A model generated the notes under the pieces. It made no database searches. It saw only the letters and a program-made list of their open reading frames with translations, and was not told the DNA's origin. From the NCBI GenBank assembly GCA_020809705.1, contig CP085828.1, positions 4,712,001 through 4,776,000 on the forward strand: a DNA stretch of 64,000 nucleotides. The letters run 5' to 3'. Positions 1-64,000 of this stretch are shown here, in pieces. Position 1 is the first letter of the stretch. The number at the start of each line of letters is the position of its first letter. The DNA is from Calonectria ilicicola. Lineage: Eukaryota > Ascomycota > Sordariomycetes > Hypocreales > Nectriaceae. A program made the translations under genes and the position numbers.

Positions 1-967
1 GAGATTCCCAAAGCGACATGTTGTGGAATATTTTAGGGAACTGATAAGGTTACTGATGAATCAGAATAGAATGCCTACTGCGAGGGCATAATGTGAAGAT
101 CAGAAGGGAAAACAGCGAGGTCAAGGAGGCGGGGGATGATATTTATTAGGCGTAAAGAATCAAGCCTTTTTAGTCTCGGACCCTTCGGAAATTCTACTAT
201 AAAAGATACGAAATTGGATCCTTTCATTTGACTAGCCTTGTGATATCCTGCATGATCGCTCGGAATCGTATATCGGACACCGGATTCGGATTTGGATTCT
301 TAGGCAAGGTATAATTGTGGTGCTTCACTGCAGTTGGCAAATAGAAAATGCGGACAGTGGCACGATCTGGTACGGGCTAATCCACCGTATCCGACTTTGT
401 CCGAACTGATCATTCGTGCAAGGGCTCTTAGACGCTGTTGCGTGCTGCAGAAATTGCCCCAATAATGATCAGGATCAGAATACTGGAGACCTTTGCCATG
501 TGGAACAATGACCATGTGATTTTGATCCTATCTTGGCTGTGAAGGGGAGCGAGTAGAACACTGCTGATTATTGAGTATGTACATTGACTATAGACCTTGG
601 AGTGGGTGAATTTCTCGTCAGAGTTACTATGAGCTTTTACCTGCTAGAACAATAGTCACGTGCCCAGGGGAATAGGTTAGCTTGGCTGTATCTGATTCGA
701 CAGGGCCTACCAGTTATTTTAGATGCCTGCCTCTGGCTGACCGCACGTGACACATCGGGCGGGATGAACGAACGAGGCGGAACATAAAGTGAGGCTAAGT
801 CCTAACGAGTCCTTGATTGCCTTCTTTTCTCAAATGCCTCAAGTCGCCCTTCCGTCCGGCGTCGCTTTCTAATGCACAGCTGAGCCTTGAAGTATTATCT
901 AAACCGATTCCTCAAGAGTTTAATAGCCGACTACATAGCATAGTAGGACCTAACTGAGCAAATTTCC
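1..967. other. Upstream non-coding region
   Basis: No convincing gene is visible. The only ORFs are short, without recognisable domains or splice partners. The last ~130 bases presumably hold the promoter and leader of the gene starting at 968. Confidence 0.5.
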
Positions 968-2974
968 ATGGAATCTAGAGAAGATAATCTAGATTTCATC
1001 TCTGGGGACTCCGGGGACTCTGGGAACGAATATCTGGTGGAAGATGGGGTTCCCACCGTTAAATCATCAGCTACATCGAAACACGATGGGGAAATACCGC
1101 AGGAAGATACAGAATTTGCCGGAGAGACTCTGCCGCCATCTACAAGTGATATGGCCGCGACTGACAGGGAGCCATTTCAACAATATCCGACTGGGAATAG
1201 CCAAGGAGGGAACAATCAAATCTATACTTTACCGATGGGCATGCTTCAGACCCGAGCGCCGCCTGTTATTCACAAAATAATCCCTGCTGCGGGGCCCATT
1301 GTTGGTGGCATTGAAGTGACAATTCTTGGCGCAGGTTTCTTTCAGGGCCTCGAGCTATGTTTTGGCGATCAGAAACCCGTTACCACAACGTTCTGGAGCG
1401 AATCTTCACTGGCCTGCTTGCTGCCTCCTTCGCCTGTCACTGGAGCTGTCGCAATAACATACTCCGCTCGGGAATTCCCTAGAGCAACACGGCCCCCAAT
1501 CTTCAAGTATGTCAATGACAATGAAGACAAACTTTCCAGAACTGCCCTATCTGTTCTTGGCCACAAAATGACGGGTCGGATGGTCGATGTCAGTGATATG
1601 GCCAGAAAAATTATAAATGGTTGTACCCTGGATTCATCTGGTAGTCCATCTTCAAGCAGTCAAATACCACGGATCGAGTTTATCCCTGGCTCCTCCCTGG
1701 AATTGCAGCTTCTAACATGTTTGGATCTTGTTGACCTCGACGACAGCACACACAGAACTCGACTCGACTTGAAGCGGCCAACGGGCCATACTATGCTTCA
1801 CCTATCTTGCTCACTTGGCTATCGCCGATTTGTGGCTGCACTACTGGCTCGGGGAGCCAATCCTGATGCACGTGATAGAGGTGGCTTCACGCCTTTGCAT
1901 ATTGCTGCTATCCACAACCACTCCGGAATAGCAAAATGCCTGATTCAAAATGGTGCTGATGTTACTATTCGAAGTTTATCGGGACTTAGTGCAGCCGATA
2001 TCGCTCAATCTGGAGTGATGCTCCGTACCATACGCCGATCCGCACAGCATATGCGATCTCGTAGTAGTGGCGGCTCCCTGCATTCAAGGAGCACTATATC
2101 ACTCCGATCGTTATGGGAGCCAATAACTGAGCTGATTGACCGGAGTCAAGAAAGCCCAGAATATACATTGGGAGACTTGGAAGATGAGGATCCCGATGAG
2201 CAAGCATCTTCGAGTATGAGGCGACCCAACCCCCGTCGCCAGAAGGCTGGGGAACACGAACAAGAACTGGCTCCTCCCACCATGGCACTGGCAGCTTTCA
2301 AGGATCAACTCCAGCAGCAACTTCAGCAGTTCCAGGAATCGATGCATTTGCATTTCCAGAATCTACCAGACTTCCCTCAAATCCCTGACTATCAGGCACG
2401 CCAATTCCAGCAGCAAATTCAGCAGTTCTACGAATCGATGCATTTGCATTTCCAGAATCTACCGGACTCCCCCCAAATGCCTGACTATCAGGCACTCCAG
2501 CAAAGAATGCAGCAACTGGTGCCTGGAATGTCAACAGTTCCAGATAGTGAACAGGCTCAAGGGTGGGATATGGCTACTAAGAATATCGCAACAGCTCCTC
2601 CTTCTTATGAGGAGTTGTTTCCAGAAATCCCTAACCAAGAACGTGCATTTCAGGCCGCATTTGATGCTGAAGCGGTCAGGCAACTGGCCATCCTTTCCAA
2701 TCAACTATCAACTGCCAAGGCAATATATTCCAAAATGAATGAACCGCATATCAGCAAATCTAAGTCACTCGGTGCGCAAGAAAACGACGAAAACACCTCA
2801 CAGAGCAGTAGTAGTAATCTCCTAGAAGAGGAAGCAGTGCATTGCACATATTCGTACAAGATGACGATATGGTCATCACTGTGGCCCCGCCTTATGAACT
2901 TTTGGTTTCCGCCGGCAGCCGGTGATCAAAGAATCTACTATGCATGCGTCAGTTTCTCGTTTCTTTTGTTGTGA
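968..2974 (+). CDS. Mga2/Spt23-like IPT + ankyrin protein, short form
   Basis: A continuous 668-residue frame. Residues ~98-182 form an IPT/TIG immunoglobulin-like DNA-binding fold (core begins PPVIHKIIPAAGP, with VGGIEVTILGAGF). Residues ~272-346 form two ankyrin repeats (GHTMLHLSCSLGY, GGFTPLHIAA, GADVTIRS). This order is that of Mga2/Spt23, ER-membrane-tethered transcription factors that are proteolytically released to control fatty-acid desaturase and hypoxia genes. The family is usually about 1000 residues or more; this copy lacks the long N-terminus, and a hydrophobic stretch at its very end (RIYYACVSFSFLLL) is cut off by TGA at 2972, so it may be a diverged paralog. A glutamine-rich stretch (residues ~445-515) is a two-copy 96-bp tandem repeat. 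The 3' end overlaps the next reading frame; a 52-nt intron (2948-2999, GTCAGT donor, CTAAT branch, CAG acceptor) would instead fuse the two in frame. Confidence 0.75.
   Translation: MESREDNLDFISGDSGDSGNEYLVEDGVPTVKSSATSKHDGEIPQEDTEFAGETLPPSTSDMAATDREPFQQYPTGNSQGGNNQIYTLPMGMLQTRAPPVIHKIIPAAGPIVGGIEVTILGAGFFQGLELCFGDQKPVTTTFWSESSLACLLPPSPVTGAVAITYSAREFPRATRPPIFKYVNDNEDKLSRTALSVLGHKMTGRMVDVSDMARKIINGCTLDSSGSPSSSSQIPRIEFIPGSSLELQLLTCLDLVDLDDSTHRTRLDLKRPTGHTMLHLSCSLGYRRFVAALLARGANPDARDRGGFTPLHIAAIHNHSGIAKCLIQNGADVTIRSLSGLSAADIAQSGVMLRTIRRSAQHMRSRSSGGSLHSRSTISLRSLWEPITELIDRSQESPEYTLGDLEDEDPDEQASSSMRRPNPRRQKAGEHEQELAPPTMALAAFKDQLQQQLQQFQESMHLHFQNLPDFPQIPDYQARQFQQQIQQFYESMHLHFQNLPDSPQMPDYQALQQRMQQLVPGMSTVPDSEQAQGWDMATKNIATAPPSYEELFPEIPNQERAFQAAFDAEAVRQLAILSNQLSTAKAIYSKMNEPHISKSKSLGAQENDENTSQSSSSNLLEEEAVHCTYSYKMTIWSSLWPRLMNFWFPPAAGDQRIYYACVSFSFLLL
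2309..2500 (+). repeat. Two-copy 96-bp tandem repeat in coding sequence
   Basis: Two consecutive 96-bp (32-codon) units encode near-identical Gln-rich segments, each containing ESMHLHFQNLPD and PDYQA. The units differ at only a few positions. They lie between the ankyrin repeats and the C-terminus of the Mga2-like protein. Confidence 0.85.
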
Positions 2975-4097
2975 TGGAGGTGACCTAATATCCATGCAGG
3001 GCTGTGGAGAACTTTCATATCTCGATGTTAAAGAGTTATCGCCTGGCGGAGTTGAGAGATTCCGCCAAAGGCTATTTAAAAACTCTGCTGCTGCCGACAC
3101 TAGTCCGCGGAAACCACCCAGTTCAGCGCAGCCTATACTTCCACCACAAGCATATCTACGCTCTAATAAAAGTACACCTCAGGACACCAACCAGCGGTAC
3201 CAACCGTCGCAATCATTACAACATGGTAACAACCAAGTCAGCAATACAATAGTACAAAATCAAGACCCCCAATACCTTCTCTTATGTGTTAACACGAGGA
3301 ATTCAACAACTTTAGTTCAATTGGAAATAGGGACTCTTACTAGTGACCAATATCTATTTCAAAAGATTTACGACGCATATAAAAAGACTCGAGAGGAACA
3401 TGAGTGGAGAATTTTTATGTTAATTCCATTGCAGGTTCGCAATCTATTCCAAAGGATATTAAAAAGAGCACCAAAGTTTCCAAAGTTGCCGAACTATCTT
3501 AATATCCTTCCAATGCTTAGCCGTGCTCTGAGTATACCACATCTTCACAAAGTAGCATCCGGCGACTTCGTCCGTGTAAAGTTTATACTTGTTTCACGAT
3601 CAAAACATAAACTAGACTAATTTCTACAATAGTTTCAATTAATTCCTATTGGAGAGAAGTGCTACCCAAGATGGTTCAAGACAAGACAATTCCCTCCGGA
3701 ATCCGAGGTTACTGCAAGAAAGTACCTATATGAGCCAGTTCCAATGGATGATGTCGAGATCGCTGATATCCCATTGGCACACTTACTAAAACCTGGGCCT
3801 CACCTTGATGCATTTTGGCTAAATACATTTCCTAAGAAACTGTCTGTAGAATTACAACGCCCAGCTGGAAGCGGGAAACGCGTCATTGGATGGGGCATCC
3901 GTATCAACGAGAGCCTCAGGTGGTCTGCAATTTTATTATTGATACTTATTTCATCAATTCTTATAAGTATCAATGTTGTCATATACTCAATTGTCACCTC
4001 AGATAATTCTTCTGCCTTTGGACTGGGAGCATTTCTGGCTGCGCTGCTTACTCTTTACCTTACCTACCAATATCTTTCGTGGAAGGAGGAGGTGTAG
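2940..4097 (+). CDS. Fungal-specific protein with two C-terminal TM helices, function unknown
   Basis: Model: 2940-3575 joined to 3633-4097. The 57-nt intron 3576-3632 (GTAAAG donor, CTAAT branch, TAG acceptor) is phase 0 and restores the family-like run DFVR-FQLIPIGEKCYP. About 366 aa. From memory it resembles a widespread uncharacterised fungal family: N-terminal CGELSYLDVKELSPGGVERFRQRLF-type segment (described in parts: CGELSYLDV, GGVERFRQRLF), a central LLLCVNTRNSTTLVQLEIG segment, then PRWFKTRQFPPESEV and PVPMDDVEIADIPLAHLL, and finally two hydrophobic helices (from WSAILLLILISS, and from GLGAFLAALLTLYLTY). First in-frame ATG is 2940, inside the end of the upstream Mga2-like frame. Either the genes overlap by ~35 bp or an intron at 2948-2999 fuses them. 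Function unknown. Confidence 0.7.
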
Positions 4098-4360
4098 ACA
4101 ACAGGTCGTCATTGACAAGACAGGATGTTTTCAGCAGAAAATTGATCAAAAGTTCGCTATGAAAGAAACGGTGCCTTTGTATCGCTCTTCTTGCCATTCC
4201 ATTGAATAAATATATATTTACGAGGAGTGGATACCAACGACGTCAATAGACTTGAGTAGTTTACCGCTAGATTCATAGGGAGCACACCAATCGTCCAACC
4301 TTTGGATATGCACCTCAGTAAGCGCCAATTTTTTGTATTTGTCGTATAACACTCATTCTA

Positions 4361-7001
4361 CTAGCTTATTTCTAATTCTAAAAACCCCTCTCCTTTTTTC
4401 TGTGGGCCAATATCCAATTCGTCCATCACTTGCTGCAAAGCATTGCTATTATTCTCCGATTCTTCGGAGCTAGACCCACACGGGCTCTCTTCAGCACTGA
4501 AGGCTGGTTTTCCACCGTAATTTTCCATGTTTATGTCTTCTAGGTGAGCGTTTAATATCGCATCAAAATCAACCCCAAGCACGGCATCGCCACTGTGAGA
4601 AAGTGAAGCCAGAATGTCGTCTTCATGGGAGTGTGTGATGAAAAGATTATCTTGATCCCAGGAATGCATAATCTCTTCTAGTTCAATGTTCCGGCGTTTA
4701 ATTGGTCGAAGATCCTCGTCTTGTTTCTCAATGTCTCCCTTTTGTTCAAGATCTTGCGATTTAAATTTAAATTTAATGTTCTTTGGCAAATCTGTCTCAC
4801 TTGAGAGCCTTCCTGTGCTGATGCACAAGTCTAGCGTCATCGCCAAGTGCATGTAAAAAACCGGGTTTTGGCGTAAAATGTCTGCCCAGTGTATGCCTAG
4901 GCTAGTCTTTTTGTGACTTTTAGGTAGGTTACTCGTAGAGAGGCATGAGCCGAATATCTGAACAGTTGAGCGAATAGCATGAGCAACCCAGTTGGCGCAT
5001 TCGTATTGGGAGCAGTACACCATCATGGCCTCAACCAGATTTTGAAGGTTCGGATATTCCGACTCGCTCTCGGATGTGGGCGACAGGAATTTTGCCTCTA
5101 GCAATTTCAAGGCTATCGGAAACGCCGTGCAACCAATTCTGCAAAGTATTCAGCAACCGTAACTAGGGAAAATTTACTCAAGGTTTACTTACGCGCTGAT
5201 GGGCAGCCATTTAACAACCTTGAGGTCTACAATCTCGCTCAAACACGCAGCAATTTGGCCCAGGGCGTGTCTCAATTCATAAAATTTCTCAGAATTTGCA
5301 TCTAAGACAGAACCTGGGAAAATTGAAGATGGGTCTTTCCAATTGGAATACAATTCGTGGTGGCACAAAACCACAAGGGCGGAGCTAAAATAGTTTGTTA
5401 GCAGGGTGATCATATGTCTTGATCTTAAGCTCTAGCGTACTAGTAATAGATGTCGATCAACTTGGCAAACAGCAGGATCGATTTCTTCGCTGGCTCAAGA
5501 TTTTTGGCATTTTTATTGCCGCATATTTCTTGGGGCTGGTAACGGTGCATGGTAGTACGCCATCCCCTCAGATATAATCTGCATGTTGTCATCTGTCGCT
5601 GTGTAGACTGTCCATTGTCTTCAAAGGCTGGATACGCCATCATCAAGACATCAGTCAAAACGATAGAAAAGTCTAGTAGTTTGGTAAAGAGGTCTATAAG
5701 AGTCGACTTTGTGATAGAATCGTAAACTTGGGAGGAATGAATTTCATCCGCCATCTCGGATACGTGAAGAGACGGATTGTGGTCGAAGTCGAAATTGTAG
5801 CGTGTGATTTGCATGCTTTGGCGCGTCGCTAGAGACAAAACGCGATCACTCAGGATACAACACCACCAAAGTCGCTTCAACGTATTTTGAAGGATTTTTC
5901 CCTGGACGTTTTCAAAATCCTTCGATAATTGGGCAGAATTATACCGATGAGCTCCTGCTTTTCGAGCATGATGTATCGCAAGCGAGAGCCACATGGATCC
6001 AGATTTATCTCGGACTCCGTTTTGGTCGGTGAGCTGCGTTTGCGAAAGAAGGAGAGTAGCTTGTGCCATAGGAATCGAGTGTTTCTCAAAATTAAAATCA
6101 TACAGGAGCTTTGATATAGAGTTAGCGAATTAGTAGAAAAAGGCGCGGGCAATCTACCTTGGTACGCTTATAGAATGTCGCTTGCGCATCACGCACTGTT
6201 TTGAATCCCAATAGACTGAGAGCGCTTGTGGGCATAAACTAGATACCAATTTAGGACTTTTTACTCCAATAAATGACTGATAACTCACGTTGCAAGATAC
6301 TGTCATGATCGCGTGAAGGACGAGGAGTGACATCTTTTGGTTTGGTACCAAATGGCCCGAACAGCTAGACATTTGATACATCTTCCAAAAAGATGCTTCA
6401 TTAATTATCGGAAGTAGCGGATGGATGCGCAAAAAGTACTCTTCAATCATTATATCCATTATATGCCGGCTAGGTAGGTCGAAGCATCCCCGGCTCGACA
6501 AGAGTTGTAGGTCCTCTTTTGGGACATTGGGTATATTCGAAACTTCGATGAACGGATAGAGGCGATCCATGTGACCATTCACCCAATCACCAGCTGGCTT
6601 CCGAGCAAGGCTGGTTAGCTGGGAGGTAATCAAGATAGAGTCCATGGATTCCGAGGTCGTGTCATGATGCAAGGGTGGGGTCTTGGCTATCACATTATGA
6701 TCGATCATCTCCGGGCTACTGCTCGATGTTGGTTGTCGGGAACGATTGCTAGTGTGCCAGTTGAGCAAAATAGTCCAATTTGTCGTTGATCGTGTATAAC
6801 ATACAGGGTATTGGGCTCTGGGCCAAAGACGCACTCTACATCATGCATGTGGCAGTTTTTGCAGCGTGAGTAGGGGGTTTCAAACATGCACCGCACCTTG
6901 CGGGAACGGCACCTACAACATGCCCTTGTTGATCTTGTTCCCTGATGCGATGTGGTTTTGACAGTCTCCCGCGCTTCTTTTGACAAGTCCGACGATCCCA
7001 T
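4361..7001 (-). CDS. Zn2Cys6 transcription factor with fungal-specific regulatory domain
   Basis: Six exons: 7001-6805, 6748-6289, 6238-6158, 6108-5441, 5384-5193, 5138-4361; introns of 49-56 nt with GT/AG ends and consistent phases; 791 aa. Residues 28-57 hold the binuclear zinc cluster C-x2-C-x6-C-x8-C-x2-C-x6-C. The middle region has the fungal-specific TF regulatory domain (FMPTSALSLLGFKTVRDA, LLYDFNFEK, WLSLAIHHARKAGAHRY, LKRLWWCCILSDRVLSL), a pattern frequent in regulators of catabolic and secondary-metabolite genes. The C-terminus is acidic and Ser-rich, as in activation regions. Start chosen at ATG 7001, 27 codons before the first zinc-binding Cys. No target gene is evident nearby. 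The nuclear regulator role is inferred from the family. Confidence 0.87.
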
Positions 7002-9369
7002 GGCTGCTAGAACTCGGGCGAGACTCACAGGATGTGCAAAACGATGGAGGAAAATCTGGAGAATGGTCCGGGCTATAAGTACAAGGGCCTCGAACCTCGG
7101 CACATGAGTCTTGGCTGCAGCTTCTCCAAAGTCAGCACCCCGCACCCCACACGGGGCGAGTCCAAAAAGATAGCTTTGCCCCTACGTATTGGCCCATTAT
7201 TCCCTGCGGATGAGGAGACGGAAGGATAACGGCTGGGGATTTGCGGGGGATGGCAACGATTCCCCAGTCTTCGTATGCCATCTTTGTCCAAAAGGGGAAT
7301 TATTCCGGTCGTTGACGCGCGCATCAGTGGACCCGGAACAGCTCAGCCAAAGGGTTATTGCAAACAGGATCATCAAGGTTCGAGTCAATTGGCCTTCACA
7401 TTTTACCCCAACCATCTGGGGTTGCAGGACCAATATTTTGGTGGCAGAGATGCCGGTTGTTCTGTTCCCAACAGAAAAGATTCCGGCAGAAGCCATCGAC
7501 ACCATCATGGATGATGGATGGGAGTGGGTCCAACCTCGGCTCGAATTTGGAGCCACACCAAATGAAGCGATTAAATCTGTCCCCAGCCTGCTTAAAACTC
7601 TGTGTCTAACTGTGATAAATAATCGTATGGATGCCGAAAAATAAAAATGCTCACTCCTGATTTTTCTGGATTATTTTTTCGGTGGCTTGTGACAGCAGCC
7701 CACACAAACAGCAAGCGTGGCATCACCAACCGGTCGGATTGAACGGATAATACACCGCCCTCACCGGCAGCTACTAAGAATTGTGGCGACCCTCTCCCGA
7801 CTCTCCCGGATGACTCGGTGGCGTATATTGCCCGGTATATTGGTTCACATTGCTTTGTTCTCAGCTTAGGGCCGGACGCGCAGTCAATTTTCCCGCACAG
7901 ATGGCGTTCCCCCTTCCGGTAACTTACTGCCTGTTTTAGGATGTTTAACCGAATCTGCTTAGCGTATATTTTGGTCACAATTTCAAAAGCTGCCAAGACA
8001 ACCTTCTTCCAGATGTTGCCAAACCCAAAATGGCATGACTTCATTTCCCGCCTCATCTGAAGATTGAATTACTGGATGGCAGCTGAATCCATTAGAAACG
8101 GTCTAAAATGCGAAACTTGTCTAAGGTTCCGCGCCGCTACCACATGACTGAATTGCATAGACGCCACTTTTCTGACTCTGCCGAAGCTAACGCTCAGGTG
8201 TCAGTTGCTCATCGGACTCCGTCATGCTAATCATCCCCTTTTTTTGGTTATGGTACAACACTGTTCGGCCAGATGCCAGTGTATATTTTTTTTTATTCTG
8301 TCGGTCGTCATAAATTTAATTGAAGAAAACCGACAGCAAAAGGGTTCTATCGGTATGCTATTTGGTGAGAAATTTCCTCTTGGCCAATGCAGGATTGGAA
8401 GCAAGGTCAGGTTTGGCAATTGATATTCTGAGAGTATTCTATGGTGAATCATATTTCCCCATGGTTTAATCAAAGAATACCATCGAAATTACATCGGGGA
8501 AGGGAAACCCCTATCTGTCATCATAATTTGCCACTCTAGTCATATCGAACTGATCTAAACTCGGTCATGTCTAGCTAGGAGTTCTGATGTTAAAAGGCTG
8601 ACTCATAGTCCGCATCATCAGAAAAGATCGAGGACTATGGCTGGATTGAGCCCCCTAGTCCAACTTCCAGATGCCTAATGCGGAAATTAAACCAAAAATC
8701 GAAAGCTGGCTCTGGAAATCATTAAGGTCACCGAGACCAGGATTATTCTTGGCGCTACCCTAAACCCTAAGTGAACCAAGACCGATAGATGGGATGGGAT
8801 AGACTTGTACATGTCTTAGTCGACATAATTGGGGCAAGTTACTGGGACAAGAAACCGTAGAACTAAAATGCGATTTCATGAAGCCTCATGCGTTCAAATG
8901 AGGTCAACCCGCATGAGGAAGTGATGTTGTCAACAAAACGTAGTCGAAATCGTCTAGAAATGTTGGTAAATTAGTAGAGGTTTTAGCCACACATATTTCC
9001 GTACCCTCATCACATATGAAGTAGCTAGAAAATTGGGTTAGCGGCTTAGCCATATGCCCTTTCATGAGGTCGCTTCGATAGTTAGAAATGATTGTAACAG
9101 TTAAGTTTGAGCGTCTAGTTTACATTCGACCAGAGATAAGGTAATACGCTTGGGAAGAATTCTTCAAGGATAGCAAGTCAAACTACATGACAACATTGTT
9201 GATTTTGACACGGCTGAGGAGTTTGGTGCACTTTGTACATGAAGGAGCGTATGTATTACATAATATAATTCTATGTCTTGCGTCATAAGTACTGGAGAAT
9301 ATGAATCAAAATGGATACTGCTCCTCAATATTTCTGAAATGTGTGTAATGTTATTTTTACTGTTTATTA
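7002..9369. other. Intergenic, no gene recognised
   Basis: The promoter of the Zn2Cys6 gene lies at the left end. ORFs here (e.g. 7189-7644 +, 7592-8056 -) have no domain, no splice continuation and no protein-like composition. Otherwise nothing is seen. Confidence 0.5.
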
Positions 9370-10777
9370 TTAAACGCCTTGCCTCACTGGAACATTGGTC
9401 TCCGAGTTTGCACTCTCGTACGAGATGCTGACTTCTTGAACTCGCATGATGTTTTTACCATCCCCTTGTAGTAATATCGTCTCATCACTCTCATTTTTGG
9501 GCTTGTGTTGGCTTCGAGACGCTTCGGCACTGGCCAAATGATTCTTGTGATACTCGAGACCAACGTCCTTTCGCTTGGCCGCCATTGAGCTAAGGTGGAA
9601 AGAGCCGCCTGTTCCGTAATTAGAATCGGTGTGTTGTTGGTAATTCGCCGAGCTCGATTCCTGGCCGCGGAGTTTGTTGTAGAATGGTCGAAGAGCAGGA
9701 AGAGTGATGCAGACAATGGTTGTTGTGACTTCGCTGGCGGTCCAAATAACTGAGTCCGAGGTGGCATCTGATGAATATTGCGTTAGAATTTTCCGGACAG
9801 GAAATGACCAGAGTTTACGTACATAGATAATCAGCCGAGTTACTTAAAGCTTCCAATCCGGATGTTCTGACAATACCGCAAATACCGGCGCTTTGACCTG
9901 TTAGCTCTTGAAACCGACTCATAGTTAGGTGGTGGGGAAGAACATACAAAATTCCGAGACTGAGTGAAATACAAATTGTGATTCGCTCCTTGCGCTTCAT
10001 GTTCAGACCACGAAGGGCTACCCAGGGGAATGCTGCTAAGGCGAAATCCATCACGGCCGCATACGCTAGATTTGATGTTAAAAACTCGCACTCGTTTTGT
10101 ATATGTGTTTTGTTTACTTACTGCAATCGATAAAGGCCACCACTGTCAGGCTGATGTGGCAAACCTGTTTATCGGCTAACGAAGGATCCCAGAGCGATGC
10201 CACGGGGGTGCACTGCGCAAAAACAGCAACCGAAAGGACAATGCTCAGGATCAGCATCGATGCGATACAGAACCAGAGAAATACTCGTTGCCTATTTCAT
10301 GTCCACATGTTAGTTTTCAGAAACGAAGTTTGTGTCAATGTCTCCGCCTAACGTACCAAGGCGCCGTAACAATGCGAAGCAAGAAGACAGCAACAGCAAC
10401 CTTGGCCATGCCAATAGCCATCGAAACAACTGACTGAGCACAGAGCAGGTATATCATGGCGTTGGAAAATTGATCCGTCGTCAGATCGTCTCTGTGTTGT
10501 CCCATTCCATAAACGGCAGCGTAGGTTGTTAGGATGGCGAAAACCGTCATCAGAATCTACATTCACACAACCACAGTTAGATTGTTCGACACCAGATGAA
10601 TAAATGAGTACCAACCACATCGATCACCAAGCACAGGTCGTCCCAACCCAGCGATCCTCTGATAAACCGACGAGTGTATAGTCGTAGACCAATGAGTGTG
10701 TAACTCAAAACATTTTCGGCCCAGAGTATCCCCACGACCATGGGGCCTTTGCCCATGATACCTGCAGCATCGCTCAT
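9370..10777 (-). CDS. Fungal rhodopsin-type integral membrane protein
   Basis: Six exons: 10777-10616, 10556-10357, 10291-10122, 10065-9948, 9890-9823, 9767-9370; introns 55-65 nt; 371 aa with all phases compatible. The architecture is the fungal rhodopsin-like seven-TM family (Pfam Fung_rhodopsin type): early SLGWDDLCLVIDV, then helices including MAKVAVAVFLLRIV, the FAQCTPVASLWDPS loop, YAAVMDFALAAFPW, GIFAGICGIVRTSGL and IVCITLPALRPFYNKL, followed by a ~90-residue cytosolic tail. These plasma-membrane proteins have unknown ligands; some carry a CFEM domain, which this one lacks. The exon 1/2 donor is ambiguous by one codon (GTTGGT or GTGGTT). The last exon encodes a long hydrophilic tail. 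Confidence 0.85.
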
Positions 10778-12039
10778 TGCGTCAGGTTTGAATAGATGAC
10801 ATGCATGGAGCAGAATGTGGCAGGCTACGAGAATAGAACGCCACTGTCATGGACCGGCCCACCAATTCGAAAAAGAAATGCAGGAGAGAGTGCTTGTGTT
10901 GGGGGAATGCTAAATGAAAAATAAAGAAGGGAGGGGTTGGCACTTTGCAGAACCACCCAAAGCGACGGTAGCCAATGTCCTATTGTCTAGCCTGCCTCGA
11001 GTTAACCCCCCTTAATCATGAGGCTTATGTGGCTTCGAAGCACCAGGGGATGTTTTCTTTCATCTTGTCTCGATCCTTGGCCCTTGACTCGAATGCACAT
11101 GTCGGGTGCCAACGGAAAAGTACCCTACTAGGAAGATGCCTACATGGAAGATGCCGCACTAAGAAACCGGAAAGCCGATGTCCCATAGCCAACAACATGT
11201 CGTGCGTGTCCCTGTCTCCGGCATCCTGGCATGCATTGAAACCGATGCTGTTGCGTGACGGGACTGGTACGCGGTCTATCCCTGGCGCTGAGGCCATGCA
11301 CTGACCAGCCCTGTCAGGCCATATCATGCAGCCATTAAGATCAGCGAAAATCCTTCGAGGGCCTAACAACCCCATCCATACAAATGAGGGTGCGATCTGC
11401 CGCAGCTCTGACTCTGCGGGTCTGACTCGTTACGCGGCATTCAATTGCGTGCACACCAAGCTAAGTGCAAGTGCCGGTTTGGCAGCGGCGAAGACATCGG
11501 CAAAGTTTTTAATTTTTCAGCCGCGGGAAAAAAGCAAGGAGCCGGTGCGCCAAATGACATTCAACACGTCCAATTCGGCGAACCTGGAACTATCAGCCGC
11601 TCCCGTCTATCAAGGGTCTATACGCCTGCGTATACATACCAAGGTCAAGAGCCGACAACCGACCTGGGGTAAGGGTCAACTAAGCGAGTGGCATTGTCTG
11701 TTGGTTGGAGGTGGATCTTGCAGCACCACTTTTAAGCCCTCAGTGGGGAGTGGGACGTGTCCAGGATCGCGGAGACGGGCGGGACCTTTCAACCTGGCGA
11801 TGCCAGCATCTAACGGCGTTGACGTGGTTTTCATCGGTAATAATAATCTGGGGCCCAGAAGGGAACGGCGGTGCGGAGTATCCACACTTCGTATGCAGAC
11901 TGGGAATATTTACGGAGGATTCATAGAGTAGAAATTAAACAATGTAGCTGGGCCTTATTTCTTTTGGGATTCCTCTGTCTCACCTCCAACCACAACTGCC
12001 GACTCATTAGTATTCGCTAAGAACTGCACCCCTTTCAGA
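10778..12039. other. Divergent intergenic region
   Basis: Separates the membrane-protein gene (-) from the SDR gene (+) and should hold both promoters. The 201-codon ORF 11326-11931 lacks a domain and is not supported. Confidence 0.5.
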
Positions 12040-12945
12040 ATGAGCGAAGTCGCGAGGGTTCACGAAGGCAAGCTTGCCGTCATCACGGGCGCGGCCCGCG
12101 GTACGTTTTCATCTTAGCGCTGCGACGCTTGCATTAGTATTGGTTAACACTCTTCAGGTATCGGAGCATACATTGCTCGCCATCTCGCCGCCAGGGGCGC
12201 AAACATTCTGGTCAACTACGCCACAAAGTCTTCTGACTCCCTTGCTGAAAAGCTGTGCAGGGAACTCGAGGATAATCATTGTGTCAAGGCGGTTCCTTGT
12301 AGAGCAGACATTAGCAACTTCCAAGATTGTGAACGCGTCATCTCTGTCTGCAGAGAGCACTTTGGTGGCGACTCATTGAAGATCAGCATTATTGTACACA
12401 ACGCTGCCGTGTTGTACCTTGGACCAGTTGAGTCGGTCAGACAGGAGGAATTCGACCACATATATCGCGTCAATGTCTTAGGTCCTGCGCTACTCACGGG
12501 AGTCTGCAAGCCTTACTTGCCGATAGACCGATCAGGCCGCATTGTTATGATGTCGAGCATCAACCCCAAAGTGGGTACACCTCACACTTCGCTATACGCG
12601 GGAACCAAAGCATCCATCGAGGCCATGGCAAGAGTGTGGTGCCGCGAGCTGGCAGAGAACTGCACCGTCAATACCATTAACCCGGGTCCTGTCATGACCG
12701 ACATGTACATGACAGCCCCCGATGAAATCAAGCAGCAGCTGGGTCTATGGAACCCCTTAACACCCCTTGTTCCAGTCAGAGAGTCAGATACGGAGGAGGT
12801 GCAGGAGCTTGGCAAGAAGTTCGGAGGCAGAGCCGCATACCCAGAGGAGATTGCGGGACTTGTCGGGATGATCTGTAGCCCAGAGTCGGGATGGATGACT
12901 GGTAGTTTGATCAGCGCCAACGGTGGCCTATCATTCAGCTATTAG
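12040..12945 (+). CDS. Short-chain dehydrogenase/reductase (SDR)
   Basis: Exons 12040-12100 and 12158-12945; intron 57 nt, phase 1, falling inside the nucleotide-binding motif; 282 aa. Classical SDR marks: glycine-rich TGAARGIG near residue 18, HNAA (the NNAG-like element), SSI with the catalytic Ser, YAGTK (catalytic Tyr-x3-Lys), then NPGPVMTDM. It should catalyse NAD(P)H-dependent oxidation or reduction of a carbonyl/hydroxyl substrate in the cytosol. The sequence looks closest to 3-oxoacyl-ACP-reductase-like or versicolorin-reductase-like fungal SDRs; the substrate cannot be told. It faces a second SDR gene tail to tail 422 bp away. Confidence 0.88.
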
Positions 12946-13367
12946 ACTAGATGCCGAGCAGTTTCAGGCCGAAAAATATTAGCGAGCGCAGCATGAAAAT
13001 CCCAAGATCGAAAGGGACAGAAAAAAAGTTGAAACAGGAAAAGATCTCCCCCGCAGCCGTGAGCGATGTAACCACGAACGACTCGAACCCCAGCAGACCC
13101 ATTTGAGACTTGTCCCCTTTTTTTTTTAGTGCACGGATGATGGCCGATCCCCTCCCTCTACCCCGACACGCGACGAAAAGATAAATTGCGCGGGCTCTTT
13201 ACAAGGAACAACTGCGGTACGAGTCAGGGGATATGCACGCATGGAACGGTATATTGGGTCGGGATGAATGGCAAGTGGGTAGTCAACTCATTGGTTGGGG
13301 TGCACTCCCACATTATTAACTACACTATATACTACCCCACAATCGTGGTGAGATGCTTATGAAACGC
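12946..13367. other. Convergent 3' intergenic region
   Basis: Shared 3' ends of the two convergent SDR genes, with an A-rich stretch near 13020 and a T10 tract near 13118-13128. No gene seen. Confidence 0.5.
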
Positions 13368-14217
13368 TTATTTGGCTAGGAATCCACCGTCAATCGGTAG
13401 AGTGATGCCCGTCACATACGAGGCTGCCGGAGAACACAACCAAAGAGAGCCTTGGGCCACCTCATGCGGCATACCGAATCGGTTTAGGTAGCTGACGGTC
13501 GGTGCGAACTCGTCGTGGGTAGTACCCATAATCTCTAACGCCTTTTCGGCCATAACGGTCTACATGAACTGGTTAGTTTCCACATGCAACGTCACCTAGG
13601 CCTCAATTGGTACTCACAAAGATAGCTCCTGGAGCTACGGCGTTAACACGGATCTTGTGCGGGCCACCCTCCATGCTTGCGTGCTTGGTCAAGCCAACGA
13701 GGGCGTGTTTGGCTGCGGTGTATGCAGGCATGTTGGGCTGAGGTTTGAAGGCGTTGATACTGGCAATGTTGACAATGGCGCCACCGTCTCCCTGGGCAAT
13801 GAACTGCTTCATCTGGTGTTTGACGCACAGGGCAGTGCCAGTGAGGTTGATGCTGATAAGCTTGTCCCAGTATGTCTCATCAAAATCCGTTAGGGGAGTA
13901 GAGTCTGGTGTCAAGGCAGCGTTGTTCACGGCACAGTCCAAACGACCAAACTTGTCAACAACGAACTTGATGAGAGCAGCCACATCGTCGGATGACGAAA
14001 TGTCTGCCTTTGTGAAGTATACCTCTCCAAGCTCGGAGAGCTCCTTAGCAGCCTCATTGCCCTTATCCTCCTGCACGTCGCAGATTACGACTTTGGCGCC
14101 GGCCTTGAGAAAGACTGAAGCAGTAGCCTTACCCATACCCTGGGCGCCACCTGTGACGAGTGCGACCTTGCCCTTAAGGACGGGGAAAATTTCGCTTTCA
14201 GGGATTTCGAGAGGCAT
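13368..14217 (-). CDS. Short-chain dehydrogenase/reductase, gluconate/polyol-dehydrogenase-like
   Basis: Exons 14217-13618 and 13559-13368; intron 58 nt, phase 0 (GTGAGT...TAG); 263 aa. Motifs: TGGAQGMG (cofactor binding, residue ~22), ADISSSDDV, NNAALT, SIN with catalytic Ser, YTAAK (Tyr-x3-Lys), VNAVAPG, and a typical SDR end (GSLWLCSPAASYVTG, IDGGFLAK). Normal family length. A reaction on a sugar, polyol or similar secondary alcohol is plausible but inferred. It is divergent from the sugar transporter at 15039, sharing an ~820-bp promoter region, so co-regulation is possible. Confidence 0.9.
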
Positions 14218-15038
14218 GGTGACTGATGAGATGTGATATGCAGAATGAAAAGGCTAAGAATGGGAAGCTGGCCAATAGTGTTGGCAGATCTGATGTGAGA
14301 AGAAAAAAATGCGCAGGAACGGTGTACAGAGACTGGAACAACAAATTAGATGCTTAAATAGGGCAACGCAACCAGCGGTCAGTTTAGAAGATGGTTGGTC
14401 TGTCAAAGTTGAAAATCCACATGGCGACAGCTCGGGATGATGCGGCAGTCGTATGTAGGATGCAAGGGTTTTATGCAACGGTAGCATCACGACGTTGGTC
14501 CAACTTGCCTCATGCCATGACCCGCTAGAATCCCTGCTGAGCCACAACAGCTGTTACAAAATACATGGGTAGCTACCAACATCGATATAACCAACAACTT
14601 TTCGATCTTCACTCCCGTGACATGCTGTGTCTTAACTTTACTGAATCTAGCCCAGCCGCTCTCCACTTACAGGCATTATGCTTGTCCGGCTCCTGTGCCG
14701 CTGCATCCTGCCTACGCATCTCTGCCGGGGTGTGACCTTTTCGTTACGAAAACTCCACCAACTGGCCAACCTGACGACGAGCGGACCCGCATGTTCATAA
14801 TCGGCGTTAGCACACGACAGGGTACCATCGTTCCTGGTGCTGCTCGTTATGATTGGGATACTACCAGGAAGTGCATTGCGACGGCATGTACCGACCAACA
14901 CAGGATAGAAAATTCATATTTTCCCCTTTATCATGCATTTTAATTAGCTCCTTGCTCGTTTTCTCTTGTGTGTTTTAACTGCAACTTTCTTGCGTTTGTT
15001 CCTCCAATTCGTGCGGAGCTATCAGTCAAGCAGCAAAA
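14218..15038. other. Putative bidirectional promoter region
   Basis: Region between the divergent SDR (-) and sugar transporter (+) genes. A pyrimidine/T-rich leader (14940-15000) precedes the transporter ATG. ORF 14617-14943 is not supported as a gene. Confidence 0.45.
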
Positions 15039-16915
15039 ATGGCTTCATTGGCTGAGAAGAATCAGCATGAAACGAGCGAGGAGCTCGCCGGCTCTGAGGT
15101 CAATGACAGTACTACGAGCAAGCCGTCTGCTGATCCCAGCGTCAAGGACCATGAGGGAATCATCACGCACTCTGTCAGTTGGATCACCTACCAGGTAAGT
15201 GATCATAACTGATTCATAAACGCGAGCATGACTGATAATTCTTCAGGTGATCATTACTGCTGCTCTTGGAGGCTTTCTATACGGCTTCAGCGCCAATGCC
15301 ATTGCTGGAACATTGGCTCAGGAGTCATTCATCGCCAAGTTTTTGTCGAGCGCAGACGCTGCCCAACGCACAGATGGACTCCTTGGAGGGTAAGTGACAA
15401 TATGATTCCCTCACAGATGCAGTAATAACATATTTTGACTAGATTCCTTGCCGGTTGCATGGTCGGGTCCCTCGTCCAAGCCCCCATCTCAAATCGATTC
15501 GGTCGCCGCCTCTGCAATGCCGTCGCTTCTGGTATTGTCGTCATCTCCGGAGCTCTTCAGGCTGCCTCAGTCAATATCGCCATGCTCCTCACCTTCCGTG
15601 TAGTCTGTGGTGTCGGTGCAGGCATGGTGCTTGCCAATTCACCCGTATACATGAGTGAAGTCTCTCCTCCTCATGCCCGTGGCTCCCTCGTCGGTATGCA
15701 GGGAGTGGGAATTGTCAGCGCTTATATCCTGTGCGCTGTCTTCAACCTCGCTTTCAACTTTGTCAAGACTGCCATCCAATGGCGTTTGATCTTCATCGTG
15801 TTGACGGGCATGGCCGTTATCCACTTCGTTTCCCTCTCCCTATTGCCAGAGTCTCCGCGTTGGCTCATTCAGCAGGGCCGTGACGAGGAAGCTCTGGAGA
15901 TTTTGCTTAAGTTGCACAAGACCAAATCTGATCCCAACGGATTGCTTGCGCATGCCGAGGCAACTCAGATCAAGGCTCAGGTCGAGACAGAGAAGCAGCT
16001 TCCCAGTGGTTTCAAGCACATCTTTACTACGAGGCACTTGCTGAAGAGAGCATACTGCTCTATTCTTCTCTGGGTTATGGGCCAGGGAACTGGTATCACT
16101 GCCATTGCTAATCTAATCCCTACTCTCATGGGTGGCCTCGGATTTGGCACAACTCTGCAGCTTGCCTTGGGAGTTGCTTGGACTGTTGCTATTATCCTAG
16201 GATGTGGTGTCAATGTTTTCTTGCTTGATCGAGTTGGTCGAGTGAAACTTCTCGGTAGGATTACTGCACCGGTTCATATTATTATTGAATCTAACTAATC
16301 GTCTCGCAGTCGCTGGTGGATTTGGATCTGCTGCTATTCTAAGCGTTATGGCTGTTTTACAAAAGTATTATCTTGGAACAGACTATGCCCCAGGTTTTAA
16401 TGCTGCTGTGGCCATCTATTTTATTTTCGGTGTATACTTTACTTCAACCATTGAATGCACCGCATATGCGTTCGGCGCCGAGATCTGGCCCACTCGTGAG
16501 TTCAGCACCCCACTTAGCAATTTAATCAACACAGGCAAGATGCTAACTTTATTCCTACATAGATCTCCGAAGCGAGGGCTCAACTCTTGTATACGCATCC
16601 TTCTTTGGAAACTCCATTGCCTATAGCTCGCCTGTAACTGTCGGGTTGAACAACATTGGCTGGAAATTCTACATGATCTTTGTCGTCGTCACCGTTATCA
16701 GCACAGTCCTGATCTGGTTCACCTTCCCAGAGGTAAGTCCTTCGCCAAACTTTGTTTATAGAAACATCAGCTAATTTAAATACAAGACTATCGGTCTTCC
16801 CCTGGAAGAAATCAATGCCAAGTTTGGTGAGAAAGTCGAGATTGACCTCAAATCCGCTGTGGTAGCCGAAGTACAACATGAGAAGACGAACGGAACCAGC
16901 CAAGCTAATGTTTAG
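15039..16915 (+). CDS. MFS sugar transporter
   Basis: Six exons: 15039-15194, 15247-15389, 15443-16254, 16310-16495, 16563-16732, 16787-16915; introns 52-67 nt; 531 aa. Twelve-TM sugar-porter features: GGFLYGFSANAIAG in TM1, NRFGRR in loop 2-3, FRVVCGVGAGMVLANSPVYMSE, PESPRWLIQQGR, WVMGQGTGITAIANLIP (TM7), a degenerate second motif DRVGRV, EIWPTHLRSEGS, and the C-terminal PETIGLPLEEI. It should move a hexose or related sugar across the plasma membrane with protons. Motifs match hexose/lactose-permease-like fungal transporters; the substrate is not determinable. It neighbours two SDR genes. Confidence 0.93.
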
Positions 16916-17568
16916 ATATCAATGTGGTCTTCTGGAGAAAAGTATTGAACGGTGCCTGGGAGGTGGAGGAATACACCGAGCTAGTAGATCCGTGTATTAA
17001 TCGCGATTGAATTCTCTTTCGGGCGTTTGCCTGCCAAACTAATAATACTCTACCATGGCTCCCTCGATACAAAGAGAATATGGATTTCTTTTTAATAAAC
17101 TGCTCGGTATTGAATCCGAGTGCGGGGTCCCTGGCCTCGTTCTTAATTCAATATTCATGATTAGAGCCATCTATACCTGATTATTTATTGGAGTGCAATT
17201 TGAAAAGAAGACGATCAAGTGAAGACCGCCCAGATATTTTCTTTTTTATGTCTTGCTTTTAGTCCTCATTAATGACTTGTTGTAAATAAAGCCTCATTAA
17301 TAATTGCCTCCCTAATAATTTCTAATTAGCTAATTCATGATGAGGGAAACTAGCTTCTGTACTAGGGAGACTGTGTATTCTTTTTTTAAAAAAACAAATA
17401 TCTTCTATAAGAATGTGGTAACGCCACCCAACAAGCCTAGAAATCCAATGAACCAATAACTCTGTACATAAAACAAACGAAATTCCACAAGTCTATTTCT
17501 ATTCCATCTTCTTAATCATACAATTTTCCCTCGCCCTGCACCTTGAAGCAATCTGGGATGCACCTTTG
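16916..17568. other. Convergent 3' intergenic region
   Basis: A+T-rich 3' flanks of the sugar transporter and chitin synthase genes; no gene seen. Confidence 0.5.
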
Positions 17569-20184
17569 TCATCTTTTTGACAGACAAGCCATAACTCCAC
17601 TTCTTCCCATAAACCAGACGAAACCAATGAAACGAAAGGCCGAAAGTCCGGCTGTGGTAAACATGAGAACCTTAAAGTAGTACGAGGTTCTATTGTCAGA
17701 ATTTCCCTGTAACTTGTTAGTGTTTTATTCTGCAGTAGGGGCATGTATGACGTACAGGAAGCCCAACAGATTTTAGTGCATCGCTAGTAAGAATAAGAAC
17801 GATCAAAAGATTCGAGAAGAGCCACAAAGATACCAAAACAGTTCTGAAAGTTTTATAAGAATGTTCCGGGTCGTGCTTCTCGACATGTGGTGGTTTTTGA
17901 TATTGCCCAAGTGCACGAGACATGTCTTCTGTGTATTTTAGGTCGATATCCTCCTGTTTCCTCTTTATCTCCTCGATAATATTCTCATACTTTTTGCTCT
18001 GAGGAACAACAGTAGATGGTAAAGCCGTTGTGTCATCCGATCCTTTTGTTCCCCATGACACATCATGCCAATTGTTGAATGCGTAGGTCATCATGATGTT
18101 GATATAAACGGGTGTTAGGACAAGGTATTGCGGGTATGAGTGGAAGATGTGCCAAGGATCCATATAAAGGAATGATGCAACGACATTGAGTCCATAAGTT
18201 GTGACAAAAGCGATCAGAATGAAACTCATCGAAGAGCTGCCGCTGAGAAAGCTTCCTAGAAGGGAACTTCCAGAAGCTGCTGCCGCCTGCTGCTCGATTT
18301 GACTTTTGATCGCGCTGTAAATCAGATAAACAGATAAAGAAATGATGTAGGCTTGTACTAGGCCAAAGAATGCAAATGAGAGAGAATAGGCAAATCTGCA
18401 ATCTTTTGGTCTGCATCCAAGTGCGAGGATGAATTGTAGAATGATGAATCCAACATAAATAGTTGTCAGAAAGGAGTTTACCACCGGGGTAGCTGAATCT
18501 CCGAATGGCCAGGCATGGTAGTTTGAAGAGGAGTCGGAAGTTCCAACCAAATCCATGATGATTGTTGTTGCCAAATACATTGAACCGAGCGAGAACCAGG
18601 TAAAAATCTGGTTAATGATGATATAGATCAGCTGAACATGGAGAATGAAAAGTCTGATAATGCCGTGTGTAGTCTTGTAGAGTTTTCTGAAATGCATTAA
18701 TGCATAAAGTGTTGCAGCGAAGGATCCATTGAGCCAGCGCCTGCGCTGACCAAGGAGTTCGGCGATTGTCTCGGGCGCATCCGTTTCGCCCTTGGCACCC
18801 ATAATATAACCCAAGTGCCATCTTTCGCCAGCTTTGGCGACCAATTCAAAACAGAGAATCCGGTCCTCTGCGAGGAACATGTTCCTCTTAAAGACATTCA
18901 TTCCATCGATTCCCTTCTTTCCTAGTTGCTCTGATAAGGTATGATCTCCGTAGAAGTATTGTTGCAAAGGGTATCCTTGGATAGCGCGGAATCGGTAGGC
19001 AGAAAATGCTCCAGGCAAAACACTGATGTAGCCAAACGAGCTCTCAAGGGGTTTATCCAAAATGTTCGAAATCTTGTATTCGAAATTCTGGATCGCTACC
19101 ACAGGGTTGAGGAGCTTGCTACCCCGTCTTCCAAGCATAGGATACACTTCGCCACATGCTCCTCCCAATGTTTTGTCGTTGTAGAAGCCTTCCCAGAGAG
19201 TTAACAGGGATTGGCGGTTAGGCTTTGTACCTGCATCTAGCAGGATGCATACCTCCGGGTTCAATATCCGCCCAAAGGCATTTAGAACCCAGCGGTGCGA
19301 GTTGATTTTCTTGCTGTTCTTCTGTTTGAAACAAAAAAGATACTGAACTGGAGGCAAGTTCTCATTGCCATGCTGTTGTGGTTGAATAAGCTTCTGATCT
19401 GCTGTGACGGAGACTTGACTGGTGTATTCGAATATGTGAGCCACGGTTTCCTTCCCGGCAACCTCGTTCTTCATTACACCGTCCTGGTATAATCCAATCG
19501 TGGAAAGAATATCAAGTGCACTTTGGTCGACATGCTCCACGCCATCAAATACCAAGCAAACAACAATTTTCTGCCAGGCGGGGCCGTCCTTGTTCCAAAA
19601 AACTGACTTCTTTAGGTTCATAATATAGTGAATATTCTTCACAATATTGTGCAACGTTCGGGCAAGAAGGATTTTATCCTCATTGTAATAGGTTACTGCA
19701 ACAAGGAGCTCCGTGTGTCGATGATACAACTGGGGGCGCAGGGTGTATCCATTTTCAACCGTGAAATCATCAGGATCACAAGTTGCGGCCGTATACCGCA
19801 TACTGAAGAATTCCTCACTGATGCCATCTTCCAGATGCTGAAGCTCAACAGCGCTCTTGAGAGAAGTAGATGCGGGATACTCAGCAGTGAAAACTTCACC
19901 CTTCGGCAGTTCTGTGTTGCTAGAATTGCCGTCATTGAATCCTGAAGTATCAGAATCTTCAGGATCATGGATAGTAGACGTTGACGTAGTAGTCCCTACA
20001 GATGATACATTATCCTCATCACAACATGGGGTTGGATCTTTGAGAAAGTATTGAGTCTGTAGGCCAAGATGTTAGAATAATCCCAGGTGGAGATGGCGAA
20101 TATTTGACTTGCATGAGGAGAAAGTGAGGGATTGCCAAGCTGGCCGTTGCCAGCTTTATCTTGACCACAATAATCAGGGCTCAT
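17569..20184 (-). CDS. Chitin synthase (division 1, class I-III type)
   Basis: Main exon 20037-17756, last exon 17706-17569 after a 49-nt intron; a first exon 20184-20109 with a 71-nt intron is tentative; ~831 aa. The enzyme polymerises UDP-GlcNAc into chitin at the plasma membrane. Visible: N-terminal [13 protein letters not shown] and [15 protein letters not shown] (chitin synthase 1 domain), [18 protein letters not shown] with the catalytic [12 protein letters not shown] (the QRRRW product-binding signature), then at least six TM helices. The last exon gives the usual end ([19 protein letters not shown]); without that splice the frame would run on as an untypical tail to 17717. The N-terminus before residue ~100 is Ser/Thr/Asp-rich and its start uncertain. 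Confidence 0.88.
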
Positions 20185-23100
20185 CTCTAATCTCGATGTT
20201 CGTGATTTCTCCAAAAGCAAGGATCGTTTTTGAGTATAACAGCATGGTGATTAGCGAGGATATTCTCCTCTATATAGTATCTGGACCTGGCTATGCAAAG
20301 GGATAGACCGCAAATGACAAACGCGGACCGAGGTGAATCCACCTCTGTTACCGACTCTGAAAATACAAGGGCCTGCATCTACAAGGGAATCGGCAGATGA
20401 AACAATGCCGGTTTCGGTGGTGGTATGCCGAGAATGAAGCCATTTGGTGACGTTTCTTTCGCCACTGTACCTGCATATTGTCACCGGCACATGGTGCTGT
20501 GCCACGGCACCTGAATAGGTGGACCCAAACTGCCTTGCCCTCGAAGGATTCATCATATAGCGAAACTAACACATGACTAATGGAGACGTTTGGGATCGGG
20601 CCGTGGAAAGTGGCGCGTACTGTGGAGTAGTTTGAAGAGCTGGACAACTGAACCGCGAACTATTAGAAGACCACCCTAATTGAGTACACTATGAGCGGGT
20701 AAATACTTACCAGTCACAATCGAAACAACCGAAAAACCTTAAGCTGTCACATCTATTCCAATAGAGGATTTTAACTTGATAGGCATAAAGATTGTCATCC
20801 TGTTGCAGGATCATCTGAGCCTGACGGACGAACCCGCTCCCGCGTCAAGTTTAGTGTATGCGACTAGGTAGTTGAATCCTGTCCCAAGTTTCTTGGGACT
20901 GGATGGAGCCACATGCTCAATTGTAGCATGCAATATGGGTCGAGAAACCAAACCAGGGAAGGGATGTAGGATGTGAAAACGGATTCGGAACCGCCATGTC
21001 GGGATCTCATGGACCCCTGACCCTCCTGTCTGTCCATGATGGCCGGACCACTGGAGAGGATGCGTTTTCAATATCACTCATAGTAAAAACTAAAGTCCAA
21101 GCATACACAATCACAACTCTTGGCATGCTCGTTTGCCGATTACAGGGGTGGTGCACAGATACTGCTTGCACTATGCCACATAGAGTAAATTTCACCGGCA
21201 TCAAATTTGTACACCGAAAACATTCCGGCTCCAGCCATAAACTGTTAGTACCTTGCCGTCGGCAAAGCCGCACTCGAGTTGAAAAGGGCTAATGAGGACG
21301 TGGCGCGCGGGTTCCATGAACGAATTTTTTTACTTCTTTATTTTTTTTTACGCTCCTACGCGTCATCAGCCAGCGTAACCAGAGCTAATAATCGCAAGAC
21401 ACGAACAAAAGTCCGCCAAGAGTTGTAATCATTTATGGATAAAATTCCTCATTCCGATAAAGTCAAATCTTCCATTTGAATAGCCAAATGAGTGCAAGTT
21501 GACAATACAAGAACAAGTGAGAGGGGTGTTATGAGCCACTAAAGACCAGTTTTTAGTGATAGGTCATCCTAATGTTGCATCATCAACTTGTTTCAAAAGA
21601 ATACACTGAGCTTCTTTTTCCCGTAAAGATCGACCCAAGACATTGGGTCTTCGATAGGCCCCTCTGAAGCTGGGGGTACCCGTTGGCTGAGGCCGTGTAA
21701 CCATCCAAGCGCCAGCATCGGGGACCGCGCTGCTGCATCGCGGAATCACGGGCCATGCCCGTAGATTGAACTTTAAATGTGTTCATGCATCACACCATGA
21801 CACCAGATTTATACCCGGCCGCGTGTGGAAACTAAAGGACATAGACGTACTCAGTTAGACGCGTCATTGGCCGACTTTGGACCCGGATTATGTTGACCAT
21901 TTAGGCGTTCCGTGTATAAATTATAACATGATTGGTTGCCTGGGTCGCAACCTCGTGGACTCTGTCCCTTGACAATGGAGAGGACGGGAAAGTTTATCTG
22001 TATCCCTGCGCCGGAGCATGCATCTCCGCGCTGCCTGAAATCGCCATTATTCCACAATCCGATTCGATCCCATGGAACCCCCGTCACCACGTTTTTGCTT
22101 GTCAGTCGAGGATACTCATAGGCCTCTCAGGACCAGGGGCATGGCCAAATCCGAAACCCGCAGGGTCTACTTGCCAGTAACGTAACACTCCTATGGACTT
22201 CCCGCCGGCCCTATCTGGCACCCAAGGATTTCCGATCGTTCTCCATCATCAAGTGATTCACATGCTTGCCAAGGCCAAGATATATCTCACCTAGGGTAGA
22301 GCTTATAGCTTCGCCGAGACGCATCATCCTTCGTGGCTCAGTCGGTATTTCACCCTGGTGTCATACGGTAAAAAGAAACTAGACCTATTCCCTCCACATT
22401 AATTTTTAACCCCAAATTCGGCCTCTAGGGAATACTTCTTCCACAATATAGTGCTATCGTCATCTCTCCCACCAACAGATAGTGGGGTTCAAGAGCAAAG
22501 AAATTTGCCATGCCGGCGGCACAATGGTGGCATGGGTACCCCCACGGCATGCCATCTCGGGTTAACCCCGAACGCATTCCCACATGAACAAAATTGAAAC
22601 CTGTGCCTCAAGAATCGGTTTCGTCACAAATGCGATGTGTCAATCCGAGGTCCAGATCGACCCGAGGTTCACGCTATTGGCTGATCAAGAGGAAGTACGG
22701 GGCAAGCTGCACATAGTATTATTGCCTACCCATACATATTACTATCACGAAATGTATCAACGAATCATCGCCGTTTTAAATACTGGAATCGAATGTTTAA
22801 TAGCCGCACCACGATCTGCCTTGACCAAATCAGATGTCGTGAATTTTTGTCAGACTCCTAATTTCATGCACAAAAATGAATCTCTCTATATCCCAGCTTA
22901 ACCGGCTAACTATTTCCAGAAATACTGACCAACAAGCCACGTCCCCGTAATCCTGTGAGGCGAAGCAACTGGCTACCCTACATTAACCGCTAGTAGATAG
23001 ATTTCCACTGTCCCCTTTGGGAGACGGTCTCAGCAGAGACCCATGGTGCATTCGATTAGTTACGAATATGTATGGCTCATAGTAAAAGACCAGGCTGGGG

Positions 23101-24247
23101 TGCAAACACAAACACGTACGGCAAACGTTAGGAGGAATGTGTGCCACGAGACATATTGGTTGGGTTACAAATGCTACCACACAAACCCCCCTAAATGTGA
23201 GACCCGATGACATTGTGTGGGGTCATCCACCACTTGACAGGGTTTGCTAGGGGGGCCAGGGGATTAAAACATAGAGTTTATCACAATCACTCACCCACAG
23301 CTTTGCGCTAATCCCCATGTATCGAGAGCAGGCTGTGGCGATGACGTATCCATGGCACTGACAGTTGAAACGACTCTAGGTCGTTTCATTGGAACAGATA
23401 GGTACGCTGTCTCTCTCTCACCAGAAAAAGGCACGTTTATATATTCGGTTATTTATTGAGCATTACTTGACCAGTCTATAATGAATGACTACAGAACTGA
23501 TTAGAGTTATTCTGAAGAAAAAAAATCCAAAATCCAATCGCGGTGATTGAAATGTAGTGCATGAAGCCTACGCTTAGGTCAATGCACGAGTCCATTGGCC
23601 CGCTTCTAGGTTGTATTAAAGACATCTGACATATTCGATCCTCCGACACCACTTGAAATAGGTGAGCTATAACATTCACGCCCAAGCCTTTATATTCCAA
23701 TTTATATACTTCCAATGGTTCCGACTATTGATGACATCAAGTACCATCACCACCCAAAGACTGGGACCTAGGGTCTATTCAAGGCCTAACTTCAGCAAAA
23801 GATCCAAACACCAAACTATATTTAATGCATAGTTGATATAGTAGTGCTATCTGATTTGACCTGTTCTATAATCAATTTCCCTCTTAGTTCTCCTTAAAAA
23901 TGCACTACTGAGAGACAAGATTACTCATGGTCGCTCTCTCGAAAAAAAAAACACAATTGGCCATCATCAAGTAAGCTTGCCATTTGGGACCAGGACCGTG
24001 ATGTTAGTTGGGTGATTGAGAAATAAAAAGACTAACGCAAAAAGGAATCCCAAATATTGCGCAGGCGGGTTTTGAGCACTGGCGCATATTGCGAATTTGC
24101 TAGCATACTCAACATCTCGCGTCCTTGCAATTTGATTTTGGGAATGCCCACCTTTGCTTAGGGAATTTTTCTTGAAACCATTTCTAGATGCAGAGAGGAA
24201 GGCTGATGAATTAGCAGAAGGGTGACTACCCTCAACAAAATCAGGCG
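20185..24247. other. Gene-poor 4-kb intergenic region
   Basis: Only short ORFs without domains or splice partners were found on either strand. The composition is mixed, without obvious transposon ends. It contains the chitin synthase upstream region at the left and the tRNA gene at the right edge. Confidence 0.5.
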
Positions 24248-24343
24248 GCTTCCGTAGCTCAGTTGGTTAGAGCTTCGTACTAATACTTCTACTTGCTAGT
24301 GTTGGTCATGCGAAGGTCGCAGGTTCAAGCCCTGCCGGGAGCA
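24248..24343 (+). tRNA. tI(AAU): tRNA-Ile (anticodon AAU) with 22-nt intron
   Basis: Folds as a full cloverleaf: acceptor GCTTCCG/CGGGAGC (one G-U pair), TA at 8-9, D-stem GCTC/GAGC, anticodon stem TCGTA/TGCGA, five-base variable loop, T-stem GCAGG/CCTGC with loop TTCAAGC, discriminator A. The anticodon AAT is at 24282-24284, preceded by T33. An intron 24286-24307 sits after position 37, the standard place for nuclear tRNA introns. A T-rich stretch downstream (24366-24377) could end Pol III transcription. Confidence 0.93.
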
Positions 24344-24616
24344 GATATGTTCACCATGCCATCTGATTTTCTTTTTGCATTTTTGGACTCGGTTTAAATT
24401 TTTCAAGTTATTTAATCATTTTTTCTCATTGGTGCTGTATCTAGCTGGTTAGGTACACGTTCTCATTGACAACATGATGACGCTCAAGTCGACCTTGGGT
24501 AGATTGACCCTGACGAAATCGACGGCTCTTGTCGAGAAACTGAACACTCTATTAATAAATATTCCATCTTTATTAAAACTTGGTCGGATGTAAACTATCT
24601 ATCTAACAGTGTCTTG

Positions 24617-26284
24617 CTACAGAGGGTCGTTCCAGTAGTCATTGTGCTGACCAGTGGTGCCGAGAAGAAAGAGAACGTGGCGCAAAGTAAACTCGATATG
24701 GAGAATTTCCACCCATCCATCGGGTGTGTCGGACCGAATAGTCTTGAAATGATAGGGAAGCGATGAATGACAAAGCCTGCGAAGCATTGCCGCTCTTGAA
24801 ATGCTGCCTTTAGTTTTCGTGTCTGCAAGTATCCCCCACAGGTAGCGACCTTCGCGCCTTGACTCGGAGGGCTCTTTGATATCCTCTGGCTTTTGGAGCA
24901 AGACAACATTTGAACCCTGCAAGAGATATACATCATCGCCCTCCTTAGCGTTCCCTTCAGCCACACAGCTATCATGAGGCTGCATGTAATTCCAGGGCCC
25001 GACGCCGTGCGATGCCATACTACTCTGTCTTACGCCTAGCATGATTTCAAAAAATCCATCGTTCTGGAGATCTTGTTTCTCTTGCTTCGTTGGAGCATAT
25101 GGCGTGTCCTCTTCGTAACACCAATCACAGACTGTCTGGTTGGGGCCTGAATGTTTCAAGTGCCCAAGATGCGTGAAGCTGAGTTCATATTTGAGATTAG
25201 AAATGGCTGCTGGGATACTGGCTGTAGCCACACCCTTTGCATCGTGGTGTAGTTTCAGCAAGTTGAAGAGACCCAGTATATGCCCAAACTGTACGACACG
25301 TGGAACAGTGCCGAGTAGTCGAATAAACAATTCTACCGGCGTTGCTGAATAATCCGCAACAACCTCTAAGCCTCTGTCGCTTTCGGCATGTGCGCGTGCA
25401 AGGCCAAGCAGTCCGTAGACACGATCGCGAATGTCTGTACACTGAGCGCGGCCAAACTTCCATACGAGTTCATGTAGCATTTTGTCCGTCATCCCGTTGC
25501 CTTCTTTGTCTTTTTCGCTAAGTTGGTCAAGTACCTTCCTCGCATGTCTTCCCCCAGGCGTGCTTCCGAGGGCCACGTCGAATCCACTGAAACCACCTGG
25601 AACAAAAACACCATTGGCCGTTCTTGGAAGCTTCTTAAAAACAGACCATGGGGTGAATTTGGATCCGCAGAATACGATTACATCTGAAGCCAGAAATAGT
25701 TCTTGAATGATCCATAATCTCCCCCAGTAGGAGCGTTGATATATCGAGTCCAAAGCTTGCCCGTCGGGTTTATTGAAGTCAATTGACCCCAGCCTTGTTT
25801 TCTCGGGCGAATCGTCTTCAGTTTCTTGTGAAGATTGTGCTTCAGCAGTGCAAAGGTCGAATATGCTGTCGCTTTGAGCTGTTCCAGGTCCAAGCCAAGC
25901 CAAAACGCTTTCAGCTTGGCGGTAAACGTCACCCATTCTCTTTACTTGAGCATTTCGCTCGGGAATGTCGTGTTGGTTAATAGATATGGCATCAACAAAA
26001 AATAAACAATCTCGATATTTGCTATTGGCCAAAGCTTTCAAGAAACTGTGCAGGTTGTCTCGAATATACATTGCGTGATTGTTGACAAAAATCTTTCGGT
26101 CGGCATCGGCATTACCCCATTCGTACGACATAGAATTGTAAGCAACGGTTTCGGAAAGATTGTAAATCCCCAAGGAGAAGCTGAGAGGGTCATTGGGGCC
26201 ATTGTCTTCGAACTTCAGTAAGCGAACCTCGCCTCCGTTGGGCGACAAAGTTGTGTAGCTGAAGCTGGGACGATGGGCTGTCAT
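24617..26284 (-). CDS. HET-domain (heterokaryon incompatibility-like) protein
   Basis: Single exon of 555 aa from ATG 26284. The HET domain covers about residues 48-190: YNSMSYEWGNADADRKI, RDNLHSFLKAL, LFFVDAISINQHDIPERN, QVKRMGDVYRQAESVLAWLG, then SYWGRLWIIQELFLA. HET proteins are a fungal-specific expanded family; some trigger programmed cell death on non-self recognition at hyphal fusion, most are uncharacterised. The C-terminal half has no recognised repeat (no WD40 or NACHT). The frame is intact. Which incompatibility function, if any, cannot be inferred. Confidence 0.92.
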   Translation of the reverse strand: MTAHRPSFSYTTLSPNGGEVRLLKFEDNGPNDPLSFSLGIYNLSETVAYNSMSYEWGNADADRKIFVNNHAMYIRDNLHSFLKALANSKYRDCLFFVDAISINQHDIPERNAQVKRMGDVYRQAESVLAWLGPGTAQSDSIFDLCTAEAQSSQETEDDSPEKTRLGSIDFNKPDGQALDSIYQRSYWGRLWIIQELFLASDVIVFCGSKFTPWSVFKKLPRTANGVFVPGGFSGFDVALGSTPGGRHARKVLDQLSEKDKEGNGMTDKMLHELVWKFGRAQCTDIRDRVYGLLGLARAHAESDRGLEVVADYSATPVELFIRLLGTVPRVVQFGHILGLFNLLKLHHDAKGVATASIPAAISNLKYELSFTHLGHLKHSGPNQTVCDWCYEEDTPYAPTKQEKQDLQNDGFFEIMLGVRQSSMASHGVGPWNYMQPHDSCVAEGNAKEGDDVYLLQGSNVVLLQKPEDIKEPSESRREGRYLWGILADTKTKGSISRAAMLRRLCHSSLPYHFKTIRSDTPDGWVEILHIEFTLRHVLFLLGTTGQHNDYWNDPL

Positions 26285-26871
26285 GGTAAAAAGATGTACT
26301 ACCCAGGGCAAATAATATGCAGAGAATTAACCCACTTTTGTCCTAAACAAGTTGGGGTTTGAAGGGCGAGGAAGATGAGTTAATAACCAAATAAGTCCAG
26401 TGGAGATGCGGCTTCTCGAGAGGGGCTGTGCACTAAGACCTCCCAGCCACCCCCACAAGGAATTTAACCTGGCGGCCTACACTCCATGGGCATGCCCATA
26501 TTATCCTGGCCAATGTCTTCCACTATAACCTATCCAACAATTGATTCAGGATGGATCAAATTGTCCCCATTTTTGGTCAGCTAATGTGTGGCGCAGGTCA
26601 TCTCACTCTCCTGATGCAGCCATTGCGCTACACCATTTTCGGTTGTACGACAGAGTACCAGGCAATCTCATTCACTACGGGCTAGTCACGTTTAGTCACT
26701 GTTTCAATTCAAGTTGAAGAGTAGAATTTCAAGGTAGTTAACTCCATAAAGCAATTTAGATCAACCCTAAGCTCGGCTCAAAGAGGTGAAACGAACGACA
26801 AGAAGGCAAGAATGATAACGAAAACATCGCTCAGCTTTTAAGCAAACCCCCCAAGACCCTTTGCATCGCCA
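26285..26871. other. Intergenic region
   Basis: Upstream of the HET gene and downstream of the secreted-protein gene, both on the minus strand. No gene seen. Confidence 0.5.
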
Positions 26872-29800
26872 TTATGATGCATAATCATTCTCACTACCGT
26901 ATCGTTCCTTTAGAAGCCAAATGGAGTAACAGCCTTTTACTTTACCGCCAGTGATCGTATAGATCAAGTCAGGGCTCTCAAGCAATTCTGGCCCCTCATC
27001 TGGGTCGGTCGCCAAAAATACCTTGGATCCAGTACCGTCTTCAAAGTCGCAGACAATCGGATAAAACACACCATCATATGGATCCACGGCAAGATATGCA
27101 TATTTCTTGCCATGGTCCAAGCCATTGCCAAAATACGGGGCCCAGGCAACAACAACTCCAGAGACAGGAATCTCAGAAATGTCCGCAACCCGGAGTCTGG
27201 ACACGCCGAGAGCAGACACGGTGTTGTTATAATAGTACAGCACGCGATGGGTACCATCCGCAATAAGTGTGTCTTGCTGAAATGCCCAACGCTCAGAACA
27301 AAACGGATTATCACTTCCATTGATCATGGCCGCATACATATTGCCGTCAGAGCACGAAACGATATGTGTCCTGCCATTTGGATCCATTAACAATGCGTAG
27401 TCTGTTCCGTCCGCATCGCTATATGAGAGTTTCTTGATGCCTTGGACACTGTACGACAATTGATCCGAAGTGTTTGCTTCTTTCATCTGGTCTGTGAGGC
27501 CGATTATATTCTCCTCAATATTTGCGGTTGCATTGGGTGGAGATCGCCCCATGTGTTGATCGGGTACATCTACATCGGTATGATCATTGAAGTTTCTCCG
27601 GTTCTGGTTGTCGCTTGAGCCAGTCTATAATGCAATATCAGCTTCGTTGTCCCAATCTTCAGTACTCATTTAGTCATCACTCACGCTGTTGATCCCAACT
27701 GGGCTGTCGCTTGCACCAAGGGTGCTGTCGCCGTCCCCACGCCGACCCGGTAACCTCCAAGAATTAGCTACATCCCCCAGAGAAATCGAGAGACTTACTT
27801 GATGCACCTTCTGGCCAAGATATTATCTTTGGTGTCAAACAGATCAGTGTCGTTGAAGCCACCTACTTGAACAAAAAGCTTGTTGCGCCAGGTCATAGCC
27901 GTTCTAACCCCAGTGCACCCATCCGACTCCGAAAAGTCAGCTGAAAAGCGACCTGTTGTGAGGCTGCGCGCGGTTTTTGATCCAATTATAGCAGGAGCTT
28001 TTGCAACACTCTGGATAGAAGGCTCATCAAGAATTCCGGCTGAAACGGTCCATTTAGATATCTTGACATCACATTTGATTGCAACGGGAAGCCCCAATGA
28101 GGCGGCCATCTCAGGCTGGCCTGTTGCCTCGAAGACGGGATTGAAATAAGGCTCCCAGCCGCTATTCTTGCTTTTGTTGGGCTGAATAAGGTCGATGAGT
28201 GCGTGTGCATTGTGCAACCCCATTTCTGCGCCAGCAAGCAGCCTTCCCTCAGTTGTGGCATCAAGATCAACCTTGGACCCAACGGAGATGCGAGGGTCGA
28301 TAGTGACAACGCCATAGCTGAGTCCAGGTAGCCCTATTTCGAAGAGACTGTGGTTAAATTGATCGGTGTATTTCATTTTGGCATCGATGCCTAGCTGGAG
28401 CACAAGTTTCATGTCGATATTTAACTCCAGCTGGCCCTGAGTGAGACCGTCAGTTGGATTCCAGGTTGCTGTCCCTGCAACTCGGGCCGTCCCATGTGCG
28501 CCACAGCCCACGCAAAAAATGTTCAGTTGTCCATCAGAGCTATCGCTATCACCAATACTCCTGTCAGCTCTCTCTAAAACAGAAGGGGTAGGTTCTTCGT
28601 CCGTATTGACACTATCAGTTGCGCCACTGTTTGCGCCACTAATACTCGCGTTTCCCTCATTTTCCATCTTGTCTCTATTTTCATTTTCCGGTTGGGTCCC
28701 AAGAGTATTTAGCAGGATAGAATCGCCCCACGGAGATTTGATCTGCTTAACCGAAGGATCTTGTAGGGTTTTCGCGTTGTCGTCCTCAGAGTCCGGGTCC
28801 GGTAGCTTCCAGGAAAGGCCCTTGTTGATGCTTCCAGGGATGGAACTAGCATGCTGACGTGCAGTGTACATACTAGAAACATTCTTGATCTCCTTTCCAG
28901 TAAAGACACCGCAAAGAGTACAAGCACTTTTGGGAGCGGGACTATCCCCTCGTGGAACATGTCGCCCAGCATTGGGTTCTGGTGTTCTTTTGTCTGTCCC
29001 GGTTTCTCCAAGACTGGGTGCCACCTTGCTGAGAAACATGCTGCAAGAGTCGCTTACCCGTTCAAAACCAAGATCGTCGTCGAGATCTTGATCAAAGAAG
29101 TCTCCTAGACAGGCACTCGGTAATCCATGCTTGGTTTCGGTCGGTGCTTGGCATCTCATGCGATTCTTTGGGGTGTCATCCAGTTGCGAATATGGCGTTT
29201 GAGTCGGTCCTACAGGCTGGGTAACGGTCCATGTGGCGCCTAGCTCTGAGTATTGAGATCCTGCACTAGATCTGGGGCTCCACCACCCCCATTCCGTCTC
29301 TCCCTTGGATATTAAACTATCAGGATGAAAAGACTGGCCTTGGATAATAATACGAAGATTGCTTTGGTCAAACTGCAGATTAGTAACCTTGAAAAAGCAT
29401 CTATCACCTTTGTTGTAGTCGCCACAGCCTGGTATAAATCCCACCACGATTAATTCATCAGACGGCCAGGTATCAGCAGCATGGATGTAAACCTCTTCGC
29501 CGCCAAAAGCTACAATGAGCATTCCATTTCTGTACTCTATACTGCGTATATGATCGCAGTTGTCTAAGTTGACAGATGGGCTGTTGAAGTAGTACGTAAT
29601 CCAAGCATAGTGTCCAGCGCTGGATGGATCTGTTGCGTCTCAGTACTTATCTCAATCGTTTGAACTTGTGAGCTAGCTTACCGGTAATACCATAGTATAG
29701 CTGGGTTCCCATGTTGTTTCCAATGGGAATAATATTGGTCGCAGGTTTTCTATCATAAGACCAATGAATTCCAGGGTTTAATCGCCGCAATGGGACACTG

Positions 29801-30054
29801 TGAATGTAGGTCGCGCTTGGAGTCGCACTGGGATTTTTCCCTTGCTCAAAATTACTACTAGAAGATGGGGGATTGTCAGCTACATGTGTAGTTTCAACGG
29901 CAAGGGTGGTAGGTGTGGGTAGCTTCCTGTCACAGCCGCAATTCGGGCGGCGAGCTAGGCCATCTATGATCTCTGTGGGCTCATCTCCGATGGTAGGCAA
30001 GGTCCTGACGCAGCCCGCAGCAGCCAGGAAGGCCACGAAGCCTCTGAAGAACAT
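26872..30054 (-). CDS. Large secreted protein, DUF7029/DUF7223-like
   Basis: Four exons: 30054-29682, 29629-27799, 27754-27685, 27624-26872; introns 44-60 nt; 1008 aa, all phases fit. Begins with a signal peptide (MFFRGFVAFLAAAGCV). Residues ~120-230 (PSVNLDNCDHIRSIEY, WPSDELIVVGFIPGCGDYNKGDRCFF) resemble, from memory, the fungal extracellular DUF7029 domain, followed by a Ser/Pro/Glu-rich linker and a DUF7223-like beta-rich region (GTARVAGTATWNPTDGL, LELNIDMKLVLQLGIDA). The C-terminal part (YSDADGTDYALLMDPNGRTH onwards) may form a further beta domain. Function unknown; it is probably a cell-wall or extracellular protein. Domain names are from recall and should be confirmed. Confidence 0.78.
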
Positions 30055-31063
30055 GGGCACCAAAAAAATAGCCCTACTAACTAAATGGCAACCAAACACA
30101 ATACAAAGAAGGTACAGAATTCACACGATAACGCCTAAAGAACCAGGAAGGGTTGAGTAAACCACCAAAGTCGAGAATAGGAACAATAGAGGAAATGCGA
30201 GACGATCGGTAGAGAGGCAGAGTTGGATAATTTATTTTGAAATGTTTGTATCTTCGCCATTGGGACCAATCGCCAACCCCATCCGTTGCTCCGTGAATTA
30301 CAAAGTGAGATTTCGGCTAGTATTCTAATGGCATTCATGGCTCTCAATAGTCTGGGCCAAAACGTGTTTGAGGGTCGATCATCGTGAATGTCTCAATGCA
30401 CTTGCCCCGCCAACGTATCCATAGCTTTGTTGCTAAGGAGCCTAGGAATGAAAGCAAATCAAATTTTCTAGAGGAAGAAATGAAGGAATTCAAGTTGTGA
30501 GGGAAATCCATAAGGTTTAAATTAATATGACGTTGGAAATATACAATTAAGTAACAGAGCTGCTGGTTGGAGAAATCGAGTTCTCGTGTACTGGTTCTTC
30601 TTTGGGTCAACCATTTCGCACCAAAGATCTTGGGAAGATGGCCAAGGTAAAAGCTAAGCCACAGTAATCCTAATCCAGATTAGCGTATAGGGCATGTGTA
30701 ACATTAAAGCTAACTTGATTGGACCGTCTTGTGGCGTATTTGTGGCGTTCAAAATCAAGTCAAACAAAAAGTTGTTGTTTGCATGTTTGCTTGTTTGACT
30801 TTGGTTGCCGCCCATCTAAAATTGAAGCTATTCAGACTTGTTCTTTTGGTGTCAGTGGGATATGGATTACAAGGGAAACTGCTTCCGCCAAGGGCTTCAT
30901 GAACGACGATGGTGAAATAATGTATGTTCAATCGGTGCCTGAGATTTCAGGCGCATATTTTATCAACTCGACCCAGTCGTCATTTGGCGAATTTTGTGCT
31001 AGAGCCATTTATGCATTGCCCCCAGAATCATCACTTCTATTGTCTTTCAAATTTACCTTGGCC
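30055..31063. other. Divergent intergenic region
   Basis: Lies between the secreted-protein gene (-) and the methyltransferase gene (+). A frame open from 30719 continues into the methyltransferase but its upstream part looks non-coding, so it is excluded. Confidence 0.5.
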
Positions 31064-31886
31064 ATGGTTACTCAAAGTACACCCACTCCCGATTCGTTGA
31101 TCGAACTAGAGGAGAGCAAAAAATATTGGGAGGGTATTGATGCCACTGTAAGTGGCATGCTGGGTGGGAAACCCTCTGTTTCACGAGTCGATCTACAGGG
31201 CTCGAAGACACTTTTGGCAAGGCTAGGGTTTGGCATCAAGACCGGACGAAAGAGGGTCGCAAGGGTACTCGAAGGAGGGGCAGGGTGTGTATAATTCCTA
31301 TCCAAGCCCGCCATGACCGCGCACGTGTGACGAATGCTGACAAAAAATCGTCATCATGTCCAGCATTGGAAGAATCACTGAAGGTCTTTTGCTTCCTATT
31401 GCTGATTGCGTAGATGTCATTGAACCCGTGACAAAATTCGCTGATGTTCTCCGGAGCAAGCCCGGCGTCGGCAACGTCTACAACGTTGGGCTCGAGGGCT
31501 GGAGGCCAGAAGAGGGTATTCAGTACGACATAATATGGGTTCAGTGGTGTGCCATGTACGTGCCTGACATCCTCTTGCTCGAGTTTCTGGAGAGAGCCAA
31601 AAGCGCATTACATCCGGACGGTGTTATTGTTTTTAAGGAGAACGTCGGCACCAGCGGCAAGGATGTATTTGACGAAGAGGACAGCAGTGTGACGAGGCAA
31701 GTGCAGCCAAAGTGTTATTCAAAATGATCAGGACCAATGCTAACTTGAAATAGAGAGGATGAGACGCATCAGATTTTGTTCAAGAAAGCTGGGTTGAAAA
31801 TCTTGAGAATGGATGTCCAGAGAGGAATGCCTCTGATTGATGGCGTACCACTTTTGCCAGTAATTATGTACGCGTTGAAGCCATAA
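31064..31886 (+). CDS. NTM1: Alpha-N-terminal protein methyltransferase (NTM1/Tae1 family)
   Basis: Exons 31064-31284, 31364-31696, 31754-31886; 228 aa. NTM1/Tae1 enzymes use S-adenosylmethionine to methylate the exposed alpha-amino group of X-Pro-Lys N-termini, for example on ribosomal proteins, in the cytosol. Seen: SLIELEESKKYWEGIDATV, SRVDLQGSKTLLARL, the SAM motif GGAGIGRITEG (created by splicing intron 1), NVGLEGWRPEEG, YDIIWVQWC, VIVFKENV and DEEDSSVTREDE, all characteristic of the family. Intron 2 (31697-31753) has a GC donor (AG/GCAAGT...TAG); only this splice gives SSVTREDETHQILF in frame. Start set at ATG 31064, where family similarity begins. Confidence 0.9.
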
Positions 31887-32729
31887 TAAATTGATGAGTA
31901 ATGAAGCAAAACCATTGGGTTATCGCAGGGTGTTTCAAGTGCATAGATTAGGTTGCATAGCATAGCACTTTACATGGAGCGAATTACGGGCCAGGCTCTT
32001 GGCGAAATTTTTATGGGTAACGAACTTGGTCATGATGGTGCGCCACTTTGCTCCTTTATGGAAGAAGCCAAGGAGCCAAGGAAATGGCTATTGAATAAAA
32101 TGAGGCAGCGTTACGTTTGCGCAACCCATGGCTTCATTAGTACGTGGGCATGAGCAATGAAAAGGGCCCCCTTGTCCCCACGGGCCGTCTTGGCATTGCG
32201 TGACGCTTGGCAATTTCTTGGAGGGCGCGGGATGAAGGGAGAAGAAGGCTACGGAAAAGAGGAAAGAAAAGTGAGAAAATTGAAGAAGGAAAAAAAATTT
32301 TGAGTTCTGCATAGTATATAGTATTTTATAATGAAGTTAGCGACACGGAATTAAGACGAGGCAAGTCGACGTCATTGCCACCGAGACATTAGCTTGCACA
32401 CAAGACGAACGCCGACGAGCCGAAATAAATACGACAACTGAGCGATCCAAGATGACGCCCTGGATAAAACGGCATGGGAGCTTGGGACAGGGACCCACAG
32501 CGCCGTCGGCCATGTCGAGCACGCAATTGCGAATGGAAGGCATTCGTTCGTCTGATGGCTCCTTTTTTTTCTCCCCATGACGGGAGCAGGTTTAAAAAAA
32601 TCCTTAATTAGGGATTGATTGAGTCATTTCGCGAAACAAAATAAGGCGAAGCCTTCTCGCTCTCCTCTGCGCACAGCAGCTTTTCTCTCAACTCGATATC
32701 CTGGCCCACGCGCGCGCATCTGCTCAAAC
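31887..32729. other. Intergenic region
   Basis: No supported gene. Pyrimidine-rich leader (32640-32700) precedes the DUF1275 gene. Confidence 0.5.
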
Positions 32730-33644
32730 ATGGCAGACTCTTCGATTCCCCCCAGCGAAAGCCCCGATGCTGTGAGCAAGGATGGAGGCTCGACCAAGGT
32801 CGGGTCGTCGCAGCGCTGGATCGCCGACGTCGACACCAGATGGGGCGATCTGCTGCTGCTGGTGTGCTTCCTGATTGCTGGCCTGGTGGACAGCGCCGCT
32901 TTTAACATGTACGGATGTTTCGTCAGTATGCAAACTGGTAAGCTACAGAGCCCTGTAAATTAATTATTCATGGCGCCAAATGCTAACTGGTGCAACCAAA
33001 CAGGCAACACAATTTTTGTTGGTCTTGGAGTCAGCGGCCAGCCTGAAAACCTGCCCAGCAAGGCCTGGTCGCGCTGTCTGCTCGCCATCGTCTGCTTCGC
33101 CCTGGGTGCCCTCTTCTTCTCCAGCTTTCACCGCCGCTTTGGCCCTCAGAAGCGCTGGGTGCTGGCCGTGTCGTTCCTGATCCAGGGCGTCATCACGGGC
33201 ATCGTCGCGCTGCTAGCCACGACAAACGCCGTGCACAACACGCCGCAGGGTCGCGAGACAATCCACCGCGATGGCAACATCATCGAAACGGTGCGCGACT
33301 CGTTCCCCTGGACCGACTTTGCGCCCATCACCCTGCTCGCCTTCCAGAGCGCCGGTCAGATTGTCGCCAGTCGCGTGCTCAAGTACAACAGCATGCCAAC
33401 TGTGGTGCTGACTAGCTTGTACTGCGATCTGATGAGCGACGCGAAGCTGTTCACGGCCCCAGTCACCGACAACGCCGACAGAAACCGACGGTCTGTGGGC
33501 GCCGTGCTGCTGTTTGCTGGTGCCGTCAGCGGAGGATTCCTGTCCAAGTCGTGGGTTGGATTCGCAGGTCCGCTCTGGATTGCCGCGTTCCTCAAGACGT
33601 GCATCGCCGTCGCCTGGTGTCTGTGGAGGCCCAAGGCAGTCTAG
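32730..33644 (+). CDS. DUF1275 (YoaK-like) integral membrane protein
   Basis: Exons 32730-32937 and 33004-33644; intron 66 nt; 282 aa. Matches the DUF1275/YoaK family: DLLLLVCFLIAGLVDSAAFNMYGCFVSMQTGNTIFVGLG near the start (quoted in parts: LVDSAAF, SMQTGNTIF), then further helices and the AFQSAGQIVASRVLKYNSMPTVVLT region (core: SMPTVVLT), ending in two helices. Six TM segments are plausible. Bacterial and fungal members are uncharacterised; a transport role is speculative. The intron falls within the conserved QTGN motif. The gene is noticeably G+C-richer than its flanks, typical of an expressed conserved gene. Confidence 0.9.
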
Positions 33645-34133
33645 ATGTAATTTGAGGCCTGAAATCAGTATGAGAGGGTGAAATAGATGGTTGATACCAG
33701 AGAGCTTTGATGCGACATAAAATTAGATGGGTAGATTAGTGATGTAGACGTTCTTCTAGAATAGAGATAGAATAATGGGATAATTCTTAGTACTACTGTA
33801 AATTGTCGATCATCGTGTCCAAATACAGTAAAACATATTAGCCTCATTTATTTGGGTGGGTGGTATTGAAATGCCAGGCACCATCTCCAAGAAAACAAAT
33901 GGGTGAATCCCGTGTCATGGCTGCATCCTTTGAGGAATATGAGAATGGTTTGGTGCGGGGGCGGGGTCAGTGAGATTGATCTCATAACAGCAGACTCTCA
34001 ACTCACTCACTCACTCACATTCACACTCACATTGACCAAGCAACACACTAAATTTGTATTAATTTTTCAATTTTTTTTATTCATTCAGTCTACTCTATGA
34101 TTTCATGATCTCTTTAATTTTTTATATTCTCCC
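33645..34133. other. Convergent intergenic region with (ACTC)n microsatellite
   Basis: Shared 3' region of the DUF1275 gene and the dehydrogenase gene. It contains a short ACTC/TCAC microsatellite around 33995-34030. No gene seen. Confidence 0.6.
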
Positions 34134-35210
34134 TTAGATGACGTTCTTCAGCTGCTGCTTGGCCTGGAACTTTCTCAAGTTCTCAGCAATCAGCGCCTCG
34201 GATCCCTGAGGTCGTCCACCAGCGGCGTGAGGCGACACGATAACATTGGGGGCCTTCCACAGGCGGCTCGACTCGGGGAGGGGCTCGACCTCAAAGACAT
34301 CGAGGGCGGCGCCGCCAATCTCGCGCTTCTCGAGGGCATCAGCCAGGGCGTCCTCGTCAATCGCAGTGCCACGACCGACGTTGACGACCCAGGCGTGCTT
34401 GGGCAGCAGCTTGAGGCGCTCGGCGTTGAGGGCGTGGCGGGTCGAGTCGGAACCAGGCAGGATCATGACCAGGGCGTCGGTCTGGGGCAGCAGCTCAGCG
34501 AGGCTGTCCTCGCCGTAGATCTGCACGCCGTCGCGCACGCCGGCGCTGCGGGCCACACCCCGGACCTCGGCGCCGAGGCCGCGGAGGTGTGGTGTCAGGG
34601 CCTTTGCAATGTTGCCAAAGCCCCAGACGAGCACGCGGGCGTCGCGCAGAGTTGTAAAGGCTCCAGCCGGGCGGTCGGGCTGCGGGCCTCCCAGGTGCTG
34701 GGGCCACTTGGACTGCACCTGATAATCGCGCATCTCGTAGAAGCGGCGGGCGGCGTTCAGCAGCAGACCCAGAGTGTGCTCGGCGACGGTGTGGTCGTGC
34801 AGGCCTGAGCCCGTTGTGATGATGATCTTGGAGGCGTCGAAGCCTGCGCCCAGGACGTCGTTAGGGCCCGCGGCCAGGGACTGGATCCAGCGCAGGTTCT
34901 TGAGGCGGCCTGCCGCATCCTTGAGGTTCTCGGCGCTGTTGGTCCAGGTCACGAGCACGTCGGCGTCGGTGTGCTCCTCGGGGATGAGCTGCTTGACGTC
35001 GTAGGGCTGGAGCTCGACGGAGAATCCGTCAATGCTCTGGATGTCGAGCTTGAGCGACGTGGGGTACAGCAGCTTGACCATGTTGACGGCTTGGCGGAGG
35101 CTTGGACGTGTAGTAGAGTAATGAGACGAGGAGAAGACACTTTGAGGGGCCACGCCCCGGCATATATGACGCCGGAAGCCCAGTCCCAAGCTGCTGCCCA
35201 CACGAATCAT
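34134..35210 (-). CDS. D-isomer-specific 2-hydroxyacid dehydrogenase
   Basis: Single exon, 358 aa from ATG 35210. The fold and catalytic residues of NAD(P)-dependent D-2-hydroxyacid dehydrogenases are visible: LAAGPNDVLGAGFDA, HDHTVAEHTLGLLLNAAR, nucleotide-binding VWGFGNIAKAL (third Gly of GxGxxG is Ala), catalytic Arg in NVGRGTAID, Glu in DVFEVEPLPESSRLW, and His in SPHAAGG. It reduces 2-keto acids to D-2-hydroxyacids or the reverse. Residues 1-45 are rich in Arg/Ser and lack acids (MIRVGSSLGLGFRRH), suggesting a mitochondrial presequence; an alternative start is ATG 35081 (MVKLLYPTSLKLD). Substrate not determinable. Confidence 0.92.
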   Translation of the reverse strand: MIRVGSSLGLGFRRHICRGVAPQSVFSSSHYSTTRPSLRQAVNMVKLLYPTSLKLDIQSIDGFSVELQPYDVKQLIPEEHTDADVLVTWTNSAENLKDAAGRLKNLRWIQSLAAGPNDVLGAGFDASKIIITTGSGLHDHTVAEHTLGLLLNAARRFYEMRDYQVQSKWPQHLGGPQPDRPAGAFTTLRDARVLVWGFGNIAKALTPHLRGLGAEVRGVARSAGVRDGVQIYGEDSLAELLPQTDALVMILPGSDSTRHALNAERLKLLPKHAWVVNVGRGTAIDEDALADALEKREIGGAALDVFEVEPLPESSRLWKAPNVIVSPHAAGGRPQGSEALIAENLRKFQAKQQLKNVI

Positions 35211-36806
35211 GGTTTCCGGAGAGAAGCCCGCTCCAGAAAAAGAGACCAATTGCGTCCGGGCCTTTTCCTGATGATTTCAACAAAAATCCGCCCACCGAAG
35301 CCGGAGCGTCAATCGAGTGGTATCCACCGTGGGGGTGAGAGAGACTCAAGCTTTGGGGGAGACGAGGCGGTTGTCAGTCCAGTCCTCTTTTTTCTCCTTA
35401 GCGTGTGTGGAGATGGTTGCAACGGCTCCTTTTTTTTTCTCCCTCTTGACAAGGTGAGCGAGCGGGGTAAGCGCCGGGAAGCAAAGAGAGGCGAGACGGA
35501 AAAGGTATCCGTTGGCGAGGTTAAAGACGGATAAGACGAGATGGTTCACAATGCCAAGAGTAGGAGTCGACTCCAAAACCAGGCACATACATGTTATGTG
35601 GTCAGCGCCCTCACGCATTTCTATTGCAGGTACACGGCCAATCTTGTATTCGCAGTTGGAGAACAACCCCAACCTTGCAGTGGAGACTAGACCATGGGGA
35701 TTGGGGGTCCGTTCCATACCATGTGACCCCGTTTGCAAAACTCTAGATGGCTCCCGGGCAACAAAAAACTGGTCATGGTTTATTATAGCATGAACAGGTA
35801 GTACCGAAAAAGCCTACTTGGAGCCGGCAAAAAGCAGTCAAAATCAAGACGTGAAATTACGACAACAACCAATGCTACAACCACATCGATAACATGCTCT
35901 AGCATGCCTATGACGCAATCTGAAGCTGAGTGGACCCGTCCAAAACAGCAAGTCATCCCAAACGCCAGCGCCATCGCCGATTGATCGATCCACCCTGGCA
36001 TTCTCCACGTTACTCGACTATTAGAACTCGAATACCGTAAAGCCTACTTGTATTCAATCAATTTGCCCCATAATTGCCGGGTTGAAAGCCTACAGGCTGT
36101 TAAAGAAACGCCGAAAGCCCCGCCGCGTTGCCCGTTGCGGGGTCTTCGGATGGCAGACCGGAGCTAAGAAGGCCTTTCTCGGATGGATGATCCACCGGCT
36201 TGTTTTCCTTGATCAACAAGCACATGTGAATGGCACCTTCATTTGTACTGCTGAGTTCGGTTCCCAGTCAATTCCACCGGGATAAAGATGATGCGATTCT
36301 TGGTTGTACATAGATCAATGCTGACATCTGATCCAGTCGTGACGACATGACGGTCTTTGTCCATCTTACGATCTATACAACTTCACCGTCATTGAAAAAC
36401 CTCACTGGACTATTTAGACTCACATATGTTACTGATTTCTTTATTATATTGAATGCCTGGAATAATCCAGTTGCGATATGCCGAAACCACTTGTGCCTGA
36501 AAAAAAGACAAAAAAAAAACCAGCTACCCTATATTACAGATTAAACCTGTGCCTGGCTGATCGCCATGAGGATTCTTGCCCATTTTCTTTTCTTTATTCT
36601 TTTATATTCCTTTCTTTTATGGTGTTGGAATATAGTATTATTAATGACCATTTTTATGTAAGTTCTGGTTATAATATACAGGCATTTTCTATTCTATTTG
36701 AGAGAAGATTGTCGTTTATCCGCTAACTATAATCAATCTGGCAAACGATCTGGAACCAATGAAGTTTTGAATGAGGAAACAGCCTCGTAGGTATACGCAA
36801 TAATGA
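35211..36806. other. Intergenic region, no gene recognised
   Basis: Promoter of the dehydrogenase at the left. Several ORFs up to 130 codons (e.g. 35346-35738 -) lack domains. A+T-rich from 36300 on. Nothing else seen. Confidence 0.5.
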
Positions 36807-37217
36807 TCAAATTCCAAGTCTCTCCTTGTACTTGAGGTACTTCTGCCCGACAAACTTTCGACCCTCATTATTTCCAGCCATCCATTCGTCTGCGGTGAAT
36901 AACTCAAACATTCCAACTTTGTGGAGCAACGGTATCGCTGACTGAATGTTTTTTCCATTTTGTGACAACGACTCTGTGTCGTTTGCGGCAAAAGCTTCGT
37001 TGTAGGCTTTGATGTTGACTAACATGGCACTATAGCATCAAGGATATTAGCCCAATCATCTTCATTCACGGAAGAAGTAAACGGGAGGAGCTACATGCCC
37101 CACAGTCCCAGTTTGAACTTTAATGCCATTGGGAAGAGTAATCTCTGGCATGGTTACACCTAAGGTGGCCGAGTTCATAGCAGCGAGTTGGGATTGTTTT
37201 CCGTCATTTCCTGCCAT
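36807..37217 (-). CDS. Small conserved protein, DUF7709-like
   Basis: Exons 37217-37099 and 37029-36807; 113 aa. Sequence elements LAAMNSATLG, MPEITLPNGIKVQTGTVGAM, LVNIKAYNEAF, IPLLHKVGMFELF and EWMAGNNEGRKFVGQ match, from memory, a small bacterial/fungal family (DUF7709) of unknown function. The intron 37098-37030 appears to use a GC donor (GG/GCATGT...TAG): only this joins QTGTVG to AMLVNIK in frame, and the available GT donors give wrong frames. A bacterial-like distribution could point to old horizontal transfer, but that is inference. It lies 278 bp downstream of a PhzF-family gene on the same strand. Confidence 0.75.
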
Positions 37218-37495
37218 TGTAGAGGGGTTTAATGAGTATAGCCAATTAATGGAATGATGAATTTAATAATTTCTAAAGATTTTTTGTTCTTGGCATAAAT
37301 AGATCAGGGAATAATATATAGCTGTGGAAAATAAGGCTGACGGAGATCCCGCGGACTTTCCGCGGGGACTCCACTGCTGACTCTTAACAAATGTGGCACT
37401 GTCTGACAGAAGGATCAAATATGATGAACAGTCACTTCATGGAATACAATTTGCTTCCAAAAGTGAGATAATTCTCAGTTGTTTTAGTGGATGCC

Positions 37496-38431
37496 CTATT
37501 CTGCCTGTGGTCGAGCTGTGATGGAGCCGCTCATGACTGGAACCGCCTTGCCGCCCAAGTGCAATGCTTCAAGCTTCCTTTCCCCACTTGGGTCAGTGCC
37601 GACCTCGACGTCGATGAGGATGTTGCTCTCCCGACCCATTTCGACTCCCTGGGTAATCTCAAAAGTGATTGACTTCTCCTCCAACAGGTGGAGACTCAGA
37701 TAACTCGATAGCGCGCATGCAGCACTTCCCGTACCAGGATCCTCCATGTTTAATTTGACCAGCCTAGTCCTGATGCTGTGGACGGTCCTCTCACCGACTC
37801 GCCTGCTACCGAGCCGGACAAAGTAGTACCGTCGCGTGACCCAACTAACGCGCCACCCTTCGTCCAAAAGATCTTCTGGCAACTCGGGCATGGTGGCAAC
37901 CTTGACTGCGCCCAAGGCCTCGAGTGATGGCAATTCAATAAGCGGAAACGTCATGCCTTTGACGATGCTGAACACTGGTGCCCCATGTTCCGCTTTCGCA
38001 ACTTCAGCCAGTGATGTCGGAAAAGAGTTTAGATCGAGATCAGGAAGACGCGCTTGGTGCAGTCGCACATTGTATGGAATGGCGGCCCGGAGAGCACCGT
38101 CTGCAGCTGGTTCAATTGTGATTGGCCCTGCCTTTGCAATCAAGGTTTTTATGCCGCGAGGCTGAAGGAACACGGCAGTTCCAATTGTTGGATGGCCTGC
38201 AAACGGCAGTTCCATCGTGGTGGTGAAAATATCGATGCGTCTTTCGGTAGTCGCCACCGTGCTGTCAACATCATGGACAAAGACAGTCTCAGAGAAATTG
38301 AATTCTCTGGCGATAGCCTGCTTCTGGACCTGTGTCAAGACCACGTCCGGCGGGATTGTCACCACTGCCAGAGGGTTACCCTCGAAAGGGGTTGTGGTAA
38401 ACACGTCAAGAGTGGTATATGACAATGCCAT
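37496..38431 (-). CDS. PhzF-family isomerase-like protein
   Basis: Single exon, 311 aa. PhzF fold markers: LDVFTTTPFEGNPLAVV near the N-terminus, IAREFNFSETVFV containing the catalytic Glu (residue ~48), the TTMELPFAGHPTIGTA motif, and EDPGTGSAACALSSYL in the second half. Bacterial PhzF isomerises trans-2,3-dihydro-3-hydroxyanthranilate in phenazine synthesis; fungal homologues act on other, mostly unknown small molecules. Length is typical (280-310 aa). No phenazine genes are nearby, so a phenazine role is not implied. Confidence 0.92.
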   Translation of the reverse strand: MALSYTTLDVFTTTPFEGNPLAVVTIPPDVVLTQVQKQAIAREFNFSETVFVHDVDSTVATTERRIDIFTTTMELPFAGHPTIGTAVFLQPRGIKTLIAKAGPITIEPAADGALRAAIPYNVRLHQARLPDLDLNSFPTSLAEVAKAEHGAPVFSIVKGMTFPLIELPSLEALGAVKVATMPELPEDLLDEGWRVSWVTRRYYFVRLGSRRVGERTVHSIRTRLVKLNMEDPGTGSAACALSSYLSLHLLEEKSITFEITQGVEMGRESNILIDVEVGTDPSGERKLEALHLGGKAVPVMSGSITARPQAE

Positions 38432-40161
38432 TGTTGTTTGTGTCGCTGTTGGTGTGACGAGATGTAGAGAATATTCGCCTGTTTGTAGCCCCGATATTTA
38501 TCACCAACTTCAATTAGTCACGCCTCCGAAAGTCGGTTTTGGCCTTGTCACCGCCATTAAAGCCAGCCAAGCAGAGACTTGGGATAGGAAATGTGCTTAC
38601 ACGTCAACCCTTGATCAGCAAGACTTTTCTGATTGCTTACCCCGCAGATCGCAGGTTTCAATGACTCATATTTTCGACATCCATCGATGCGTCACATTGA
38701 GCTACTAGCACCAAATCTTACGGCGGGTCTTTAGAGATTCTCAAGTCAATTCAACTAGCGATTTTGTAAATGTTATTGTTGGTTCATTTAACCAGCTGAA
38801 TTGACTGCATATATTCCTATTGATGCTGGGAGGATTGAATGGATGATAGAGGAGCCATGAAAGAGATAGATAGCAAGCGTTTATTTTATATCATTCAGCG
38901 AATATCTGGTTATTTTCTAGTCCATGGAATGTTTTTGCTCACTTCCTCTTTTCTCGAACCCGATATTAAAAAAAGAATTATTCGATACGAAGATGATACC
39001 AATGACCTTCTATAGCATGTCCTTCCACCAGTACGCAACCTGGTGTGCAATTTTTATCTTTCCAAATCGATGGTAGTTTCGGAGTCTCCGAACATATAGA
39101 GATTCCGAGTATCGAGTCCGGCCCTCGTGTTCGGCTTGAACGGATCATAATATTCGGAGTGATCTCTTCCGCAAAACTCTTTATCGAGCTCTCGGAATCG
39201 AGTTAGCGTCAGAGGAGGACATGCTCTGAAAATTTTAGGGCAAGTAAATTTCAAGATAGGGAATGGTATTTTGTCTAGTGAATAGCCATTTCCTAAAAGG
39301 TGGTAGTAGCACGGTCCTCTACACTCCTTCTCCGTAAGGCGCAAACCATTACCCACCCAATCCCGTTAATACTAGCCTCACGGAAGACACTTTGACGGAT
39401 GACCTAAAGGAGCCATGATGGTAAGATTTATCGTTTGTCATTTCTGTGGGCCATTGTGGTCATAGGAAGTTGTGTAGCCTCTTCGGACAATTGATCTTTC
39501 ATAATGAAGAGCAATGGAGAATTCTTACACCGTCCAAGGGCCTCCGTATAGGAGAATGAAAGCGTTTGATTACTCGGAAGAAATATTTCCAGTCATGCCT
39601 ACCATTGTTCTCGCGCGACTCGGAGTAACAGTGCCGCTGACGAGATGAAGAAACACAGAGCGGGAAAATATTTTGCAGAGTTATTGCAATTTCGTATTCC
39701 TCTATTTCCACCGCGCAGTGTTTTCGGATGGCTTGGTGGGCCATCGGAACACGGCATCTTGAGAACAGCCAGCCTTGTCTCAATCATCCTATGGAAATGG
39801 GCCGACGAAATTAAACGGAAGAGATGGGACGCAAAACTTCCTATCATGAACGGATTTCACCTTTACACAAGATCCTTGTCCTCTTCTCGTGTGCGTGGAA
39901 GCTGTTTCAAGTCTTGGCATGGGTTTGTTTTAAGAGATAATCCACCAACCACACTGGGATTTGTTTTGCTAACCCACCCCACTGATGGAACCAAACCACA
40001 CAGGGGTCGATTGCGTGGAGCGGGAATACTCCACACGTAACCATGGGTTTGGGACTGCCATGTTTTGTATATAAGATGCTTGGCACCTTCGTAATAAGGC
40101 TCTATTCAACCTTAACAACAACTAACAAAAAAATTACAACCTATTCACTTCTACTATCACA
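38432..40161. other. Intergenic region
   Basis: No supported gene. A minus-strand Cys-containing frame at 39054-39356 lacks an ATG and has a stop just upstream; it could be a gene relic. The promoter of the next gene occupies the right end. Confidence 0.5.
40068..40075 (+). promoter_or_regulatory. Likely TATA box
   Basis: TATATAAG lies 87 bp upstream of the ATG at 40162, followed by a CA/CT-rich leader, consistent with a strongly expressed secreted-protein gene. Confidence 0.6.
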
Positions 40162-41014
40162 ATGCCTTCCTCCCGACAGCTTGCTTCCATGGCCTTGATG
40201 GCCGCGCTGACCTCTGTTGAGGCAGCCATGGGCCCTGCATTCAGCACCGGCCCTGTCGCTTCCAACTCTTTCATCCGCGAGGCCGTCTCTACTCTCGTCC
40301 TGCCTGCCGGTCCATCTGGCGGCTCCACCGATGCCATTACCTCCCTCTGGGTTGGTATGGGCACTTCTAACGGTGACTTGATCCAGTCGATTGCCGACAA
40401 CTGGCAATCCACAAACTGGGACCTCTACGCCTACACACTCCAGAAGACAGGAGGTTAGTCGCTGCGAAATATCTACCTAAAAACCAAATCTTATGTTTAC
40501 ACAAATCAATAGCCACCTCTCAAGCTCCTGCCTACGGAAACGGCGATGGTACCGGTGTCAAGGACGACCAAGTGACAATGCACTGTACGACATAATCTTG
40601 CAACTCGCATTTGAAGCGACATCGATAAACTAACAATTATGTATAGACAAGTATGATGACTCCACCGGAAACTATACACAAACTGTGCTCCTCAACGGCA
40701 AGACGGTCTCCACTCTTTCGACCAGCGATGGAAAGGCTCAAGGTTGGGGATCCGCCGTTGAGTGCGCCGAAGACAACTGTGGTACTGTTGGTGCCCACTG
40801 TAAGTCATACCACTATTGTTTTCAACTTCAAAGTCATTTGATTTTAACAGTCAATTTAGCTTGGATCAACACCACCATTATTCTTGATGTTGCGGACCCT
40901 GACTACATCAACACTATGGCCAAGGGTGACAGTGTCACCGGTGACATGTCAACTAGCGATGGTGGTAAAACATGGACTGTTTCTACCATCAGCATCCCTG
41001 AGTTCTCTTTCTAA
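40162..41014 (+). CDS. Small secreted protein, unknown function
   Basis: Four exons: 40162-40453, 40513-40584, 40647-40799, 40860-41014; introns 59-62 nt; 223 aa. All junctions are phase 1. A signal peptide (MPSSRQLASMALMAALTSVEA) is followed by a mature domain with SFIREAVSTLVLPAGPSG, SLWVGMGTSNGDLIQS, VTMHYKYDDSTGNYTQ, KAQGWGSAVECAEDNCGTV and TTIILDVADPDY. The layout of alternating beta strands recalls concanavalin-like/G1-peptidase-like folds, but I do not see the eqolisin Gln and Glu catalytic pair clearly, so no enzymatic role is assigned. Two Cys (VECAEDNC) could form a disulfide. Strong TATA box upstream. Confidence 0.8.
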
Positions 41015-42118
41015 GCATCCTGTAAAATCTTTTCCTTAACTACCAGCTGGACTTGGTAGAGTATTAGAAGCATAGCATCGGAGCATTGCGGTAGCATTGT
41101 ATATTATTAACTAGGACCATTTAGACTTTTCGATACTTTATATATATTTGATTCACTGTCACTAAATATCACTGCAAAAACCAAATTGGACACATTGATA
41201 TCGACGGTATTGCAATAAAACTGTCGGAAACTATCATGGATCACAATCTGAAAGGTTACCTGAAAAAGCGTGAGATTTGGCGATGGTATGTGTGGAGTTA
41301 AGACTATGAAGAGCTTTTTACTGACACGGAATGCTTACTGGTATGGCGGGAAACGAGATGGAATGCCCCTCTCGATGGACTTGTCATTATTAAAATTGAA
41401 GCTAGGCACTGGAATGCCGTGAATAATGCCACCACAATTCTTTTTTAGCAATTATGAAAATGACTATGAAATATTATTGACGACAGCTTTGACCTTCATA
41501 ATTTAGTATTGGGATTAAAACCCGACGCCAAGAAATTTTGATCCCAGCTGATTGTCAACTGCAACCTAGAATGGCCGATTTGATGACCTCATTTCTCAAT
41601 ATGTGAAAAGGTTGCCGTAATTCCAGTTATTAAAGCTTTATCCTAGGCTTGTTTCCCTTCGTTCATGTAAGGAAGGAATGCTATTGTCTCTTAGATTTTG
41701 AAATAAACAAAACTTTTCGGACCTATGAAGTTGTAAGGTTTTAACTGAATGAGGAATATGCCGTGGGAGGTAGAACGATCAAAATGCCTTGATGGATCGA
41801 CGTTTATTCAAGATCATACAATTCCGGATGTAACACTTGAATGTTCACTGCAATGTGGATCTTGAAGACTTAGATCAAAATGTTTGTTTTCATCTATGGC
41901 CAAGACCCCTAAAAGTCACACCTCGGCGCACTTAGATCCAAGATCCACAAGTGCAAGCCTATACACTAATGTCAAATCAGTAAAACTGGAACTCGTTACT
42001 ACCTTGGCAGAAAGGTATCAAGAACCAAATCTGACGATCTTAGATTTGAACTTTGGACCTCACATGAAATCCCTCACTGCAGTTTAGTTGAGGGGATAAG
42101 GGCAACCTCCTTCTCAAT
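41015..42118. other. Intergenic region
   Basis: A+T-rich, short ORFs only; no gene seen. 42010-42118 would be the promoter of the carboxypeptidase gene. Confidence 0.5.
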
Positions 42119-43561
42119 ATGAAAGTCTTCTCAGCAATATGCATTGGTTTTCCCATCGTTGCTGCCAAGGTCTCCTACGATGGTTACAAGGCATTCCGCA
42201 TTGATACCAGGTCACAAAAAGATGTCATGGAGAAGTTAGCAATTATTGACTTTGTCTCTTTAAATTGCCAAAATAATCCCCAAGCACTTGAGGTTGCTAC
42301 TGGACCAGATCACCTTGACACATTTGAGGCCATGAACATGAAGCACACGGTCATCAGCGAAGACTTGGGCGCCGAGTTTACCTCCGAGGGGGAATTTGAG
42401 CCATACGAGCGTTGGTTTTAAGTCTTTGAAGCGTAAAAGGCTCCCTATTTGCTGACTGGAAGCTAGCCACAATCAAGAGTCATAGCATGGTTGCCCCTCT
42501 ACCAAGCGATGAGTATTTCCAATCATATCACACTTTCGAGCAGCATCTACAATTTATTGAAGATCTCCATGCCGCCTTTCCCGGAAACTCAGAAATGTTT
42601 GATGCTGGGCGATTAGCTGAAGATCGACCTATTTGTGGAATCCATCTCTGGGGTTCGAAAGGCCCTAGCAAACACCCTGCCATAATTTGGCATGGAACTG
42701 TCCATGCACGCGAGTGGGTGGTAGCACCCGTAGGAAAATTGCAAAAGATTCTCGTAGAAGGATTCTAATAAAAGTACTTTGAACTCAACAGACAGTCGAA
42801 TACATGACTCGCCAGATAATCGCGGATTACAAAAGTAACGATCCAATAATCTATAAGACACTCGAACACCATGACATCTATGTTCTCCCCATTGTCAATC
42901 CTGATGGTGAGAAAAGCACTATGATTATAATTTGATTCCTGAGCCTCCTTCTAACGCAACATGTTTAGGATTTGTCTACACTACGACATGGGACCGTCTT
43001 TGACGCAAGAATCGTCAGCAACGACTTGGCGAGTGGTGTGTTGGAACTGATATTAACCGCAATTGGCCTTATCAATGGGAAAAACCCGGATCATCCAAGA
43101 AACCTTGTGAGGAAGATTATCGTGGCAAAGCCCCTGGTGACGCGCCAGAAAACCGTGCGCTCGTGGATCATGCTTTGTCAATCGCGAATAGTACCGGCAT
43201 TAAGTCATACATCGATTGGCACTCATTCGGCCAATTGATTCTCCTGCCTTATGGACATAGTTGCGTTGTCAAAGCCAAAAATCTGGATGCACAGATGAAT
43301 CTTGCAAGTAGCGTTGCTAGAGCTATTCAAAGCGTCCATGGCCTGGAATTCAAACCCGGTCCCTTGTGCTCGTCCCTCTATCGGACCGCTGGCGGCAGTA
43401 CTGATTGGATGGCAGATGTTGCTCACGTGGATTTTCCCTGGGCAATTGAGTTGCGCCCGAGAATCCTCCAACTGGTCAGTTTTGGTACACCCCCGAAAGA
43501 TCTTATCTCATCTGGAGAAGAGAATTGGGCAGGCATGAAGCAGCTTTTCTCACAGCTATAA
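42119..43561 (+). pseudogene. M14 metallocarboxypeptidase with in-frame stop
   Basis: Model: 42119-42414 (first splice tentative), 42486-42729, 42792-42906, 42969-43561; ~415 codons. Secreted zinc carboxypeptidase A type: signal peptide (MKVFSAICIGFPIVAA), propeptide (YDGYKAFRID, FEAMNMKHTVISEDLG), catalytic domain with zinc ligands His and Glu in HGTVHAREW, NPDG, TDINRNWPYQW, third zinc ligand His in YIDWHSFGQLILLPYG, and catalytic Glu in AIELRPR. At 43001-43003 a TGA interrupts the conserved DRLWRKNR-like segment exactly where family members have Trp (TGG), at about codon 230. Everything downstream is still in frame to 43561. As it stands the product would lose the third zinc ligand and the catalytic Glu. 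Either a recent nonsense mutation, an assembly error, or stop readthrough. Confidence 0.8.
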
Positions 43562-43957
43562 AGTTGTTCGACTTCATGAATCTTGGCAGGCGCTGAGTGC
43601 TTTAGTAGTCAAGTAGGCCTGTTATTCAATACTTCTTTTTGGTATGAATGGACCTTCATTATGCTTTTCGGAAGAAATCCATGACAATGAGTTATCATGA
43701 AAGAGAGTTGTATTGCCACACCACGTCTCATCAATCCACAGTATTTATCTCACAAGGCTGAGCTAATAGAGAGGGGTGTGGGTACTGGTATTTTTATTTA
43801 TTTTATTAGACGTTAATGAAATTATATGTAAAAATGGACTAGACTGTGCTCGAAACGGACCCCGGCCACATTATAGTCAGGGTCGACTGATCTACAATTC
43901 TGCGTCCCTCCACCAAGAAATGATAGTTCCAAATACCCTTAATCTTCTACAAGACCT
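43562..43957. other. Convergent 3' intergenic region
   Basis: Shared 3' flanks of the carboxypeptidase and phosphate-symporter genes; no gene seen. Confidence 0.5.
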
Positions 43958-45954
43958 TTAACCATTGTAGCCCCAGCGAGGAGCATTGACAATGATACCG
44001 CAGAGACAACCAGCGAAGATACCGGCAACGGGGAGAGTAATGATCCAACCCATGTAGATCCAGGCAACCATGCGCCAGTTGATTGAGCGCCAAGTACCAG
44101 AGCAAAGACCGACACCAACGGTGGCACCAGTGATACACTGAGTAGTGGAAACAGGGAGCTCTGAGAACAGGTTTAGTATTGAAACACAAAAAGGGATATC
44201 AAATTACTTACTAAGTCGAGTGGCCAGAATAACGGTGATAGCTGAGCCGAGTTCCATGGAGAAACCTCGAGAGGGAGAGTGGAGGGTCAGGCGGTTACCC
44301 AGGTTGCGCATAATGTTGTAACCATAGGTCCAGATACCGAGGGCAATACCAGCACCACCAAAGCAACTAGAATATGCGATGAGTACAGGGATCAAAACTT
44401 GATGTTAATGGAGCTGACTTACAGAATCCAGACAGGGACATCGGACTTGCCACTGCTTTTAATCTCACCCTTGGACCAAACTTCATAGATGGTGGCAAAA
44501 GGAGCAATGGCGTTGGAGACATCGTTGGCTCCATGAGTGAATGAAGCGGTACAGGCGGTCATGACTTGGAGGAATGTGTAGAGGTATTCAGCGTGGTTGT
44601 CGTAATGGGGAACGTTGGCGTGGATCTCCTCCAAGTCGCCACTCAAGATACCCTTCTTGTTCTGCAGGTTAACGATATCTTGATCCACACCCTGGAGAAA
44701 AATAAACTTGAACCACCAGAAGAGGACGGCGGGGCTGTAGTTGGGGCCCTCAGGCTTGGGGCCTACAATGCTCTTCTTCTCCTTCTGCTGGACAGGCTCC
44801 AGGGTCTGCTCAGGGGAGTCGCTGCGAGACGCTTGCTTGTTTTCGTTTACTTCGTCGGCACGCTCAAACTCATTGCTTCCCTGGTGACCAGCACGACGAA
44901 GCTCGTTGAGCTCATCGCGGGTGAGATGGCCAGCGTAGAAATCTTGGATGCCACCTTCGGCGCCTTCGGGCTGGGCAGGGGGTCGGGGCGCTTGAGCAAG
45001 AGAGGGCCCTGGGGGATGTGCCACCAACGCAGCTGCCAGTCGTCCTTGACCACGAGTCTGTAGAGCCAAGGAACAAGGAAGATCGTGACGATGAGTGCCC
45101 AGGCGGCACCGACACCGATGATCAAGCCGGCCATCTTTGCGTCATCCTTGGCAAAGGAAACCTTGACGCTACCACCCTTCCAGACAACAAGCATGGTGAG
45201 GAGCGAGGCGGTGATACCGAAGTATACGGGGACCAAGAAAAGTCCCTTCATAACAGGGTTGCTGCGGAGCATGACACCGTACTTTGTGATGAGGAAAATG
45301 ATGGAGGCAAAGGCACCTGACAGACCAGGGGCGATAATCCAGGCAAGGAATACGGAGACGACACCATCGCTGATTCCCTTGTCGAATTGGGCCCAGTGAA
45401 TACCATCAGCACCAACAAGCGCAATACCCATTCCAATAACACCACCCATAATGGAGTGGGTGGTCGAGACTGGAAGACCGATTCGGGTGCAGATGGTGAG
45501 ATAGATGGACGAGGCAATGACGGCACACATCATTCCGAGCATGAGCAGGGCGGGGTCATTCTCAAAGAGATCGATATCGACGACCTTTGTTCGAATTGTG
45601 TCGGCAACACGAGCACCAACACCGACGGATCCGCAGAATTCAAGAATTGCACCCAGTGTCATGGCCTGGATGTAGGTGAGGGATCGGGACGAGACCGAGG
45701 TGGACCAGGAGTTGGCGACATCGTTGGCACCTGTTGAGGGTAAGCAATTGATTAGCGTTGGACAGGGCTTTAAGATTTTGGACGCTTATTTCATCCCAAA
45801 CAGTGGTGGTTGTGTTGATGAGATGACTTTAGGACGGAGGATATCTTGTGTCACGAGGAGTAAATAGACTGTTCGACTTACCAATGTTCCACGCGTCCAA
45901 GAAGGCGAAAATAACGCCTATGGCGAAAATATAGTCATACTGATGAAGAGTCAT
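43958..45954 (-). pseudogene. PHO89: PHO89-type Na+/phosphate symporter with 1-nt frameshift
   Basis: Exons 45954-45882, 45730-44423, 44366-44212, 44160-43958 (introns 151, 56 and 51 nt). PHO4 (PiT) family: paired signatures GANDVANSW near the N-terminus and HGANDVSNAIAPFA in the second half, about 12 TM helices, a long cytosolic loop (HIPQGPLLLKRP, DFYAGHLTRDEL), final helices with LPVSTTQCITGATVGVGL. It would import phosphate with Na+ at the plasma membrane under phosphate starvation. At a run of five G on the + strand (44978-44982; C on the coding strand) the frame shifts: the upstream frame runs into non-family sequence while the downstream frame begins correctly. All later splice phases work only if one more base were present (579 aa). 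So one C is missing, by real mutation or homopolymer error. Confidence 0.88.
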
Positions 45955-48685
45955 GGCTACGGTTGGTATGGGATAGCCCAACAAGAGACACAAGAATTGG
46001 TGTAGTCCTCCACCAAGGAAAACAATCGTCTTCTTGAAATGAAGGTAGAGAATATAAGACTGCTTGGTCTCTCGCCGAGGGGTCGTGGCACAGACATGAT
46101 GCGATGTACGACCTTATAACAAAAGACGCGACGCTCCAGCAGTGGAGAAGATTACTTCTTGGCAAACAACCTTATAATTATGCTTCGTCGAGCCATTCAG
46201 GCAACGGTGCGCCGTCTGGAGCAACGGTGGGGAGTAGGAGGGGCGGGGCGGACATCTTGGCAGCCGCAGATGGTGGGCTTGCCTGATGGAATATTGGCGG
46301 AAGTCCAGGGGAGCTGGCAGAGGCTCGGTCAACTCATTTGGAAGAAGGGACAGGGGATGCTCCAGATGCTGGAGAGGATTGCTCGTGCGTGCATCCCGCA
46401 AGCTTGTTGGATGGAGGCAGCCGGGAAGAGTCCCACAGCTGCTAGGGCCAAGAATCAGCCTTGATGTCTGACTGTTCTCTGGGCAGCATGAGGCCTTGGC
46501 GGAAAGATCTACAGCTATGGCTTCGATCACACGACAGTCGAGTCGAGGACGCGGTGGCTTTGACGGGGCAACGGGACAATTTACATTTCACGGACTGCGC
46601 ATATGCATGAGCGGACGCCACTGGGACTTTCAGATTGCGCCATTCAAAAAATGAGGCCCGGGGAACACGGGACTCAGCCCTGAGACGGCATACGGCGTAT
46701 TTGCAGACGTTACGAAAATTACGTGGATGAACGGTACTTTGTCGCGGCGGGGGCAGGACACACGACCGTTTGGGCTATTGGCGAGCCAGATATAGCATAG
46801 CTCCCGGCTGAAGCCTCGTTTTTCCCCGTCGCGAAGATCCTGTCTTTGGTAAGGGGGACGCACGTGTGATTGTGGTGAGCATCGCAGTGTCGTTGGTAGC
46901 AGCCAGCCAATTGAATGGTTGACATGTCGTCGGAACCCGGCCCATCTTGGCATCAGACACAATCCCTGTCCGCGCCCACACCACCAATGATATCTCCGAT
47001 CGCTCCACGTGTAGGCTTTGGTTTGTCCTCGATCTCCCTTCAACCCCAACATGGGATCACGACAAGCGACGAACGGCATCGAACCTCTTCACTACTTAAG
47101 GCCTTGGCACGCCCTCACATCCTCTTGGCAGAGAGCCCTCGCCTCTTGGCGTCTTAGGGCCCTGGACTATTGATGCTCTGTGTGGGCATTCGGCCGACTC
47201 CCCATTCCATGAGCCCATGACATGATGAAGACCAATCTGTACGCGCAGCCAACATCCGTCTGTCGGTACGAGGCGTTCATCCAACCCGACCAACACCACC
47301 GTCGATTCGAGCTTCTTGGCAACCATTCCGCCTCCCTTTCGAGCCTTGCCAAGTCTTCGTGCCGTTTCCCGCAGGCCATCCGTGGGCGGCCCTTGAAGCA
47401 CGTTGACCTTGATCTCTCGGCCACTGCTCTTCTTTCTCATGGTCAGGACGCATTTGACACCATCTCGGTACTCGGCTCGGTCACTTAATCCAGCGTAGCG
47501 TCGGACGCCACATTTGACCTGCCAGCTTCAGTCCATTTCCAATGTTGGTTTTTCGACAGTTTGGGAAAACTGCCTTCTATCGTCTCCATTCTGGAAAATG
47601 GGTAGAAGAACATCCCTGGCTTTGTGCAGTGCGCATTTCAGCTGAAAACGGCTGCGTTACGCGTGACTCAACCTTGCGCCAAATACCCACTTGCTGTACA
47701 CCTGCCATGCAACTCACATGTGCGCCTTGCAAGCCTGCATAGTGGCCACTTATCAATGGACTCGTCATGGGGTTGCAGCTGGACACATGTCTATCCGTCC
47801 AGATTTGAGGTGATTTTAGGACTCTATCCGTTGTCTACACCCATATAGGCAACTGTGCATTTTGGTCTGACAACTCACCCGCAGACAAATTCGGCAAACC
47901 GACCAAACATCCACCAGATGTATTCCGCACAGCCCCACGCCCTATTCCCTTGGCCAAATCCGGTCTTCTTGGCTTCGCTTCTCTCCAGCACGTTCTCCAA
48001 TGAATGCCAATCATTGTGCCTGTGTTCGAACTCATTGCCCTCTCCGTAGACCGAGCTCTGCTAGACGTTGAAAACCTGTTCATAGCCAAGACACGCGGGC
48101 GTTCCGGCCCACCATCACAGATCTTGGTTGCATTACATTTTTCATGATCTGATCGGTATTCTTACTCGAGTGAAATTTTCCACTTTGCTTACCCAATTAT
48201 TTTTTGACTGTAGAAATGCCCACAATAGGAAATTAGGGTTTCATTTCGTTCATCATTCTGAACATCATCAATGTCTATCCTCCAGCTTGGCCCAAACTAT
48301 TTTATTCCTAAACCAGATAAATGTTTTGCGTTTGAGAGCATATATAAAACACCTTTTTGGTCATCTAGCTACTCTACGTATACCTGTGCCTGGGACCATG
48401 TTCATGCTGTCTCCTGATCACACTAAAATCAGAAGGGAAGACCGTGCAGTTCTCTTTCCGATGATGGGTCAGGTTCTAGATCATGAGCTTGCAAATTAGA
48501 GTATGTGAAAATTTAGGAATGAAGGTGTGATTTTCTTTTGTAGGTCACAACACGTCTCCATCCACTCGCCAGCGCCCAAATGAGAAGACGAAGATTGGCA
48601 ATTCCATGTCCCCTAAATTCACCAAACGTTTTAGTCTTCAAGTTCCAGCCATCCAAATCTATGCGCTATGATATTTTGGTAATAT
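45955..48685. other. Gene-poor intergenic region
   Basis: 2.7 kb upstream of PHO89. ORFs of up to 149 codons (46630-47079 -, 47096-47440 -) show no domain. No RNA gene or repeat recognised. Confidence 0.5.
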
Positions 48686-49990
48686 TCAATTCATCTCGCC
48701 CCTAAATCTTGAAAAAATGGGAAGCAATGAACTTCCGAGAAGCCAGAACTGAGGACCTTTTAATCAATGCTGGAAAGTTGTCGAGATCGGCGTGGATTTC
48801 ACTTACCCCATACCAGCAATACGATACGTAATCGCTTCTCTCGTCATACCTCATCAAATAACCACCCACGCAACGCACGCATAAAGTGGTAAATAAAATA
48901 GCTGCCACAGCTGGCGGCTGCCAGAAGGAGATTAGGCCTATCGTCCAAGCCACAATCAAGACTCCAAGTGACCAGCGAGCAACAGATTGAGGGAGTAGTA
49001 ACGGAATCGTCTTGCGACCCATTAATGCATCGGCCGAGCGATCCCGGAAATCTTGGGCGTGGCCCTACATGATTGCAACTCGTATTAGTTGATAGAGAAT
49101 AGACACCATGGGCCTGACTTACAGTCGTGGCAAATATTGGACCTATCATGCAGGAAGCTATTGCTTTCAAGGTATTTAACTCCCTCCCATGGTCTTAATA
49201 TTGGTCAGAAAGAAATTAAATTGCCACTTGTTTGAACTTACTAAGTATCACAGTGGTTCCCCAACAATAGCAGGCCAGGCCAATAGCCCCAATCACATTT
49301 TTCACGATTGGAACTGCAGCCAATCCACCTTCATTGTATATAACAATAGCAATCGAATAAACTAAAGTGCACGAAGTTGTGTTTGTCTGAATGGCCACAA
49401 TCCACATTAAACTGAATAATGAATAGTATAGGATGTATGCGTTTTGAAGTGATATGCGACCGGATGGTAGCGGGCGATGCGGTTTTGCGATTTTATCTTC
49501 CTCTATCCCGTCGATCTACACTTGTATCAATCTATCAGTACTTCTCAATTAGATAAATGACACTAACCTGGTTCTTCACCTATGCTTGTGTTAGTGAAAT
49601 TTCGGGTTTTAGGAAATTTAGACGATTGGGAATGCATACCTGAAAGGTAAGTAAATGCAACTGGTTCCAGAGGAACCCTTTTGCGATCAATCGCAAACTT
49701 GATGGCCCAGAAAGTACCAAGGCAATAGCCATCTGACTGATAGTTAATGAGGGAAAATGAGATTGTGAAGTGATATATACTGAAGGTAAAGCAGCGGCAG
49801 GGATATCGGACTTCCCAAACAAGTACAAAGTCTTGATAAAACTAAGAAAGCCATTTACTAGCTCGAAGGCATTTTGAATGGTGGCAATAAATAAAGAAGA
49901 ATAGTTAGGAACCCTGTGAGGAAAATCGAGACCCACGCCTGAGTGCAAGCTGTCGCGATGCTGTTCAATGCGGTCGTGTTACGGCACCAT
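48686..49990 (-). CDS. UbiA-family prenyltransferase with 12-nt microexon
   Basis: Seven exons: 49990-49983 (8 nt, tentative), 49913-49640, 49579-49568 (12 nt), 49515-49242, 49163-49123, 49064-48807, 48748-48686; introns 52-78 nt; 309 aa, phases consistent. Membrane prenyltransferase: IKTLYLFGKSDIP at the start, first Asp-rich motif VKNQ-IDGIEED split by splicing, KPHRPLPSGRIS, then YNEGGLAAVPIVKNVIGAIG, second Asp-rich motif HAQDFRDRSADALMGRKT, and a final helix. It transfers an isoprenoid chain onto an acceptor; resemblance is to fungal meroterpenoid/terpenoid UbiA enzymes, though the product is unknown and no PKS or other partner gene is adjacent. VKNQ is encoded by the microexon, flanked by introns with good donors and branch sites. 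There is no in-frame ATG in exon 2, so the tiny first exon is a proposal. Confidence 0.8.
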
Positions 49991-52315
49991 AGCTGATCTT
50001 TGTAACTCTGGCCTTCTTAAAGTATCGTAAAATGGGTTGGTATTTTCTCATATTAATCGCTCTCAAGTAGTCTGGCGAAAGCTTTACTTATATACGGCAA
50101 TTGCTGATTTGATTTGAGAAACCCAATCACCAAATGCAATCAGGTTTGTTCCTACGTGGTCCCGCTGCCTTGCCGTCGGAATTTCCCGAGTTGAGTTATT
50201 TAGGTCACTTGAGCGGGTAACAATCACAACCATCACAGTAAAATTTCAGCAACTCCCGTTTTGCCCGTGGGTCTTGACATCCCGTGTGACACTATTGAAA
50301 TGCGCTCACTACGGCTATCGATTAGCTAGTGGCTTGATCAAGCAGCTGTTAGAGGGATCGTTTGTTTACTTGGTACGGTTCATTGGCCCTGATAAGGGTA
50401 ACAAGACCAGCGGTTAAAGCCGAGACTAATGGAGACTAACTGTGACGCCGTCGAAGGCCTCAATGAGTTGGCACATCCCCACAGTTAATTGGGGTTAGCT
50501 CAAAGCCATAGTTCATTGCTCGTTATTTCATAGGAAATCAAGACTCTTCAATTCCCTCGTTATAAACACTTAAACTCTGTAACGTCTTAGAATCTGACAA
50601 CTTTGTCAAAAAGATTTACCATCGTGATGTCAGAAGATCATGACTAATTATGTCATATAGGGTAAAGTTAGGACTGTGACAACCTCAGTGGGATACATCT
50701 TCATAGCCATTGTCACAAGCGCTGGCTGAATTGTTATTTTCAGTGACTTGATATTTTTTCTTGTCTGCCCGTCTAGACTGGCTTAGACATCTGTTGTGAG
50801 CTGCTGTTGCAAGTTATTGTTACGTGCCATGCCTACCCGCCTGATCTTTATCTACTCATAGACGCCGCTCGATTTTTTATCGATCTCACAGCATGAGAGT
50901 GCCAATTTTGAGCTTCGAATAAATTCTATCGCCTCAAAAAGCGCGTTTGCATTCTCTCTTGGTCCAATGCAAATATATGGCGAACAATTTTACCAGATTT
51001 CAGGTTTCAGGTTGTCCTCGGCGTTTTGTAGGGATTTTGTACCCACCTGGACGTTTTTACCATTCTGAGGATGGAAAGGTGCCAGTTTATCCACTAACAA
51101 CAAACACAGCACAACTAACCAATAATCTTGAGAGCTGCCCGGATGGAATGTTAAATTTTTCTAGCATCTTGAAAGGTAAAACGTCCAAAATATCCTGAAG
51201 CAGTTCTAACACTGCTCATTTGATCGAGGCTTACCTCGAGGATGATCGCAGGCCGGAGCCGTCCGCTTCCTGGTCATTAGAAAATGCCACAATTCGGTAG
51301 TCGATTGAGATATATTAACTGAGCATTTTCTTGGTTGCAAATTTTACCTTGTTCCGGAATTTGGAGGCCGCTTTCTCGGACCGTAAGCCGGCAGCGCTGG
51401 TATGAAACTAGGTAAACCGGCGCTTAACAGCAGAACCTTGCCATAGATGCTGAGCTTTTTCCTTCTGATGAGTACTCCTAAAATGCTCTTTCTTCTTCGT
51501 AGAAAATTTCTACATTTTCCATGGTTGATTCATCGCAATAAATACAGAAGATCTAGCGATATGTTCATCTCACAACACCAGAAAATCTCTTCGGCGCACA
51601 AGACCGACGTGCCGAAGAAGCAAGTTTTCAGGTGGGATTTGCCTTATTCTAAATCAACACCTAAAATTTTACATTATTTTTAATCTTACTTTATCACTGT
51701 TTTCCTGGGATGGGTTTCATGCTCGGTAACCATGATTGGGCATTTCAGGCCTCCCCATGACACTCGATGTTTTACAAGGTGCCATTTATTGTGGGGGTAC
51801 CTGGTCAGCATACGCGTATGTGTTCATCCCTACCACAGCTTCCCCACGAAGGCCCTTCTGGTAGGTGGCTTTTGGATTCTATGATCCCATGTTTGAGAAT
51901 TTATTCCCGTATTGGATCGATTGAGAAAACCCAGGCGTTTCAAACATTGGGACGTTTCAGGTCCCACAGCCAACCTGAGCTGATCATTGAGAAAATTCAT
52001 CTAAGGTGTCATTGAAACCACTGTTGATTGCGTAACCACCTCACGGGGGCGGTTATTTGTCGAAACATGGAAAGGCGTATCACAGGAAGGCGGTGACATG
52101 TATTCTATAAAGCCTTGTAGCCATCTCCCTTCGCTCTACTTTCTTCAGTCTACATCTTCACTTCCAGCCTCCATTCGTTCATCGCTAATTTCTCTCGCTT
52201 TCTGACAAGCTGCGCTTCGTCATTCATTTCTTTTCTCAAGTTCAAACAAGACTTCGAGATCACCATTCATTTTATTTATTCAAGCCCAACAAACCATTCT
52301 TTTCCAGCCTACAAA
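49991..52315. other. Intergenic region
   Basis: 2.3 kb between divergent genes; only short unsupported ORFs. Right end contains the pectate-lyase promoter and a CT-rich leader (52120-52260). Confidence 0.5.
52106..52112 (+). promoter_or_regulatory. Likely TATA box
   Basis: TATAAAG followed by a ~130-nt CT-rich tract and a start codon 210 bp downstream, the usual layout of a well-expressed fungal secreted-enzyme gene. Confidence 0.55.
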
Positions 52316-53404
52316 ATGCAGTACAGAATGATCATGGCGGCCTCCTTGGCCCTCGGCACCGTTGCCCATGCGATCCCTGCCAACCCCCAAACCACCAAAG
52401 CCCCGAGAGCTCACTTGGCAAAGCGCCAGCCTGAAGCATCTGGAAGCAGTGTTCTTGATTCTGTCATGACCATTGCTGCCGGTGAATCCTTCGACGGTGG
52501 CTACGTCATGTACGATCGCGGTGTTGATTGTACTGGCCAGGAAGAAGGTGGAGACTCTGATGCGGTCTTTATCTTGGAGTCTGGCGCCTCCCTCTCCAAC
52601 GTCATTATTGGTACGCCCTACCCCTAATATAATTAAAACCCTGTATTGAAATTGACTCGAAAATTTCTTGTAGGCCCTAACCAGATCGAGGGTGTTCACT
52701 GTAACGGTGGATGTACCCTCACCAACGTCTGGTGGGACGCTGTCTGTGAGGATGCCTTTTCCATCAAGCTCCAAGACGATGACCAGACCACCACTATTAA
52801 TGGAGGTGGCGCCACGGGTGCTGATGACAAGGTAGTCCAGCACAACGGTGGTGGTACTGTCATCATCAATGACTTTACTGTCTCCGACTTTGGCAAGCTT
52901 TACCGCAGCTGCGGTAACTGCGATGATATGCCCGACCGCCATGTCCAGATCTCGGGTGGTTCTGCTAGTGATGGTAGCGTCCTTGTCGGTATCAACTCTA
53001 ACATGGGTGACACGGCTAGTATCTCAGGCATTAGCATCACCAACGTTGACACCGAATGCATGGACTACGAGGGTGTTACTGATGGAAGTGAGCCTGAAGA
53101 GGTAGGTGAGTGCGACGCGTCTGGCTCTGGTACTAGCACTGGATCCTCCGGTGTTTCGACTACTGCTGCAGCTTCTAGCGGGTCGGAAACCACCCCATCA
53201 TCCAGCAGCAGTGATGATTCCAGCGATAATTCCAGCGACAGTGACGATTCAAGCTCGGATGCCGATGATGATGAGGATGACTCTGGTGACGATGATGAGG
53301 ACTCTGATGGGGACTCCGACGATGATGAAGACAGTGAAAGCACTGACAGCACCAGCGAGGACTTTGCTGGCTTCACTGGCGGCTTCGGCGGATTCCACCC
53401 TTGA
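52316..53404 (+). CDS. Pectate lyase, PL3 family, with acidic Ser/Asp-rich tail
   Basis: Exons 52316-52610 and 52674-53404; intron 63 nt; 341 aa. Signal peptide ([19 protein letters not shown]) and a likely Kex2 site (LAKR). The PL3 core, residues ~45-245, shows [61 protein letters not shown] in part, [22 protein letters not shown] in part, SCGNC and [12 protein letters not shown]. It cleaves polygalacturonan by beta-elimination outside the cell, Ca2+-dependent. Unusual: after the core comes a ~95-residue tail of Ser, Asp and Glu ([14 protein letters not shown] type) ending [13 protein letters not shown]. Typical PL3 proteins end soon after the core, at ~240-260 aa. Confidence 0.93.
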
Positions 53405-53753
53405 AGAAACCTAGGTTTGGTTGAGGGAGCCCTCATCACTCAACACGGAATTAGAGGTTTGCAGCAGGTAGATAAAAAAGACAATTGATGGTCGCCGGCT
53501 AGACCGAGGCCTATTTTTCTTTGACTTGCTCATATTACTATATATCTCTGATTGATTTGTACTTTGCATTTGAACCTTGATACCACTAGTTCACAATAAG
53601 GACTAAATAATATTCTAAAATGATTCTAGGCCGCCTAGTATTAAGCCAGCCATTCCAGGGATACCCGTTCTCAACAAGCATGGAGGCAATATTAAGTCAA
53701 GTCCGGGAATGAGAAAGGAAGAGCAACAGGTGAAATTCGTATTACCATCAATT
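53405..53753. other. Convergent 3' intergenic region
   Basis: 3' flanks of the pectate lyase and of the disrupted membrane-protein gene; no gene seen. Confidence 0.5.
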
Positions 53754-54410
53754 TTAGTCTCCTGTTTGTCGTGTCCGTTCTTGTTCAGCCTCCGCAAACC
53801 TTTTTCCAAAGGCCCCCGCTTCGTATGGTGGTGGTGGCGCTTCGTCATCTGCAGCGGGTAAGATGCTGTCAGGATCTGCATCATGCTGCCGAGGTGATTC
53901 TGGGGGCGATTCTGTATTCCTATCTGACGGAACTGATGAAACTGATGTATTTTGGTTCATTCTCCTGGCTGTGTTACGTCCATTCAGACAGTAGCACATC
54001 AAGATTCCCAAGAATGTCACGCCGAAGAGGGATCCAAAAATTACAGCTGCAGTGGTACCGCTATTAAGTCCCTTATTCCCCGTTTCATCATCGTCGTCGT
54101 CATCGCCGACGTATCCTGTCTTTCTGGCGGAAGTCGTGACAGTGAAATCCAGTTTGGTCTCTCCTCTTACAGCACTACAATATACTTGCAGCAGTTCAGT
54201 TACAGACTGGAGCCCCTCAGAGGTGATGCAAGGGTAGCCTGTTACTATATCGCTTCTCACATATGTATAAATCTTGTTCTTGAGGCACACGCACGATGCC
54301 ATAGCTTCGGGGCCATTGTCTGGGCAGAGTTCAGAAGTCATTGTCATGCCATTTTGAAGAGCAGCCCTGAGGCACCTTTCTAAGGACCTGAACCCAGGCA
54401 TCTCCTCAAT
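53754..54410 (-). pseudogene. 3' half of transposon-split Cys-rich membrane protein
   Basis: Encodes the second Cys-rich domain (GFRSLERCLRAALQ, MTSELCPDNGPEAMASCVC, VYC), a Ser/Thr/Asp linker, one TM helix (TTAAVIFGSLFGVTFLGILMCY) and a cytosolic tail with APPPPYEAGAF. There is no signal peptide in front; an ATG at 54401 gives a 215-aa frame that alone would lack secretion targeting. The 5' half lies 9 kb away at 63420-63940 in the same orientation. If the intervening insertion and one AT duplication are removed, the reading frame passes directly from MTYY to IEEMPGF, producing a ~374-aa protein with two homologous domains. From memory it resembles fungal single-pass membrane proteins with tandem LASCVC-type extracellular domains; function unknown. 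Confidence 0.8.
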
Positions 54411-54412
54411 AT
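54411..54412 (+). repeat. Left target duplication (AT) of piggyBac-like element
   Basis: AT flanks the left inverted repeat and is repeated at 63420-63421. Collapsing the two copies restores the host reading frame exactly, which fixes the duplication at 2 bp. Confidence 0.6.
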
Positions 54413-54437
54413 CCCTTTAACTGCGTTAGCCCTCCAC
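54413..54437 (+). repeat. Left terminal inverted repeat (25 bp)
   Basis: Starts CCCTTTAACTGCGTTAGC and is perfectly complementary to 63395-63419; the 26th base differs (C versus T). Confidence 0.92.
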
Positions 54438-54551
54438 CTCCGTACCCCGCCCCACATGACCCCAGCAAAAGCAAAGTGACCTCGAGTGACATCAATGACT
54501 TCCAGAATCAATGCAACTCATTTTACTATGTAATTCATTATTTTATTCACA

Positions 54552-55410
54552 ATGGATACCCAACAGCCCTCTAATGAGGCCATCAATGTGTATGACGATG
54601 ACAACTTTATCTCAACTGATAACTACCGCCGCAAGCAGCCTAAGAATAACACCTACCAGCCAACGAAGGCGCCGACCACTAACCGCGGCTATAGCTTTAA
54701 GCCAATTGAGCTACCAGCCCAGGCTACAATAATTGAAGAGCTACCCCAAGACCCACTATTATTATTCCAAGAATTCCTGCCTATTTCCTTAGTTGAAAGA
54801 TGGGTTTAATATACTAATAGCTAGGCTAGTTACTTGCTTAATCAAGCTAAAAGCTGCAGTTAATAGCGCCTGCGGTCATGGCTGTTGAATTGGAAACTGA
54901 CCTCTATTATAGAAATCTACATGTGGATTGCTATTATGATTTATATACGAATAATTAAGGAACCAAGGATTGAAGATTATTAAAAGACTTTATAGCTAAA
55001 GGCTTAATATGCTGTTCATTCAATTATTAAGTGGATATCTTATGACCAATTTTAGCTTTTATTATGATACCTACGAATATTTGATTATATAATTATTTAA
55101 GTAGCCACAATAGACCGGCCTTATAGCCGGACCTTTAGCTAGGTTAATGAATGATTTAATATAATATAATAAGTGTTTACTTAATTCTATAAGCTAGGCA
55201 TGAATATTGCTATAGATAAAGCTATGGTCTGCTATCTTGGAAGATCTACTAAGATAATAACTATCAAAAATAAACCTATTCTAACTAGCTTTAAAGTGTA
55301 AATTGTAGTCTAAGGAGGCTATTTTCTTAGGTGGATTTAGTACCAGCCAGGTCCGAGGTTTAGGTCAGTTGGAATAGCTTGGGCTAAAGTCACCAAAATT
55401 AGGCCTGCTT
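54552..55410 (+). pseudogene. piggyBac-like transposase, 5' half (decayed)
   Basis: First 85 codons are open (start MDTQQPSNEA; LLLFQEFLPISLVERWV matches the beginning of the fungal PGBD transposase domain). Further on the conceptual frame, with stops, still shows IIKEPRIEDY followed by a stop where Trp is expected, and IAIDKAMVCYLGRST with the first catalytic-type Asp, KNKPI and FLRWI. The reading frame continues on the far side of the retroelement at 62327. Inactive. Confidence 0.8.
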
Positions 55411-55415
55411 ATTGG
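55411..55415 (+). repeat. Left target-site duplication ATTGG
   Basis: ATTGG immediately precedes the left LTR and recurs at 62322-62326 after the right LTR. It lies within the transposase frame (PAYW codons). Confidence 0.95.
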
Positions 55416-55810
55416 TGTAACGGTCTGGTCAATTCCCAACTTGATGAACCAATCAGAACGAAGGGTTTATTGTTGGCAGGATGGTTAGGCGCGTTATGGT
55501 AAATAGAGCAATGGAAGTGTTACGTTAGGTAATAGTCAATCGCAATTGAGGTAACCAAGTTGTATTGAAAGCTGGCTAGTATCGGCCATAAGGGCGGATT
55601 CTAACCTGTCTATATACTATTATCGTAGTAGGCGCTCACTGTGTTGGTTCTATCTAAGTATTGGTGATCGGATGGGTGATCACAGGGTGATCACCAACAT
55701 TATGGGTGATCGCGAGTGAGCGCTTCCTTATTGGTTGGTGTGGGGCTATAGGGTAGGTAGGTGTTAGTTCTGCCGTCGTAGACCGCCTAGGCGTGTCATG
55801 GGTCATAACA
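55416..55810 (-). repeat. 3' LTR (left copy)
   Basis: 395 bp, TG...CA ends, matching 61927-62321 at every position compared by eye. Contains a CCAAT box near its + start, TATATA-like sequence at ~55612, and four GGTGATC copies (55663-55711). It lies just upstream of the antisense + strand gene and could provide its promoter. Confidence 0.95.
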
Positions 55811-55815
55811 CGATG

Positions 55816-55825
55816 TCCCCCCTCT
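55816..55825 (-). other. Polypurine-tract-like sequence
   Basis: On the minus strand AGAGGGGGGA precedes the 3' LTR, separated from it by CATCG. It is the expected place of the plus-strand priming site of the retroelement. Confidence 0.55.
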
Positions 55826-55906
55826 GTTGGTCTTGTCCTCAAGGCCCGTTAGTTCGACCTTGTGTGTGAGTTTCCCCATTTTTAACCTTCAAAATATTTT
55901 CTAATT

Positions 55907-56527
55907 ATGCCTCGTGGTCCAGGTGATTCCAAACAGCGTCTTCGTGCCAAGGCCCGAGCTCAGCTTATTAACTCAACGGGTTTTGAAATCATGCCGTGTT
56001 CATTCTGTTCCTCTAAGGGTTTGCGATGCAAGATGTTGCCGGATTCTGGTGACCGTTGCGGCGAGTGCACTCGTCGTGGTAGGACCTGTGATGCTTCAGA
56101 GGCGTCTTTGGCTGCGTGTGCGTCATTTTATGGTGGTGAATGTGGTTGGTTGCTGACTTTGGTAGTAAACCGGATAAATCGGGAGTCCGATCGTTTGGAT
56201 ATAGAGGAAGAGGTCGCTGAGGAGGAGTTCCTTCGTGTACAAGCGGAGGCGCTTGCGGCTCAGGCCAAGGTTCAGGAATCCTTGAACCGTTTATCCCGTC
56301 TTCGTCGTCAGAAACGTCAACTCAAGACGAAGGGTGTGGAGATGGTGCGTCGTGGGCTTTCTTCTTTGGATGAGTTGGAAGAGGCGGATCGGGTAGAGTC
56401 GGAAGCCGTTGTTCAGGCGCAGTCTTTAGGGGCAGTGGATGTTATCGATTGGAACGCTGTTGACCTCGATGGTTTGCTTGGCGTTGTGTCCTCAGGAACG
56501 CTTCCAGCAGCTTCGAGCAGTGCGTGA
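55907..56527 (+). CDS. Antisense Zn2Cys6-type protein encoded inside the retrotransposon
   Basis: 206 aa, opposite to the element's sense strand, between pol and the 3' LTR; its last 86 bp overlap the 3' end of pol antisense. Residues 26-55 hold a complete binuclear-cluster pattern C-x2-C-x6-C-x9-C-x2-C-x6-C (CSFC, RC, RCGEC, TC), as in fungal Gal4-type DNA-binding domains, preceded by basic residues (SKQRLRAKARAQ). It is followed by a long charged heptad-like region (EEEVAEEEFLRVQAEALAA, LSRLRRQKRQL) likely to form a coiled coil, and an acidic/hydrophobic end (VDVIDWNAVDLDGLLG). It could bind DNA as a dimer. The left LTR ends 96 bp upstream of its ATG and may drive it. From memory similar short Cys6 proteins are common in fungal genomes. 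Function unknown. Confidence 0.8.
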   Translation: MPRGPGDSKQRLRAKARAQLINSTGFEIMPCSFCSSKGLRCKMLPDSGDRCGECTRRGRTCDASEASLAACASFYGGECGWLLTLVVNRINRESDRLDIEEEVAEEEFLRVQAEALAAQAKVQESLNRLSRLRRQKRQLKTKGVEMVRRGLSSLDELEEADRVESEAVVQAQSLGAVDVIDWNAVDLDGLLGVVSSGTLPAASSSA

Positions 56528-59500
56528 GATGTTTCGCGGGTTCCCATGTTGTTTCTTTATAGCCTTTCCATTTAATTTCAAATTTCCCGTCTTCTTCTCT
56601 CCTTTGTAGGATTTTTTCGACTTCCCACTGATCTTCTGGGTTTTCTATTTGTGGTTTGTAGCTGGGTCCTGTATTGACTTGGATGCCGTCACCGGGTTCT
56701 AGCAGTGAAATGTGGAAGATAGGGTGCACTTTAATGTTGTCTGGGAGGTCGAGTTCATAGTTGTTTTCTGATATTTTTCTTTTAATGGGGTATGGTCCAA
56801 TCTGCGTGAAGTCGATTTTTTTGTTTTGTCTTTTTGTTGCAAGATTTTTTGTTGCTAGGTAGACCATGTCTCCCTCCGAAAAGGTTGGTCCCTTCAGCCT
56901 TTTGAGGTTGTAATGTCTCTTCATGATGTTACGGACGAACTCAAGTTCTGTCTTCATTTCTTCATGTAATTTTCTTAGATCATCTGACTTGATCATAGCT
57001 TTTGCTTGGATTGTGCCTTCTAAGGGGGCTCGGTAAGCATCTGGTGTGAAGCCAAAATTGGCTTTTGCTGGTGTTGTCTTAATGCTGTGATTGTAGGATG
57101 TGTTATGTGCTAGCTGTGCGATAGGTAACTTTTCTACCCAGTCGGTTTGTTCGTAGTTAATGTAGCATCGTAGATATTGCTCAATTTCCTGGTTTTGGCG
57201 TTCGGTTTGTCCGTCTGTTTGGGGGTGGAAAGCTGTGCTTAGCTTGTGGTTTAACCCCATTAAGGACATCAGGCTTTGCCAAAACTTAGATGCAAATGGT
57301 TGTCCTCTATCCGATATGATTTCGGTTGGTAGGCCGTGTATAGCGACTATATGTCGAAAGAAAAGGTAGGCGAATTGTTCTTCTTTTGTTGCTTTATTAT
57401 ATGGGAGATAATATGCTGCTTTCGTGAAGCGATCAACAATAACGAAAATACTATCATAGTATACTCCTGTAGCAGGGTCTGCTGACAAGGGGAGGTTGGT
57501 AATAAAGTCCATTGTGATTGAGTCCCATGGTCGTTGTGCGACAGGGGATGGTTGCAATAATCCGTATGGTTTGTGTCTTGGTTTTTTGGAGTGTCGACAT
57601 AGGCTGCATTCCTTACATACTTGTTCAACTTTCTTTTTCATCTTACTAAAGGAAAATGTCTGTTTGACTCGTTCAAGGGTTTTGTTGATGCCTTTGTGGC
57701 CATGCAAGGGGTGTTCGTGAATGTCCCTTATTAACTCCATTTGGTGTTCTTCTGGCACTTGTAGGTAGTCCGTTTTTTCTTCTTCTGGAAGTGCTAGATT
57801 GTATTCTTCGATTTTCCTTAGTAGTGGATTGCCCTGTTCCACTCGTTGTGTGGGTATTTCCGCAGTAGTGGTTCTGGTTGCACGCGGCAATCCTCCTATT
57901 CTCATAGCGGCGATTATTTTCTTTGTTTCTATTGTCATTCCACTGATTGGGGCTTGTTCTAGTCCTCCGTTGGTGTTGTAGATCAATAGTTTTTCTTGTG
58001 TTTTTGGTTTTTCTGTGTTGTAGTCAGGTCGGCGGCTGATCGCATCGGCGCGGCCATTCTCAGTTCCTTTAACATGAACGATTTGATAGTCGAATTCGGA
58101 TAGGTATTCTGCATATCGTAGTTGCCTTCCACTGAGTTTTTGAGTGGTTGCGAAGTAGGCAATGTTTTTATGGTCGGTGTATACTGTGATTTTGTGGTTG
58201 CTTCCTAAAAGGTATTGTCGGAATTCTTTGAAAGCGTTGACAATAGCAAGGAATTCTTTATCGTAGATGGGGTAGTTTAGCTCAGGGCCATGTAGCTTAT
58301 GCGAGTAGAATGCTATAGGATGTAGGTTTCCTTGTTCATCTCGTTGTCCGATCTGGGCCCCTAGGGCGAAGTCCGATGCATCGGTTTCTAGCTCTATAGG
58401 CTTATCAGGGTCGAACATTGCAAGGATGGGTTCTTCTAAAATAGCATTTTTTATGGCTTCGAATGATTGTTGTGCTTTATTTCCCCATCGAAAGGTAATT
58501 CCTTTCTTAGTTAGTTCTGTCATGCCTGAGGCGATTTTACTAAATCCCTTAATGAATCTTCGGTAATAGTTAGCAAATCCGAGGAAGGCTTGTACTTCCT
58601 TCACATTAGTAGGTTCCTTCCAATCTTTTACTGCAGCAACTTTCTTTGGGTCCATGCGAATTTCGTTAGGGCTGATAATGTGTCCTAGAAATTCTACTTC
58701 TTGAGTGTGGAACTTGCTTTTTTCTGGTTCAACCAGGAGTTTGGCGTCTTGGAGGGCTTTTAAGACCTTATGAACGTGTTCTTCATGTTCTTCCTCGTTT
58801 TTGGAGAAGATGAGGATATCGTCCAGGTAGCAGACAACAAAGATATCTAAGTGTTCTCGTAATACATTGGTTATCATTCGCTGAAATGATGCCGGTGCAT
58901 TTGTGAGTCCAAAAGGCATAACTAGGTATTCAAACAGTCCAAACTTAGTTCGGAAAGCGGTTTTCCATTCATGTCCTTCTTTAATGCGAATAAGATTGTA
59001 TGCTCCTTTAAGATCCAGTGCAGTAAAGATGTTGGCTCCATGAAGGCGATCCTTCATTTCATTAATCAATGGTAGTGGAGTGCGATCTTTAATGGTGATA
59101 TCGTTGAGCTGTCGGTAGTCCACGACGAGGCGTAGCTTCCCGTTTTTCTTAGGCACAAACATGACAGGGTAACCAGCTTCGGAGTTTGAAATACGGATAT
59201 ATCCCTTTTTGAGCATATCTTGGATGTATTCCTTCAGGGTATCAAGCTCGATTTGGTTGAGATTATAAATAGGGTAAAATCGGGTGTTGGATCCGTCTTT
59301 AAGGACGATTTCGTGATCCCACTGGCTAAACTCAGGTAGTCCAGTGTCTAGTTCTTCTGCGAAGAGCTTTTCATAGATTCGGTACTGTGGGGGTACATTG
59401 TGCAGTCTGTCTGTTTCTGCTTCAGCCTTCATTTCTTTGAGGCTTTTATCGATTTGTTGGAACTGTGTTCTAAGGCAGGCGATCGTTCGTTGTCTTTGCC

Positions 59501-59948
59501 TTTTCTGACCGTTCTTGTGTTTATGTTTTGTTCCTTTGGGTGGCGAAGATTCTCCTTCGCTCATGTCTCCTGCTTGGTCAGGGCTAGGAGTTCGAGATCT
59601 CTCATCGTGTTTTATGGAAATATCGCTGGCTGCATCATACTCCTCGGGTATTTGCACCTGGCCAGTACGCCAGCAGATATTAGGGTTGTATCGGTATAAC
59701 CATGGGTACCCTAAAACTAGGTCGTGTTGTCCGATATCAACAATATCGAAGGTTATTCCTTGGTTCTTTCCTTCAACGAAGACTTTCAGGTGATCAATCT
59801 TTTTGTCTATAATACCGTTGTTATATCCAAAGGGTGTTCCTTCTATATTGATGATTTCGTACGGGTCGACTTTCGTTGTCCATGGTAGCTGAAGTTCGTT
59901 AACTACTCGAGGATTCACGTAGTTTCGCTCAGCTCCGCTATCCACCAT
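56442..59948 (-). CDS. pol: Retrotransposon Pol polyprotein (PR-RT-RH-IN-chromodomain)
   Basis: 1168 residues from the internal ATG 59948; the frame is open without stops up to the frame-shift site at 60110, adding 54 codons. Order: aspartic protease (MVDSGAERNY), reverse transcriptase with VDYRQLND, LVMPFGLTNAPASFQ and catalytic CYLDDILIFS, RNase H (ELETDASDFALG, VYTDHKNIAYF), integrase zinc domain (HPLHGHKG ... CKECSLC), DDE core (TMDFITNLP, EIISDRGQPF, TERQNQEIEQYL) and a C-terminal chromodomain (WEVEKILQRREEDGKFEIKW, KETTWEPAKHL). All catalytic residues are present. Expressed presumably as a Gag-Pol fusion in cytoplasmic particles. Confidence 0.96.
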   Translation of the reverse strand: MVDSGAERNYVNPRVVNELQLPWTTKVDPYEIINIEGTPFGYNNGIIDKKIDHLKVFVEGKNQGITFDIVDIGQHDLVLGYPWLYRYNPNICWRTGQVQIPEEYDAASDISIKHDERSRTPSPDQAGDMSEGESSPPKGTKHKHKNGQKRQRQRTIACLRTQFQQIDKSLKEMKAEAETDRLHNVPPQYRIYEKLFAEELDTGLPEFSQWDHEIVLKDGSNTRFYPIYNLNQIELDTLKEYIQDMLKKGYIRISNSEAGYPVMFVPKKNGKLRLVVDYRQLNDITIKDRTPLPLINEMKDRLHGANIFTALDLKGAYNLIRIKEGHEWKTAFRTKFGLFEYLVMPFGLTNAPASFQRMITNVLREHLDIFVVCYLDDILIFSKNEEEHEEHVHKVLKALQDAKLLVEPEKSKFHTQEVEFLGHIISPNEIRMDPKKVAAVKDWKEPTNVKEVQAFLGFANYYRRFIKGFSKIASGMTELTKKGITFRWGNKAQQSFEAIKNAILEEPILAMFDPDKPIELETDASDFALGAQIGQRDEQGNLHPIAFYSHKLHGPELNYPIYDKEFLAIVNAFKEFRQYLLGSNHKITVYTDHKNIAYFATTQKLSGRQLRYAEYLSEFDYQIVHVKGTENGRADAISRRPDYNTEKPKTQEKLLIYNTNGGLEQAPISGMTIETKKIIAAMRIGGLPRATRTTTAEIPTQRVEQGNPLLRKIEEYNLALPEEEKTDYLQVPEEHQMELIRDIHEHPLHGHKGINKTLERVKQTFSFSKMKKKVEQVCKECSLCRHSKKPRHKPYGLLQPSPVAQRPWDSITMDFITNLPLSADPATGVYYDSIFVIVDRFTKAAYYLPYNKATKEEQFAYLFFRHIVAIHGLPTEIISDRGQPFASKFWQSLMSLMGLNHKLSTAFHPQTDGQTERQNQEIEQYLRCYINYEQTDWVEKLPIAQLAHNTSYNHSIKTTPAKANFGFTPDAYRAPLEGTIQAKAMIKSDDLRKLHEEMKTELEFVRNIMKRHYNLKRLKGPTFSEGDMVYLATKNLATKRQNKKIDFTQIGPYPIKRKISENNYELDLPDNIKVHPIFHISLLEPGDGIQVNTGPSYKPQIENPEDQWEVEKILQRREEDGKFEIKWKGYKETTWEPAKHLTHCSKLLEAFLRTQRQANHRGQQRSNR

Positions 59949-60091
59949 AGCGTTACACCACTTCCCTTTAATCCTTACTTCTATTTCTAATCGTCGTCGG
60001 GGTTGCTCTTTAGTTGTAGAGTATAGAGCTTTTTTAGGGAGTTCTTTCGGTAACTCCGGGGGTCGTTGCCCTAGCCGCTCCTGCTGCTCTT

Positions 60092-61873
60092 CTACAGGGG
60101 GCTCCGCTCGTTTTTTGGTTTTGTTCGGTGCCAGGCCATTGCTTTATCTATCATGTGGATATCGCATTTGGGGTCTTGACATTCATTCCAGGGCAGCTCG
60201 CTGCAATCGGGGAACTCAGGCTCACCTGGTTCCAACATAGTGAACTGGTAGTGGGGGTTTCTTCCCGTTACTTCGTGTCGGTCGAAGTGTCTCCCATAGG
60301 CGCGGTGGATGACCACGTCTTCTACCCTAATGGGAAAGCATGCTGCATGCTGCTTTTGTTCCATGTGTTGGAGGCAGTCGTGGTCGTAGCAGCTTACCCA
60401 TGAGATGTTCTTATGTTCTTCGTGTACCGTGTTTAGTCTAGGGTCATCCTCCTTATGTTGGATAGGTCGGGGGTCGCGGTTTCCTGGTTGCCATTCGCTT
60501 CGCGCAAGTAGGAAGACTTTGTCTCCGTCCCACGAGGGTTCCCTGACTTGTTGGGCCATTCTTTTAATACTAGTTGTCCATTTCCTGTTTCCATTTTCGT
60601 CATAAGTGCAGGTATCCCACCATGCTGGTGCTTTGTCGGTATACACATCTAGGATGGATGCAGGGATTCCTATCTTCTTGGCTCGTTCCAACCATTCGTG
60701 GGGAAGGCAGGACTGGCCTTCTTGTCGGGTTGACCATGCTTTTCGGATGGCTTCATCGATTTCTTGTTGCGGAGTGAGTTTTACCTTGCGCAACTCATGG
60801 TTTTCCGTACATTGCTTAACTATGGTGGTTGGTTCATGTTTCTTAATGACAGCAAGAACAACTTTTCCTGTGGTATCCTCTTTTCCTTCTGGTACCGGGG
60901 TCCATTGAGTTTTCATAGTGTTGAGTTGTTTCTGTCCTTCTGGTATGGGTTTGAACTGATTTCCTGTTTTCGGGGAGCGGCATTCGAAGGATTTATGTCC
61001 TTTTTTCCCGCAGTTGAAGCAGGTAATCTTACTTTTGTCATACCCCTGGGTGGCGCCGAGTTCCATTGGCCCTGAATGAGTCCCGTGTGCGGTGCTTTGT
61101 TGCTTATTCTGGGTTTTTCCTTTATTCGGGATATATGGGTTTTTGTTATCTCGGGCGCGTTCCTTGCGTCGGTTAAATTGTCTTTCGTCGATCTTGACAG
61201 CACTTTTGATATACTCCGAGAGTTTTTCTGGCCGGTCTTCTTTATAGATTTCGTCCTTGACTTCGCCCTTCAGGCCTCTATAGTAGAGTTCCATTAGTGC
61301 GTCGTCATCCCAGGCTGTTCGTGCTGCAATCCTTTTGAACTCGGCCGAATACTGGCTGCAGGATTTTGTTTGTTTAAGTTCGTATAACTGGTTTACAGCT
61401 TGTTGTTCCATATCGATCGTGCCGAAATTGTCTTTAATAGCGGTTTCGAAATGTTCCCAGTCTCTGAAGATCTCTCGGGTCTCTTCATTTTGGTCGGCGT
61501 CGTCCTCGTTTTCCAGATAGTCTCTCATGATGGGTTCAAACCATACTCCTGCGTCTCCTTGGAGGAGGGTTTTGGTGTATAGTACCTGGGCTTCGGGGGT
61601 TGCAAGTCGCGTTGGGAAAAAGCGGAAGTATCCCTTCATTCGGGTGAGGAAGGGGACTACATCGGCAGCCTTTCCTAGGAAGGGCTCTGGGACCGGGGGT
61701 CTCAGAATTTCACCAATGTCTTTACCCTTGTTTCCTTCAACCGTGGTGGTTCCGGCTTTTTCTGCTTTAAGTTGTGCTTGTGCATCTGCGAGTTTCTTCT
61801 TAACCTGCTGCAGTTCCGTAGTCAACTCGGCGTTGCTAGGAGGAGCAGTGGCGGCGGGGTTCTTTCCGGACAT
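60092..61873 (-). CDS. gag: Retrotransposon Gag polyprotein
   Basis: 593 aa. Begins with a coiled-coil stretch (LTTELQQVKKKLADAQAQLK), then the retrotransposon Gag fold (PEPFLGKAADVVPFLTRMKG, WEHFETAIKDNFG, QYSAEFKRIAARTAWDDDAL) and a CCHC zinc knuckle (CFNCGKKGHKSFEC) near residue 290. It is followed by an unusually long C-terminal part of ~290 residues (Trp/His/Cys-containing, e.g. CYDHDCLQHMEQ) before the stop, whose last codons hold the frame-shift site. Gag assembles the virus-like particle and binds RNA. Confidence 0.94.
   Translation of the reverse strand: MSGKNPAATAPPSNAELTTELQQVKKKLADAQAQLKAEKAGTTTVEGNKGKDIGEILRPPVPEPFLGKAADVVPFLTRMKGYFRFFPTRLATPEAQVLYTKTLLQGDAGVWFEPIMRDYLENEDDADQNEETREIFRDWEHFETAIKDNFGTIDMEQQAVNQLYELKQTKSCSQYSAEFKRIAARTAWDDDALMELYYRGLKGEVKDEIYKEDRPEKLSEYIKSAVKIDERQFNRRKERARDNKNPYIPNKGKTQNKQQSTAHGTHSGPMELGATQGYDKSKITCFNCGKKGHKSFECRSPKTGNQFKPIPEGQKQLNTMKTQWTPVPEGKEDTTGKVVLAVIKKHEPTTIVKQCTENHELRKVKLTPQQEIDEAIRKAWSTRQEGQSCLPHEWLERAKKIGIPASILDVYTDKAPAWWDTCTYDENGNRKWTTSIKRMAQQVREPSWDGDKVFLLARSEWQPGNRDPRPIQHKEDDPRLNTVHEEHKNISWVSCYDHDCLQHMEQKQHAACFPIRVEDVVIHRAYGRHFDRHEVTGRNPHYQFTMLEPGEPEFPDCSELPWNECQDPKCDIHMIDKAMAWHRTKPKNERSPL
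60110..60116 (-). promoter_or_regulatory. Probable -1 ribosomal frameshift site (AAAAAAC)
   Basis: Heptamer A AAA AAC in the gag frame, seven codons before the gag stop. Slipping back one base continues in CGA GCG GAG ..., which is open through 54 codons into the protease ATG (59948) and the Pol frame. It is a canonical X XXY YYZ slippery heptamer. No downstream pseudoknot was evaluated. Confidence 0.8.
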
Positions 61874-61926
61874 TGTTATTGCTCAATTGTTGACGCGGGT
61901 AACCAACTGAACAAGAGCTTTCAACG

Positions 61927-62321
61927 TGTAACGGTCTGGTCAATTCCCAACTTGATGAACCAATCAGAACGAAGGGTTTATTGTTGGCAGGATGGTTAGG
62001 CGCGTTATGGTAAATAGAGCAATGGAAGTGTTACGTTAGGTAATAGTCAATCGCAATTGAGGTAACCAAGTTGTATTGAAAGCTGGCTAGTATCGGCCAT
62101 AAGGGCGGATTCTAACCTGTCTATATACTATTATCGTAGTAGGCGCTCACTGTGTTGGTTCTATCTAAGTATTGGTGATCGGATGGGTGATCACAGGGTG
62201 ATCACCAACATTATGGGTGATCGCGAGTGAGCGCTTCCTTATTGGTTGGTGTGGGGCTATAGGGTAGGTAGGTGTTAGTTCTGCCGTCGTAGACCGCCTA
62301 GGCGTGTCATGGGTCATAACA
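61927..62321 (-). repeat. 5' LTR (right copy)
   Basis: 395 bp, no difference from 55416-55810 seen by eye. Drives transcription of gag-pol leftwards. Confidence 0.95.
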
Positions 62322-62326
62322 ATTGG
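62322..62326 (+). repeat. Right target-site duplication ATTGG
   Basis: Copy of 55411-55415; defines the insertion point of the retrotransposon inside the piggyBac-like transposase. Confidence 0.95.
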
Positions 62327-63345
62327 CACTGGTTATTATAGCTCCGGCGGTAATGGTAAAAGAGACTAAAGAGTGGCATTTATCTGAACCTGATATAAGC
62401 TATGGTTATTTCCCTAGTAAATCTATTACTAAAATCTATATATTATGTCTTTTTGGATAATCTATTTTCCTTCTATAATCTCTTTTGCTAGCTCCATTAA
62501 TGTGGGCATGGGGCCATAGGTATAGCCTGCTGTAACTGCGGTATTTATATTGATCTAGCCAAGCTGAAAGCTACAGACAACACCGCCGCCGGCAGCTTTT
62601 AATTTAATGAGATTAGGGCTATTCCGATCTTTAATAATAAGGTTAATTAAATAATGTGGAAAGATAATGTCCTTATGTTAATATTATTAATTATATTTAA
62701 AGGTAATGAAAAGATTAACTATTAGTAAAAAAAGCCGATAATAGTAAAACTATCAGCATAGCTAATATAGCATTTTTTTGGTACTAAGCCTATCAAGCTA
62801 ATTTCTATTCTAGCTATAACTAATAGCTATAATAATAAAATAAATGCTATTAATTAAGGTAACTAAATGCAGTCATATTAGAGCCTTAGCTGCCGTATTT
62901 GGAGAGGCGGTTGGAAGATCCTTGCTTAGGACTTCCTTTTAGAAATAGATCTTAATAACCCTTTTATTATATAAAAACTAGAGCAGCCTAATTAAAAGAT
63001 ATTTATACAGCCAGTAGATTAATACTAATACATTTAAAATAGCCTTATTTAAAAATACAATCCAGAAGTTTAAACTAAGAAGCAGATTCAGACTAAAGAC
63101 AAATTTACACCTATTTCACAGCATATTCTTATCCAAAAAGGAAAATCTAAGTGCTTAGCTTATCAAGGATATTATCTAGATCAGCCAAGGCCTTATAAAA
63201 AAAGGAGGCTATTATTAACAATCAGTGAAAACAGCCAGGCGCCGCAATCACAATACCGCTGTCAAGAGTGTAAGGTAGCATTATATAGATCCGACCGTTG
63301 CTGGGACTTCTGGCATCACCCAATTTAGCAGGCAATTGATGTACC
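62327..63345 (+). pseudogene. piggyBac-like transposase, 3' half (decayed)
   Basis: Continues the frame broken by the retroelement. Conceptual pieces between stops: CGIYIDLAKLKATDNTAAGS, FNEIRAIPIFNNKVN, IMWKDNVLML, and a C-terminal Cys-rich end at 63258-63318 (CQECKVALYR, RCWDFWHH), as in PGBD proteins. Dense in TAA/TAG and A+T, consistent with RIP. Inactive. Confidence 0.75.
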
Positions 63346-63394
63346 TTCAATTTAGAGCACTTTGATTGGCAATACACCCCTGCCCGTGACCCAA

Positions 63395-63419
63395 GTGGAG
63401 GGCTAACGCAGTTAAAGGG
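63395..63419 (-). repeat. Right terminal inverted repeat (25 bp)
   Basis: Perfect inverted copy of 54413-54437, followed by the AT duplication at 63420-63421. Confidence 0.92.
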
Positions 63420-63940
63420 ATAGTAAGTCATGTCGCTTGGAAGATTTGTTTGAGTCGGCATTGATGTGACCCCCCAATTCAGAAGACAGTATGCTGTGAA
63501 TACGTCCCGCACAGACTCGACATCAGCTGAATTGGAAGAACAAAGTTCTGTAACTTCCTCCTCGAGGCGATGATTTATGATGCTTGAGATGTTCACTTCG
63601 TTGTCACATAAACAACTGGCAAGCCCACTTCGATCTCTGGGACATATATTGGTCTGATAATAATAGAGTTAAATATACATTGGAGACTCTCGAGGACTAT
63701 ACTTACAAAGGATTGTATCTCAAAATCTAATGCACTTTGAGCACAAGGTGCCAGTTCTTTAAAGGAATCCAAATGGTAGAAGTAGGTAGACACTTGGTAT
63801 GTTAGACGAGGGGACAAAAGAGTCGTCGAAGCAGCAGAAAATATAGTGACAGGAGTATCAGGTACAGCCTGTCCAAGAGTTGGCAGCAACAGAATCGCTA
63901 ACCATGTTCTAGTAAACATTCTCCGCCGTCTTGTAGCCAT
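63420..63940 (-). pseudogene. 5' half of transposon-split Cys-rich membrane protein
   Basis: Exons 63940-63707 and 63653-63420; intron 53 nt (GTAAGT...TATCAG), phase 0. Encodes a signal peptide (MFTRTWLAILLLPTLGQA), then the first Cys-rich domain: YFYHLDSFKELAPCAQSALD, ICPRDRSGLASCLC, EVTELCSSN, VFTAYC, ending MTYY at the insertion point. The element's inverted repeat follows directly, so translation would read PFNCV... into transposon DNA. Domain 1 is homologous in Cys spacing to domain 2 at 53754-54410 (ASCVC, YC). The alternative ATG at 63919 would also give a signal peptide. Confidence 0.82.
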
Positions 63941-64000
63941 TTTCCTGGTGGATGCACGTTTGTTAAATCGAACAACCACTTGGGGAGAGTACAATTGTAA

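Follow-up and report, generated by a model that had tools for sequence, protein, structure and literature searches.

Transposons of the piggyBac superfamily usually duplicate the tetranucleotide TTAA upon insertion. Membership in the superfamily is marked by terminal inverted repeats (TIRs) beginning CC[C/T]T (PMC2872659), and cryo-EM of piggyBac indicates that the active-site positions of the dimer mandate a 4-bp offset, with TTAA being read as unpaired DNA (PMC7351741). Two systems lacking TTAA are described. Ti_tr1 of the truffle Tuber indicum has a TA duplication and 52-bp TIRs, and was left unclassified (PMC3864998). PiggyMac of Paramecium, a piggyBac-derived enzyme, generates 4-base overhangs centred on TA during IES excision (PMC3464196).

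Here we analyze a 64,000-nucleotide stretch of the genome of Calonectria ilicicola (the window; contig CP085828.1, positions 4,712,001 to 4,776,000), in which a gene is split by a transposon that is itself split by a retrotransposon. The outer element resembles Ti_tr1 in having a fungal PF13843 transposase, TIRs, no TTAA and a 2-bp duplication, but TA was reported there (PMC3864998), whereas AT is singled out here by three families and 19 copies. It shares with PiggyMac a 2-bp core rather than TTAA; however, PiggyMac excises IESs (PMC3464196), while here a mobile element duplicates AT. T. ni piggyBac (6x67/6x68) and piggyBat (9c0f) differ from these elements in their TTAA flanks, and the residues at piggyBac positions 275, 283 and 290 are here L, T and P. 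Our literature search, in which most papers were covered as listings, turned up no piggyBac element described as duplicating AT; the nearest case is Ti_tr1 (TA). The AT-duplicating lineage would be a variant within a known superfamily, and the nested insertion itself is ordinary.

A Cys-rich membrane-protein gene split in two

An earlier note, made from the DNA letters alone, had proposed that two fragments flanking a 9007-bp segment are halves of one gene. The gene lies on the minus strand, with its ATG at 63940 and its halves joined at 63420/54410 (Table 1). We aligned each half separately to 20 family proteins, two of them paralogues from the same genome and 18 database relatives. The halves adjoin at residues X and X+1, with no gap, in 18 of the 20 (16 of the 18 database relatives), and the insertion site is not covered by the remaining two proteins, P0139 and P0140. 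Homologues ending or starting at the breakpoint had been named as grounds for rejecting a split gene, and the alignments to relatives did not refute it. These data confirm that a Cys-rich membrane-protein gene was cut by the 9007-bp segment. The proposed homology of its two Cys-rich domains is likewise supported, with a score reached in 1 of 1000 shuffles.

When the second half of the gene was compared with the protein database, none of 404 candidates reached E ≤ 0.001; relatives for this half were obtained using the paralogue frame of L025 as query. By eye, the paralogues and several relatives have an extra N-terminal Cys-rich stretch that is absent from the window gene. UniRef names P0125, P0135 and P0136 as CFEM proteins, but we regard this as a mere label, as the Pfam CFEM domain gave no match in the window pieces, the L025 frame, P0123 or P0125.

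Table 1. Features of the nested locus (window positions)
Feature	Position	Strand	Remark
Host gene exon 1, encoding a hydrophobic N-terminus and the beginning of the first Cys-rich domain	63707..63940	-	
Host gene intron, 53 bp	63654..63706	-	GTAAGT..TATCAG (GT..AG)
Host gene exon 2 up to insertion	63420..63653	-	63420-63421 is one AT duplication copy
Host gene second half	53754..54410	-	Encodes the second Cys-rich domain, a TM segment and a PPPPYE tail; stop codon 53754-53756
Second copy of AT target duplication	54411..54412	.	Partner 63420-63421
piggyBac element F1 with gypsy inside	54413..63419	+	9007 bp; 2096 bp minus gypsy and one ATTGG
F1 TIR, left	54413..54437	+	
F1 TIR, right	63395..63419	-	
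Decayed transposase gene, first piece	54552..55415	+	Aligned to intact L021
Decayed transposase gene, second piece	62327..63328	+	End point by arithmetic from intact copy
ATTGG target duplication, first copy	55411..55415	.	
ATTGG target duplication, second copy	62322..62326	.	
Ty3/gypsy element with chromodomain, 6906 bp	55416..62321	-	
LTR, 395 bp	55416..55810	-	
LTR, 395 bp	61927..62321	-	Identical to partner
gag frame	60092..61873	-	Retrotrans_gag, CCHC knuckle
pol frame, stop to stop	56442..60143	-	Protease-like, RT, RNase H, integrase, chromodomain; frame differs from gag
Antisense frame, 206 aa	55907..56527	+	Tail to tail with pol, inside gypsy

The outer element and its AT flanks

The 25-bp perfect inverted repeats said to bound the 9007-bp segment were found, with 0.00 matches expected from 100 shuffles. 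They define a family, F1, with 12 TIR pairs in the 69.9-Mb genome. The two remnants in the window sum to 2096 bp (1003 + 1093); six of eight un-nested copies have this same length and two are 2094 bp. Aligned to an intact copy, each of the two remnants shows 0 gap columns.

The genome holds two intact transposase genes of the F1-type lineage. The DDE_Tnp_1_7 domain (PF13843) was detected in the two intact copies (E = 4.5e-44 and 1.4e-44). The DDD catalytic triad consists of D222, D332 and D464, which are conserved in 35, 36 and 37, respectively, of the 37 rows of the alignment. The predicted fold is that of piggyBac; Foldseek and VIA rows ranked under piggyBac and Tn5 were treated as RNase H-fold background. 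The TIRs of F1 and of two further families, F2 and F3, start with CCCT, in keeping with the superfamily motif. Hence profile, sequence and predicted fold agree with the piggyBac-like identity first suggested for the outer element, and support a piggyBac transposase. Because the flanks are not TTAA, we claim this lineage as a variant with the piggyBac fold and not as a canonical piggyBac element. The ends of two other PF13843 loci (L052 and L058) were not located.

All 19 copies of F1, F2 and F3 are flanked by AT on both sides, and none by TTAA. At two split genes, the one in the window and another on C7, exactly one AT is needed to keep the frame; at the C7 gene, each side has an open frame of at least 298 codons. 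We considered whether AT might instead be part of an element with ends ATCCC..GGGAT, inserted without any target duplication. The invariance of AT in all 19 copies is what an element end would show, and frame-phase arithmetic at all 19 sites turned up one case that may favour it, the F1 copy on C10, where the left frame of 299 codons is stopped 1 codon further on with one AT and runs for 59 codons with none. Long frames on both sides are found only at the window and C7 sites, however, and leaving out AT shifts the frame at both, while exactly one AT gives the family spacing in 18 of 20 relatives of the window gene. An element-borne AT is thus unlikely. Six frame pairs (shorter side 51–65 codons) fit no AT or two ATs and none fit one; in all, 8 pairs of at least 50 codons were observed, versus a mean of 1.85 in shuffles.

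A second alternative is that TA is duplicated and the element ends are TCCC..GGGA. There is precedent for this in Ti_tr1 (PMC3864998), and 14 of the 19 copies are compatible with it. TA is mismatched in the other five (L011/12, L013, L014, L015/18 and L019), whereas AT fits all 19, making a TA duplication highly improbable. A TTAA inside the F1 repeat (CCCTTTAACTG) was rejected as the target, since F2 reads CCCTTTGAG and F3 reads CCCTTCGAC at that place, and was rejected as the cut site because, by eye, the host frame would not result.

Directed C-to-T decay of F1

Relative to an intact copy, the F1 element of the window carries 265 C>T or G>A changes over 2096 bp, against 0 transitions in the reverse direction and 2 transversions. 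For L019, the corresponding numbers are 381, 0 and 1. By context, mutated sites in the window copy comprise 141 of 301 CpA, 70 of 182 CpG, 30 of 268 CpC and 24 of 264 CpT. Directed C>T/G>A change in repeats, with CpA favoured, is the hallmark of repeat-induced point mutation (RIP), and this signature suggests that RIP is the process responsible for the decay of F1. Could long-term, ordinary deamination of methylcytosine account for the pattern? CpG is mutated nearly as often as CpA. Yet CpA is the most mutated context, and so one-sided a spectrum, in both the window copy and L019, is not expected from time-driven decay; we consider ordinary deamination decidedly unlikely.

RIP depends on an RID-type methyltransferase and a sexual phase. 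Candidates for this machinery are two PF00145 loci and one match to the MAT alpha-box, none with stops; neither PF00145 locus is assigned as RID. The outermost 50–100 bp of the F1 copies are spared by C-to-T mutation, which explains why the inverted repeats are still perfect.

The inner element and the order of events

The coordinates and identical LTRs bear out a 6906-bp LTR element with ATTGG duplications inside the outer segment. LTR ends TGTAACGG..CATAACA (TG..CA) and the short target duplication are typical of Ty3/gypsy elements, and the Pfam domain order (PF00078, PF17917, PF17921, PF00385), with a C-terminal chromodomain, places it in the chromodomain clade. The integrase core, PF00665, matched under the Pfam cut-off (26 vs 32.6 bits). 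MAGGY-type chromodomain elements have the same gag, RT, RNase H, integrase and C-terminal chromodomain, and likewise occupy sites in AT-rich DNA. The window element also carries an antisense frame. With 25 perfect copies of that frame and 26 exact pol 30-mers, the gypsy burst looks young.

All eight un-nested F1 copies have ACCGG at the gypsy target site, against ATTGG in both duplicates here. As both duplicates carry the same two C>T changes, mutation preceded gypsy insertion. The stratigraphy put forward in the earlier note (insertion, decay, re-insertion) therefore holds as to order; what it overlooked were the RIP signature, the AT duplication and the preference of the gypsy family for AT-rich DNA. 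The locus provides a clean relative clock, in which mutations trapped in a target duplication place two events in order with no need for an outgroup, and the same logic is applicable to nested pairs elsewhere in fungi where RIP is active.

We are confident of a history in four ordered steps. It began with an intact gene of a fungal Cys-rich membrane-protein family, as alignment to relatives shows. F1 then entered a TATA site between Tyr and Ile codons, duplicating the central AT only and ending the gene; flanks and reading frame support the duplication, and a 2-bp stagger by the DDD transposase would account for it. C-to-T mutation on both strands of F1 copies next broke most transposase genes and spared the ends. 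Finally, in a recent burst, the chromodomain Ty3/gypsy element entered the already mutated transposon, a position in the order that the target duplicates show. It probably did so because its integrase chromodomain recognises H3K9 methylation on AT-rich DNA mutated by RIP.

The gypsy family favours AT-rich DNA in general: flanks below 40% GC were found at 15 of 16 distinct sites, compared to 2 of 26 grid points, and mean flank GC is 0.246 versus 0.479 on the grid. This bias may reflect targeting to RIP-made heterochromatin by the chromodomain. It could also arise with no targeting, if insertions into genes were lost and the AT-rich copies are the survivors. Members of the host-gene family are conserved, so gene insertions can be costly, and one gypsy site does sit in DNA of 0.58 GC. 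Nonetheless, such a young-looking burst leaves little time for loss, the flank GC departs from the grid, and the element has a chromodomain. Survivorship therefore seems doubtful, though it keeps some weight, and we favour targeting.

On balance, we lean slightly towards a broader picture, in which a fungal piggyBac-fold lineage has left the TTAA rule, inserting at TATA with a 2-bp AT stagger after loss of the omega-loop residues that hold TTAA. RIP would kill its genes and spare its ends; mutated copies may thus be mobile in trans, and may also offer AT-rich landing sites, bringing chromodomain retrotransposons into gene-rich regions. If true, the same fold with a 2-bp AT duplication is a natural experiment separating fold from target choice, for which the genome supplies two intact genes of the lineage.

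Among 17 other gypsy copies fetched, 5-bp flanks match in 9 and do not in 8, indicating that some gypsy sites are rearranged. At the F1 copy on C10, a young gypsy lies within older retrotransposon debris and not directly in F1 sequence.

A host gene split by a nested insertion

The window corresponds to C4:4712001-4776000 in a genome of 69.93 Mb and 12 contigs. Here, a Cys-rich membrane-protein gene is interrupted by a copy of F1, one of three piggyBac-type element families (F1–F3) in this genome, and the F1 copy is in turn interrupted by a chromodomain Ty3/gypsy element with two identical LTRs of 395 bp each. On re-examination of the repeats, LTRs and ATTGG duplications, the coordinates given for this nested insertion in the earlier note proved correct.

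Coordinates of features in the window and of related copies on other contigs
Feature	Position	Strand	Remarks
Host gene exon 1	start 63940	-	53-bp intron next
Host gene exon 2	to 63420	-	after 53-bp intron
Host gene remainder	54410 to stop at 53754-53756	-	
F1 segment	54413-63419		9007 bp, bounded by perfect 25-bp inverted repeats
Ty3/gypsy element	55416-62321		within F1 segment; ATTGG at either side
Antisense frame	55907-56527	+	206 aa, inside gypsy, tail to tail with pol; Cys pattern weakly resembles fungal Zn2Cys6 cluster (E 0.4)
Direct tandem repeat	2306-2497		unit 96 bp, two copies, 91% identity
Enlarged F1 copy (L015-L018)	C10:3078245-3106972		28.7 kb
Intact F1 copy	C12:831548-833643		
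Intact F1 copy	C12:1273198-1275293		
Unrelated LTR element	L013 2380-7756		~5.4 kb, LTRs ~205 bp; also L011/L012, L015/L016
Solitary F1-like end	L023 3944-3994 (C3)		51 bp, 2 mismatches in repeat

The product of the host gene combines two Cys-rich domains with a hydrophobic N-terminus, a TM segment and a C-terminal-side PPPPYE tail, and its pieces gave no Pfam match reaching the cut-off. The Cys-rich domains, earlier claimed to be homologous, do resemble each other, with a score reached in 1 of 1000 shuffles. Within this genome the second half picked up two open-frame paralogues, L025 (35%) and L026 (28%), but it gave no protein-database match at E ≤ 0.001; with the L025 frame as query, 18 database relatives were found, the named ones coming from Fusarium, Pyricularia, Daldinia, Xylaria and similar. 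When the window halves were aligned separately to these 20 proteins, the first half ended at residue X and the second started at X+1 in 18 of them, bearing out the claim that the halves are one gene; P0139 and P0140, the two exceptions, do not extend across the insertion site. The junction sits within a conserved PGDM(S/T)Y stretch, and hence this is a genuinely split gene.

AT as the target duplication

Nested insertion and RIP (repeat-induced point mutation) are commonplace in fungi; the new part of this locus is an AT-duplicating piggyBac lineage. Among copies with both ends visible, AT lies on both sides in 12/12 F1, 6/6 F2 and 1/1 F3 copies, and none of these 19 has TTAA flanks or any repeated 4-bp flank. 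AT is also present at F2 loci with a single visible end (L041, L049, L050/L054, L056) and at 21/21 exact F2 ends, found with a search pattern whose first base excluded G. For two more PF13843 loci, L052 and L058, we looked for element ends and did not find them. Just outside the AT, T is found at the left in 17/19 copies and A at the right in 16/19, and hence the preferred target is TATA. TA as the duplication is compatible with just 14/19 copies; the target duplication of these families is AT.

Reading frames bear on whether AT belongs to the target or to the element. In the window, the spacing typical of the host gene family is obtained with exactly one AT. On contig C7, an F1 copy (L013) interrupts a kinase-like frame, leaving at least 298 codons open on each side in the one-AT phase. 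A paralogue, L100, runs through uninterrupted; the C7 pieces end at its residue 490 and resume at 503, and between these points the split gene has 15 residues against the paralogue's 12. These two are the sole frame pairs with at least 80 codons per side, compared to an average of 0.095 for shuffled flanks. One caveat is that six shorter frame pairs demand zero or two ATs and count against the one-AT reading. The C10 F1 copy, too, would favour no AT, since a 299-codon left frame meets a stop after 1 codon with one AT and continues for 59 codons with none; the frame may end there, or an intron may be present.

We compared omega-loop residues in a region where the profile alignment with piggyBac contains no gaps. 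At the positions of R275, Y283 and K290, the omega-loop residues named in excerpts of PMC7351741, the F1 transposase has L, T and P, and 36 other fungal rows have R in 0, Y in 2 and K in 1. The link between these residues and AT duplication is one of correlation. The truffle element Ti_tr1, as described in excerpts of PMC3864998, belongs to PF13843, lacks TTAA and was left with an unclear classification; it is a single element with a TA duplication, whereas F1–F3 duplicate AT. The literature searched, outside Repbase and subscription journals, showed no further such case.

Decay of F1 and entry of the gypsy element

Relative to L021, an intact F1 copy, the window copy carries 265 C>T/G>A changes, no T>C/A>G and 2 transversions; for the copy at L019 the counts are 381, 0 and 1. 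Sites were mutated at 141/301 CpA, 70/182 CpG, 30/268 CpC and 24/264 CpT. Such a spectrum has the signature of RIP. In eight copies pooled (excluding the reference L021, L014 and L020 with a 2-bp indel, and the C10 copy), the first 50 bp contain 2 differences and the final 96 bp contain 0, compared to a mid-element rate of ~0.10 per site and copy. Heavily mutated copies retain perfect inverted repeats because their ends are spared. Two PF00145 loci have open frames, as does one match to the MAT alpha-box, and hence loss of RIP or of sex is not evident.

The gypsy insertion point reads ACCGG in 8/8 un-nested F1 copies and ATTGG in both window duplicates. The two C>T changes common to both duplicates thus predate the gypsy insertion, which copied them. 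The order must be host gene, piggyBac, mutation, gypsy, in agreement with the invasion, decay and re-invasion proposed in the earlier note.

The window gypsy has open gag and pol frames and a chromodomain. All 40 LTR matches scored (among 517 candidates) are at 100% identity, and a pol 30-mer has 26 exact occurrences. The antisense frame is found in 25 perfect copies and contains stops in all but six of 125 other scored matches; hence, the family consists of old mutated copies plus a young burst. Some diverged copies are open across the matched part (e.g. three identical ones at 47%), a hint that this frame is a conserved gene.

Of 19 gypsy sites examined, namely 17 retrieved ones plus those in the window and at L017, 16 are distinct by their flanks, although two of these may be one duplicated region. 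Flank GC is below 0.40 at 15/16 distinct sites versus 2/26 grid points (Fisher 2e-8), and mean GC is 0.461 for F1 flanks and 0.479 for the grid. Hence, F1 lands in ordinary DNA, mutation turns it AT-rich, and gypsy enters AT-rich DNA. RIP-mutated DNA generally bears methylated H3K9. Excerpts of PMC2832683 describe the chromodomain of MAGGY as binding methylated H3K9 and able to steer integration to heterochromatin. Survivorship of gypsy copies remains a rival explanation for the AT-rich sites.

Other copies in the genome

The C10 F1 copy is enlarged by nested elements: old mutated pieces of the window gypsy family (~73% identity), a different LTR element, and a single pristine gypsy flanked on each side by TTTAA. 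The unrelated ~5.4-kb LTR element sits in the C7 and C5 F1 copies and is part of the nested stack on C10. The solitary F1-like end on C3 has no partner within the 7 kb examined. Four F2 copies of ~1.15 kb (L044, L045, L046, L048) are >99% identical and retain open frames of 266-291 aa; they look as if they derive from a 2.1-kb F2 element by internal deletion. Full-length gypsy copies at L063, L065, L083, L087 and L091 lie near contig ends with identical flanks (TTGGG/GTTAT), and hence copying of a subtelomeric block from chromosome to chromosome seems likely. Both intact F1 copies are on C12, the smallest contig (1.36 Mb), which also bears four well-preserved F1 or F2 copies and may be an accessory chromosome.
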